NCBI GenBank assembly: GCA_020725405.1 | Contig: DYFB01000009.1 | Location: 1-37,764 of the forward strand | Direction: 5' to 3' | Length of the DNA stretch: 37,764 bases | Source: Symbiobacterium sp. | GTDB lineage: Bacteria > Bacillota > Sulfobacillia > UBA995 > UBA9673 | Shown here: piece by piece, positions 1 through 37,764 of the stretch | Layout of the letters: every line of letters starts with the position of its first letter | How positions within the stretch are numbered: position 1 is the stretch's first letter | Position numbers and translations under genes: made by a program | Notes under the pieces: model-generated | Told to the model about the DNA's origin: nothing | The model's input: the letters and a program-made list of their open reading frames with translations, nothing else | Database searches by the model: none

Positions 1-120
1 AGACAGCGCGTCCGCCGCGTGGAAGTACGCCAGCCAACCTCTGAGGTAGTGGTTTAGCCGCCGGATGCGCTCGTCCGTGGCGATGCCTCTCCGAGCATCT
101 CCTGTCTCCACCCTCGGTGT
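1..120 (-). pseudogene. 5'-truncated group II intron reverse transcriptase fragment
   Basis: On the minus strand the frame through bases 90-1 reads IRRLNHYLRGWLAYFHAAD, which is the maturase (X) domain signature of group II intron-encoded proteins (family pattern R-I-x-R-L-N-x-Y-L-R-G-W-x-x-Y-F-x-x-A-D). The frame stays open to about base 120, but the upstream reverse-transcriptase domain is missing because the end of another gene lies there (stop at 144). The rest of the C-terminus continues beyond the left window edge. It is therefore a truncated remnant or an intron broken by rearrangement or assembly. A second intron end of the same type lies at the right edge of the window. Confidence 0.7.
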
Positions 121-143
121 GTCTTGAGTCCGTGCCCCGGGTC

Positions 144-1145
144 TCAGCTTCCCGGAGAGATGCCCGCGTCCCGGTCCCCGGAGATGGTCCCGCCCGCTGC
201 CGGTGCCGGTCCGCCCGGGTCAGGAGAGGCGGCCGGCCCGCCCGCGTTCGCGGAGCCCGCCGGACCGCCCGGGCCTGCGGCCCCGGCAGCCGCGCGGCGG
301 GCCCGGCCCCGGGCCACCGCCCCTGCGGCGACGTAGAGGACCACGGCGATCCCGCACGAGACGAACCCAATGGTCCGCGCGACGCTGAGAGCCCCGCGGG
401 CTACGCTTGTGGTCATCTCTCTCACCGGGACCCCCTCGAACCCACCCAGACCGAAGCCGGCGATGAGCCCGGTCAGGAGGATGCCGGCGGCGAATGTTGC
501 GGCCAGCGTCCCGAGACCGCTCAGGAGGAAGGCCGTCCCGACCCAGCGCGCCCCGCCCGGGAACCCGCCGGCCAGGGGGAAGCAGAGCACCGCCAGAATG
601 AGCCAGACCGCCGCGGCCGCAAGTGTCACGGTCCCCGCGAGTCCCGAGTACCTGGCCACAGCCGCGGCTGCCTCCGGAGGCACCTGGTCGGCCAGCGGCA
701 TCTCGGAAGGCGCTTCGGCGAGGATCTGGCGTAGCTCCTTGACGACCGCCGGATGTCCGGTCCTTGCGTAGCTCTCGATGAACCGGTCCCGGAGCTCGCC
801 AAGGGGCACGCTGGCCGTGAGCACGGGGCTCCGGCCTCGGAGGTACAGAGAAACGTCACGAAGGATTTCCTTCACCTGCGCGTCGAGCCACTCGGGGTCC
901 AGCGCCTCGCGCAGGGCCGCTTCAATCTTGACCCTCTCGCTCACCGGAAGGTTTTCGGCATCCGGCAGTGCGGCCAGAACCAGACCAGGCAGGCTCTCGT
1001 AGACCCCGTGCCCCCGCAGGACGTCGGCGTAGAAATCCGTACGGACGACCATGGTCCAGACGGCGAGCCCCGACTGGCCGACGGTGAGCCCGGCGGTGAG
1101 AACCATCAGGATGATCAGGAGCAGCAGAACCTTGACCACCTTCAT
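144..1145 (-). CDS. Multi-pass membrane protein of unknown function
   Basis: I do not recognise the family. The product is about 333 residues. It has an N-terminal hydrophobic segment (about residues 3-30), a charged, probably extracytoplasmic region (about 30-170), and three further membrane segments (about 171-196, 205-236 and 255-282). It ends in a low-complexity Pro/Gly/Ala-rich tail of about 45 residues. ATG at 1145 is preferred because a G-run at 1152-1158 lies about 7 bases upstream; the in-frame TTG at 1148 is too close. It lies 300 bases downstream of spoIVA on the same strand, separated by a strong hairpin, so it may be a separate unit. Its context next to sporulation genes is suggestive only. 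The tail composition resembles a disordered cytoplasmic extension. Confidence 0.75.
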   Translation of the reverse strand: MKVVKVLLLLIILMVLTAGLTVGQSGLAVWTMVVRTDFYADVLRGHGVYESLPGLVLAALPDAENLPVSERVKIEAALREALDPEWLDAQVKEILRDVSLYLRGRSPVLTASVPLGELRDRFIESYARTGHPAVVKELRQILAEAPSEMPLADQVPPEAAAAVARYSGLAGTVTLAAAAVWLILAVLCFPLAGGFPGGARWVGTAFLLSGLGTLAATFAAGILLTGLIAGFGLGGFEGVPVREMTTSVARGALSVARTIGFVSCGIAVVLYVAAGAVARGRARRAAAGAAGPGGPAGSANAGGPAASPDPGGPAPAAGGTISGDRDAGISPGS

Positions 1146-1404
1146 CAAATGACCCCCCCGTCTCGACCGCGACCGGTGTCGTTGGGAGAACCCCCGGTCA
1201 TGGTCGATCCTTCCTGTTCAGTCTGTTGGCCGGGGGGAGGGAGATTCCTTCCCGAGTGCCGGGGGCCAGGCAGGAAGTTACTCCCATCCTGACGACGGGT
1301 GAAGCTTGGCTCGGACCTGCTCCCATCCAGGCGGCGATCGAATTCTGGCCGGGACCAACTCCCGCCCCGGCCTCAGGGCCGCGAAAGAGACGCCGGAGCG
1401 AACG

Positions 1405-1432
1405 GGCGGCCGGCCCCGGGAGGCCGGCCGCC
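1405..1432 (-). terminator. Hairpin downstream of spoIVA
   Basis: A perfect 11-bp inverted repeat (GGCGGCCGGCC with loop CCGGGA) begins about 25 bases past the spoIVA stop. On the minus strand it is followed only by a mildly T-rich stretch, so it is a plausible but not classical intrinsic terminator. The surrounding gene-free stretch 1146-1457 (about 310 bases) holds nothing else I can identify beyond the G-rich ribosome binding site of the downstream gene. Confidence 0.5.
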
Positions 1433-1457
1433 GCCAGGCCGCGAAGCGGGGAAGCCG

Positions 1458-2936
1458 CTAGATGAGGATGCAAATAAGGCCGCCGCTCCCCTCGTTGATG
1501 ATCCGGGTCAGGGTTTCCTGTATCTTCACCTGGGCGTTCTCCGGCATCCGGTAGAGCTTGTTCTCGATGCCCTCCCGCACGAGGTCGTGGAGGGACTTGC
1601 CGAAGATGTCCGACTCCCAGATCTTCCTCGGGTCGTCCTCGAACTTCTCGAGCAGGTACTTCACGAGCTCCTCGCACTGCCGCTCCGTCCCGATGATGGG
1701 CGTGACCTCCGTCTCGACGTCCGCCCGGATGAAGTGAAGCGAAGGGGCGCTCGCCCTCAGCCGGACACCGTAGCGGCCGCCCTGCCGGATGAGCTCCGGA
1801 TCCTCGAAGGTCATCTCGGAGAACCGCGGCGGCACGAGGCCGTACCCGACGGTCCTCACGTCCTCGAGGGCCTCGCCGATGACGTCGTACTCCGCCTTGG
1901 CCTGCACGAGGTCTTTCATCTGCCGGATGAGGTCGTGCTTACCCTCAACCGGGAAGCCGGTTATCTCCTCGATGGTCTTCCAGTAGAGCTCCTCGGCCGC
2001 CTCGAGGTCCACGGTCGCCACACCCGTCCCCATCTCCATGGCCTCGAGAGTAGCCTTGGCCACGAAGTCGTACCGCCCGAGAGCCTCGACGGCCTTCTCC
2101 ACGTCGCGGAGCCTGCGGATGTTCTGGACGGTTTCGGCCACGCCCTTTTCGAACTCGGCCCTGAGCCAGTGCCCGGCCTCGAGCTCCTCGACCCAGCGGG
2201 GCAGATTGACCACGACCTCACGCACCGGGAACTCGTAGAGGACCTGCTCCATCACGCCGTAGACGTCGTCCTCGTCCAGGGCGGTGACATCGACCGGGAT
2301 GACCGGAACGTCGTACCTCGCCTCGAGTCTTTCGGCCAAGCCGAGCGTATCTTTCGTCTCGGGGTGGCAGGAGTTGAGGATGACGACGAAGGGCTTGCCG
2401 ATCTCCTTGAGCTCGCGGACCACGCGCTCCTCGGCGTTGACGAAGTCCTCTCGGGGGATTTCCAGGAAGCTCCCGTCGCTCGTGACGACGATGCCGATGG
2501 TCGAGTGCTCGGAGATGACCTTCCTCGTGCCGATCTCGGCCGCTTCCTGGAACGGAATGCTCTCCTCGAACCAAGGCGTGTTGACCATCCGCGCTCCGTG
2601 TTCGTCCTCGTATCCCGCGGCGCCGGGGACCGTGTAGCCGACGCAGTCCACGATCCGGACCCTGAGGGAGAGGCTCTCCTTGATGGTGATGCGCACACCC
2701 TCGTCGGGGATGAACTTGGGTTCCGTGGTCATGATCGTCCGGCCCATGCCGCCCTGGGGAAGCTCGTCGATGGTCCTCTGGCGCTCGTTCGGGTCGGTGA
2801 TGTTCGGCAGGACGAGGAGCTCCATGAACTTCCGGATGAAGGTGGACTTGCCGGTCCGCACCGGTCCGACCACCCCGATGTAGATGTCACCGCCGGTACG
2901 CTCCGCGATATCCTTGAAAATATCGAACTTCTCCAC
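1458..2936 (-). CDS. spoIVA: Stage IV sporulation protein A, spore coat basement-layer ATPase
   Basis: SpoIVA is the ATPase that polymerises on the forespore surface and anchors the coat and cortex assembly. The GTG start at 2936 follows AGGAGGGAG with good spacing and gives 492 residues, the length of the Bacillus subtilis protein as I recall it. Visible features are the Walker A motif GPVRTGKS at residues 24-31 (Lys30), the RQRTIDELPQ and GRTIMTTEPKF segments of the GTPase-like N-terminal domain, and the conserved C-terminus GSGGLICILI needed for docking to SpoVM/membrane. The frame is open far upstream, but the extension has no family similarity. A SigE-type promoter lies about 65-90 bases upstream. 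In many Bacillota der and gpsA lie just upstream; here der does, but gpsA is not present. Confidence 0.97.
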   Translation of the reverse strand: MEKFDIFKDIAERTGGDIYIGVVGPVRTGKSTFIRKFMELLVLPNITDPNERQRTIDELPQGGMGRTIMTTEPKFIPDEGVRITIKESLSLRVRIVDCVGYTVPGAAGYEDEHGARMVNTPWFEESIPFQEAAEIGTRKVISEHSTIGIVVTSDGSFLEIPREDFVNAEERVVRELKEIGKPFVVILNSCHPETKDTLGLAERLEARYDVPVIPVDVTALDEDDVYGVMEQVLYEFPVREVVVNLPRWVEELEAGHWLRAEFEKGVAETVQNIRRLRDVEKAVEALGRYDFVAKATLEAMEMGTGVATVDLEAAEELYWKTIEEITGFPVEGKHDLIRQMKDLVQAKAEYDVIGEALEDVRTVGYGLVPPRFSEMTFEDPELIRQGGRYGVRLRASAPSLHFIRADVETEVTPIIGTERQCEELVKYLLEKFEDDPRKIWESDIFGKSLHDLVREGIENKLYRMPENAQVKIQETLTRIINEGSGGLICILI

Positions 2937-2999
2937 CGGTTTCTCCCTCCTCGGGCCTAGCGGGCCGCAGTGAGGACGCGCTCGGGCGAGCCCGTGAAA

Positions 3000-3027
3000 A
3001 GTATATGAGGACAGGTTATGGAAATTC
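3000..3027 (-). promoter_or_regulatory. Candidate SigE promoter of spoIVA
   Basis: On the minus strand a -10 element CATATACT (3007-3000; SigE consensus CATACANT) is preceded, with a 14-base spacer, by GAATTT (3027-3022) as a -35 element. The resulting start point would give a leader of about 60 bases to the spoIVA GTG. In B. subtilis spoIVA is transcribed by SigE, so both motif and context agree. The -35 match is only partial. Confidence 0.5.
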
Positions 3028-3052
3028 CGCCTGTAGAGGGAGGAGTTCTCGG

Positions 3053-3100
3053 CTGGCGTCGGCCGGAGGCGCGGTTTCTGCTGGCGTCGGCCGGAGGCGC
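3053..3100. repeat. Two 20-bp direct repeats between der and spoIVA
   Basis: The 20-mer CTGGCGTCGGCCGGAGGCGC occurs at 3053-3072 and again at 3081-3100, with a period of 28 bases. The second copy runs directly into a large palindrome. No function is evident. Confidence 0.8.
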
Positions 3101-3128
3101 CTCCCCGGCCGGGCCCGGCCGGGGAGGC
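3099..3128 (-). terminator. 30-bp palindrome downstream of der
   Basis: Bases 3099-3128 are an uninterrupted perfect palindrome (arms GCCTCCCCGGCC / GGCCGGGGAGGC around GGGCCC) beginning 36 bases after the der stop. It lacks a following T-run on the minus strand, so termination is likely but unproven. It separates the der transcript from the spoIVA promoter. Confidence 0.5.
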
Positions 3129-3163
3129 GTGGTCCTCGCCACCCCGGCGTGGAAGGAGCGGAC

Positions 3164-4546
3164 TCAGCCGCCCTTGGCGCGGAAGAGGAGCCTCAGCGGT
3201 GTCCCCGAGAAGTCCCAGGCCTCCCGAGCCCGGCTCTCGAGGTAGCGCTCGTAGCTCCCGGTCGCGAGCTCGGGAGAGTTCACGAAGAAGACGAAGGTCG
3301 GTGGGCTCACCGAGGCCTGGGTGACGTAGCTCACCCTCAGCCGTCGCCGTCCGACGGGCGGCGGGGGGGACACGCCCACCGCGTCGCGGAAAACCCGGGT
3401 CACCTCGGAGGTCGGGACCCGGCGACGGTGGTTCTCCGCCACTCGGTCGACTGTCTCCATCAGGCGTCCGAGGTTCCGGCCGGTCTTGGCCGAAACGAAG
3501 ACGACCGGGGCCCAGGAGGTGAAGTAGAGCTCCCGCCTGAGCACCGCTTCGTAGGCGACGTAGGTCAGGTCGTCCTTGGCGACGAGGTCCCACTTGTTGA
3601 CGACCAGGACGAGGGCCCGCCCAGCCTCGGCCACGTAACCGGCCACTCTCTTATCCTGCTCCGCGAGGGGCTGGGTGCCGTCCAGAAGCAGGAGGACCAC
3701 GTCCGAGCGGTCGATGGCCCGGAGCGTGCGGAGAACGCTGTAACGCTCGACGCCGCCGGCGACCCGGCTCTTCCGGCGCAGGCCGGCCGTGTCGACCAGC
3801 ACGTAACCGGTCGAGCCCCGCCGGAACGGGACGTCCACGGCGTCGCGCGTCGTCCCGGGCTCGTCGGCGACGATGACGCGCTCCTCGCCGAGCAGCCTGT
3901 TGACCAGGGAAGACTTGCCCACGTTCGGCCGGCCGACCACGGCCACCCGGACCGGGTCCTCCCCGCTCTCCTCCTCCCTCAGACCGTCTCCGTCCGCTTC
4001 CGCCTTCAGGGCGTCTCTGCCCGGTTCCGCGCCCCGGTCTCCGCGGGCCTCCGGGAGTCGGGCCAGGACGGCGTCCAGGAGCTCGCCCGTCCCGGTCCCG
4101 TGGTAGGCCGAGATGGAGATGGGCTCGGCCAACCCAAGCCGGAAGAACTCGGCGGCCAGGGACTCGCGGGACGGGTCGTCCACCTTGTTGGCCGCGATCA
4201 CCACGGGCTTCCGGCTCTTCCTGAGGACGGCGGCGACGGCCTCGTCGCCCGGTGTCAGGCCCGCCCTGGCGTCGACGACGAAGACCACGACATCGGCTTC
4301 GGCGATGGCGATCTCGGCCTGCCGGGTGGTCAGGACCCGGACCTGCGTCTCCTCGTCCCAGTCAAGCCCGCCCGTGTCGACAAGGGTGAAGGACCGGCCG
4401 GCCCACTCCGCGGGGGCGTAGAGCCTGTCCCTGGTCACCCCGGGCTCGCTCTCGACGATGGCCTTCCGGTCGCGGGCCAGCCGGTTGAAGAGGGTCGACT
4501 TCCCGACGTTAGGCCGGCCGACGATGGCCACTATCGGTCTCGTCAA
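3164..4546 (-). CDS. der: Ribosome biogenesis GTPase Der (EngA)
   Basis: Der is an essential double-GTPase that helps 50S subunit maturation. With the TTG start at 4546 it has 460 residues. The first G domain carries GRPNVGKST at residues 10-18, the DTGG switch and an NKVDD motif (the G4 element). The second has a repeat of GRPNVGKSS, DTAG and NKWD. A charged, low-complexity linker joins them and a KH-like domain ends the protein (…LRLLFRAKGG). GGAGGG at 4554-4560 fits the TTG, and the upstream gene's stop (4550-4548) sits one base before it, so translation is probably coupled. The frame is open further upstream (ATG-less extension to 4612), but that part is antisense-like and not conserved in the family. 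Confidence 0.96.
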   Translation of the reverse strand: MTRPIVAIVGRPNVGKSTLFNRLARDRKAIVESEPGVTRDRLYAPAEWAGRSFTLVDTGGLDWDEETQVRVLTTRQAEIAIAEADVVVFVVDARAGLTPGDEAVAAVLRKSRKPVVIAANKVDDPSRESLAAEFFRLGLAEPISISAYHGTGTGELLDAVLARLPEARGDRGAEPGRDALKAEADGDGLREEESGEDPVRVAVVGRPNVGKSSLVNRLLGEERVIVADEPGTTRDAVDVPFRRGSTGYVLVDTAGLRRKSRVAGGVERYSVLRTLRAIDRSDVVLLLLDGTQPLAEQDKRVAGYVAEAGRALVLVVNKWDLVAKDDLTYVAYEAVLRRELYFTSWAPVVFVSAKTGRNLGRLMETVDRVAENHRRRVPTSEVTRVFRDAVGVSPPPPVGRRRLRVSYVTQASVSPPTFVFFVNSPELATGSYERYLESRAREAWDFSGTPLRLLFRAKGG

Positions 4547-4547
4547 C

Positions 4548-5975
4548 TCACCGTCCCTCCTTCCAGCTCTCGAGCCTCGCCAGCATCTGCGAAGGGAGCC
4601 AGCCGGCGTCAAGCACCGGCCTCCCGATCGCGCGGCTGAGATCGCCGAGGTTCAGGCCGTCGAGGAGCTCGTCCGACCCGGCCCGGAGTGCCGCGCCCGG
4701 CACCAGCACCGGGGCGGCTGCGTCCGGTTCTTCCGGGCCGGGAGCCCGGCCGGCCCCTTCCGGCCTCGCGCTCCCGGCGGCGGCCAGAAGGTCCGCCCCG
4801 GAAAGGAGCCCGGCCACCGTGACCGACGGCCCGAAGAGCTCGTTCGCGGCCTCGATCACCGTTCCCTTGAAGACCGTCTCTCGCCGCAGGAGCTCGACGG
4901 CCTCGCGCACCAGAGGTAGGGCCAGCGTCCCCGTCAGAGCGGTGAACGCTACCTCGGGGCCTCCGGGGGGCCCCCCGCGAGCGGCGAGCCGCCGCTTCAG
5001 GCGGGAGAGGTCCTCGAGGAAGAGCCGGGCCAGGCCGATGCCATTCTCGGCCTGCGGAAACCCCTCGTAGAAGCGGTGGCCAGGAACCTTCCGGCCCGCG
5101 ATGAGGAAGAGTTCGTCGGCGGGATAGACGAAGCCGCCCAAGCGGCGGTGCCAGGCGAGGACCGCGTCGAGGAGCCGGACGGCCTCGGCCGCCGAGAGGG
5201 GGCGCACCGGACCGGCCGACGGACCGTAGCAGGTCAGGCCCACCGGGACCACCCCGACCGAGGCCAGTCCCGGACGAAGAGAGGCCAGGTCGGAGAACGT
5301 CCGATCGAGGGCCTCTCCGTCGTTCAGCCCCGGACAGACCACGACCTGGGTGTGGATGGTTATCCCCCCGGCCACCAGGTCGGCGAGTTCGCCCATCACC
5401 TCCGCCGCCCGGGGGTTGCCCATCATCTCCGCCCGCAGGTCGGGGTCCGTGGTGTGGACCGAGACGTAGAGCGGGCTTAGCCGCAGGGCGAGGATGCGGC
5501 GGCGGTCGGCCGCCGAGAGGTTGGTGAGGGTGATGAAGTTGCCGTGCAGAAAGGACAGGCGGTAGTCGTCGTCCTTCACGTAGAGAGCCGGCCTGAGGCC
5601 GCCGGGAAGCCGGTCGACGAAGCAGAAGACGCACCTGTTGACGCAGGTCTTGACGGCCGCCGGCCCCCCGAAGACGTCCTCCGTGAACTCAAGACCGATA
5701 TCCTCGTCCGGGTCCTTCTCAACCTCGAAGGTTTCCTCCCGGCCGTCGCGCCGGACCACCCTCATCTCGAGGAACGGCTCGGCCGTCAGATAGCGGTAGT
5801 CGATGTAGTCCCGCAGGACGGTCCCGTTGACGGCGTAAAGCCGGTCGCCGGGCTTGAGGCCGAGGTCGGCCCCGATAGTGTCCGGGCGGACCCGGCCGAT
5901 CGTCCCCCCGGGCGGCTCCCCCGGGCCTCGGCCCCCTGTCCCGCCGGGCAGGCTTCCCGGACCCTGGGTCTCCAC
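4548..5975 (-). CDS. PDZ / radical SAM / DUF512 family protein
   Basis: This is the DUF512 family, in which a PDZ-like domain precedes a radical-SAM core. The PDZ-like part is at about residues 24-85 (GADLGLKPGDRLYAVNG). The cluster-binding motif CVNRCVFC has Cys111, Cys115 and Cys118. The C-terminal third is DUF512. The family is usually found beside der in clostridial genomes, as here, but its substrate is unknown to me. Length is 475 residues from a GTG at 5975 that follows a G-rich stretch; the start is uncertain because the first 20 residues are Gly/Pro-rich and not obviously conserved. The last bases are read into the der ribosome binding region. A low-complexity insertion (Gly/Pro/Ala-rich, about residues 395-425) lies in the C-terminal part. 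Confidence 0.88.
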   Translation of the reverse strand: METQGPGSLPGGTGGRGPGEPPGGTIGRVRPDTIGADLGLKPGDRLYAVNGTVLRDYIDYRYLTAEPFLEMRVVRRDGREETFEVEKDPDEDIGLEFTEDVFGGPAAVKTCVNRCVFCFVDRLPGGLRPALYVKDDDYRLSFLHGNFITLTNLSAADRRRILALRLSPLYVSVHTTDPDLRAEMMGNPRAAEVMGELADLVAGGITIHTQVVVCPGLNDGEALDRTFSDLASLRPGLASVGVVPVGLTCYGPSAGPVRPLSAAEAVRLLDAVLAWHRRLGGFVYPADELFLIAGRKVPGHRFYEGFPQAENGIGLARLFLEDLSRLKRRLAARGGPPGGPEVAFTALTGTLALPLVREAVELLRRETVFKGTVIEAANELFGPSVTVAGLLSGADLLAAAGSARPEGAGRAPGPEEPDAAAPVLVPGAALRAGSDELLDGLNLGDLSRAIGRPVLDAGWLPSQMLARLESWKEGR

Positions 5976-6020
5976 GCCCCGCCGCCCCCCGTCGTCTCCC
6001 TGGCCGGTCCGGCCACAATC

Positions 6021-6524
6021 TTACTCGCGCGGCGGAAAGGCCGTCAAGGAGCCGCAGCGCCCCTTGCGCCGGGCCACCTCACCTCTGACCTCCCGCACCA
6101 GGGCCACGAGGGCCGGATAGGCCCGCCTCATACCTAGGGCGGCCATGGGCCTTCCCAGGCTGACCAAGCCCAGGCGGCGGGAGAGCGTGCCCCCGACCTT
6201 CACCAGCCAGCCGGCCAGCCGCAGGGCGTCAACCAGCATGTAGTCATCCGGGTCGACCCCCTTGAGGTCGAGGAAGGATACCACGGCCCGGCGAATGACC
6301 TCCTTACCCGGACCAAAGCCGACCACGAAGACCTCTTCTCCGTCCGGGCCCCGACCCGCCGGGAAGACCGTCCCCAGGTCCCGACCCTGCACCCGGTCGA
6401 AAAGGGGCAGGGCGCAGAGCTCCCGGACGGTCGGTGTCCGCCGCGGGTCGAGGCGTCCGGTGTGCAGGGCGGCGGCGACCACGGAAGTGTGGGAGCTACC
6501 GTAGCAGTGATAGAACACCCTCAT
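6021..6524 (-). CDS. DUF3189 family protein, second of a tandem pair
   Basis: A 167-residue protein starting MRVFYHCYGSSHTS, the hallmark opening of DUF3189 (a beta strand, then HCYG-S-H-S). It shares this with the gene immediately upstream, and the two overlap by four bases (ATGA at 6524-6521), so they are a translationally coupled tandem duplication. Further shared blocks are a G-x-x-P/D-E-V-F-V-G-x-G segment and a C-terminal GRP…G…RRAYPAL region. The function of the family is unknown; its distribution is restricted largely to spore-forming Bacillota as far as I recall. The C-terminus is basic (RRKGR). Confidence 0.85.
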   Translation of the reverse strand: MRVFYHCYGSSHTSVVAAALHTGRLDPRRTPTVRELCALPLFDRVQGRDLGTVFPAGRGPDGEEVFVVGFGPGKEVIRRAVVSFLDLKGVDPDDYMLVDALRLAGWLVKVGGTLSRRLGLVSLGRPMAALGMRRAYPALVALVREVRGEVARRKGRCGSLTAFPPRE

Positions 6525-6994
6525 CCTGGGGCGACCTTCTCCCGGAGCCCCTCCCTCGTCCGCGCGGCCAGCCTCTTCAGGCACGGGTAGGCCAGGCGCG
6601 TCCCGTGGATGACCACCGGCCGGCCGACGGCCGGTAGACGGAGCACGCGGCTGGTGAACCCGCCGAGGCGCATGAACCAGTTGACGCAGGGCATCGTGTC
6701 CACGAAGCGGACGTCGTCGGTCCCCACCCCTACGTGGCGGGCCACCTCTCTCACCGACCGTTCGAGAAGCCCTGGGCAGTTCCGGCGGCCGAGGAAGAAG
6801 ACCGGGTGACCCTCGGCGTCCGTCCCCATGGGCCTTATGCGGCCGTGGTCGCTCTGGTCCTGCTTGTCGAAGTAGCGGATGGAGCACAGCTCCCGGGCCG
6901 TGGGCGGCCGGTCCTGGGGTAGGAGACCCAGGTGCACGGCTGCCGCGACCACCGAGGAGTGGGCACCACCGTAGCAGTGGTAGATGACGATCAT
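6521..6994 (-). CDS. DUF3189 family protein, first of a tandem pair
   Basis: A 157-residue protein starting MIVIYHCYGGAHSS, a typical DUF3189 N-terminus. It lies in a chain of overlapping genes: its ATG at 6994-6992 shares one base with the stop of the small YIEGIA-partner gene, and its own stop overlaps the next DUF3189 gene. It contains FLGRRNCPG, VNWFMRLGG and GRPVVIHG segments, the last being matched by GRPMAALG in the sister copy. No catalytic motif can be named with confidence. Co-occurrence with YIEGIA and SpoIIP suggests a role in sporulation, which is inference. Confidence 0.87.
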   Translation of the reverse strand: MIVIYHCYGGAHSSVVAAAVHLGLLPQDRPPTARELCSIRYFDKQDQSDHGRIRPMGTDAEGHPVFFLGRRNCPGLLERSVREVARHVGVGTDDVRFVDTMPCVNWFMRLGGFTSRVLRLPAVGRPVVIHGTRLAYPCLKRLAARTREGLREKVAPG

Positions 6995-7161
6995 CAGTGT
7001 TTGACCAGCACGTAGACTCCGTTCTCGAGGTCATGGACCTGCACGTCCATGATCCGGCTGAGATACATGGCCACCTTCTCCCTTTCCTCCGGCCCGGAAG
7101 CCACGAAAACCGGGACCCCTCCCGGCAGGACCTTGTCCGTCGCCAGTGCGACCACGGCCAC
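6994..7161 (-). CDS. Small capping-complex-type subunit, partner of YIEGIA
   Basis: A gene of about 55 codons fills the space between the YIEGIA gene and the DUF3189 pair. The reading frame gives LATDKVLPGGVPVFVASG, then a helix-like EEREKVAMYLSRIMD, and ends HDLENGVYVLVKH. This pattern matches the small protein annotated as 'capping complex subunit for YIEGIA', whose usual end is HDLxNxxYxxVKH as I recall. The stop overlaps the next ATG by one base. The nearest standard start is GTG at 7161, but the good Shine-Dalgarno (GAGGGGGGG, 7192-7200) is about 30 bases away, and family members have some 8-10 more N-terminal residues. The in-frame sequence upstream (…QDGTRI) has no ATG, GTG or TTG before a stop. 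Confidence 0.75.
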   Translation of the reverse strand: MAVVALATDKVLPGGVPVFVASGPEEREKVAMYLSRIMDVQVHDLENGVYVLVKH

Positions 7162-7202
7162 GATGCGCGTCCCGTCCTGAACCGCCCTTCACCCCCCCTC
7201 GG

Positions 7203-8126
7203 CTAGTCAGCGGCCTGGCGTCCGGGCCTCGTCGCCAGGGGGCGCGTCCGGGCGCCTTCGATCACCGGGACGCGCCGGACCACTGCGAGCAGCGGCTCGA
7301 TGTCGGGTTCGATGGGGACCACGGCCAGAGCCGCGCGCCCGGAGTCCAGGTCCAGGCGGACAAGCGGCGTGAACTCCGGCGTTCCCACGTCCTTGCGCAC
7401 CCCCAGGATGGCGCTGACGTCGTGGGCGATGGCCTGGCGCTGTCCGAAGTTGGCCAGGGTGGCCCGGGCGTTGTCGTCCTTGGGTTCGATGACGACGCCG
7501 CGCCCGTACCGTTCGTAGGCGTCCCGCCCTTCGGCAAGCCCTATCTCCATGATGAGGATGTCGTCCACGTAGAGCAGGGTTTCCTTGAAGTGCACCTGCC
7601 CCTCCCTGACCACGGCGATCCGTCCGAGCGGCTGGCGGTCGAGAGCGCGCTTCCCGATGAGAACGATCCCGAGTCCCGCCGCGGTCCCGGCGGCGAGAGC
7701 GCCGACCGGACCAAGGTCCCACGCCGACCTTTGGAAGAAGAGAGCCACCGAGCTCGCCGCGAGAGCGGTGAGGATGGTCAGGTAGTTCCTCGCCTCGAAG
7801 ACCTTGGCTATGTCCTCGATGTAGCCGGCCCCGCGCCGCACCAGCTCCGTCTCCTCCATCCGCTCCAGCGTCTTCCGCTCGAGCCCCCGTATCTCCCGAA
7901 ATTGCTGGGCCACCAGGACCAGGAAGGTCACGGCCGTGAACTCCTCCAGGATGAGGGCCGGCACGACGACAGCCCCGGTGAAGGCGGCAATGAGCCCGAG
8001 GGCGAGGTGACTCACGTAGCCGTGGGGGTAGCTCGGGTACTGTCGGAAATCGGTCCGGAGCATGGCCAGGCGGGCCACAGTCCCGAGGACGAACCCGATC
8101 CCCACGGCTACCCAGACGCTCGTCAA
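7203..8126 (-). CDS. YIEGIA family membrane protein
   Basis: A 307-residue membrane protein with the family-naming motif present as YIEDIA (about residue 102) instead of YIEGIA. Hydrophobic segments are seen at about residues 3-21, 38-75 and 117-165, followed by a soluble C-terminal domain of about 140 residues. The TTG start at 8126 is supported by AGGAGAG about 8 bases upstream, which overlaps the spoIIP stop. The family is confined to spore formers and is annotated together with a small 'capping complex' subunit, which is indeed the next gene. Its biochemical role is not known to me. Confidence 0.87.
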   Translation of the reverse strand: MTSVWVAVGIGFVLGTVARLAMLRTDFRQYPSYPHGYVSHLALGLIAAFTGAVVVPALILEEFTAVTFLVLVAQQFREIRGLERKTLERMEETELVRRGAGYIEDIAKVFEARNYLTILTALAASSVALFFQRSAWDLGPVGALAAGTAAGLGIVLIGKRALDRQPLGRIAVVREGQVHFKETLLYVDDILIMEIGLAEGRDAYERYGRGVVIEPKDDNARATLANFGQRQAIAHDVSAILGVRKDVGTPEFTPLVRLDLDSGRAALAVVPIEPDIEPLLAVVRRVPVIEGARTRPLATRPGRQAAD

Positions 8127-8138
8127 GCGATTGCTCTC

Positions 8139-9263
8139 CTAGCCTCGCGGCGGCCGGCGGCCGAGATAGCTGGCGAACTCCTCGCCGAGGCTCCGGAGCT
8201 TGTTCCAGGCGGCTCGCCAGTCACCGCCCGTGGCCACGTAGAGCCAGAGCCCGCCTCCGACAACGACCGCGCCGAGGATGAGGCCAGCGGTGCGCCAGGC
8301 GCTGACGCTCTGCGGGCCGGGGCCGGCTCCGAGGACCTCCGGGACCACCGAGGCCAGAAGGGTCACGGCCCGCTCAGCCTCCTCGCGGCGGTTGGTGTGC
8401 GCTCCCACCTCGAGCAGCAGGGCCCGTCCCGAGAGATCCTGGTTGAAGTCGCCGCCGGTCCGGAGGATCCCCCGGACGAGTCCCGGGTGGACCCGGTCGG
8501 CCGCCGCCTTCAGAGCCTCGGCGAAGCCCTGGTTCGCCCCCGCGCCTGGGTTCGCCCGTCCCACGACGAGCATGATCTGGGTGACCCGGCGGCCGCTCAC
8601 CTGCCGCCCGTAGGCCTCGGGCGGGGCGGCGTCCCGGTGGACGTCGAAGATGGCCGTCGAGCCCTGCAGCACCTGGGTGGCGGTCCGGCGCGACCGCTCG
8701 TAGGCCCCGGCGTCATGCGGGAGATGGTTGGTCTGGTCGTGCCGGACGGCCAGTCCGTTGGCCTTCAGGGCTTTCGCGAAGGCCTCCCCGACCTGGTAGA
8801 CGCCGCCGTGGCCGCCGGGGTCGCTCTCCGACCCGTCGCTCGGAACGTAGGACTCGTCACTGTGGGTGTGGTACAGGCCGATCTGCGGGCGGCCGCCCTG
8901 GGCCAGGGCTCCCGCCTCCAGGGCCAGTCGGAACTCCTCGACGGCCCTGGACAGGTCGAGAATCCGGTCAAGGCGGGCCACCGCCGTCCGGCCGACAACC
9001 TCCTCGACGACCCAGACCTGGTTCCATTCGTCGGTGTATTCGTCACCCGGCGACAGAGAAAAGCCGGTTTGGCAGATGATCTCCCCGTCCCGAGTGGTCA
9101 GGGTGAACCAGGCCTGCCCGGGAACCTCGTAGGCGAGAGTCACCCCGGGGAGGGTGCCAAGGAGGACCGCGACGATCGAGACGGCGACAACCGCCGATAG
9201 CCCGACCGGGCGCGGCCTTGGCGCCCCGCGGGACTCAGTAACCTCCGCGCGGCCGTCAGGCAT
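8139..9263 (-). CDS. spoIIP: Stage II sporulation protein P, septal peptidoglycan hydrolase
   Basis: SpoIIP is the amidase/endopeptidase of the SpoIID-SpoIIM-SpoIIP engulfment machine. Family motifs are present: YHTHSDESY (about residues 131-139), FDVHRD (about 206-211) and LLLEVGAHTNRREEAERA near the end of the catalytic domain. The two motif histidines and the Glu of VEVG-type are the expected metal/catalytic residues. One membrane anchor lies near the N-terminus (about residues 22-44) and another near the C-terminus (about 320-342). Length is 374 residues from ATG 9263, or 378 from GTG 9275; the ATG is preferred because GGGGACGGG precedes it. Either start overlaps the end of the upstream DUF1614 gene, indicating one operon. 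Confidence 0.94.
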   Translation of the reverse strand: MPDGRAEVTESRGAPRPRPVGLSAVVAVSIVAVLLGTLPGVTLAYEVPGQAWFTLTTRDGEIICQTGFSLSPGDEYTDEWNQVWVVEEVVGRTAVARLDRILDLSRAVEEFRLALEAGALAQGGRPQIGLYHTHSDESYVPSDGSESDPGGHGGVYQVGEAFAKALKANGLAVRHDQTNHLPHDAGAYERSRRTATQVLQGSTAIFDVHRDAAPPEAYGRQVSGRRVTQIMLVVGRANPGAGANQGFAEALKAAADRVHPGLVRGILRTGGDFNQDLSGRALLLEVGAHTNRREEAERAVTLLASVVPEVLGAGPGPQSVSAWRTAGLILGAVVVGGGLWLYVATGGDWRAAWNKLRSLGEEFASYLGRRPPRG

Positions 9264-10206
9264 GCCCGTCCCCACCCTTCCGGTCTTCCCGGCTCCCTTC
9301 CCCCTGTGCGGTCCGAGTTCCGGCGCGGCCGGTCATTCCCGTGCGGCGGGGCGAGCCGCTGCTCCGCAGCGCCCGAGGGGCGCCTTCGGGGTCCCCGGGC
9401 GGGGGAGGGGCGAGCTCGCCGGCTGTCCCCGGGGCCCTCGCCGCCGCCGGCTCGCTCACCGGCGGCTCGAGGCCGGTCCCCTCAGGCCCGCTCCGCTCCC
9501 GCCTGTCCCTATCCGCCAGCCCGAGGGCCGCCGCGCCGCGGCCCCCGCCAGGGCCCCCGCCGCGGCCCGCGCGCCCGCGATCGCCAGCCGGCGTTCTCGC
9601 CGGGCCTCTCGCCAGATACTCCCGCGTCTCTCCGACTATCTCGGCCAGGGCCACGGCGAGGAGACCGGCGATGACCACCGCGTCGAGGACGCCGGCACCC
9701 CCGAGGGCCGTGGCTCCGCGCACCCCCCGGACGGATATCTCGACGTAGTGGGCGAGGTCGGCGAGGACCACCCCCACGGTGCCTCCGATGAAGGCCGAGC
9801 GCCGCGACCGGCCGACCAGGTACCCGACCACTCCGGCTATCAGGCCGAAGAAGTAGGTCGGCTCGATGAGCATCGTTTGTTCCTCGGGGTTGAGAACCTT
9901 GATGGCGGCGTAAATTGCGGCGCCGGCGATGACCGCGGCCGCCGTACCCCGCACCTGCTCGCGGCGGGTGTCCGCCGTGGCGACCAGGTAGACCCCGACC
10001 CCGAGCGGGACGACGGCCCCGCCGATGTTCACCGACAGGAGCGGCTCGCGGACGAGGGTCAGCGAGAAGAAGGAGCCGACGATCATCAGGAAGAGGATGA
10101 ACAGGGCCGTCCGGTCGTCGAGCCGCATCCGGTCGAGGACGCGGTGAAGGAGACCGAAGTAGACGAGGATGGCCACCACGAGGAGCGCTATCAGTCCAAC
10201 CGGCAT
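9256..10206 (-). CDS. DUF1614 family multi-pass membrane protein
   Basis: The ATG at 10206 is preceded by GGGAGGGAACGTC, giving 316 residues; the longer frame to 10248 has no support. The first 215 or so residues are strongly hydrophobic with about six membrane segments and contain NIGGAVVPLGVGVYLV, AYI-like helices, and GGAGVLDAVVIAG, typical of DUF1614. The last 100 residues are a disordered Gly/Arg/Pro-rich tail that seems peculiar to this lineage. DUF1614 genes sit beside spoIIP or YIEGIA in several clostridia, and here the stop overlaps the spoIIP start. Function is unknown. Confidence 0.85.
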   Translation of the reverse strand: MPVGLIALLVVAILVYFGLLHRVLDRMRLDDRTALFILFLMIVGSFFSLTLVREPLLSVNIGGAVVPLGVGVYLVATADTRREQVRGTAAAVIAGAAIYAAIKVLNPEEQTMLIEPTYFFGLIAGVVGYLVGRSRRSAFIGGTVGVVLADLAHYVEISVRGVRGATALGGAGVLDAVVIAGLLAVALAEIVGETREYLARGPARTPAGDRGRAGRGGGPGGGRGAAALGLADRDRRERSGPEGTGLEPPVSEPAAARAPGTAGELAPPPPGDPEGAPRALRSSGSPRRTGMTGRAGTRTAQGEGSREDRKGGDGHA

Positions 10207-10292
10207 TGACGTTCCCTCCCTTGGAATCCGTAGGCTTAGGGTTCCCAAGGGGGGAGGTGTTTAGTGACCGCGGGTGGCTCTCCGGCGGCCGG

Positions 10293-12479
10293 CTACGGCC
10301 GGCCGCTCCCGGCCGTTCGCCCGCGAGCGCTGGCCGCCCGCGGCTTTCTCTCGGGGAAGACGAACCGGGCCGAACCGTCCTCCCCGAGCTCCAGGTAGGC
10401 GGCGAAGGGCCGGCCCGTCCGGGACCTGAACCCCCGGAGAAGACCCGTCCGCTTCCCGGAAAGGATAGCCTCGGCCTCGCCGGGTCGGAGCCGGCGTCCG
10501 GCCACGGTTTTCCAGAGGTAGAACCCGCAGTTCTCTTTCCCTGTCGAGCAGGCGTAGGCCTGACGCCCCTCGACTACATCGGATCCGCACCGCGGGCACG
10601 GGCCGACGACGCGGCGCATCTTCTCTTTCAGGCCTCCGGCGTCGAGAGCCGCGATGTCCCGCACCAGGCGCCCGACGAACTCCCGTATGTCGGCCATGAA
10701 CTCCCGGCGCGACAGCCCTCCGGCCTCGACGGCCCTCAGCCGGCTCTCCCAGAGGCCGGTGAGAGCCGGAGAGACGAGGTCGCGGGTCGGGATGGAAGCC
10801 ACGAGCTCGAGCCCCTTGGCTGTCGGCTGGAGCGTCCGGCGCTCGCGCTCGACGTAGCCTACCTCGATCAGGCGTTCGATGATGGCCGCCCGGGTGGCCG
10901 GAGTGCCGAGTCCCTTGTCCTTCATCGCCTCCTGGAGCTCCTCGTCGTCGACGAGCTGCCCGGCCGTGTCCATCGCCTGTAGGAGGGAGGCCTCGGTGTA
11001 GCGGGGCGGCGGCTTTGTCGCCTTCTCCACCGGAAGGACCTGCTCAGCCCTCACGGGTGTCCCCTTCTCAAGCGCGGGAAGAGCCTGCTCCTCCTCATCC
11101 CCGCCGGGGCGGCCGCTCTCGTCCACGGCCAGCCAGCCCGGGCTCACGATCAGCCGGCCCCGGCTGCGGAAAGCCTCCCCGGCCGTCCGGGTGACCACCG
11201 TGGTGCTCTCGATGACCGCCGGGGGGTAGAAGACGGCGACGAAGCGGCGGGCGACGGCCTCGTAGACTCTCAGATGGTCGCCTTTGAGGCCGGACGCCCC
11301 CCGTGCGTTCGGGGTCGGGATGATGGCGTGGTGGTCGCGGACGCGCTTGTCGTTCACGATCCGACCCGAAAGCGGGAGCTTGCCGGCCTCGACCAGGGGG
11401 GCCGCCGCGGCGGCCAGGGGCCCCGGCGCGGCGGCCAGGGCCGCCAGGGTCGGGACGAGAAGGGGGATGTTCCGGCCGGTCAGGAACCGGCTGTCGGTCC
11501 GCGGGTAGGTTATAACCTTGTAGCGCTCGTAAAGGTCCTGCGCGAGATGCAGGGTACGGGAGGCCGACAGCCCGTATCTCCGGTTCATCTCCCGCTGGAG
11601 CTGCGTCAGGTCGTGAAGGAGCGGCGGGAGGTGACTTGACCGCCTGGACTCGACCTCCTCGACGGTTCCTTCCCGGCCGGCGACCCGGCCGGCTATCTCT
11701 CCGGCCCGGTCGGGGTCGGAGAGGCGGCCGTCGGGCGCCTCGGGCCCGAACCACGTCCCGAGGTAGGTCCCGGAAGGAGCGGTGAAGGTGGCCTCGACCT
11801 CCCAGTACGTCTTTGGGATGAAGGCCCGCACCTCACGCTCCCGTTCGGCGAGGATGGCCAGGGTCGGGGTCTGGACCCGCCCGACGGACAGGAGGGTCCC
11901 GCACTTCACGGTCATCCCGCGGGTGGCGTTTATCCCGACGAGCCAGTCGCTCTCGCTGCGGCACCTGGCCGCGGCCTCGAGAGCCTCGAAGTCGCGGCCG
12001 TCGGCCAGGTTCTCAAGACCCTCCCGGATGGCCTGGTCGGTCATGGCCGACACCCAGAGTCTCCGGACCGGCAGGCCCGTCCGGCCCGCAGCCTCGAGGA
12101 GGTGGCGGAAGATGAGCTCGCCCTCGCGGCCGGCGTCGCAGGCGTTAACGACCTCGCCGACAGCCGGCGACCGGAGAAGCTCAAGAACGACGTCTAACTG
12201 GGCCTTCGTTCTCGGGATGGGCCTCAAGCGGAATTCGGGCGGAAAGATGGGCAGGGCCTCCAGCCGCCACCGCTTCCACTCCGGCCGGTAGTCCTCAGGC
12301 TCGAACAGCTCGAGGAGATGGCCGATGGCCCAGGTTACAACCTCGCCCTCACCCTCGAAGAATCCCGTGCGGCTGACGAGCTTCTTCCCCGTCTGCGCGA
12401 GGGTGCGGACGAGGTCCCGGGCGACGCTGGGCTTCTCGGCGATGAACAGGGTAACCGAACCCGGCTCCCGCTCCGACAT
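10293..12479 (-). CDS. topB: DNA topoisomerase III
   Basis: A type IA topoisomerase that relaxes and decatenates DNA. The ATG at 12479 (AGGGAA upstream) gives 728 residues, the usual length of Bacillus TopB. The Toprim acidic motif DAGREGELI starts at residue 115, and the active-site tyrosine is Tyr325 in ITYPRTDSR. SVGRVQTPTL (about 198-207) is the type IA core motif. The C-terminus has a four-cysteine zinc finger (CPRCG…C…C, about 610-640) followed by the Toprim-associated C-terminal repeat (LSGKRTGLLRGFRSRTGRPF). The frame extends 45 residues further upstream but that part overlaps hairpins. It lies between ispH-rpsA and the sporulation block, 90 bases or so from each neighbour. Confidence 0.96.
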   Translation of the reverse strand: MSEREPGSVTLFIAEKPSVARDLVRTLAQTGKKLVSRTGFFEGEGEVVTWAIGHLLELFEPEDYRPEWKRWRLEALPIFPPEFRLRPIPRTKAQLDVVLELLRSPAVGEVVNACDAGREGELIFRHLLEAAGRTGLPVRRLWVSAMTDQAIREGLENLADGRDFEALEAAARCRSESDWLVGINATRGMTVKCGTLLSVGRVQTPTLAILAEREREVRAFIPKTYWEVEATFTAPSGTYLGTWFGPEAPDGRLSDPDRAGEIAGRVAGREGTVEEVESRRSSHLPPLLHDLTQLQREMNRRYGLSASRTLHLAQDLYERYKVITYPRTDSRFLTGRNIPLLVPTLAALAAAPGPLAAAAAPLVEAGKLPLSGRIVNDKRVRDHHAIIPTPNARGASGLKGDHLRVYEAVARRFVAVFYPPAVIESTTVVTRTAGEAFRSRGRLIVSPGWLAVDESGRPGGDEEEQALPALEKGTPVRAEQVLPVEKATKPPPRYTEASLLQAMDTAGQLVDDEELQEAMKDKGLGTPATRAAIIERLIEVGYVERERRTLQPTAKGLELVASIPTRDLVSPALTGLWESRLRAVEAGGLSRREFMADIREFVGRLVRDIAALDAGGLKEKMRRVVGPCPRCGSDVVEGRQAYACSTGKENCGFYLWKTVAGRRLRPGEAEAILSGKRTGLLRGFRSRTGRPFAAYLELGEDGSARFVFPERKPRAASARGRTAGSGRP

Positions 12480-12528
12480 GGCTTCCCTGACGCGGAGGGC
12501 GCCCCGGGCGCGGCCTCCCGCGTCCGGA

Positions 12529-12581
12529 GCGCCCTGCTCAGGGCGCGGTCGGCGCCGGGCGGAGGATCTCCGCCCGGCGCC
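12529..12581 (-). terminator. Two consecutive hairpins between ispH-rpsA and topB
   Basis: A 13-bp perfect stem (GGCGCCGGGCGGA / TCCGCCCGGCGCC, loop GGATC) occupies 12551-12581. A second hairpin (GCGCCCTG / CAGGGCGC) lies at about 12530-12547. They start about 14 bases after the ispH-rpsA stop. No T-run follows, so these may be terminators, attenuators or mRNA-stabilising structures. Confidence 0.5.
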
Positions 12582-12594
12582 CGCGCCGGAACCC

Positions 12595-14691
12595 TCACTC
12601 TTTGCCCGGCTCATCCTTCCCGTCCCCCAGCTCGCGGCCTTGCAGGAGGTCGCCGACCATGTCTCCGATAGTCACGACGGAGTCCTCGCGCGCGGCCTTG
12701 AGGTACTGCTTGATCTGCCGGCGGTCGAGCTCCTGCTCGGCTCCGCGGGCGCTGAGGCTGATTCGCCTCTCCGCAGGGTTCACCTTCAGGACCTTGACGG
12801 TGAGGGTGTCGCCGACCTTGACGACTTCCGAGGGGTGGGCGACCCTCTTGTCGGAAAGCTGACTCACGTGAACCAGCCCCTCGATACCCTCCTCGAGCTC
12901 GACGAAGGCTCCGAAGTCGGTGACGCTGACCACCTTGCCCGAAACCACCTGGCCCACCGGGTACTTGGTGGCCACCTTGCTCCACGGGTCGGGCTCCGTC
13001 TGCTTCAGCCCCAGGGACACGCGTCCCCGCTCCCGGTCGACCTTCAGAACACGGACCTCGACCTTGTCACCTTCCTTGACCAGCTGCCGCGGGTCGGCGA
13101 CGCGTCGCCAGGACATCTCGGAGACGTGGAGGAGGCCGTCGAGACCGCCGATGTCGACGAAAGCCCCGTACTCGGTGACCCTCTTGACCTCGCCGGTCCG
13201 GCTCTCTCCCTCCTCGATGGTGCTGAGGAGCCGGGCCCGCTCGTTGTCCCGCTCCTCCTCCAGGGCCTTCTTCTCCGAAAGGATGGCACGCTTCTCGTCC
13301 CGGTTGGCCTCGATGACCTTGACCCGCAGGGTCTTACCGACGTAGGGACTGAGGTCCTTGACGAACTCCAGCCCGACCTGGGAGGCCGGGATGAACCCTC
13401 GCGTCCCGACGTCCGCGACGAGACCGCCCTTGACCTGGGCGGTGACGGGGACATCCAGGGTCAGCCCCTTCTCGTGGGCTTCCCGGAGCCTGGCCCAGGC
13501 GAGGTCCTCCTCGATGCGCTTCCGGGAGAGGATGGGCCGGCCTTCGTCGTCGATCCGGATGACCAGAGCCTCGACGACATCCCCCTCCTTGAAGACCTCG
13601 GCCGGGCTCTCTATGTTGCGGCGCGATATCTCGGACAGGGGAAGGATCCCCTCGGTCTTGTACCCGATATCGACGAGGACCTCGTTTCCGTCGATCTTGA
13701 CCACCGTCCCCTGGACCCGGTCGCCGCGACGGACTTCTCCTACCGCCACGGGCTGGACGGTCTCGGGCTCGGACGCCCGCGGCTCTTCCCGGCTGGCTTC
13801 GGAGGGTGCGGCCTCCTCCTGCTGCGGCTGGGTGACCCGATCTGCCTTGATCTCTTCCATTCTTGCCACAACCTCCTCGGTGATCCAGTCCGGGGTGGAC
13901 GTGCCCGCCGCGACGCCAATCCTGTCGCCGTGCGAGAACCACGACGGCTCGATCTCGTCGGCCCCCTCGACGTGGTGCACCCGGCACCCCGCTTCGCGGC
14001 CGATTTCGGCCAGCTTTTGCGTGTTGGCCGACTCCCGGCCACCCACGACGACGAGGACGTCGACCCTGCCCGCCAGTGCCCGGGTCTCGTCCTGGCGCTG
14101 GCTTGTCACATGGCACAGCGTGGGCTCGACGCGCACTTCCCCCCCGCGGGCCCGCAGGGCCTCGGCAACCCTCTCCACCCTCTCCGCGCGCTGCGTCGTC
14201 TGGGCCACGACCGCCGTCCGCTCCGCCTCCGGCAGGGCCGCGGCCTCTTCCGCCGTCTCCACGACCACGGCCTCCCCGCCGCACCAGGCGACGACCGACT
14301 TCACCTCGGTGTGGTCGGGCTGGCCGACAACGACCACCCGGTAGCCCTCCTCGCGGAGAGTTCTCGCCGCCGTCTGGACCTTACGGACCAGGGCGCAGGT
14401 CGCGTCCACAACGGTGATCCGCCGGCGCCCTGCTTCAGCGACGAGCTCGGGACCGGCACCGTGGGACGGAAGGATGACGATGTCCCCGCTGGGGATGTCG
14501 TCCAGGGCGGGGGCGGTCCTGACCCCGAGGGACTGCAGGGCTAGAACCACGCGCCGGTTGTGGATGAGGGGCCCGAGGGTCCAGGCCGTCCGGCCGGATG
14601 CGCGGGCCTTACCGGCTGCCTTCTTGGCTAGCTCGACGGCCTTGCTGACTCCGATGCAGAAACCGTGCTCCCGCGTCAGGACAACTTCCAA
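12595..14691 (-). CDS. ispH: Bifunctional HMBPP reductase (IspH) / ribosomal protein S1 fusion
   Basis: Residues 1-280 are IspH, the last enzyme of the MEP isoprenoid pathway, which reduces HMBPP on a 4Fe-4S cluster. The three cluster cysteines are Cys12 (GFCIG), Cys99 (DATC) and Cys193 (TLCHVTSQRQ). Substrate residues His44 (LIHN), His77 (SHG), His127 and Glu129 (DHTE) are present, as are AQTTQ and SANTQKL. After an acidic linker (about 285-318) come four S1 RNA-binding domains (about 319-388, 404-471, 490-558, 575-643), as in clostridial ribosomal protein S1. This fusion is known in Clostridia. The start is TTG at 14691 with a weak ribosome binding site. The gene follows plsC in the standard cmk-plsC-ispH/rpsA order. 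Confidence 0.95.
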   Translation of the reverse strand: MEVVLTREHGFCIGVSKAVELAKKAAGKARASGRTAWTLGPLIHNRRVVLALQSLGVRTAPALDDIPSGDIVILPSHGAGPELVAEAGRRRITVVDATCALVRKVQTAARTLREEGYRVVVVGQPDHTEVKSVVAWCGGEAVVVETAEEAAALPEAERTAVVAQTTQRAERVERVAEALRARGGEVRVEPTLCHVTSQRQDETRALAGRVDVLVVVGGRESANTQKLAEIGREAGCRVHHVEGADEIEPSWFSHGDRIGVAAGTSTPDWITEEVVARMEEIKADRVTQPQQEEAAPSEASREEPRASEPETVQPVAVGEVRRGDRVQGTVVKIDGNEVLVDIGYKTEGILPLSEISRRNIESPAEVFKEGDVVEALVIRIDDEGRPILSRKRIEEDLAWARLREAHEKGLTLDVPVTAQVKGGLVADVGTRGFIPASQVGLEFVKDLSPYVGKTLRVKVIEANRDEKRAILSEKKALEEERDNERARLLSTIEEGESRTGEVKRVTEYGAFVDIGGLDGLLHVSEMSWRRVADPRQLVKEGDKVEVRVLKVDRERGRVSLGLKQTEPDPWSKVATKYPVGQVVSGKVVSVTDFGAFVELEEGIEGLVHVSQLSDKRVAHPSEVVKVGDTLTVKVLKVNPAERRISLSARGAEQELDRRQIKQYLKAAREDSVVTIGDMVGDLLQGRELGDGKDEPGKE

Positions 14692-14722
14692 ATCTGGCCT
14701 GCCATCCTTCCGACATCCGGTC

Positions 14723-14750
14723 GGGGGCCGTCTCCGGTATTCTGGCCCCC
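14723..14750 (-). other. Leader hairpin before ispH-rpsA
   Basis: GGGGGCC and GGCCCCC arms (14723-14729 and 14744-14750) can pair in the short space between the plsC stop and the ispH TTG. There is no T-run after it on the minus strand. It may be a terminator-like or translational control structure; the evidence is the inverted repeat alone. Confidence 0.35.
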
Positions 14751-14764
14751 GCTAGAGAGAGGTA

Positions 14765-15409
14765 TTAGACGCCTCCGGGGCGCGGGGCGGCCTGAGGGCG
14801 CGGCTCGCTTCCCGGGTAGTCGGCGCTCCGCCCGCCCAGGCGGGCGATCTCCGCCATGACGGCGTCGGCGACCGCCTGACGCCTCTCGCCGGACGTCGCG
14901 CCGGGGAACTCCGACGAGTCGAAGGTTACAGGCTTTCCAAGGACCAGCCGGATGGGACGCCGGAACCCGTAGGGCCCGGCGAAATAGCCTGGGACCACCG
15001 GGGCCCCGGACTTGAGGATGATCAAACCCACCCCGGGCTCGGCCCTCCGGAAGACGCCGGTGCGGCTGCGCGTGCCCTCCGGGAAGACGCCCACGACCTT
15101 CCCCTGGCGGAGGAGCCCGAGGGTGTGCTCGAGAGCGCTCCGGTCGGGCAGCCCCCTCCGGACCGGATAGGCCCCGAGGGCTCGGAGGAGCTGGGCGAAA
15201 CCAGGGTAGCGGAAGAGCTCCGCCTTGGCCATGAAGTATATCCGCCGGCGACAGGCCAGCCCGAGGATGATGGGGTCCCACCAGCCCAGGTGGTTCGCGC
15301 AGACGATGGCCTGCCCGCTCCGCGGGATGTTGGCCTCCCCACTGTAAGAGACGCGATACAGCACGCGGACGACGACGTGGGCCACGAGCCGGATAAGCCA
15401 GTAGATCAG
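14765..15409 (-). CDS. plsC: 1-acyl-sn-glycerol-3-phosphate acyltransferase
   Basis: PlsC acylates lysophosphatidic acid to phosphatidic acid at the membrane. Acyltransferase motif I is NHLGWWDP (His and Asp of NHx4D; residues 39-46 from the start chosen), and motif III is FPEGTRSRTG; VVPGYF is a later block. The first standard start codon, GTG at 15385, would lose the hydrophobic opening IYWLIRLVA that homologues share and has no ribosome binding site. The frame is open upstream to CTG 15409-15407, which overlaps the cmk stop (CTGA) and is preceded by GGAGGGG (15416-15422) at ideal spacing. I therefore chose the CTG (214 residues), with ATC 15406 as a rarer alternative. Translation is probably coupled to cmk. 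Confidence 0.88.
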   Translation of the reverse strand: MIYWLIRLVAHVVVRVLYRVSYSGEANIPRSGQAIVCANHLGWWDPIILGLACRRRIYFMAKAELFRYPGFAQLLRALGAYPVRRGLPDRSALEHTLGLLRQGKVVGVFPEGTRSRTGVFRRAEPGVGLIILKSGAPVVPGYFAGPYGFRRPIRLVLGKPVTFDSSEFPGATSGERRQAVADAVMAEIARLGGRSADYPGSEPRPQAAPRPGGV

Positions 15410-16110
15410 CGGCGGCCCCTCCTCTCGAGGCAGAGCCCGACGACCTCGCTGACGACCTCGTCGATCGTCTTGTCGGTCGTATCCACCCGGACCGCGTCGG
15501 GTGCGGCAGTGAGCGGCGCCGTGCTCCGGCTCGAGTCGATGGCGTCGCGCCTGATCATGTCTTCCCTGACCTCGTCCAGAGCCGGGCGGTAGCCCTTTTC
15601 CTGGAGTTCCCGGTAGCGACGCTGAACCCTGCAGTCAAGGGTGCCGTTGAGGTAGACTTTGACGTCGGCCGCCGGCAGAATGACCGTCCCGATGTCGCGC
15701 CCCTCCATGACCACGCCTCCACCTTCGGCCATCCGCCTCTGAAGCCGCCGGAACCAGTCCCTGACGGCCGGGTGGGCGGACACGGTGGAGACAGCCAGGT
15801 CCACCGGCCGTGTCCGGATCTCTCGTGTCACCTCGCGACCATCCAGGAGCACCCGTTGGGGCGAGCCCGGATCGGTCGGCGGAGCGAGACCGATTTCGGT
15901 GGACTCGGCCAACCGGGCCAGGGCCGCCTCGTCCGAAGGGCTTATCCCGGCGGCGAGGGCCTTGAGGGTGAGCGCCCGGTACATCGCCCCCGTGTCGACG
16001 TAAGTCAGGTTGAGTCGGGCGGCGACGGCTCTTGCGACGGTGCTCTTCCCGGCTGCCGCCGGGCCGTCGATCGCCACGGTCATGGTGGGGTTGGGGCTGC
16101 TCGGGTGCAT
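15406..16110 (-). CDS. cmk: Cytidylate kinase
   Basis: Cytidylate kinase phosphorylates CMP and dCMP. The P-loop GPAAAGKS is at residues 16-23. DTGAMYRALTLKA (NMP-binding), MEGRDIGTVILP and the RRDAIDSSR lid region follow. The ATG at 16110 has GAAGG nine bases upstream and gives 234 residues; a second ATG at 16083 would give 225, close to the B. subtilis length, but has no ribosome binding site. The frame runs on to 16194 without family similarity. The gene opens the conserved cmk-plsC-ispH/rpsA run. Confidence 0.95.
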   Translation of the reverse strand: MHPSSPNPTMTVAIDGPAAAGKSTVARAVAARLNLTYVDTGAMYRALTLKALAAGISPSDEAALARLAESTEIGLAPPTDPGSPQRVLLDGREVTREIRTRPVDLAVSTVSAHPAVRDWFRRLQRRMAEGGGVVMEGRDIGTVILPAADVKVYLNGTLDCRVQRRYRELQEKGYRPALDEVREDMIRRDAIDSSRSTAPLTAAPDAVRVDTTDKTIDEVVSEVVGLCLERRGRR

Positions 16111-16227
16111 GGCCAACGCCTTCGTTTCGACGCCTGGTGACGTTATCCTTTCCAAGCTGGGATTCGGGAAGACCGCCGCGGCAACCGGAAGCACCGCCCG
16201 CGCCCGGGAGGCCCGGTCGCCGTCTGC

Positions 16228-16249
16228 GCCGGGCGGCAGCTCGCCCGGC
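16228..16249 (-). terminator. Hairpin downstream of the small membrane-anchored gene
   Basis: An 8-bp perfect stem (GCCGGGCG / CGCCCGGC, loop GCAGCT) lies 10 bases past the stop of the next gene upstream and ahead of cmk. No T-run is evident. The rest of the 148-base gap holds nothing I recognise. Confidence 0.4.
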
Positions 16250-16258
16250 CCGGGGATC

Positions 16259-16846
16259 TCAGTCTCCGCCTCCTCCCGACGACACCTCGACGCGCCCCAG
16301 CGACCGCACCCCGCCCCGGGTGACGACGCGCTCCCCGAGGGCCGGAACCCGGAGACCGCCCGTCGTCTCGACGACTTCGAAGACCCCCTCCCCGTCGAGC
16401 CTGGTCCCGTCTACCTCCAGAAGGTCACCCGGCCTGACCCTGAGCCTGACCTGACCCGAGGCGAAGGTCGCTGCCCGTTCCCCGTTCACCAGGACCGCCG
16501 CCGCCCGCCCCGGAGACCCTGCCCGGAGGGCGATGGTCACCGTGGGTGTCTCTTCCCAGAGGGCCACCCCTTCCAGGCGGGCCACCTGGCTCATGACGTA
16601 GCGGGCGGCCGGGATGGTCAGGAGGACCTGCGAGAGGACGACGACGAGCCCGAGGGCGACGACCGCCTGGATGAGCACGGCCTCCATCCGGGCCGAGAGA
16701 GCGAAGTAGCGCGGGTCGGCCAAGGCTCTCCGACCGGTCCGCCGGACCGTCCGTGGTCCGGGACGCCCGCGCCCCGGGGCGGCCCGCGCTCCGGGTCCGT
16801 CGCCGGCGCCCCGCCCCTTCCGAGCCCTCTCCGCCAGGTCCGCCAT
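16259..16846 (-). CDS. Single-pass membrane-anchored protein of unknown function
   Basis: A 195-residue product not recognised as a named family. The first 50 residues are strongly basic and Gly/Pro-rich, probably cytoplasmic. One membrane helix follows (about residues 54-78, rich in Leu and Val). The C-terminal 110 residues look like a small extracytoplasmic beta-rich domain with a repeated RVRPGDLLEVDG-type pattern. The ATG at 16846 is well supported by GGAGGAGAACGG. Similar small membrane proteins upstream of cmk occur in clostridia, as I recall, but no role is established. It ends in Gly-Gly-Gly-Gly-Asp. Confidence 0.7.
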   Translation of the reverse strand: MADLAERARKGRGAGDGPGARAAPGRGRPGPRTVRRTGRRALADPRYFALSARMEAVLIQAVVALGLVVVLSQVLLTIPAARYVMSQVARLEGVALWEETPTVTIALRAGSPGRAAAVLVNGERAATFASGQVRLRVRPGDLLEVDGTRLDGEGVFEVVETTGGLRVPALGERVVTRGGVRSLGRVEVSSGGGGD

Positions 16847-16970
16847 CCGTTCTCCTCCGCAGCCAGCCTCGTCCCACCTTCGGCTACGTAAGGGTATGCC
16901 CTACGGCAAGGGCCTATCCGCGGCTGAAGACGGCCGCCCGGCGGACGATGAAGGGCCGGATCCCGGCCGT

Positions 16971-18197
16971 TCAGGTCGAGCAGGCTTCGAGGGCGTGCTC
17001 GAGGTCTTCCAGGATGTCCTCCGCGGCCTCCGTCCCGACGGAGAGGCGGAGGAGGCCGGGTCCCGCCCTGGCGGCCGTCCGCTCCTCGTCGCTTAGCGAC
17101 CGGTGCGAGGTCCGGTAGGGGTAGGTTATGGTCGTCGCCGTCTCGCCCAGGCTCGGAGAGAACGGGATGAGGCGGAGCCGGCCCAGAAAGGCCGCCACTT
17201 CCCTCTCTCCCCCCTCGAGTTCGAAGGAGACCATGGCCCCAAAGCTCGATAGCACCGCTCGCGCCAGCGCCGCCGACGGGTGGGACGGCAGCCCGGGATA
17301 GAGGACGGCGGCCACGCCCGGTCGCCCCTCCAGCCAGGCGGCCACGCGGGCGGCGTTCTCCGACTGACGTCCGAGCCGGAGATGGAGGGTCCTGAGCCCC
17401 CGTAGGGTCAGCCAGGCGTCGAGAGGTGAAATGCCGAGGCCCATGGTCGCCGCCGTCTTGCGGGCGCGCTCCACAGCCTCGGCCGGCCCGGCGACGACAC
17501 CCCCGATAACGTCCGAATGCCCGTTGAGGAACTTCGTCAGGCTCTCGACGACGAGCGCCGGGCCCCAACGCAGGGGCCGGCAGCCCAGGGGCGTGGCGAA
17601 GGTGTTGTCCACCACCAGAAGGACCCCCCGCTCCCGGGCCAGAGCCGCCAGGGACGGGAGGTCGGCGACCTCGAGAGACGGGTTGGCCACCGTCTCGACG
17701 ATGACGGCCCTCGCCCGCCGCCCCCGGGAGGCCAGGCCGTCGAGGGCGGCCGCGAAGGCTCCGGCCGTCGGCCGGGGGACGCTGACCGCCTCGATTCCCA
17801 GCCGGGTCAGGCCCTCCGCCAGGAGCGTCCGCGTTCCCCCGTAGAGGCCGGCCTGGGCGAGGACGACGTCGCCGCTCTCGAGGTGGGAGACCAGAGCCGC
17901 AAGCAGGGCCGCCATCCCCGAAGAGCAGGCCAAAGCCTTCTCCGCTTCCTCGAGTCCGGCCATGACCCTCTCGAGCTCCGTCTGGTTGGGATGGCCAAGG
18001 CGGCGGTAGACGAACCCCCCTTCGCGCCCTTCCCAGACTTCGTCCACCTGCTCCAGGTCTCGGAAGCGGTAGACGGAGGACAGGGCGAGCGGTTCGGACA
18101 GGGGTTCCGGGGCCTGGAGGCCGGGTTTGGCTGTAGACGTCGCCGTTCGCCCCAGGCCCGCCCGGGCCAGGATGGTCTCGAACGCCGGCGGACTCAT
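16971..18197 (-). CDS. Cys/Met metabolism PLP-dependent lyase or synthase
   Basis: A fold-type I PLP enzyme of the trans-sulfuration family (cystathionine gamma-synthase, cystathionine lyases, methionine gamma-lyase). The Schiff-base lysine is Lys222 in ESLTKFLNGHSD. Asp197 in VVDNTFATPLG binds the pyridine nitrogen and Tyr119 (GLYGGT) stacks on the ring. The C-terminus has SLGETATTITYP (family pattern SLG…E…P). The ATG at 18197 follows GGGAGGT; 408 residues is normal. The sequence alone does not separate the sub-activities; methionine gamma-lyase or cystathionine gamma-synthase/lyase are all possible. It is monocistronic in appearance, with a weak hairpin (16954-16968) just past the stop. 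It lies downstream of a B12 importer, which could be relevant to methionine metabolism. Confidence 0.9.
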   Translation of the reverse strand: MSPPAFETILARAGLGRTATSTAKPGLQAPEPLSEPLALSSVYRFRDLEQVDEVWEGREGGFVYRRLGHPNQTELERVMAGLEEAEKALACSSGMAALLAALVSHLESGDVVLAQAGLYGGTRTLLAEGLTRLGIEAVSVPRPTAGAFAAALDGLASRGRRARAVIVETVANPSLEVADLPSLAALARERGVLLVVDNTFATPLGCRPLRWGPALVVESLTKFLNGHSDVIGGVVAGPAEAVERARKTAATMGLGISPLDAWLTLRGLRTLHLRLGRQSENAARVAAWLEGRPGVAAVLYPGLPSHPSAALARAVLSSFGAMVSFELEGGEREVAAFLGRLRLIPFSPSLGETATTITYPYRTSHRSLSDEERTAARAGPGLLRLSVGTEAAEDILEDLEHALEACST

Positions 18198-18276
18198 GCG
18201 GGTACCTCCCTTGGACGCTGGGTGCGGGGCCCGCAGCAGCTTCCCGTCTCCACGTCCGGCCAGAGCCCCGGCCTGT

Positions 18277-19638
18277 CTATTCCCGGCTTGCCGCGGCCAC
18301 TCCTCCGCCGGTGCCGCTTAGGGAGGCGAGCCAGGCGAGGGCCTCCCGACTCCCGGCGAGCGCGACGGCTCCCTCGCGGAGAAGGAGCCCGGTGAGGCCC
18401 GCCGCCTTCCCGCCGGTGAAGTCGCGCGAGACGACCGGGGAGTCCTCGGGCTCGATGAACCCGACCGGCACACCGCGCCCCGCCGCCTCGCGGACGGCCT
18501 CGAGGACCGCGACGTTGCCGTGACCGTAGGGCACCGGGCCGACAAGCACGGCCGAGGCCGCGGCCATGAGCGACCCGGTGCGGGCCAGGGCCCGCCGGCT
18601 CACGGTGGAGAAAGGCGGCATGGTCACCGTCTCGACCCCGAGGGCCCGGGCCATCTCCCAGTCACTGTCACCGGCGTTCAGCGGCCCGGCCGTCACCCGA
18701 TGACCGGCGGCCACCAAGCTCTCGAGAAGCTCTGACGAGCTTCCGCCCCCCGCGACCAGATGAACAACGAAGGCCGTGTCGGACCGGGCGGGGACGGGGG
18801 GCGCCGCCCGCTCAGGTTCTCCGGCCGGAGCCGGGCCTGCCGCGGCTCTCAGCTGGGAGAGAAGGGTTATCTCCGGGCAGCCGTAGACCGGGTGCCGCCC
18901 GACGAGGACCCGGCTCCCGTAGACGGTCTCGAGATTCGCCGTCGTCAGGACCTCCTCGGCCCGCCCCTGGGCGGCAAGGGTCCCCCCGCGGAGGAGGAAG
19001 AGACGGTCGCAGTACATCGCCGCCAGGTTCAGATCGTGCAGGACGATGACCATTGTGATCCCCTGGGAACGGTTCAGCCGGAGGAGGAGGTCCAGTATCT
19101 CCACCTGGTGGTTGATGTCGAGGTGGGAGGTCGGCTCGTCCAGAAGGAGGAGCCGCGGCTCCTGGGCCAGAGCCTTGGCCAGGACGACGCGTTGCCTCTC
19201 CCCTCCCGCGAGCTCGGAGACCGGACGCTCGGCGAGGTCCAGGGTCCTCGTCGCTCTCATCGCCTCGCGCGCCCGGGCGAGGTCGCGAGGCTGCTCGCCA
19301 CGGAGGCGGCCGACGTAGGGCGTGCGTCCCATGAGGACGGTCTCCTCGACGGTGAAAGGAAATCCGCCGGGGAAGTCCTGGGGGACCACGGCCACTGCCC
19401 GGGCCGTCTCTCGCAGGGTGAGATCCAGCCAGACGTCGCGCCCGTCGAGCTCGATGCGCCCACCGAGGGGCTTTAGGACCCGGCTCACCGCCTTGAGCAG
19501 CGTCGACTTCCCGCTCGCGTTCGGGCCGATGAGCCCGACGAACTCCCCGGCCTCCACGGTCAGGCTGACGCCGGAGACGACCCGGTGGTCACCGTAGGCC
19601 AGGTCCACCCGGTCGAGAGACAACTCCGCGCCTCTCAC
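18277..19638 (-). CDS. btuD: Cobalamin-type ABC importer ATPase with extra C-terminal domain
   Basis: The first 260 residues are a FecE/BtuD-like ATPase: Walker A GPNASGKST (38-46), Q-loop VPQDF, signature SELAGGE (141-147), Walker B LLLLDEP (163-169), H-loop HDLN. After a Pro/Ala-rich linker (about 265-285) comes an added domain of about 160 residues that begins with a Rossmann-like strand-glycine stretch (VVHLVAGGGSSSELL) and contains GPLNAGDSDWEMA and GPVPYGHGNVAVLEA. Similar extensions are seen on cobalamin-importer ATPases of clostridia, as I recall. I do not know its function. It is not the CbiZ amidohydrolase by motif. The GTG at 19638 follows the permease stop directly, and the operon is under the B12 riboswitch, so cobalamin or a corrinoid is the likely cargo. 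Confidence 0.9.
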   Translation of the reverse strand: MRGAELSLDRVDLAYGDHRVVSGVSLTVEAGEFVGLIGPNASGKSTLLKAVSRVLKPLGGRIELDGRDVWLDLTLRETARAVAVVPQDFPGGFPFTVEETVLMGRTPYVGRLRGEQPRDLARAREAMRATRTLDLAERPVSELAGGERQRVVLAKALAQEPRLLLLDEPTSHLDINHQVEILDLLLRLNRSQGITMVIVLHDLNLAAMYCDRLFLLRGGTLAAQGRAEEVLTTANLETVYGSRVLVGRHPVYGCPEITLLSQLRAAAGPAPAGEPERAAPPVPARSDTAFVVHLVAGGGSSSELLESLVAAGHRVTAGPLNAGDSDWEMARALGVETVTMPPFSTVSRRALARTGSLMAAASAVLVGPVPYGHGNVAVLEAVREAAGRGVPVGFIEPEDSPVVSRDFTGGKAAGLTGLLLREGAVALAGSREALAWLASLSGTGGGVAAASRE

Positions 19639-19639
19639 G

Positions 19640-20776
19640 CTAGATCACCCCGCTCCGCGACCGCCGGAGAAGGTAGAGAAAGAACGGCCCTCCAATGACC
19701 GCCGTCACCACTCCCAGCGGCAGTTCGATGGGGCGCACCACCGTTCTGGCCGCAAGGTCGGCCAGGATGACGAGGACCGACCCGGCGAGCCCCGAGACCG
19801 GCAGGAGCACGCGGTGGTCCGGGCCGACAACCAGGCGGACGATGTGAGGGACAATGAGGCCGACGAAGCCGACGATGCCGCAGGCCGCCACAGCCGCGGC
19901 GGTCAAGAGTGACGCCGCGGCCAGGATGGTCCGCCGCACCCTCTCGACTTCCACCCCGAGATGGGTCGCCTCCTCGTCTCCGAGGAGCAGAGCGTTCAGG
20001 TCCCGGGCATAGTAGAGGAGGACGGCGGTCCCGAGGACGAGGTAGGGCAGGGCCGCCCCGAGGTAGACCCATCCCCGGCCCGCCAGGCTGCCCATGAGCC
20101 AGAAGACTATCTCGTGGAGCTGACGCCGGCTGAAGACGACGACCACCGAGACGAGGGCCGACAGGAAGGCCCCCACGGCGACCCCGGACAAGAGAAGGTT
20201 CCCGACCGGGACCTCGCGGCCGACTCTGGCGATGTTGTAGACGACGAGGACGGTCAGCAGGGCCCCGCAGAAGGCCGCCAGGGGGACGGGACCCAGCCCG
20301 AGGAGGCCCACGCCCGGTCTGAAGGTTATGGCCAGAGCCGCGCCCAGGGCCGCTCCGGACGAGACCCCGATGACGTAGGGGTCGGCCATCGGGTTACGGA
20401 AGAGACCCTGGAACGCGCCTCCGGCCACGGCGAGCGACGCCCCCACTACCGCCGCCAGGAGCACGCGCGGGAGCCTGAGGGACACGATGATGGCCTCGTG
20501 CGAGCCGGGCCAGTCCGGGACGATGCCGCTCCCGGCCCACGGCAGCTTCGAGGCCAGAATGCGCAGGACCTCTCCTACAGGAAGCGGCACCGACCCCAGG
20601 GCGATACCGGCCACCGCGGCGGCGGCGAGGAGACCCCCGAGGACCGCCACGGCGGCGCCACGCTTCGCCCGCCCGGTCACGGCCCGCGGCCGACCCTCGG
20701 CCCGGCGCGACCTCCCCGCGGCAGTCCCCCTCCGGTTCGAAGCCGCCGGCTTTCCTAGGCCCCTGGTCACCATCAT
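19640..20776 (-). CDS. btuC: Cobalamin-type ABC importer permease (FecCD family)
   Basis: A FecCD/BtuC permease with about ten membrane segments. Family motifs are LRLPRVLLAAVVGASLAVAG near residue 100, FQGLFRNPMADPYVIGVSSGA, and GIVGFVGLIVPHIVRLVVGPDHR, which carries the coupling segment for the ATPase. The N-terminal 40 residues are basic and Gly/Ala-rich and precede the first helix. ATG codons at 20776 and 20773 follow AAAGGACGG. It is placed between the binding protein and the ATPase, with only a one-base gap to the ATPase start. Cargo is assigned to corrinoids from the upstream riboswitch. Homologous permeases carry iron siderophores or haem, so the assignment rests on context. Confidence 0.92.
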   Translation of the reverse strand: MMVTRGLGKPAASNRRGTAAGRSRRAEGRPRAVTGRAKRGAAVAVLGGLLAAAAVAGIALGSVPLPVGEVLRILASKLPWAGSGIVPDWPGSHEAIIVSLRLPRVLLAAVVGASLAVAGGAFQGLFRNPMADPYVIGVSSGAALGAALAITFRPGVGLLGLGPVPLAAFCGALLTVLVVYNIARVGREVPVGNLLLSGVAVGAFLSALVSVVVVFSRRQLHEIVFWLMGSLAGRGWVYLGAALPYLVLGTAVLLYYARDLNALLLGDEEATHLGVEVERVRRTILAAASLLTAAAVAACGIVGFVGLIVPHIVRLVVGPDHRVLLPVSGLAGSVLVILADLAARTVVRPIELPLGVVTAVIGGPFFLYLLRRSRSGVI

Positions 20777-20963
20777 CCTCTACCGTCCTTTCGGTCCCCT
20801 CCGCCTTCTTCGCCTTTCCCGGGCCTGCACTTCAGCCGGAGCGCGGCGGGCCGTCGGCGCCCGGTCCCGGTCGAGCGCCGACGCCGCCCCGCTCCTGTCC
20901 CTCCCCCCGGCGCCGCCAGAAGACCGGGGCGACATCGCCTCGAACGCCGTCAGAAAGGCCGGC

Positions 20964-21899
20964 TCAGTCGTCCGAGCCGGAGGGGCAGAGCAGCTTCGCG
21001 ACTTCCTCGAGCGCGTCCGCGATGCGCGGCCCCGGACGGGAGACGACGTCGGGGTCGATCTGGTAGACCCGCCCGTCCCTCACGGCCCTGAGGCTGGCCC
21101 AGCCGCTCAGACGTCCCAGAGCCTCCGGGAGCGACGGGTCGAGCAGGGGGATGATGATGACGTCGGGGTCGGCCTCGAGGACCGTCTCCAGGCTCAGCTG
21201 CCCGGAGGCCTGCCCGAGGGTCCCGGCGATGTTCACCCCGCCGGCCAGCACGATGAGGTCGTGGACGAAGGAGCCCGGACCCACCGTCCAGAGGTCGGCG
21301 TCGAGAACCCAAAAGACCGTCGGGCGCTCGCCCTCGGTGACGACCCCTACCCGACCCTGGACGGCCTCGATACGGCGGCGCAGGTCGGAAGCGACCTCGG
21401 CCCCCTTCTCGGGCACCCCGGTTATCGCCGCGACCTGCTCGATATCCTCAGGCACCTGGAGTACCGTTTCGGCCTGGAGGATGAAGACCTTGAGGCCGAG
21501 GCCCTCGAGTCTCTTCACGAGCTCGCTCTCGGCCGTACCGACGGCCAGGACGAGGTCCGGCTCGAGGGCCACTATCTTCTCATAGTCCGGCGCCCACCAG
21601 TCCCCGACCTTCTCCACGCCGGCGGTCTCCGGCGGGTAGTTGCACCAGCTCGTCACGCCGACCACCCGCTCACCGAGACCCAGGGCGAAGAGGATCTCCG
21701 TGTTGCTCGGGGCCATCGACACGATTCGCCGGGGGGCCCGCTCCAGGGAGATCTCCCGTCCCGCGTCGTCGACGGCCGAAACGCCCCGCTTCCCGACCAG
21801 AGCGCAACCGCCCGCGACCAGCGAGACGATCACCAGCAGAACCAGCACCCGGACCAGGCGGCTGAAAAGCCGTCCGCGTTCTCTCGTTGCTTGCCTCAC
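20964..21899 (-). CDS. btuF: Cobalamin-type ABC importer substrate-binding lipoprotein
   Basis: A class III (BtuF/FhuD-like) binding protein. The GTG at 21899 is preceded by GGAGGCGTCAAG and gives 311 residues; the longer frame to 22052 crosses the terminator and is not real. A basic N-terminus and a hydrophobic segment end in VAGGC, a weak lipobox with the cysteine at about residue 30. The helical-backbone family features are PRRIVSMAPSNTEILFALGLGERVVGVT near the start and DPDVIIIPLLDP and RPGPRIADALEEVAKLL near the end. It is the first gene after the riboswitch and intrinsic terminator. A 187-base gap separates it from the permease; that gap has a long imperfect GC hairpin and no obvious gene. 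Confidence 0.93.
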   Translation of the reverse strand: MRQATRERGRLFSRLVRVLVLLVIVSLVAGGCALVGKRGVSAVDDAGREISLERAPRRIVSMAPSNTEILFALGLGERVVGVTSWCNYPPETAGVEKVGDWWAPDYEKIVALEPDLVLAVGTAESELVKRLEGLGLKVFILQAETVLQVPEDIEQVAAITGVPEKGAEVASDLRRRIEAVQGRVGVVTEGERPTVFWVLDADLWTVGPGSFVHDLIVLAGGVNIAGTLGQASGQLSLETVLEADPDVIIIPLLDPSLPEALGRLSGWASLRAVRDGRVYQIDPDVVSRPGPRIADALEEVAKLLCPSGSDD

Positions 21900-22009
21900 C
21901 TTGACGCCTCCATTCGTGTTCCGTCTGTCTCCGCCATCCCGCCGCCCCGGCTCATGCCGGAGCGGCCTTTCCGGACAGCTCCTGCGGCGCCTTCCCGGGC
22001 CGTGCCCCG

Positions 22010-22048
22010 GGATGAACGAACAAACCCCGGCCCTTCTCGGGCCGGGGT
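22010..22048 (-). terminator. Riboswitch-associated intrinsic terminator
   Basis: A 10-bp perfect stem ACCCCGGCCC / GGGCCGGGGT (22024-22048, loop GAGAA on the minus strand) is followed by TTTGTTCGTTC. It stands between the cobalamin riboswitch and btuF, as expected for control by premature termination when the ligand is bound. Confidence 0.85.
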
Positions 22049-22097
22049 CCATGAGCCTAGTTGCCGCTCCCCCTTTCCTTCGAAGGTTGCGCGCGCG

Positions 22098-22290
22098 TGA
22101 CCGTCAGGCAGGTCTCCTGGCTCCCGGATCGTCGCCCCGAGACTCCTTCCCACCGGCCTTGGGCCGTCCTGCGGCCTGGCCGGCAGTGGGTTCAGCCTTG
22201 GGCTCCCCGGTTACAGTGGCGGGACCGCGCCAGATTCTCACTGGCTTCCCTATTCTCCCCCCGGCCAGAGGCCGGAAGGCACCCGACGGA
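22098..22290 (-). promoter_or_regulatory. Cobalamin (adenosylcobalamin) riboswitch
   Basis: On the minus strand the element has the conserved blocks of the class: GGTGCC near the 5' side (22283-22278), GGGAAGCCAGTGAGAATCTGG (paired core), GGTCCCGCCACTGTAACC, and the B12 box AGCCAGGAGACCTGCC (22121-22106) at the 3' side. Order and spacing match the Cobalamin riboswitch family. It is preceded by a promoter and followed by an intrinsic terminator, so it controls the downstream btuFCD-like genes. Confidence 0.95.
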
Positions 22291-22324
22291 GGAGCTATTC
22301 GGTTTTCAGTGGCTAACCGACCGC

Positions 22325-22354
22325 ATTATAGCACATATGCCGGAAATGGAGCAA
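22325..22354 (-). promoter_or_regulatory. SigA-type promoter of the riboswitch transcript
   Basis: The -10 element TATAAT (22330-22325) is a perfect consensus. TTGCTC (22354-22349) fits the -35 box at a spacing of 18 bases. The start point would fall near 22318, just upstream of the riboswitch. This stretch is conspicuously A/T-rich compared with its surroundings. Confidence 0.8.
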
Positions 22355-22395
22355 CCGAGGCCATGCCCACATCACCTTGCTCAAACCGCCCGGCC

Positions 22396-23490
22396 TCACC
22401 CCGGCTTCCCGAGGACCTTCTGGAGCCTCGGATTCGGGGTTATCCCCGGGATGCGGCCTCTCTTGGCCACCGGCCGCCCGTCGACGACCTTGAGGTCCAT
22501 GGTCATGTCGATGGGCCGGGCCCGGGAGATGTAGGAGCCGACCCCGAAGGCATCCGCTCCCGCGGCCGCCAGAAGCCGGATACGCTCCGGGTCGAGACCG
22601 CCCGAGACGAAGATCTTCACGTGGCCGTAGCCCTCCTGGTCGAGTCTCGCCCTCACCTCGGCCACGAGCTCAGGCGTCACTCCTCCCCGCTCGCCCGGCG
22701 TATCCAGCCGGACCCCGTGGAGGCGCTCACCAAGGCGCCGGGCGACCCGCAGGGTCTCCACCGCCTCGTCCTGGAACGTGTCGACGAGGACGATTCTCGG
22801 GGCCTCCGGAGGCATGGTCCGGTCGTAGGTCTCGGCGACAGCAAGGGTATCCCCGGCGATGAGAACAGCCGCGTGGGGTATGGTCCCCGACGGCTCGATT
22901 CCGGCCACCTTGGCCGCCAGGACGCAGCTCGCCCCGCTGGCCCCGCCGACGATGGCCGCCCTTTCCATCACCGGCGCCACCGCCGGGTGGAGGTGCCGGG
23001 AGCCGAAGCAGATGAACGGCTTGTTCCCCGCCGCCTCGCGGCACTCGGCCGCAGCCGTGGCCCACCCCGAGGTGCTGGCCAGAATCCCGAGAAGGGGGGT
23101 CTCATAAGGGCCGAAGGCGGAATATGGGCCCTCCAGGCGCAGGACGACCTCGCGCTCCGAGAACCGCTCGCCTTCCGGAAGAGCCCAGACCTCGAGACCG
23201 AGTCCGTCGAGCAGGGCCAGGGCCTCCCCGTTGCCGGCCATGAGCCCGGCCCGGCTGGTGAAGACCTCGGCCACGACCGGGGTTGACGCGAGACCGAGGT
23301 GCTCGAGGATTTCCATGGTGCGGACGAAGTAGATGTCGGTGGTCAGGCCGGCGGCGATTTCCTCGTGGGTCGCCGAGACGAACTTCCGACCGGGTTCCGG
23401 GCTGTAGTCCCGGACAGCCGCCAGGCTCCGCACCCGGTACGGCCCGCGCCCGTTCCCGCCTCCGGCCCCGCCTGAAGCTTCACCTGTCAA
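22396..23490 (-). CDS. Nicotinate phosphoribosyltransferase
   Basis: This enzyme makes nicotinate mononucleotide from nicotinate and PRPP (NAD salvage). The TTG start at 23490 has GGGAGG nine bases upstream and gives 364 residues, typical of the shorter NAPRTase type. Family features are SATHEEIAAGLTTDIYF near the N-terminus, FGSRHLHPAVAP, VGGASGASCVLAA (family motif G-x-S-x-x-x), LVDTFQDE, RLDTPGERG and the phosphate loop FVSGGLDPERIRLLAAAGADAFGVGSYIS. The neighbours upstream are an isochorismatase-fold hydrolase and RidA, on the same strand and closely spaced, consistent with an operon for nicotinamide recycling. Its 3' end faces the riboswitch promoter 40 bases beyond. Confidence 0.93.
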   Translation of the reverse strand: MTGEASGGAGGGNGRGPYRVRSLAAVRDYSPEPGRKFVSATHEEIAAGLTTDIYFVRTMEILEHLGLASTPVVAEVFTSRAGLMAGNGEALALLDGLGLEVWALPEGERFSEREVVLRLEGPYSAFGPYETPLLGILASTSGWATAAAECREAAGNKPFICFGSRHLHPAVAPVMERAAIVGGASGASCVLAAKVAGIEPSGTIPHAAVLIAGDTLAVAETYDRTMPPEAPRIVLVDTFQDEAVETLRVARRLGERLHGVRLDTPGERGGVTPELVAEVRARLDQEGYGHVKIFVSGGLDPERIRLLAAAGADAFGVGSYISRARPIDMTMDLKVVDGRPVAKRGRIPGITPNPRLQKVLGKPG

Positions 23491-23520
23491 GAGACATCCT
23501 CCCGTCGGCCTTCAGTTATG

Positions 23521-24090
23521 TCAGATGACCCGGGCCCCCAAGACCTTCTCCATTTCCTTCAGGGCGAAGCGGTGAGCGTCCTCGTCGAACGAGGCCACGC
23601 CGTCACGCAGGACGGTCACCTCATAGTTGCGCATCCTGGCGTCAGCCGCCGTGTAGAGGACGCAGATGTTCGTGCAGACGCCGACCAGAACAACCTCCTT
23701 CACGGCGCGCTCCCGGAGGCGGAGATCGAGATCTGTCCCGTAGAACGCGCTGAAACGACGCTTTGGAACGACGATGTCCCCTTCACGGTGGATAAGCTCC
23801 GGCGCGACCCCGGCCCCGGCCGTCCCCGCCACACAGTGGGGCGGGAACATCTCGAACTCGCGGTCATCCGGAGTGTGCCGGTCGCAGACGAACACGACCA
23901 GGTCCCCCGCCTCACGGGCCTCCCCGATCTTTCGGGCGACGAACGGCAGGATCGCCCGGGCGGCTGGACCGCAATACAGCGCGCCCTGCTCCTCGAGGAA
24001 ATCGTTGAGCATGTCGATGACGAGGAGGGCCCGACCCCCCGACGGCCGCTCCGCGCCAACGTCGCTGGACACCACGCCCATCCCTCCCAT
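23521..24090 (-). CDS. Isochorismatase-fold cysteine hydrolase, probable nicotinamidase
   Basis: A 189-residue cysteine hydrolase. The catalytic triad is visible: Asp26 (LLVIDMLNDF), Lys110 (VPKRRFSAFYGT) and Cys143 (GVCTNICVLYTA). The same motifs occur in nicotinamidases, N-carbamoylsarcosine amidases and isochorismatases. Nicotinamidase (PncA-like) is favoured because the next gene is nicotinate phosphoribosyltransferase, 30 bases on. The expected zinc-binding residues downstream of Asp26 are not clearly present in the usual D-x-H-x-x-H form (CDRHTPDDREF is seen), so the exact substrate stays uncertain. Two ATG codons, 24090 and 24081, are possible; the second has a better-placed GGAG. Confidence 0.85.
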   Translation of the reverse strand: MGGMGVVSSDVGAERPSGGRALLVIDMLNDFLEEQGALYCGPAARAILPFVARKIGEAREAGDLVVFVCDRHTPDDREFEMFPPHCVAGTAGAGVAPELIHREGDIVVPKRRFSAFYGTDLDLRLRERAVKEVVLVGVCTNICVLYTAADARMRNYEVTVLRDGVASFDEDAHRFALKEMEKVLGARVI

Positions 24091-24132
24091 GCTCCGCTTT
24101 TTTGCGCCGCGGGGCCGCTTCCTTCCGGCGGC

Positions 24133-24594
24133 CTACCGCACCTCGGCTATCATCTCCACCTCGACCGGAACGCCAAGGGGAAGCTCGGCCACGCCCACGG
24201 CGGCCCGAGCGTGCTCCCCCGCGCTCCCGAAAACCTCACGAAGAAGCTCCGAGGCGCCGTTGACCACCGCCGGCTGGCCCGTGAAGCCCGGTGCGCTGGC
24301 CACGAAGCCGGTCACCTTGACTATCCGGGAGACCTGGTCGAGGTCCCCGACCACGCCGGCGAGAGCGGCCAGAGCGTTCACGGCGCACACCCGGGCGGCC
24401 TCACGGGCCTTCTCCACGCTCACATCGCCTCCGACCTTGCCGGTGACGACCGGTTTCCCGTCGACCAGGGGGAGCTGCCCGGAGATGTAGACGTGGCTCC
24501 CGCTCCGGACCGCCGGCACGTAAGCGGCCACCGGCCGCGGCACCTCCGGGAGGTCTATCCCGAGCTCCTTCAGGCGCTTCGCGATCTGCGTCAT
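24133..24594 (-). CDS. RidA family protein (enamine/imine deaminase type)
   Basis: A 153-residue member of the YjgF/YER057c/UK114 (RidA) family. It has VYISGQLPLVDGKPVVTGKVGGDVS-like opening, then AREAARVCAVNALAAL, and VEVEMIAEVR at the C-terminus. Homologues hydrolyse reactive 2-aminoacrylate intermediates made by PLP enzymes. The conserved Arg of canonical RidA, in an …R…V…V…P… context, is not obvious here, and the ASAPGFTGQPAVVNGAS segment suggests the larger Rid subgroup. It is the first gene of the minus-strand NAD-salvage group, with 42 bases to the next start. ATG at 24594; ribosome binding site weak (GGAGTGG about 15 bases upstream). Confidence 0.87.
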   Translation of the reverse strand: MTQIAKRLKELGIDLPEVPRPVAAYVPAVRSGSHVYISGQLPLVDGKPVVTGKVGGDVSVEKAREAARVCAVNALAALAGVVGDLDQVSRIVKVTGFVASAPGFTGQPAVVNGASELLREVFGSAGEHARAAVGVAELPLGVPVEVEMIAEVR

Positions 24595-24960
24595 CTCTGC
24601 GGAACCACTCCATTCTGTGTCTCTTTCTGTGCCTCGCCCTGCGGCGGGCGTGGACCGACCGGGTTCCGGACCGCACCGGCCCTGGACGACGAAACTTTCG
24701 GTAGCCAGCGCGAGCTTCCTGCGGCCGTATGTTTAAGGCTCCCCGCGGCACGGGTAAACTACGGGCGGTCTGCAGCGGCCGAGCCAAGACTTCCTTCGGG
24801 GGGTCGGGCAAAGGTTCGGTAGGCTCTTCAAACGTGTTGACGGAGTTCCCCAGCTGGTCGACACCTGCCGAGCAGGTTCCTCCCGGCGGGCCATATCCGT
24901 CGACCCGGGGTTCCTGGGGCCAGCGGCCGAGCCGGCGTGCAGATCATCGGTGGTTCGAGG
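24595..24960. other. Gene-free divergent region before the hairpin array
   Basis: No frame here has family similarity or a good start on either strand. It must contain the promoter of the minus-strand ridA group, but I cannot point to boxes that stand out. A patch near 24765-24790 (GGTCTGCAGCGGCCGAGC) resembles the core of the repeat units that follow from 24961, so degenerate repeat copies may extend leftward. Confidence 0.5.
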
Positions 24961-25204
24961 CGGGTCTCGGGTGGCCCTGACCGGTCACTCGGGGCTCGCG
25001 CAGGATCGCCGGTGGTCGAGCTAAGATCGCCGCAGGTTCCGTAGGGGTCTGTGGTGGCCGAGAGGTCATCACGGGCTCCGAGGGGATCTGCGACGGTCGA
25101 GCAAAGGTTATTGCAGGCTCCGTAGGGGTCTGCGGCAGCCGAGAGGTTGCCGCAGGCTCTGAGGGGGTCTGCAGTAGCCGGAGCGAAGGTCCCTGCAGAC
25201 CCCC
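24961..25204. repeat. Array of six tandem stem-loop repeats, 38-43 bp period
   Basis: Six imperfect units run head to tail at 24961-24998, about 25004-25040, 25044-25079, 25083-25121, 25125-25160 and 25163-25204. Each has a 5' arm of the type GGGGTCT plus six variable bases, a loop close to GCCGAGAGGT, and a 3' arm of six complementary bases plus AGGCTCC. The variable arms differ between units yet still pair: GTGGTG with CATCAC, GCGGCA with TGCCGC, and GGGGTCTGCAG with CTGCAGACCCC. That is compensatory change, pointing to selected or recently copied RNA or DNA hairpins. The last unit has a perfect 12-bp stem. There are no spacers, so this is not CRISPR. Confidence 0.8.
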
Positions 25205-25247
25205 TTGATTCTACACCTGAGCTGCCCGGAGAAGGGAGTCCATTGAG

Positions 25248-25718
25248 TTGCCCCACGAGAACGAGGCCGGTACTAGAGACGGCAAGCCCAAGACCCCGAA
25301 GATCGAGGACATGGCCAGGGGCCTCTACCAGCAGGCCCAAAGCAGCATCGAGAGCGCGAGGCAAGCCCTCCGCGACGGACACTGGGCCTACGCCGTCCGC
25401 ACGAGCCAGGACGCGAGCGAGCTCTCCCTGAAGGCCCTCCTTCTCACCGCCGGGAGCGACCCGCCCAAGGCCCACGATCTCGAAGGGACGCTGAAAAGGC
25501 AAAAAGACCGTTTGAGAGTACTCGGGCTCGCTCCGGCGGAAGTGGACGCGATGGCGGAGGCTGCCGGCCGCCTAGCCGATGACCGCTCCCGCGCCCTCTA
25601 CGGCGACGAGCGGCGTGACATCCCACCGTCCAAGCTCTACAACCAGGGAGAGGCCAGCCGAGCCCTGGAGGCCGCCGAGCGCATCCACCGCCGCTGCGGA
25701 GAAGTAATGGCCCTCTAG
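25248..25718 (+). CDS. HEPN domain protein
   Basis: A 156-residue protein with the HEPN fold pattern: MARGLYQQAQSSIESARQAL (helix 1), then GHWAYAVRTSQDASELSLKALLL (helix 2, the typical W/Y-x-A-x-x-x-A-x-x-A-x-E-x-x-L-K-A-L run), then KAHDLEGTL. HEPN proteins are often RNases or partners of MNT nucleotidyltransferases in toxin-antitoxin pairs. No nucleotidyltransferase is next to it here, and the RNase-type R-x4-6-H motif is not apparent, so a helper or binding role is as likely. The start is TTG at 25248, with GGAG about 9 bases upstream. It is the first plus-strand gene, immediately after the hairpin array. Confidence 0.82.
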   Translation: MPHENEAGTRDGKPKTPKIEDMARGLYQQAQSSIESARQALRDGHWAYAVRTSQDASELSLKALLLTAGSDPPKAHDLEGTLKRQKDRLRVLGLAPAEVDAMAEAAGRLADDRSRALYGDERRDIPPSKLYNQGEASRALEAAERIHRRCGEVMAL

Positions 25719-25765
25719 CGGGCTCCCTCCCTGAGGAGTTTCCTCTGAGCCCTCGGTACGAAGGG

Positions 25766-26770
25766 GTGACCGCCGGAGCGGAGAAGACTCCGGCGCGAGG
25801 CGCCCGACAGCGGAGACCGGTCGGGAGCCGGGCGCACCGCCCCATGGGAGGAGGAACCGCGACGCCCAGATCCGGCAGAGGCGAGTACCTTCCAGTCGTC
25901 ACCGTCTCCAGGCGCACCGACATGCCTGGGTGGTACGCGGAAGACCTCGTCCGCATCCTCGAAGCCCGCTATCCCCCGGGCATGGTGCACTCTCTCGTCA
26001 TCATGACCAAATTCCCGCACGCCCTCCTCCGTCCGCCTCTCACCCCCCTTCTGTCCCGGTACGACCAGGTCGTCGTCCAGGTGACCATCACCGGCCTCGG
26101 TGGCTCTCCTCTCGAACCTCGGGTTCCCCCGTTCGGGACCGCCCTTGAAGCCCTTCCCCGTCTTATCGAACTCACCGGTAGCCCCGACCGCGTCACCGTC
26201 CGCATCGACCCCATCGTCCACTGGCGCCGGGCCTCCGTCGACGGCGGGGACTCTCCAACTCCGCACCTCTCCGCGTCCGCTCCGGGTCACGGCGGCGGCG
26301 TGTTCTCCAACCAGCCTCTGTTCTTAGAGATCGCCTCGAGAGCCCGCGAGGCCGGCGTGGGGTCGGTGAAGACAAGCCTCGTCTCTCCCTACACCAGGGT
26401 CGTACGCCGTCTCCGGCGAGCGGGTCTTGAGCTGGTCTCCCTGGCCGGCCCGGCCCGGGAGGAAGTCCTCGGCGCCCTCGAGGCCGATGCGGCCGCGGCC
26501 CGGGTCTCGCTCGAGTACTGCTGTGAGGAGATACGCTCCCCGTCGGCGTGCGTGGACGCCGGGCTCCTCACCCGCCTCCATCCCGGCGGGCTCCCGGCCC
26601 GCCCCGGTAAGGCCGCGGGGCAGAGGACCCACTGCGGCTGCTCTCCAGCGGTCGATATCGCCTGGTACTCGACCCACCCCTGCCCGAGCGGCTGCCTCTA
26701 CTGCTATGCCAACCCGGTGCCGACCGGCCGCGTCCCCGCTCCTCCGGACGGGAAGGGCCGCGCCCCGTGA
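25766..26770 (+). CDS. DUF1848 family protein with C-terminal Cys cluster
   Basis: The family is recognised from VVTVSRRTDMPGWYAEDL near residue 45 and, at the end, from the cysteine-rich block HCGCSPAVDIAWYSTHPCPSG then CLYCYANP. The C-x3-C-x2-C spacing (CPSGCLYC) resembles a radical-SAM type iron-sulfur site placed at the C-terminus, which is the DUF1848 character. The middle has FSNQPLFLEIASRAREAG and VSLEYCCEEI. Function is unknown. The GTG at 25766 has no clear ribosome binding site; an in-frame ATG at 25844 gives a 308-residue form that starts close to the conserved part and may be correct. It ends in TGA at 26768, overlapping the frame of the next gene. Confidence 0.82.
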   Translation: MTAGAEKTPARGARQRRPVGSRAHRPMGGGTATPRSGRGEYLPVVTVSRRTDMPGWYAEDLVRILEARYPPGMVHSLVIMTKFPHALLRPPLTPLLSRYDQVVVQVTITGLGGSPLEPRVPPFGTALEALPRLIELTGSPDRVTVRIDPIVHWRRASVDGGDSPTPHLSASAPGHGGGVFSNQPLFLEIASRAREAGVGSVKTSLVSPYTRVVRRLRRAGLELVSLAGPAREEVLGALEADAAAARVSLEYCCEEIRSPSACVDAGLLTRLHPGGLPARPGKAAGQRTHCGCSPAVDIAWYSTHPCPSGCLYCYANPVPTGRVPAPPDGKGRAP

Positions 26771-27692
26771 GCCCCGGCCGTCCCGGGGCTGCTCGTCCCC
26801 CTCCCCCCTTCACCTCATCGACGCCCACGTCCACCTCATGACCCCGGAGCGCATCGCCTCGGGTCTCCGCTGGATAAGGAGGGTGGTGCCTGAGTACTCC
26901 GCCCTGAGCGGCGACGTCACGGCCGACGACCTCCTCGCCGATCTCCGGGCCGCCGGGGCCGGCGCCGTCTTCAGCTTCTTCTACCCGCTCCAGGGCGGTG
27001 AGAGCGTCGTCATCAACCGTTGGCAGCGGGACCTCGCCGCGCGGCATCCGGAGGTCGTCGCCTTCGCCTCGGTCCACAGCGACGACGACCGTCCCGCGGA
27101 GGTGGTGGCCACGGCCTTTGAAGACCTCAACCTTGCTGGCCTCAAGCTCCACCCCTACGTCCAGGGCCTCGATCCCCTGGACCGGCGTCTCGCCCCGGCC
27201 CTGGCCGTCGTCGAAGAGAGCGGCCGCCCCCTGGTCCTGCATACGGGCTTCTCCGGCTTCTACGGCCGGGACCCGCTGACCGGGGCGGTGGACGAGATCC
27301 TCCGACGCTACCCACGTCTCCGCCTCGTCGCCGCCCACCTCCTCTACGGGGACCTGCCTCTCTCCCGATGGGCCGAGCGGCTCGAGGCCCATCCCAACCT
27401 CTACCTCGACGCGACCAACGTCCTCTCCCTGGCCCGGCCAGGGACGTCCGAGGGAGCCCAGCTCTCAGCGCTCCTGGCGGACTGGAGCCACCGCGTGACC
27501 TTCGGAACCGACTACCCCATGGGCATGGCCTACCCGGTCGACCGTCTCTACTCCCTGCCCGCCGCTATCGCCCCGGGTCCTGACGCTCTCGAGGACCTTT
27601 CCTGGCGCGCAGCCGCCCGGCTGGTCGGACCATCCTGCCTGCCTCCGTCCATCGCCCGGGACCTTGCCCTTAACCCCGCCCCGCCCCCTTAG
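26706..27692 (+). CDS. Amidohydrolase family TIM-barrel protein
   Basis: Conserved amidohydrolase-2/TatD-like features are LIDAHVHLMTPE (metal His pair H-x-H), GLKLHPYVQG, VLHTGFSG, AAHLLYGDLPLSRW, and FGTDYPMG with the metal Asp. The substrate is not predictable. The start is uncertain: ATG 26706 gives 328 residues with an unconserved 38-residue leader encoded inside the DUF1848 gene and no ribosome binding site. Alternatively translation begins at GTG 26767 after GGGAAGG; that frame would need one extra C in the run 26801-26815 to join the barrel, so a sequencing error or real frameshift is possible. About 150 gene-free bases follow. Confidence 0.8.
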   Translation: MPTRCRPAASPLLRTGRAAPREPRPSRGCSSPSPLHLIDAHVHLMTPERIASGLRWIRRVVPEYSALSGDVTADDLLADLRAAGAGAVFSFFYPLQGGESVVINRWQRDLAARHPEVVAFASVHSDDDRPAEVVATAFEDLNLAGLKLHPYVQGLDPLDRRLAPALAVVEESGRPLVLHTGFSGFYGRDPLTGAVDEILRRYPRLRLVAAHLLYGDLPLSRWAERLEAHPNLYLDATNVLSLARPGTSEGAQLSALLADWSHRVTFGTDYPMGMAYPVDRLYSLPAAIAPGPDALEDLSWRAAARLVGPSCLPPSIARDLALNPAPPP

Positions 27693-27753
27693 GGCCGCCC
27701 TCTTGGCCCCGCCCCCTTGGACCCGCCTCGCCCCGCCAGTAATCCTTCCTGAC

Positions 27754-27779
27754 AGGGCTTTTCTTTCGGGTGTGGAACT
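27754..27779 (+). promoter_or_regulatory. Candidate SigH-type promoter
   Basis: AGGGCTT (27754-27760) and GGAACT (27774-27779) resemble the SigH -35 (AGGANNT) and -10 (GAAT) boxes at a spacing of about 13 bases. It lies 70 bases ahead of the CBM9-esterase gene, in a T-rich patch that stands out from the G+C-rich surroundings. The match is partial. Confidence 0.35.
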
Positions 27780-27847
27780 CGTAGGCGGACGGTCCACCGG
27801 TTCGGGCGGCTGCCGGCCCGCCACCGACCGAGGAGGTCTCGCCCCCG

Positions 27848-29782
27848 ATGAAGGCGGATATCGGTTTCACCGGCTCCAGGAAGAGATGGCTGGAGTGGAC
27901 AGCCTGGAAGCTTGTCCCGGCTCCGGGGAGCCCCGAAGGGGAACTCCCCGAGGTCACCTGCCGGGCCGCCTTCGACCCCGGCAACCTTTACCTGCGGGCA
28001 GACGTCAGGCCTCTCCGGGGGGCCCACGGCGAGCGGAGCTGGCGTTACGGCGACGGCTTCCAGGTGGTCCTCTCGCCCGACGCCGTAGATGAAGAGACCA
28101 GCCGGTTCGTGGTCTTCGGCTTCGGCATCGAGGCCGGCCGGCCTCAGGCGCTGGTCGTGAACAGAAACGGCGTCTGGTTCCCCGGGCCGCTCCCGCCGGG
28201 CGTCCGTCTGGCCGTCAGGCCGGTCGAAGGCGGAGCCGTCTACGACATGACCCTGCCCTGGTCCGCCGTCCCCCCTCTCCAGGGCCTGCTGGACGAGGCT
28301 ATCGGCCTCAACGTCACCTACGTGGCCAGAGTCCCCGCAACCGGCGGTAGGGCGGTCCTCCAGCTCGTCGAAGACCCCGGCTACGACGACGAGCTGCGGT
28401 CGGTGAGGCGGGTGGCCAGGATCGGGCTCGACGTCGGCCAGCCGCAGTCCACCGCGGTCCGGGCCCGGCTCGACCGGACCTTCGGCATCGACGGTACCGC
28501 CGCGGTGGCTGAGATAGCCATCCTGACCGGCCGGAGCAGCCGGGCCGAACTGGTCGCCGAGGTCTTCCAGGACGAGGGCGACCGGCCTCAGGACGCCGCA
28601 GCGCCCGTGGAGTCAGTTCCCGTTCCCGGGCCTGCCGGCCCGGTATCCCGGCGTCGTCTCGCGCGTTCGCTAGCCTCCTATGCCGTTTACCCCGGCGCGA
28701 ACCGCTACCGCCACGACTGGCGCGCGGCGGCCCTCGGGACTGGGCCGCACTCGCTGGACCTTGAAGTTTCGGTCAACGGCCGCGTCGAACTCAGACAGAC
28801 CCTGCCCTACTACTCCCTCCGGACCGACGACGTCGCCTCGCTCAAGCTCCTCTACGCGAGAGCCGCGGCCCGCGCCCCCGGACGACTCAGCCCGGTCCTA
28901 CCGTCGGTCGCAGCCCGGTTCGAGTGGCTCGACAGGCTCAAGACCGCCCTCGACCCCAGCGCCGACCCTGCCCCCCTCCGGTCCCTCTTCGACGAACTCG
29001 TGAGGATGACGGCCGCCCTGGAGGCCGGCCGAGACCCGTTCGCCGGACGGGCGGGCCACCAGAGGCGCAGCTTCCGCTCCAAAATCGATGGGTCGCTTCA
29101 GCCCTATTCGGTCCACGTTCCTCCGGTCTCCGTCGAGGCCCCGGGTGAGCGGCGGCCGCTCCTCGTCCTCCTCCGCGGAAGCGGCGTTGACGAGGTGGGC
29201 GCGGCGACCGACCCGCGCCTCGTGCCCCGGCTGGACGAGCACGGGTGTCTTCTCTGCGCTCCCTTCGGCCGCGATCTCGACGACTGGTATCTCGGTGACG
29301 GCGGACGCGACATCTTCGAGGCCCTCGACGCCGCCCGCTCGATCCTCCCCGTGGACGACCGGGCTGTCTTCCTCGCCGGGCACTCGATGGGCGGGTACGG
29401 GGTCTGGCGCCATGGCCTGGCCAACCACCGGCGCTTCGCCGGGCTCGTGGTCATCTCGGGCTTCACGCACCCCCCGGCCGGCACCGGGCGCGAGCCGGAC
29501 GACCCGGCCCGCTACCTTGGCCGGGTCGAGGGGCTCCCGGTCTTCGTCACCCACGGACTCGAGGACAGGGTCGCACCCATCGGTCCCACCCGAGAATTCG
29601 TCGACCGCCTCAGGGAGGCCGGGGCCGATGTTCGCTACCGCGAGATAGCCGCCGCCGCTCACTTCGACTACGACCCCTGGCCGGAGGTCTTCGCCTGGAT
29701 GGAAACGGTCCTGGCCAGACGCTGCCCTCGGGAGCAGGCGAGCCCGGCGGAAGGGAACGGGTCTTCGGGCGAGAAGCGGTAG
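27848..29782 (+). CDS. CBM9-like domain fused to an alpha/beta-hydrolase esterase
   Basis: A 644-residue protein with two parts. Residues about 10-200 are a beta-sandwich of the carbohydrate-binding CBM9/DOMON-like type (AAFDPGNLYLRADV, YGDGFQVVLSPD, YDMTLPWSAVPP, GLNVTYVAR). A linker region (about 205-395) with Pro/Ala stretches follows. Residues about 400-630 form an esterase/peptidase alpha/beta-hydrolase: nucleophile elbow GHSMGG with Ser513, Asp573 in GLEDRVAP and His605 in AAAHFDYDPW. Related PHB-depolymerase-like or prolyl-oligopeptidase-like hydrolases show the same triad order. There is no signal peptide from the ATG at 27848 (GGAGG 13 bases upstream), so a cytoplasmic location or an unrecognised export is implied. 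Its substrate is probably a carbohydrate ester, which is inference. Confidence 0.82.
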   Translation: MKADIGFTGSRKRWLEWTAWKLVPAPGSPEGELPEVTCRAAFDPGNLYLRADVRPLRGAHGERSWRYGDGFQVVLSPDAVDEETSRFVVFGFGIEAGRPQALVVNRNGVWFPGPLPPGVRLAVRPVEGGAVYDMTLPWSAVPPLQGLLDEAIGLNVTYVARVPATGGRAVLQLVEDPGYDDELRSVRRVARIGLDVGQPQSTAVRARLDRTFGIDGTAAVAEIAILTGRSSRAELVAEVFQDEGDRPQDAAAPVESVPVPGPAGPVSRRRLARSLASYAVYPGANRYRHDWRAAALGTGPHSLDLEVSVNGRVELRQTLPYYSLRTDDVASLKLLYARAAARAPGRLSPVLPSVAARFEWLDRLKTALDPSADPAPLRSLFDELVRMTAALEAGRDPFAGRAGHQRRSFRSKIDGSLQPYSVHVPPVSVEAPGERRPLLVLLRGSGVDEVGAATDPRLVPRLDEHGCLLCAPFGRDLDDWYLGDGGRDIFEALDAARSILPVDDRAVFLAGHSMGGYGVWRHGLANHRRFAGLVVISGFTHPPAGTGREPDDPARYLGRVEGLPVFVTHGLEDRVAPIGPTREFVDRLREAGADVRYREIAAAAHFDYDPWPEVFAWMETVLARRCPREQASPAEGNGSSGEKR

Positions 29783-29828
29783 ACCCGGCGCCCGGCGAAG
29801 TCCCGGCCCGGACGGGAGGTGACGGCCG

Positions 29829-30578
29829 TTGGCTCGGCCCGGAGGACCCCGCGTCCTCGTTGCCTTACCCTGCTACAACGAGGAGAAGGCCCTGCCTTCC
29901 CTCCTCAGGAAGCTCGACGCCCTGGCGGCGGCCGCCGGACCCGAAGTCCGCTTCCTCCTGGTGGACGACGGCAGCCGGGATGGGACCCCTGACCTTCTCG
30001 CCGGCTACGCGGCCGGGCGCGGCGACACCGAGGTCATCCGCCACCCCGTGAACCTGGGGCTCGGCGCGGCCGTCCGGACCATTCTCGAGTATGCCGCGAC
30101 CCACCTCGAAGACGACGACGTCCTGGTGACCATGGACGGCGATGACACCCACGACCCGGCCATGGTTCCGGACATGGTGGCCAAGCTCGACAGGGAGGGT
30201 CTCGACCTGGTCGTGGCCTCCCGCTATGCCCCGGGGGCGGGCGAGTTCGGCCTGGGCCTGCACCGTCGGCTCCTGAGCCGCGGGGCCAGCCTTTTCCTTC
30301 GCCTTTTCTTCCCCATTCCCGGCGTCCGGGACTACTCCTCAGGTTACCGTGCCTACCGGGTCGCCCTCATCCGGCGGGCCATGAGGCGCTGGCCCAGCCT
30401 GGTGACGACCAGCGGGTTCGACTGTATGGCCGAGCTGATGGCCAAGATAAGCCGCCTCGAGCCCCAGGGAGGCGAACACCCCCTGATCCTCCGCTACGAC
30501 CGCAAGCAGGGCCGGACCAAGATGCGTGTTCTCCGGACCATACGCGGCTATTTCAGGCTCCTGAAGGAGGCCGGCTGA
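29829..30578 (+). CDS. GT2 glycosyltransferase, DPM1/polyprenyl-phosphate type
   Basis: A soluble family-2 glycosyltransferase of 249 residues. Motifs are VALPCYNEE at residue 11, LLVDDGSRDGT (about 43-53), MDGDDTHDP (102-110), the DxD-like acidic site, and SRYAPG. It lacks membrane segments, as in the DPM1 subgroup that loads sugars onto polyprenyl phosphate. The TTG start at 29829 follows GGGAGGTGACGGCCG. It begins a run of closely spaced plus-strand genes: the flippase candidate begins 3 bases after its stop. Context suggests that it makes a lipid-linked sugar for the exosortase-linked pathway downstream. Confidence 0.9.
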   Translation: MARPGGPRVLVALPCYNEEKALPSLLRKLDALAAAAGPEVRFLLVDDGSRDGTPDLLAGYAAGRGDTEVIRHPVNLGLGAAVRTILEYAATHLEDDDVLVTMDGDDTHDPAMVPDMVAKLDREGLDLVVASRYAPGAGEFGLGLHRRLLSRGASLFLRLFFPIPGVRDYSSGYRAYRVALIRRAMRRWPSLVTTSGFDCMAELMAKISRLEPQGGEHPLILRYDRKQGRTKMRVLRTIRGYFRLLKEAG

Positions 30579-30580
30579 AG

Positions 30581-30940
30581 ATGAAGACCTACGCCGTCGC
30601 CCTGGTCTCCATCGCCCTCGGGGCCGCCGGGCAGTTCCTTCTGAAGCTCGGCGCCGATCAACTCAAGGACCTCGCGACCGTCCCGGCCGCCCTCACGCGA
30701 ATGTTCACGACACCGGGCATCCTGGCCGGCCTGGTTTGCTTCGGGTCGAGCTTCGTCCTCTGGGTCCTTGTCCTCCGGAGCATGCCGCTCTCGACCGCGT
30801 ATCCCCTCGTGAGCCTGAGCTACGTCGTCGTCACGGCCCTGTCAGTCGCCTTCCTCCACGAGACCCTGACAGCCCTCAAGCTCGGCGGACTCCTTCTCAT
30901 CGTCACCGGGGTCATCCTCATCGGTCTGGGGAGCGCCTAG
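30581..30940 (+). CDS. SMR/EamA-type four-helix membrane protein, possible lipid-linked sugar flippase
   Basis: A 119-residue protein with four membrane helices (about 2-20, 43-65, 72-91, 97-117) and the pattern SIALGAAGQFLLKLG near the N-terminus and STAYPLVSLSYVVVTALS in the third helix. That is typical of small EamA/ArnE-ArnF-like transporters rather than drug pumps. ArnE/F flip undecaprenyl-phosphate-linked aminoarabinose, and the upstream DPM1-like gene fits such a role; GGAGG at the end of that gene is its ribosome binding site. The stop of the upstream gene is 3 bases before the ATG, indicating coupling. Flippase activity is inferred from context. Confidence 0.85.
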   Translation: MKTYAVALVSIALGAAGQFLLKLGADQLKDLATVPAALTRMFTTPGILAGLVCFGSSFVLWVLVLRSMPLSTAYPLVSLSYVVVTALSVAFLHETLTALKLGGLLLIVTGVILIGLGSA

Positions 30941-31018
30941 AAGGTGCATGAGGCGTCGTTGCGAGAGGATTCTTCCTCACGCCGACGAAGGGTCTCGTTT
31001 TAACCAGGGGGTACGCCG

Positions 31019-34000
31019 ATGCGCCCGGGCGACGCAGACAGGGCAAACTCCTACGACTTGCGCCTGACCTTCTTCCTCAACGCCAAGCACCAGGTGCCTC
31101 TGGCCGGGTCCACTGGACCGGCGCACCGTCACTCGTGGCGTCTGGACGTCGTCTTCGAAGCCGCCTTCCACGAGAGGGAGGCCGTACCCGGCGTGGAGTT
31201 CGCCGACGTCGAGCGGGCGGTCCGTGACGTTCTCCGGCCTTACGAGGGGTGCTTCCTGAACGAGATGCCCCCCTTCGACCGGGTCACCCCGGCGACGGAG
31301 AACCTGGCCCGCTTCCTCTATGGGGCTATCGGCCGGGCCGTCTCCGGCCTGGGCGTCAGGATTGTCGACGTTACCCTCTGGGAGACCCCCACCAAAGGGG
31401 TCACCGTCCGTGCCCCTCTCTCGGCGGCTCACGCGGGGTTCGTGAGGGAGGCGGCGGCGACCGGCGAAGAGCTTCCAGGGAGGGTTCGCGGCGTCCCGAC
31501 AGCCCGAGACCCGGGCTCGGACCGAAGGGGCCGGCCCGGTGAGAGGGGCGCTGTCCTGCTCGGCCTGTTGGCGCCCCTTCTCGTCCTCCTTGCCGTCGGG
31601 GGTCTCACCGCGGTCGTCTACCTGCCGCTCCTGAAGCCCCTGACCGGCCCGTCCTTCCCCTGGGGGAGCGACACCTGGGGGCATCTCTTCAAAGCCTACT
31701 ACCTCTACCAGAGTGCCGCCGCCGGGAACCTGTACCCGGCGCTCATGCCGTGGTGGTACGCCGGAATCGAGCCTTTCCGCTACTGGGCCCCGCTCCCGTA
31801 CTACGCCCTGGCCGCCCTCCGCTACTTCAGCGGCAGCATTTTCACGGCCGGAGCCTGGCTCGTCCCGCTTTGCGCCCTGTTCGGCGGGCTCTCCTGGCTC
31901 GCCTTCGCCCGTCGCCTGGGTTGGTTAGGCGCCTGCGTCGCCGGGCTGGGCTGGGCGGTCTGGCCCGACCACGTCCGGGTAGCCCTCTCCGAGGGGAACC
32001 TCCCCCGGGTCGTGGCCACGGCTCTTCTCCCCCTGCTTTTCGCGACGTTCCTTGACAGCCTGGAGCATCGCCGCTGGCCATGGCCGGGCCTGGCCTTCGT
32101 TGTCGTCCTCAATCTCGTCGTCCTGTCGCACGCCATGGTCGCGGCCATCGCCTGTCTCGGCCTGGCCGCTTTCTCGCTCCTTTTCTGGTGTTTCTCCGGA
32201 ACGCGCGGCCGGGACGTGGTCCGGGGGGCCGCCCTCATCGTGCTCGGCCTCCTTGTCTCCTCCTGGTGGTTGGTGCCCAGTCTTTCGGGAGGGATAGCCG
32301 CCATCGACCCCGAGGCGGTCAGGCAGGCGGCGGACTACTTCCCGCTGTCCGTATCCCTGAACCCCTTGATCCGGCAGACCAATCCTGAGGTCTTCTACCT
32401 CGGACTCTCGTCCGCGGTCCTGCTCGTCCTGGTGCTCACCGGCTGGTCGCGGAGAGACCCTCTGGCCAGAGCCTTCTTCGTCTGTGCCCTTCTGGCCATG
32501 GTCATCACCTTCCCGGCGGCCCGCCCGCTGGTCTCGTTGCTTCCCGGAAGCCAGCTTCTCTGGCCGCTGCGCTTTGCCAGCCTCCTGCCCATAGCCCTTT
32601 TCCTGGCCGCGCTCCCGCGTCCTTCGCCCCTCCCGGCTGCCGGGCCCCCGCCGTCCGAACCGCCTTCGCGGGTCGCGGCCTCGGGCCGCCGTCGCCTGAA
32701 GCCGGCGGAGGCCGCCCTGACCTTCCTCATCGCGGCCATCGTGCTCGCCGATGCCTCCGGGTCCTTCCATCTCATCGGGACCCGGGCTGCCCGGAGCGAC
32801 CTCGCCGAGGCGGCCGACGCCCTCCGCGGGAAGGACGGCTGGAGGGTAGCCGTCCTCGATCTCAGCCGGCTCGGCTCCGAGCCGTCCTTCGTGTTCTCCC
32901 AGTCCGGGGGGCGCGAGCAGGTCTTCGGCTGGGCGTGGCAGGGTGCGGCCATCGGACCCGGCCTCGTTCTCCTGAACACAGCTCTGGAGCAGGGCCGCTA
33001 CACCTATGCTGTGGACCGGTCCCTCCAGCTCGGCGCGACCGACCTGGTGGTCCCCACCGGGTGGGTCGACGCCTCACGCCTCGCCCCGGCCGCGGTCCAG
33101 GCCGGCTACTCCGAGCGGGAGACCTACGGACACCTCGACCTCTACCGGCGCTTCCTGCCTCCGTTCGCTCTCAGGCACACCTACGAGGTCCTAGCCGTAG
33201 GGCGCTACGCCGGCAACGCCTCCCTCCTCTTCCCCGCCGTCGAGAGAGGGACCTCGCCCTACATCGACAGCTACGATCTCGCGGACCTTCGCTCCTACCG
33301 GGCCGTCTTCCTCACCGGGGCGACGTGGCGGTCCAGATCTAGGGCGGAGGACCTCATAAGGGCCTATGTCGCCGCCGGCGGGCGCGTCGTCGTCGATCTC
33401 ACCGGGTTTCCAACCAGCGTCCTCAGCAAGCGCCCCTCCTTCCTAGGCGTGGTGGGGGAGCCGGTCCAGCTGACCGGGGCCACGACCGCTTCCGGCCCGC
33501 TGGGCCCGGTCGGGCCGCTCACCTGGAGCCCCCTCTACGACCCCTGGGCCGCCTTCATCCCCCACGGGCTGGATCGCAGTCTCCTGGCTTTCGAGTACTT
33601 CGGCCAGTCGGCCGACATCATCGGCGAGAAGGACCTTGACGGTGGGCCGGTCACCTTCGTGGGCCTCAACCTTCCCTACCACGCTCTCCTCACCGGCGAC
33701 CCGGCCGCCCTGGACATGCTGGCCGGGCTCCTTGGGGTCGAGCCGGATGAGCCGCCGGCCCGCGAGACGCTGCCTCTCGCCTCCTACCGGGCCACGGCGA
33801 GAGGCTACAGCTTCACCGTCGATGTCCCTGGGGGGTGGGACGGCGCCCGTCTCATTCTGCCCTTCGCCCACCATGACGCCGTCAAGGTCGCCCTCGACGG
33901 CCGACCGGTCCCGGTCCGGCCCGTGGAGAACCTGATTGCCGTCGAGGTCGCCGCCGGCCGCCACCGCGTCGATATCGAAGCGACCCGCCCCCCCCTGGCC

Positions 34001-34105
34001 GGGGTCTCCGTCCTGGTCTCAGCGACAGCCTTTGTTCTCTTAGCCGCCTACTCGGTCGTCACGGCCCTCCAGGCCCGGACCGGCCGGAAGGAGGTCTCGG
34101 TCTGA
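31019..34105 (+). CDS. PTPS/QueD-like domain fused to large membrane protein, XrtG-associated
   Basis: A 1028-residue fusion. Residues about 10-130 are a 6-pyruvoyl-tetrahydropterin-synthase/QueD-like domain: FFLNAKHQVPL, HRHSWRLDV, TPATENLARFL and VTLWETPT. The zinc histidines His24, His36 and His38 and Glu122 are kept. The usual catalytic Cys and the LDH motif (here YEGCFLNE) are altered. A linker then leads to about ten to twelve membrane helices (about 178-610), with SDTWGHLFKAYYL in the first external loop, as in GT-C-like enzymes. A long extracytoplasmic part (about 620-990) and a final helix (about 1000-1020) complete it. This matches the 'PTPS-related' membrane family found with XrtG exosortases. 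AGGGGG precedes the ATG at 31019. I infer sugar transfer on the outer face. Confidence 0.85.
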   Translation: MRPGDADRANSYDLRLTFFLNAKHQVPLAGSTGPAHRHSWRLDVVFEAAFHEREAVPGVEFADVERAVRDVLRPYEGCFLNEMPPFDRVTPATENLARFLYGAIGRAVSGLGVRIVDVTLWETPTKGVTVRAPLSAAHAGFVREAAATGEELPGRVRGVPTARDPGSDRRGRPGERGAVLLGLLAPLLVLLAVGGLTAVVYLPLLKPLTGPSFPWGSDTWGHLFKAYYLYQSAAAGNLYPALMPWWYAGIEPFRYWAPLPYYALAALRYFSGSIFTAGAWLVPLCALFGGLSWLAFARRLGWLGACVAGLGWAVWPDHVRVALSEGNLPRVVATALLPLLFATFLDSLEHRRWPWPGLAFVVVLNLVVLSHAMVAAIACLGLAAFSLLFWCFSGTRGRDVVRGAALIVLGLLVSSWWLVPSLSGGIAAIDPEAVRQAADYFPLSVSLNPLIRQTNPEVFYLGLSSAVLLVLVLTGWSRRDPLARAFFVCALLAMVITFPAARPLVSLLPGSQLLWPLRFASLLPIALFLAALPRPSPLPAAGPPPSEPPSRVAASGRRRLKPAEAALTFLIAAIVLADASGSFHLIGTRAARSDLAEAADALRGKDGWRVAVLDLSRLGSEPSFVFSQSGGREQVFGWAWQGAAIGPGLVLLNTALEQGRYTYAVDRSLQLGATDLVVPTGWVDASRLAPAAVQAGYSERETYGHLDLYRRFLPPFALRHTYEVLAVGRYAGNASLLFPAVERGTSPYIDSYDLADLRSYRAVFLTGATWRSRSRAEDLIRAYVAAGGRVVVDLTGFPTSVLSKRPSFLGVVGEPVQLTGATTASGPLGPVGPLTWSPLYDPWAAFIPHGLDRSLLAFEYFGQSADIIGEKDLDGGPVTFVGLNLPYHALLTGDPAALDMLAGLLGVEPDEPPARETLPLASYRATARGYSFTVDVPGGWDGARLILPFAHHDAVKVALDGRPVPVRPVENLIAVEVAAGRHRVDIEATRPPLAGVSVLVSATAFVLLAAYSVVTALQARTGRKEVSV

Positions 34106-34990
34106 ATGAGCACCCATCACGGTTTCCATACCGCGCTGTCCCGGCGCCTCGCGACCTGTCTCGCTCTTGCAGCCGCCCTCGCCCTCGGCTTGATCATCCC
34201 CACCCGGGCGTCCGCCGGGCCGCCCCCCATCGTCCTCGACGGCGACTTCGCCGAGTGGAACGGCCGCATCGCCATCCCCGACACCTCGGCGCGGGAGGAG
34301 CCCTTCGACCAGAAGTCCGTTAACTTCATCGAGGACATCCAGTGGTTCTACTACGGGACGAACCCGGGCGAATCGTGGCTCTTCTTCCGGGTCGGCCGCT
34401 ACCCCAAACCGACGGGCGGAACCAGGAACGGTATCTCCCAGCCCGTCTACTACGGCATCTTCATCGACTTCAACAACACCCACCGGAGTACGACAGATCG
34501 CTTCCAGGGCTACCAGGACCCCGAGGACTACGTGCTCTACTGCGCCTACACCCCGGACCCCGGTTCGGGACTGCCCATCGCCCACGTCTACCTCGTCCCG
34601 GCGCCGGCGGTCTTCCAGGCCGACGAGCTCGACCCGGCCGCCATCCTCTGGGAGGCCCAAGGTCCCTGGGGCCAGCCGTACGACTCGGCGACGGGGACGG
34701 GAGGACTCATCGTCGAGTTCGGAGTTCCCTTCGAGGCTTTCGACCCTGACTTCCAGCCGGGTCAGGTCATCCAGTTCTTCCTCGGAGCCACCCTCAACGA
34801 CCCGCTGAACAAGATAGACTATCCCCAGCAGGACTTCTGCCCGAACGAAGGGTGCATCCAGGACGCCCCGGTCCCCATCCTCGGCCTCCTCGGGACCATC
34901 CTCCTCCTCGGCGTCGGTCTCGCCGTCGCCTACCTCACCATGCGGCGGTCCGGGCCCGACCCGGCCGGGGGAGGGGTGTCTCCCCGGTGA
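34106..34990 (+). CDS. Secreted CBM9-like protein with C-terminal sorting-type tail
   Basis: A 294-residue protein, likely the dedicated substrate of the next gene, an exosortase. A basic start and hydrophobic core form a signal peptide, with cleavage expected after ASA at residue 37. The mature protein begins with VLDGDFAEWNGRIAIPD, a CBM9/DOMON-like opening, and contains YYGIFIDFNN and GGLIVEFGVPFEAF. Two cysteines (245, 250) precede a C-terminal tripartite tail: DAPVPILG, a membrane helix (about 258-278), then MRR and a short tail. That layout resembles exosortase sorting signals such as Firmicu-CTERM or PEP-CTERM, though the usual invariant motif is not obvious. The ATG follows GGAAGGAGG; the stop overlaps the exosortase GTG. 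Confidence 0.82.
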   Translation: MSTHHGFHTALSRRLATCLALAAALALGLIIPTRASAGPPPIVLDGDFAEWNGRIAIPDTSAREEPFDQKSVNFIEDIQWFYYGTNPGESWLFFRVGRYPKPTGGTRNGISQPVYYGIFIDFNNTHRSTTDRFQGYQDPEDYVLYCAYTPDPGSGLPIAHVYLVPAPAVFQADELDPAAILWEAQGPWGQPYDSATGTGGLIVEFGVPFEAFDPDFQPGQVIQFFLGATLNDPLNKIDYPQQDFCPNEGCIQDAPVPILGLLGTILLLGVGLAVAYLTMRRSGPDPAGGGVSPR

Positions 34991-35583
34991 CGCTCTGGGT
35001 GGCCGCCGCCGTCGTCTGGGTCGTCCTCGTCGCCGCCCTGCGACTAGGGCGGCTGTGGCTGCCCTTCTATGTCCTGGCGACCGTGGGTTTCGCCCTCCTC
35101 TTCCTCGTCGCCGCCCGGGGCTCACCCGTCGAGCACGCCCTCGAGGCCGCGACGGCCCAGCACGCCCACGAGGTGTCAGGACTCCTTGGCATCCCGACCA
35201 TGGTCTTCCGCAACGCCCCGGGGACTCTTCTCGTTCTCGTGGTCGTCGGTCGCGTCGGATGGACTATAATCGAAGTGGGGATCGAGTGCTCCGGCCTTCT
35301 CGAGCTCGCCGCCTTCGCCGGCCTCCTCCTCTTCTATCCCGGTCTCCGGGTCGGCCGCCGCCTCACCCTCCTGGCCTTCGGCCTGGCGGCCACTTACGCC
35401 ATAAACATTCTCAGGCTCCTTGTCATCATCGCCTTCCTTCACTGGGGAGGTAAGGACATCATCTTCCTCGCCCACACCGTCATCGGGCGGGGAGTCTTCT
35501 TCGTCCTGGTCATCGCCCTCTACTGGTTTGTCTTCACCCGGGCCGCGCTCCAGGCGGTCCGGGAGCGCGTCGCGCAGGGCTGA
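34987..35583 (+). CDS. Exosortase family protein, XrtG type
   Basis: A 198-residue, mostly hydrophobic protein with five or six membrane segments. Exosortase catalytic residues are present in order: Cys101 in IECSGLLELAAF, Arg143 in AINILRL, and His163 in LAHTVIGRG; Arg124 in GLRVGRR is a further conserved-type arginine. Exosortases cut a C-terminal sorting signal in the membrane and attach or release the protein. The GTG at 34987 overlaps the preceding stop (GTGA), consistent with coupled synthesis of enzyme and substrate. The neighbours (PTPS-related membrane fusion, processive GT2) are those I associate with the Gram-positive XrtG type. Length is typical for XrtG. Confidence 0.88.
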   Translation: MTLWVAAAVVWVVLVAALRLGRLWLPFYVLATVGFALLFLVAARGSPVEHALEAATAQHAHEVSGLLGIPTMVFRNAPGTLLVLVVVGRVGWTIIEVGIECSGLLELAAFAGLLLFYPGLRVGRRLTLLAFGLAATYAINILRLLVIIAFLHWGGKDIIFLAHTVIGRGVFFVLVIALYWFVFTRAALQAVRERVAQG

Positions 35584-35624
35584 AGCCCGGCCGCTGCGGC
35601 CGGGCGCACGGGAGGTGTCGGGTC

Positions 35625-37040
35625 ATGCTGCTTACCCGGGCTATGAACCTGTTCCTCTTCTGGGGTATCTGGCTGCTCGTCCCCCTTCTGGTCGACGGCT
35701 TGTCGGCCGTGGCCCAGCTCATCAGCATCATCTCCGGGGAGAGGTCCCGCCGGAGGCGCCTTCTGAAAGAAGTCCGGGAGAGCGGACACCGGTCGCCCCT
35801 CGGCCGCCGGCCCGGGCCGACGTCCCTGTCCCAGTCGGTCCTTCCGCCGCTGGACCGCTTCCCCTTGGTGACCGTGATCGTCCCCGTCCACAACAGCTCG
35901 CAGACCGTGGGAAGCACCCTCGAGTCCCTCGCCCGGCAGACCTACCCCACCGAGGCCCTCGAGATCATCTGCGTCGACAACGGGAGCACCGACGACTGCT
36001 TTCAGGTCTTCTCCCGCTTCCAGGAGCGGCATCCCCGGCTTCGGCTCGCCTGGATCCCCATCGAGCGCCCCGGAAAGGCCGCCGCCCTCAACGCTGGCAT
36101 CTACTCCAGCGCCGGCGTCTACATCATGGGCGTCGACGCCGACGTTCGTCTGGCCCCCGACGCCATCTACGAGATGGTCCGCAGCTTCGAGTTCCGACCG
36201 AACCTCGTCGCCGCCACCGGAGCCATCGCCGTCGCTCCGCCGAGGGGGGACAGGGGCCGCCTCATGGCCCTCCTCCACACCTGCGAGGCCTTCGAGTACC
36301 TCAGCGCCTTCGGGGTCGGGCGGCGCTACCAGTCCCACCGGAACGCGCTCTACACCCTCTCCGGCGCCTTCTCGGCCTTCCGGCGGGAGGTTCTCCTTGA
36401 AAGCTCCTATCTCTTCGACAACCTTACTGTGTCTGAAGATACCAAGCTGACCTTCGACCTCCGGAGCCGCGTTTACGTGCGCAGGCCGGGTGCCGCGCTG
36501 GAGTGCGTGGACAGCGCGGTGGCCTTCGTCCATCCCATCCCCTCCCTGGCCGCTCTCTACTCCCAGCGCCTTCGCTGGCAAAGGGGCCAGGTCGAGGTTG
36601 CCGCTCTCCACTCCCAGGAGCAGGCCGGCCTTGCCGGTCCGTTCCGCAGTCTCTCCGGGCGCATCCTGCTCGCCGACCACACTCTGGCCTTCCCGCGGCT
36701 CGTCTGGACCTTCCTCCTCCCCTTCCTCTTCCTCGTGGGCTACAGCCCGGCCGTCGTCCTCTCCGCCCTCGCGGCCATGTACCTCGCTTACGTCTTCATC
36801 GAGTGTCTCTTCTACCTCGCCTGCTATCACTATACAGTGGGCGCGGGTCGCCGCTGGCTGCGAAAGGTAGCCTGGGTGGTGCTGCTTATGCCCCTCTTCC
36901 GATTCATGGTCTACTGGTTCCGCCTAGGCGGCATCCTCCACGCCGTGGCCGAGCCCCAGCGCTGGCACACCCCGCCCTTCCGGCGCGGGCCCGCGCGGCC
37001 GGAGGCGCCTGTCACCCCGGCTGCCCGGACGGGAAGGTGA
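35625..37040 (+). CDS. Membrane GT2 glycosyltransferase, exosortase-G associated
   Basis: A 471-residue processive-type family-2 glycosyltransferase. Catalytic motifs are VIVPVHNS and CVDNGSTDD (nucleotide binding), GVDADV (DxD), VSEDTKL (the TED-type base) and QRLRW (Q-x-x-R-W of processive enzymes such as cellulose and hyaluronan synthases). Two membrane segments lie near the N-terminus (about 8-40) and about four near the C-terminus (about 360-440). It follows the exosortase by about 40 bases, with GGGAGGTG before the ATG at 35625. The same family is found next to XrtG in Gram-positive bacteria, where its glycan product is not established, as I recall. Confidence 0.9.
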   Translation: MLLTRAMNLFLFWGIWLLVPLLVDGLSAVAQLISIISGERSRRRRLLKEVRESGHRSPLGRRPGPTSLSQSVLPPLDRFPLVTVIVPVHNSSQTVGSTLESLARQTYPTEALEIICVDNGSTDDCFQVFSRFQERHPRLRLAWIPIERPGKAAALNAGIYSSAGVYIMGVDADVRLAPDAIYEMVRSFEFRPNLVAATGAIAVAPPRGDRGRLMALLHTCEAFEYLSAFGVGRRYQSHRNALYTLSGAFSAFRREVLLESSYLFDNLTVSEDTKLTFDLRSRVYVRRPGAALECVDSAVAFVHPIPSLAALYSQRLRWQRGQVEVAALHSQEQAGLAGPFRSLSGRILLADHTLAFPRLVWTFLLPFLFLVGYSPAVVLSALAAMYLAYVFIECLFYLACYHYTVGAGRRWLRKVAWVVLLMPLFRFMVYWFRLGGILHAVAEPQRWHTPPFRRGPARPEAPVTPAARTGR

Positions 37041-37046
37041 CAGCGG

Positions 37047-37625
37047 ATGCTGCGAAGAGCTCTTGACATCATCCGCCCCGGGGTCTCCGGGGCCATCGCC
37101 CTTGACTTCGTCGCGGGGATCACCCGGTTCCACCGCATCCAGGCCTCCCCCGGCTACCGGGAGTCCGCCCACTGGTGCGCCCGGCGCCTGGAGGAGGCCG
37201 GTCTCGAGGTCGAGGTCCTCTCTTACCCCGCCCGTCCCTCCCAGTCGTACTGGGCTCAGGTCATGTTCCAGGAGTGGGCCTGCGAGGAGGGAACCCTCGA
37301 CCTTGTCGCCCCGGCGGCCGAGGCCCGGCGGCTCTGCGACTTCCGGGCCAACCCCCTCGCGGTCATCCAGCGGTCCACCTCCACCCCTCCCGGCGGCCTG
37401 AAGGCCCCGGTCGTCGTCGTCGACCGCGCCGACGTGCCGGCCTCCTACGAGGGAATCGACGTCCGCGGGCGCTTCGTGCTCTTCACCGGCGACGCCCAGC
37501 GGGCCTACGAGCTGGCCGTCGTCGCGAGGGGGGGCGCCGGGCTTCTCACCGACCAGATGTCCGAGTTCGCCCCGGTGAGGACGGCCTTCGACCTCCCCTC
37601 GGCCACCCAGTACGCGTCCTTCTGG
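37047..37625 (+). pseudogene. M28-type peptidase-like gene, interrupted by an intron
   Basis: The first 193 codons resemble the N-terminal part of M28-family (aminopeptidase Y-type) proteins: FHRIQASPGYRESAHWCARRLEEAG, then a PA-like domain with APVVVVDRADVPASYEGIDVRGRFVLF and GGAGLL. The catalytic zinc domain should follow, but the reading frame passes into the antisense 3' end of a group II intron at 37626 and stops at 37632-37634. The protein is therefore cut after about 193 residues and lacks all catalytic residues. The ATG at 37047 has a GGGAAGG upstream, six bases past the GT2 stop, so it was the last gene of the exosortase-linked operon. The rest may lie beyond the window. Confidence 0.8.
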
Positions 37626-37764
37626 ATCGGGTAGGAGGGGAGCGTCTCGCTCCCCGTCCTCCCACACCACCGGACATGCGGGTCCGCATCCGGCGGTTCA
37701 GCAAGGTTGACGAAGTGTGCGGTATGTGGCGTGCAAGCTGATGAGGCCCTGGGCCTGCCAGTAG
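37626..37764 (-). mobile_element. 3' end of a group IIC intron, antisense to the host gene
   Basis: On the minus strand the C-terminus of an intron-encoded protein is followed by a domain V hairpin GAACCGCCGGATGCGG…CCGGTGG (37699-37665) with the CGC-type catalytic triad of class IIC introns. Next is a domain VI-like stem GGAGG…GGGGAGCGAGACGCTCCCC…, ending CCTACCCGAT at the exon junction near 37626. The intron reads off the right window edge. Its orientation opposes the peptidase gene, so splicing could not repair the peptidase transcript. Class and junction are set by motif recognition; the exact boundary needs comparison with an uninterrupted copy. Confidence 0.8.
37698..37764 (-). CDS. ltrA: C-terminal end of group II intron reverse transcriptase/maturase
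   Basis: The minus-strand frame from the window edge reads YWQAQGLISLHATYRTLRQP-C followed by TGA at 37700-37698. This is the usual end of group IIC intron-encoded proteins (pattern G-L-x-S-L…R-Y-x-x-L). Only 21 codons are inside the window. It is followed immediately by the domain V structure. Confidence 0.8.
   Translation of the reverse strand, partial: YWQAQGLISLHATYRTLRQPC

Follow-up and report, generated by a model that had tools for sequence, protein, structure and literature searches.

A divergent XrtG exosortase locus in Symbiobacterium and its proposed role in surface-glycan assembly

Six neighbouring genes on a Symbiobacterium sp. contig (DYFB01000009.1) raise the question of whether they form an XrtG-type exosortase system and, if so, what such a system might assemble. 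The window analysed here is the whole stretch of 37,764 nucleotides at positions 1 to 37,764 of that contig. An ORF check bore out the original prediction of six adjacent plus-strand genes: all six ORFs are present, run consecutively with tiny gaps or overlaps and span positions 29829-37040 of the window. Homology matches were obtained for five of them, the secreted protein (SEC) having no direct match:

29829-30578, plus strand: DPM1-like GT-A glycosyltransferase (polyprenyl-phosphate sugar synthase), 249 aa; PF00535, 101.5 bits
30581-30940, plus strand: SMR/EamA-type four-helix protein, nearest ArnF/ArnE, putative polyprenyl-phosphate sugar flippase, 119 aa; ArnF, 69.9 bits against a cut-off of 99
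31019-34105, plus strand: PTPS-domain and GT-C membrane glycosyltransferase (PTPSR), 1028 aa; PF10131, 455 bits, and PF01242, 62 bits
34106-34990, plus strand: SEC, secreted CBM9-like protein, divergent Firmicu-CTERM, 294 aa; hhalign against Firmicu-CTERM proteins
34987-35583, plus strand: exosortase XrtG, 198 aa, GTG start, 4-base overlap with the SEC stop; TIGR03110 and TIGR04178
35625-37040, plus strand: processive GT2, XrtG-associated (TIGR03111), 471 aa, with QRLRW; 361.9 bits

A promoter scan of this G+C-rich region found none, and the genes flanking the locus (an esterase and a peptidase-like frame) look unrelated.

The 198-residue protein, predicted to be an exosortase, matched TIGR03110 at 97.6 bits (curated NCBIfam cut-off, 102.75) and TIGR04178 at 57.6 bits, over its cut-off of 23. 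The GT2 encoded next to xrtG scored 361.9 bits against a TIGR03111 cut-off of 363.95, and the PTPS-related domain, whose gene adjoins the XrtG set, 68.4 against 69.35 for TIGR03112; the models for all three components of the claimed XrtG-type locus thus match at 1-5% below their cut-offs. The window XrtG nests in a supported 18-member tree group that includes members above the cut-off, for example L034, L035 and L038. A PDB sequence search with XrtG gave no match. Alignment recovered the Cys, Arg and His set of the exosortase/archaeosortase superfamily at the residue numbers originally given:

35287-35289, plus strand: Cys101 codon, predicted nucleophile by alignment and tally
35413-35415, plus strand: Arg143 codon, invariant in the 52 sequences tallied
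35473-35475, plus strand: His163 codon, invariant wherever the column is covered

The genome of the window holds exactly one exosortase. The GT2 is of the processive PgaC kind by profile match, and QxxRW is present in 52/52 GT2 partners. Weak exosortase matches, such as family f5 of the same class, were excluded from the XrtG set; the two such loci examined (L048 and L049) were without XrtG-type neighbours. The predicted conserved trio of XrtG, PTPS-related protein and GT2 was recovered in a broader form, as the order PTPS-related protein, secreted protein, exosortase and GT2 is found again in relatives of several classes and many families, and an arrangement that recurs across classes is not due to chance. 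The locus is a genuine, slightly divergent copy of the known, poorly understood XrtG surface system, and its membership of the XrtG kind is close to certain.

Searches with SEC itself gave no direct profile match, TIGR04145 included, and neither a PDB sequence search nor a Pfam scan of its family returned anything convincing. By hhalign, the SEC family matched Firmicu-CTERM proteins (98%, E 3e-13); a SEC homologue matched TIGR04145 at E 8e-4, and a second SEC-type copy in the genome of the window at E 0.0013. Firmicu-CTERM is an already named family of tail-bearing XrtG partners (PMC12854382), so that SEC, as a divergent member, places the locus in a system that is already known. Alignment of the tails defined the following feature, in which the motif is PVP, followed by the helix and RR:

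34856-34987, plus strand: SEC C-terminal tail IQDAPVPILGLLGTILLLGVGLAVAYLTMRRSGPDPAGGGVSPR, with motif, transmembrane helix and basic end

Exactly two tails of this type are found in the genome (E about 1e-20; next match, 0.11), the second on an unlinked protein on another contig, a sequence pattern consistent with XrtG acting in trans. Structural comparison suggests that the SEC domain is CBM9-like: a moderate-confidence model of a homologous domain (pLDDT 77.9, pTM 0.60) aligned with two CBM9s at Z 10.8 and 10.6, then with DOMON-type domains, above the Ig-like background. Foldseek on the fusion model returned nothing under E 0.001, CBM9 being recovered by VIA-align only.

The AlphaFold model of PTPSR (pLDDT 88.5, pTM 0.80) aligned with yeast STT3 at Z 21.9 over 461 residues (rmsd 4.0), with AglB and AftD at Z 20.0 and with the undecaprenyl-phosphate-sugar enzyme ArnT at 16.6. 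From this model we confidently assign PTPSR, the sole PF10131 gene product of the genome, to the GT-C fold glycosyltransferases; the GT-C clan CL0111 includes PTPS_related (PMC7801869). Two parts of the protein could be delimited:

31046-31414, plus strand: PTPS/QueD-like domain, residues 10-132 aligning to 2dj6 at Z 15.4
31664-31684, plus strand: motif G216-S-D218-T-W-G-H222 of the first extracellular loop of the GT-C domain, from homologue conservation

D218 is conserved in 34/35 homologues and H222 in 35/35, which makes D218 a candidate for the catalytic Asp. Among XrtG-associated PTPS domains, the zinc His is retained in 52/52, and the catalytic Cys and the catalytic His are each found in 0/52. 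A working PTPS enzyme was rejected, as both catalytic residues are absent.

The two upstream genes had been read as the locus's own lipid-sugar supply. The best NCBIfam match of the DPM1-like enzyme was PpgS (polyprenyl-phospho-GalNAc synthase; 70 bits, below cut-off). The four-helix protein matches EamA and ArnF (37 and 70 bits), as its EamA/SMR label had implied, but lies nearer to the ArnE/ArnF lipid-sugar flippase subunits than to drug-efflux SMRs; the drug-efflux identity was rejected, the ArnE/F models fitting better. In a neighbourhood survey, DPM1-like and SMR-type genes lay near XrtG far above chance: an SMR relative occurs within about 10 kb of xrtG in 12/25 XrtG genomes, and relatives of the window's SMR protein occur in XrtG loci of other families. 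In some other loci the DPM1-like enzyme itself bears a fused GtrA flippase domain. The predicted co-occurrence of DPM1-like and SMR genes with XrtG is thus supported, but the module is patchy, and the DPM1/SMR pair is absent from the window's two closest relatives.

Fusions among the relatives bear on what XrtG does. One clade of 15 loci (support 100/98) has the CBM9-like domain fused to the N-terminus of XrtG. The Cys position holds Asn or Ser in 15/15 of these SEC-XrtG fusions and Cys in 40/40 unfused XrtG proteins, whereas Arg and His are retained. The fusions evolve under purifying selection (dN/dS 0.08-0.14) and are the sole exosortase found in the genomes checked. The XrtG-alone tree was ambiguous about their origin (one or two changes), and the combined XrtG and GT2 tree gave one clade; multiple origins were set aside on this ground. 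With one fusion clade, the correlation with Cys loss goes back to a single event with later Asn/Ser changes and does not represent independent repeats. Since the partner is fused to a Cys-less XrtG in a sister lineage, not all versions of the pathway need cleavage. Elsewhere (L038, L044, L045 and L046), the same domain is attached to the C-terminus of the GT-C protein, and these GT-C-SEC fusions end in a PVP tail with a basic end.

From the family assignments, the GT-C and CBM9 folds, the dead PTPS site, the co-inheritance, the tail and the second unlinked copy, obtained by sequence, model or comparison, we infer the substrates, direction, polymer and attachment chemistry of a pathway. We suggest, with somewhat more confidence than doubt, that the locus encodes machinery for assembling a surface glycan, together with a dedicated CBM9-like partner that binds glycans and is processed by XrtG. 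A polyprenyl-phosphate sugar would be produced in the cytoplasm by the DPM1-like enzyme and flipped by the ArnE/F-like SMR protein, after which the GT-C portion of PTPSR would transfer it on the outside. The GT2 would polymerise and extrude a polysaccharide, the likely acceptor of the GT-C sugar, and the PTPS domain, which lacks its catalytic residues and would face the cytoplasm, may serve as a ligand-sensing or docking domain. SEC would be the single dedicated protein partner, held after Sec export by its PVP/helix/RR tail until XrtG, through Cys101, cuts the tail and leaves SEC on a surface acceptor (glycan or lipid). Covalent attachment of SEC in the organism of the window is conceivable, though we lean slightly against it. 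The model matches, the fusions, the kept order, the GT-A, flippase and GT-C logic and the presence of SMR or GtrA according to locus speak for this machine; against it stand the dispensability of the DPM1/SMR pair, which the two nearest relatives lack, and the fused Cys-less clade, in which the partner manages without cleavage.

The same clade suggests another reading, which we regard as unlikely but worth weighing: the CBM9-like protein may be an acceptor-binding subunit of a GT-C/GT2 complex and not cargo, held at the membrane beside the enzymes by its C-terminal helix and XrtG, with any cleavage regulatory or secondary. Its fusion to GT-C at four loci and to XrtG at 15, all 15 Cys-less, under purifying selection and without another exosortase in the genomes checked, argues for such a subunit, and large GT-C enzymes such as AftD have carbohydrate-binding domains thought to bind the acceptor (PMC8035078). 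Yet the invariant Cys of the unfused proteins points to catalysis there, another copy elsewhere in the genome, with a tail of the same type, is what a cargo class would be expected to show, and the GT-C fusions, given their PVP tail and basic end, might still be cleaved. In one Bacillota lineage the subunit is permanently joined to an exosortase fold in which Asn/Ser has replaced the nucleophile, while Arg, His and the other parts of the pocket are kept; this would give that fold a second, non-proteolytic job. XrtG might then serve chiefly as a membrane platform for a subunit that binds glycan within a polysaccharide synthase, and not as a sorting protease, a tentative view that we likewise think unlikely.

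Less probable still, XrtG may cut the tail and move the protein to a lipid, as has been proposed for archaeosortase ArtA, and not to a glycan, with the glycosyltransferases then glycosylating the anchored protein. Lipid anchoring has been reported for archaeosortase products (PMC11980579), and STT3/PMT-type GT-C enzymes glycosylate proteins, but one would not expect a processive GT2 of the PgaC kind where the product is a short protein glycan. The absence of DPM1/SMR from the closest relatives and the unrelated look of the flanking genes would suit a loose neighbourhood of envelope genes with no common pathway. This is very improbable given the recurrent order in many families, the PTPS-GT-C, GT-C-SEC and SEC-XrtG fusions, and a neighbourhood survey that largely refutes it (13/32 genome-wide SMR matches lie near xrtG, against about 0.25 expected).

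The XrtG system itself was known; the new detail is the GT-C fold, the dead PTPS site, the CBM9-like secreted domain and the Cys-less SEC-XrtG clade, a lineage that offers a direct route to asking what XrtG really does. The favoured glycan-assembly reading predicts that the PTPS-related protein is a GT-C transferase that uses polyprenyl-phosphate sugars and carries a pterin-type domain without catalytic function, that Firmicu-CTERM proteins bind glycans, and that Cys-less SEC-XrtG fusions remain uncleaved in a pathway that still functions. Were these predictions borne out, a protein from what is taken to be a protease family would have been turned into a scaffold, and automatic sortase annotation would mislead for fusions such as that of Syntrophomonas, which scores 103.1 against the XrtG cut-off of 102.75.

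Finally, we compared the locus with known systems. The XrtG system (TIGR03110, TIGR03111 GT2, TIGR03112 PTPS-related, TIGR04145 Firmicu-CTERM), exemplified by Lactiplantibacillus plantarum LP_RS09075-09090 (PMC12854382), has the same four components in adjacent genes and shares the Cys/Arg/His set, the QxxRW GT2 and a tail-bearing protein encoded directly before xrtG. The window differs in model scores 1-5% under cut-off, a Firmicu-CTERM match by profile-profile comparison only, the PTPS domain fused to GT-C, the added DPM1-like and SMR genes, and PVP instead of S/TGP as tail motif. With PEP-CTERM/EpsH systems it has in common a multi-pass exosortase, a tripartite C-terminal signal and a link to polysaccharide genes, but the exosortase is shorter and of Gram-positive type, with one or two targets and PVP for PEP. 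Compared with QueD/6-pyruvoyl tetrahydropterin synthase, the PTPS domain keeps the fold, the zinc histidines and the pterin-site Glu, whereas the catalytic Cys and His are absent in all XrtG-associated copies and the domain is fused to a membrane glycosyltransferase. The GT-A, flippase and GT-C module logic is known from multi-component transmembrane glycosylation systems (PMC8035078); in CsbB/GtcA/YfhO and Gtr, as in the window, a GT-A, a small flippase and a GT-C are encoded together. Here, by contrast, the flippase is of SMR type and not GtrA, the GT-C carries a PTPS domain, and an exosortase and a processive GT2 are coupled to the module.

The six adjacent genes lie on a single strand at the predicted positions, separated by −4 to 78 bases (negative values being overlaps), and the homology proposed for each was borne out: in order, a DPM1-like glycosyltransferase, an SMR protein, a PTPS/GT-C fusion, a secreted tail protein (SEC), an exosortase and a GT2 enzyme. 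The XrtG-type assignment made in the original prediction stood with a qualification, in that the window proteins narrowly undershot the cut-offs of all three models: 97.6 bits to TIGR03110 (XrtG; cut-off 102.75), 361.9 bits to TIGR03111 (its GT2; 363.95) and, for the PTPS domain, 68.4 bits to TIGR03112 (69.35). However, the exosortase exceeded the cut-off of the superfamily signature TIGR04178 (57.6 versus 23) and is nested in a supported group of the exosortase tree that holds above-cut-off members, and we therefore treated it as a divergent XrtG. The membrane part of the PTPS protein scored 455 bits to PF10131, and the window genome contains one exosortase and one PF10131 gene. The locus is established as one of the XrtG kind, encoding a CBM9-like tail protein alongside GT-C, GT2, DPM1-like and flippase-like proteins. 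Two further frames flank it:

27848–29782, a protein of 644 residues whose alpha/beta-hydrolase domain is located towards the C terminus, lying 46 bases before the DPM1-like gene
37047–37634, an open frame after the GT2 gene, by eye like the start of an M28-type peptidase

The hydrolase-domain protein was not found in the related XrtG loci compared; the second frame had no family match and is probably cut or frameshifted close to the contig end.

One sample of the phylum yielded XrtG in 13 of 398 genomes and another, overlapping with it, in 22 of 398; XrtG was also present in 16 of 154 genomes of the window's class (about half being weak matches within one family) and 14 of 63 genomes of the class of Syntrophomonas and its relatives. 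A scan of named genomes revealed further relatives in Syntrophomonas, Desulforamulus, Thermincola, Tepidiforma (Chloroflexota) and Lachnospiraceae. Among Bacillota, loci closely related to that of the window usually run PTPS/GT-C, tail protein, XrtG, GT2; in Lachnospiraceae the GT-C gene occupies another place within the locus, and Tepidiforma loci encode, besides a PTPS protein, a different type of tail protein, with no GT-C detected. Across three Chloroflexota XrtG loci (L062, L064 and L072; Tepidiforma and a Dehalococcoidia MAG), the PTPS gene stands alone, the large tail protein is unrelated (tail SGAPTMGW...) and GT-C was likewise not detected.

The expected co-occurrence of the DPM1-like and SMR genes with the trio held in part. 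Both lie close to xrtG in several families, and 25 XrtG genomes contained 32 SMR relatives, 13 of them within ~10 kb of xrtG versus ~0.25 expected (naive binomial 1e-19, ignoring kinship). However, the two relatives nearest to the window lack the pair, as do almost all Lachnospiraceae-type and Chloroflexota loci, and it therefore counts as an optional module. Other XrtG loci encode a DPM1-like enzyme fused to a GtrA domain, so the flippase type can vary while the role stays constant, and in many a second GT-C, without a PTPS domain, accompanies the DPM1-like/SMR genes. At L105:5338–6105, in a genome with two copies of a fused SEC–XrtG locus, the SMR flippase and DPM1-like enzyme apparently share a single open frame, which could reflect a fusion or a frameshift.

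The PTPS-related protein was modelled confidently (pLDDT 88.5, pTM 0.80). Its modelled membrane part adopts a GT-C fold, matching STT3 (Z 21.9 across 461 residues), AglB and AftD (20), PMT (19), PglB (18) and ArnT (16.6); the GT-C clan includes the PTPS-related family (PMC7801869). A GSDxxGH motif in the first extracellular loop retains Asp218 in 34 of 35 homologues and His222 in all 35. At the N terminus lies a domain with a genuine PTPS fold (2dj6, Z 15.4). XrtG-associated PTPS domains keep the zinc histidines (52/52) and the pterin-site acid (Glu/Asp, 54/54) and lack the catalytic Cys and His (0/52 each); this domain is predicted to bind a ligand rather than synthesize pterin. Judging from the families present, a lipid-linked sugar would be made and flipped, the GT2 enzyme would make a polymer, and the GT-C protein would use the lipid-linked sugar on that polymer.

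The window tail protein had no direct family match. Its alignment nevertheless matched authentic Firmicu-CTERM proteins of Lachnospiraceae-type loci (hhalign probability 98%, E 3e-13), and one SEC homologue matched TIGR04145 (E 8e-4). The folded domain, as modelled in the homologous Syntrophomonas protein, most resembled carbohydrate-binding modules of the CBM9 type (Z 10.8 and 10.6), followed by DOMON-type domains. Searching the window genome with the tail profile returned exactly two proteins (E ~1e-20 each; next match, E 0.11), the second being unlinked to the locus:

L109:9326–10117 (−), on contig C20 of the window genome, a second Firmicu-CTERM-like CBM9 protein with the same tail

This copy matches TIGR04145 (E 0.0013). 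It adjoins an NAD-dependent epimerase gene and genes apparently for fatty-acid synthesis.

In 15 loci forming one clade (support 100/98, XrtG and GT2), the CBM9-like domain and XrtG form one protein, a conserved IQWxPFP segment continuing straight into XrtG helix 1 in place of the tail. The catalytic Cys is replaced in all 15 (Asn in 11, Ser in 4) and present in 40 of 40 unfused XrtG; Arg143 is retained in every tallied sequence, and His163 in every sequence covering that position. The XrtG part of the fusions has a pairwise dN/dS of 0.08–0.14, and in the fused genomes checked the Cys-less protein is the sole exosortase found. Because the fusion has a single origin, its association with Cys loss counts as one evolutionary event, retained across long divergence, rather than as a series of independent repeats. 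In Thermincola and L038, the CBM9-like domain and PVP tail are instead fused to the GT-C C terminus, and XrtG keeps its Cys. One of the 15 fusions, in Desulforamulus putei, is a truncated gene; the PTPS/GT-C gene is absent upstream of it, and it adjoins a likely diversity-generating retroelement (L061:7654–9643) with a reverse transcriptase and 112-nt repeats whose 13 mismatches are confined to template-copy adenines.

The tail protein may be either cargo that is sorted or a subunit of the enzymes. The fused clade shows that the CBM9-like domain can do its job while anchored to the exosortase fold. For the window, the presence of Cys101, of a tail protein not fused to XrtG and of another, unlinked one favours processing in trans; a trans-acting sorting enzyme would require just such a tail, shared with an unlinked protein. 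SEC is a divergent member of the Firmicu-CTERM family; a study of Lactiplantibacillus plantarum reported over-expression of an XrtG system that includes a protein of this family (PMC12854382).
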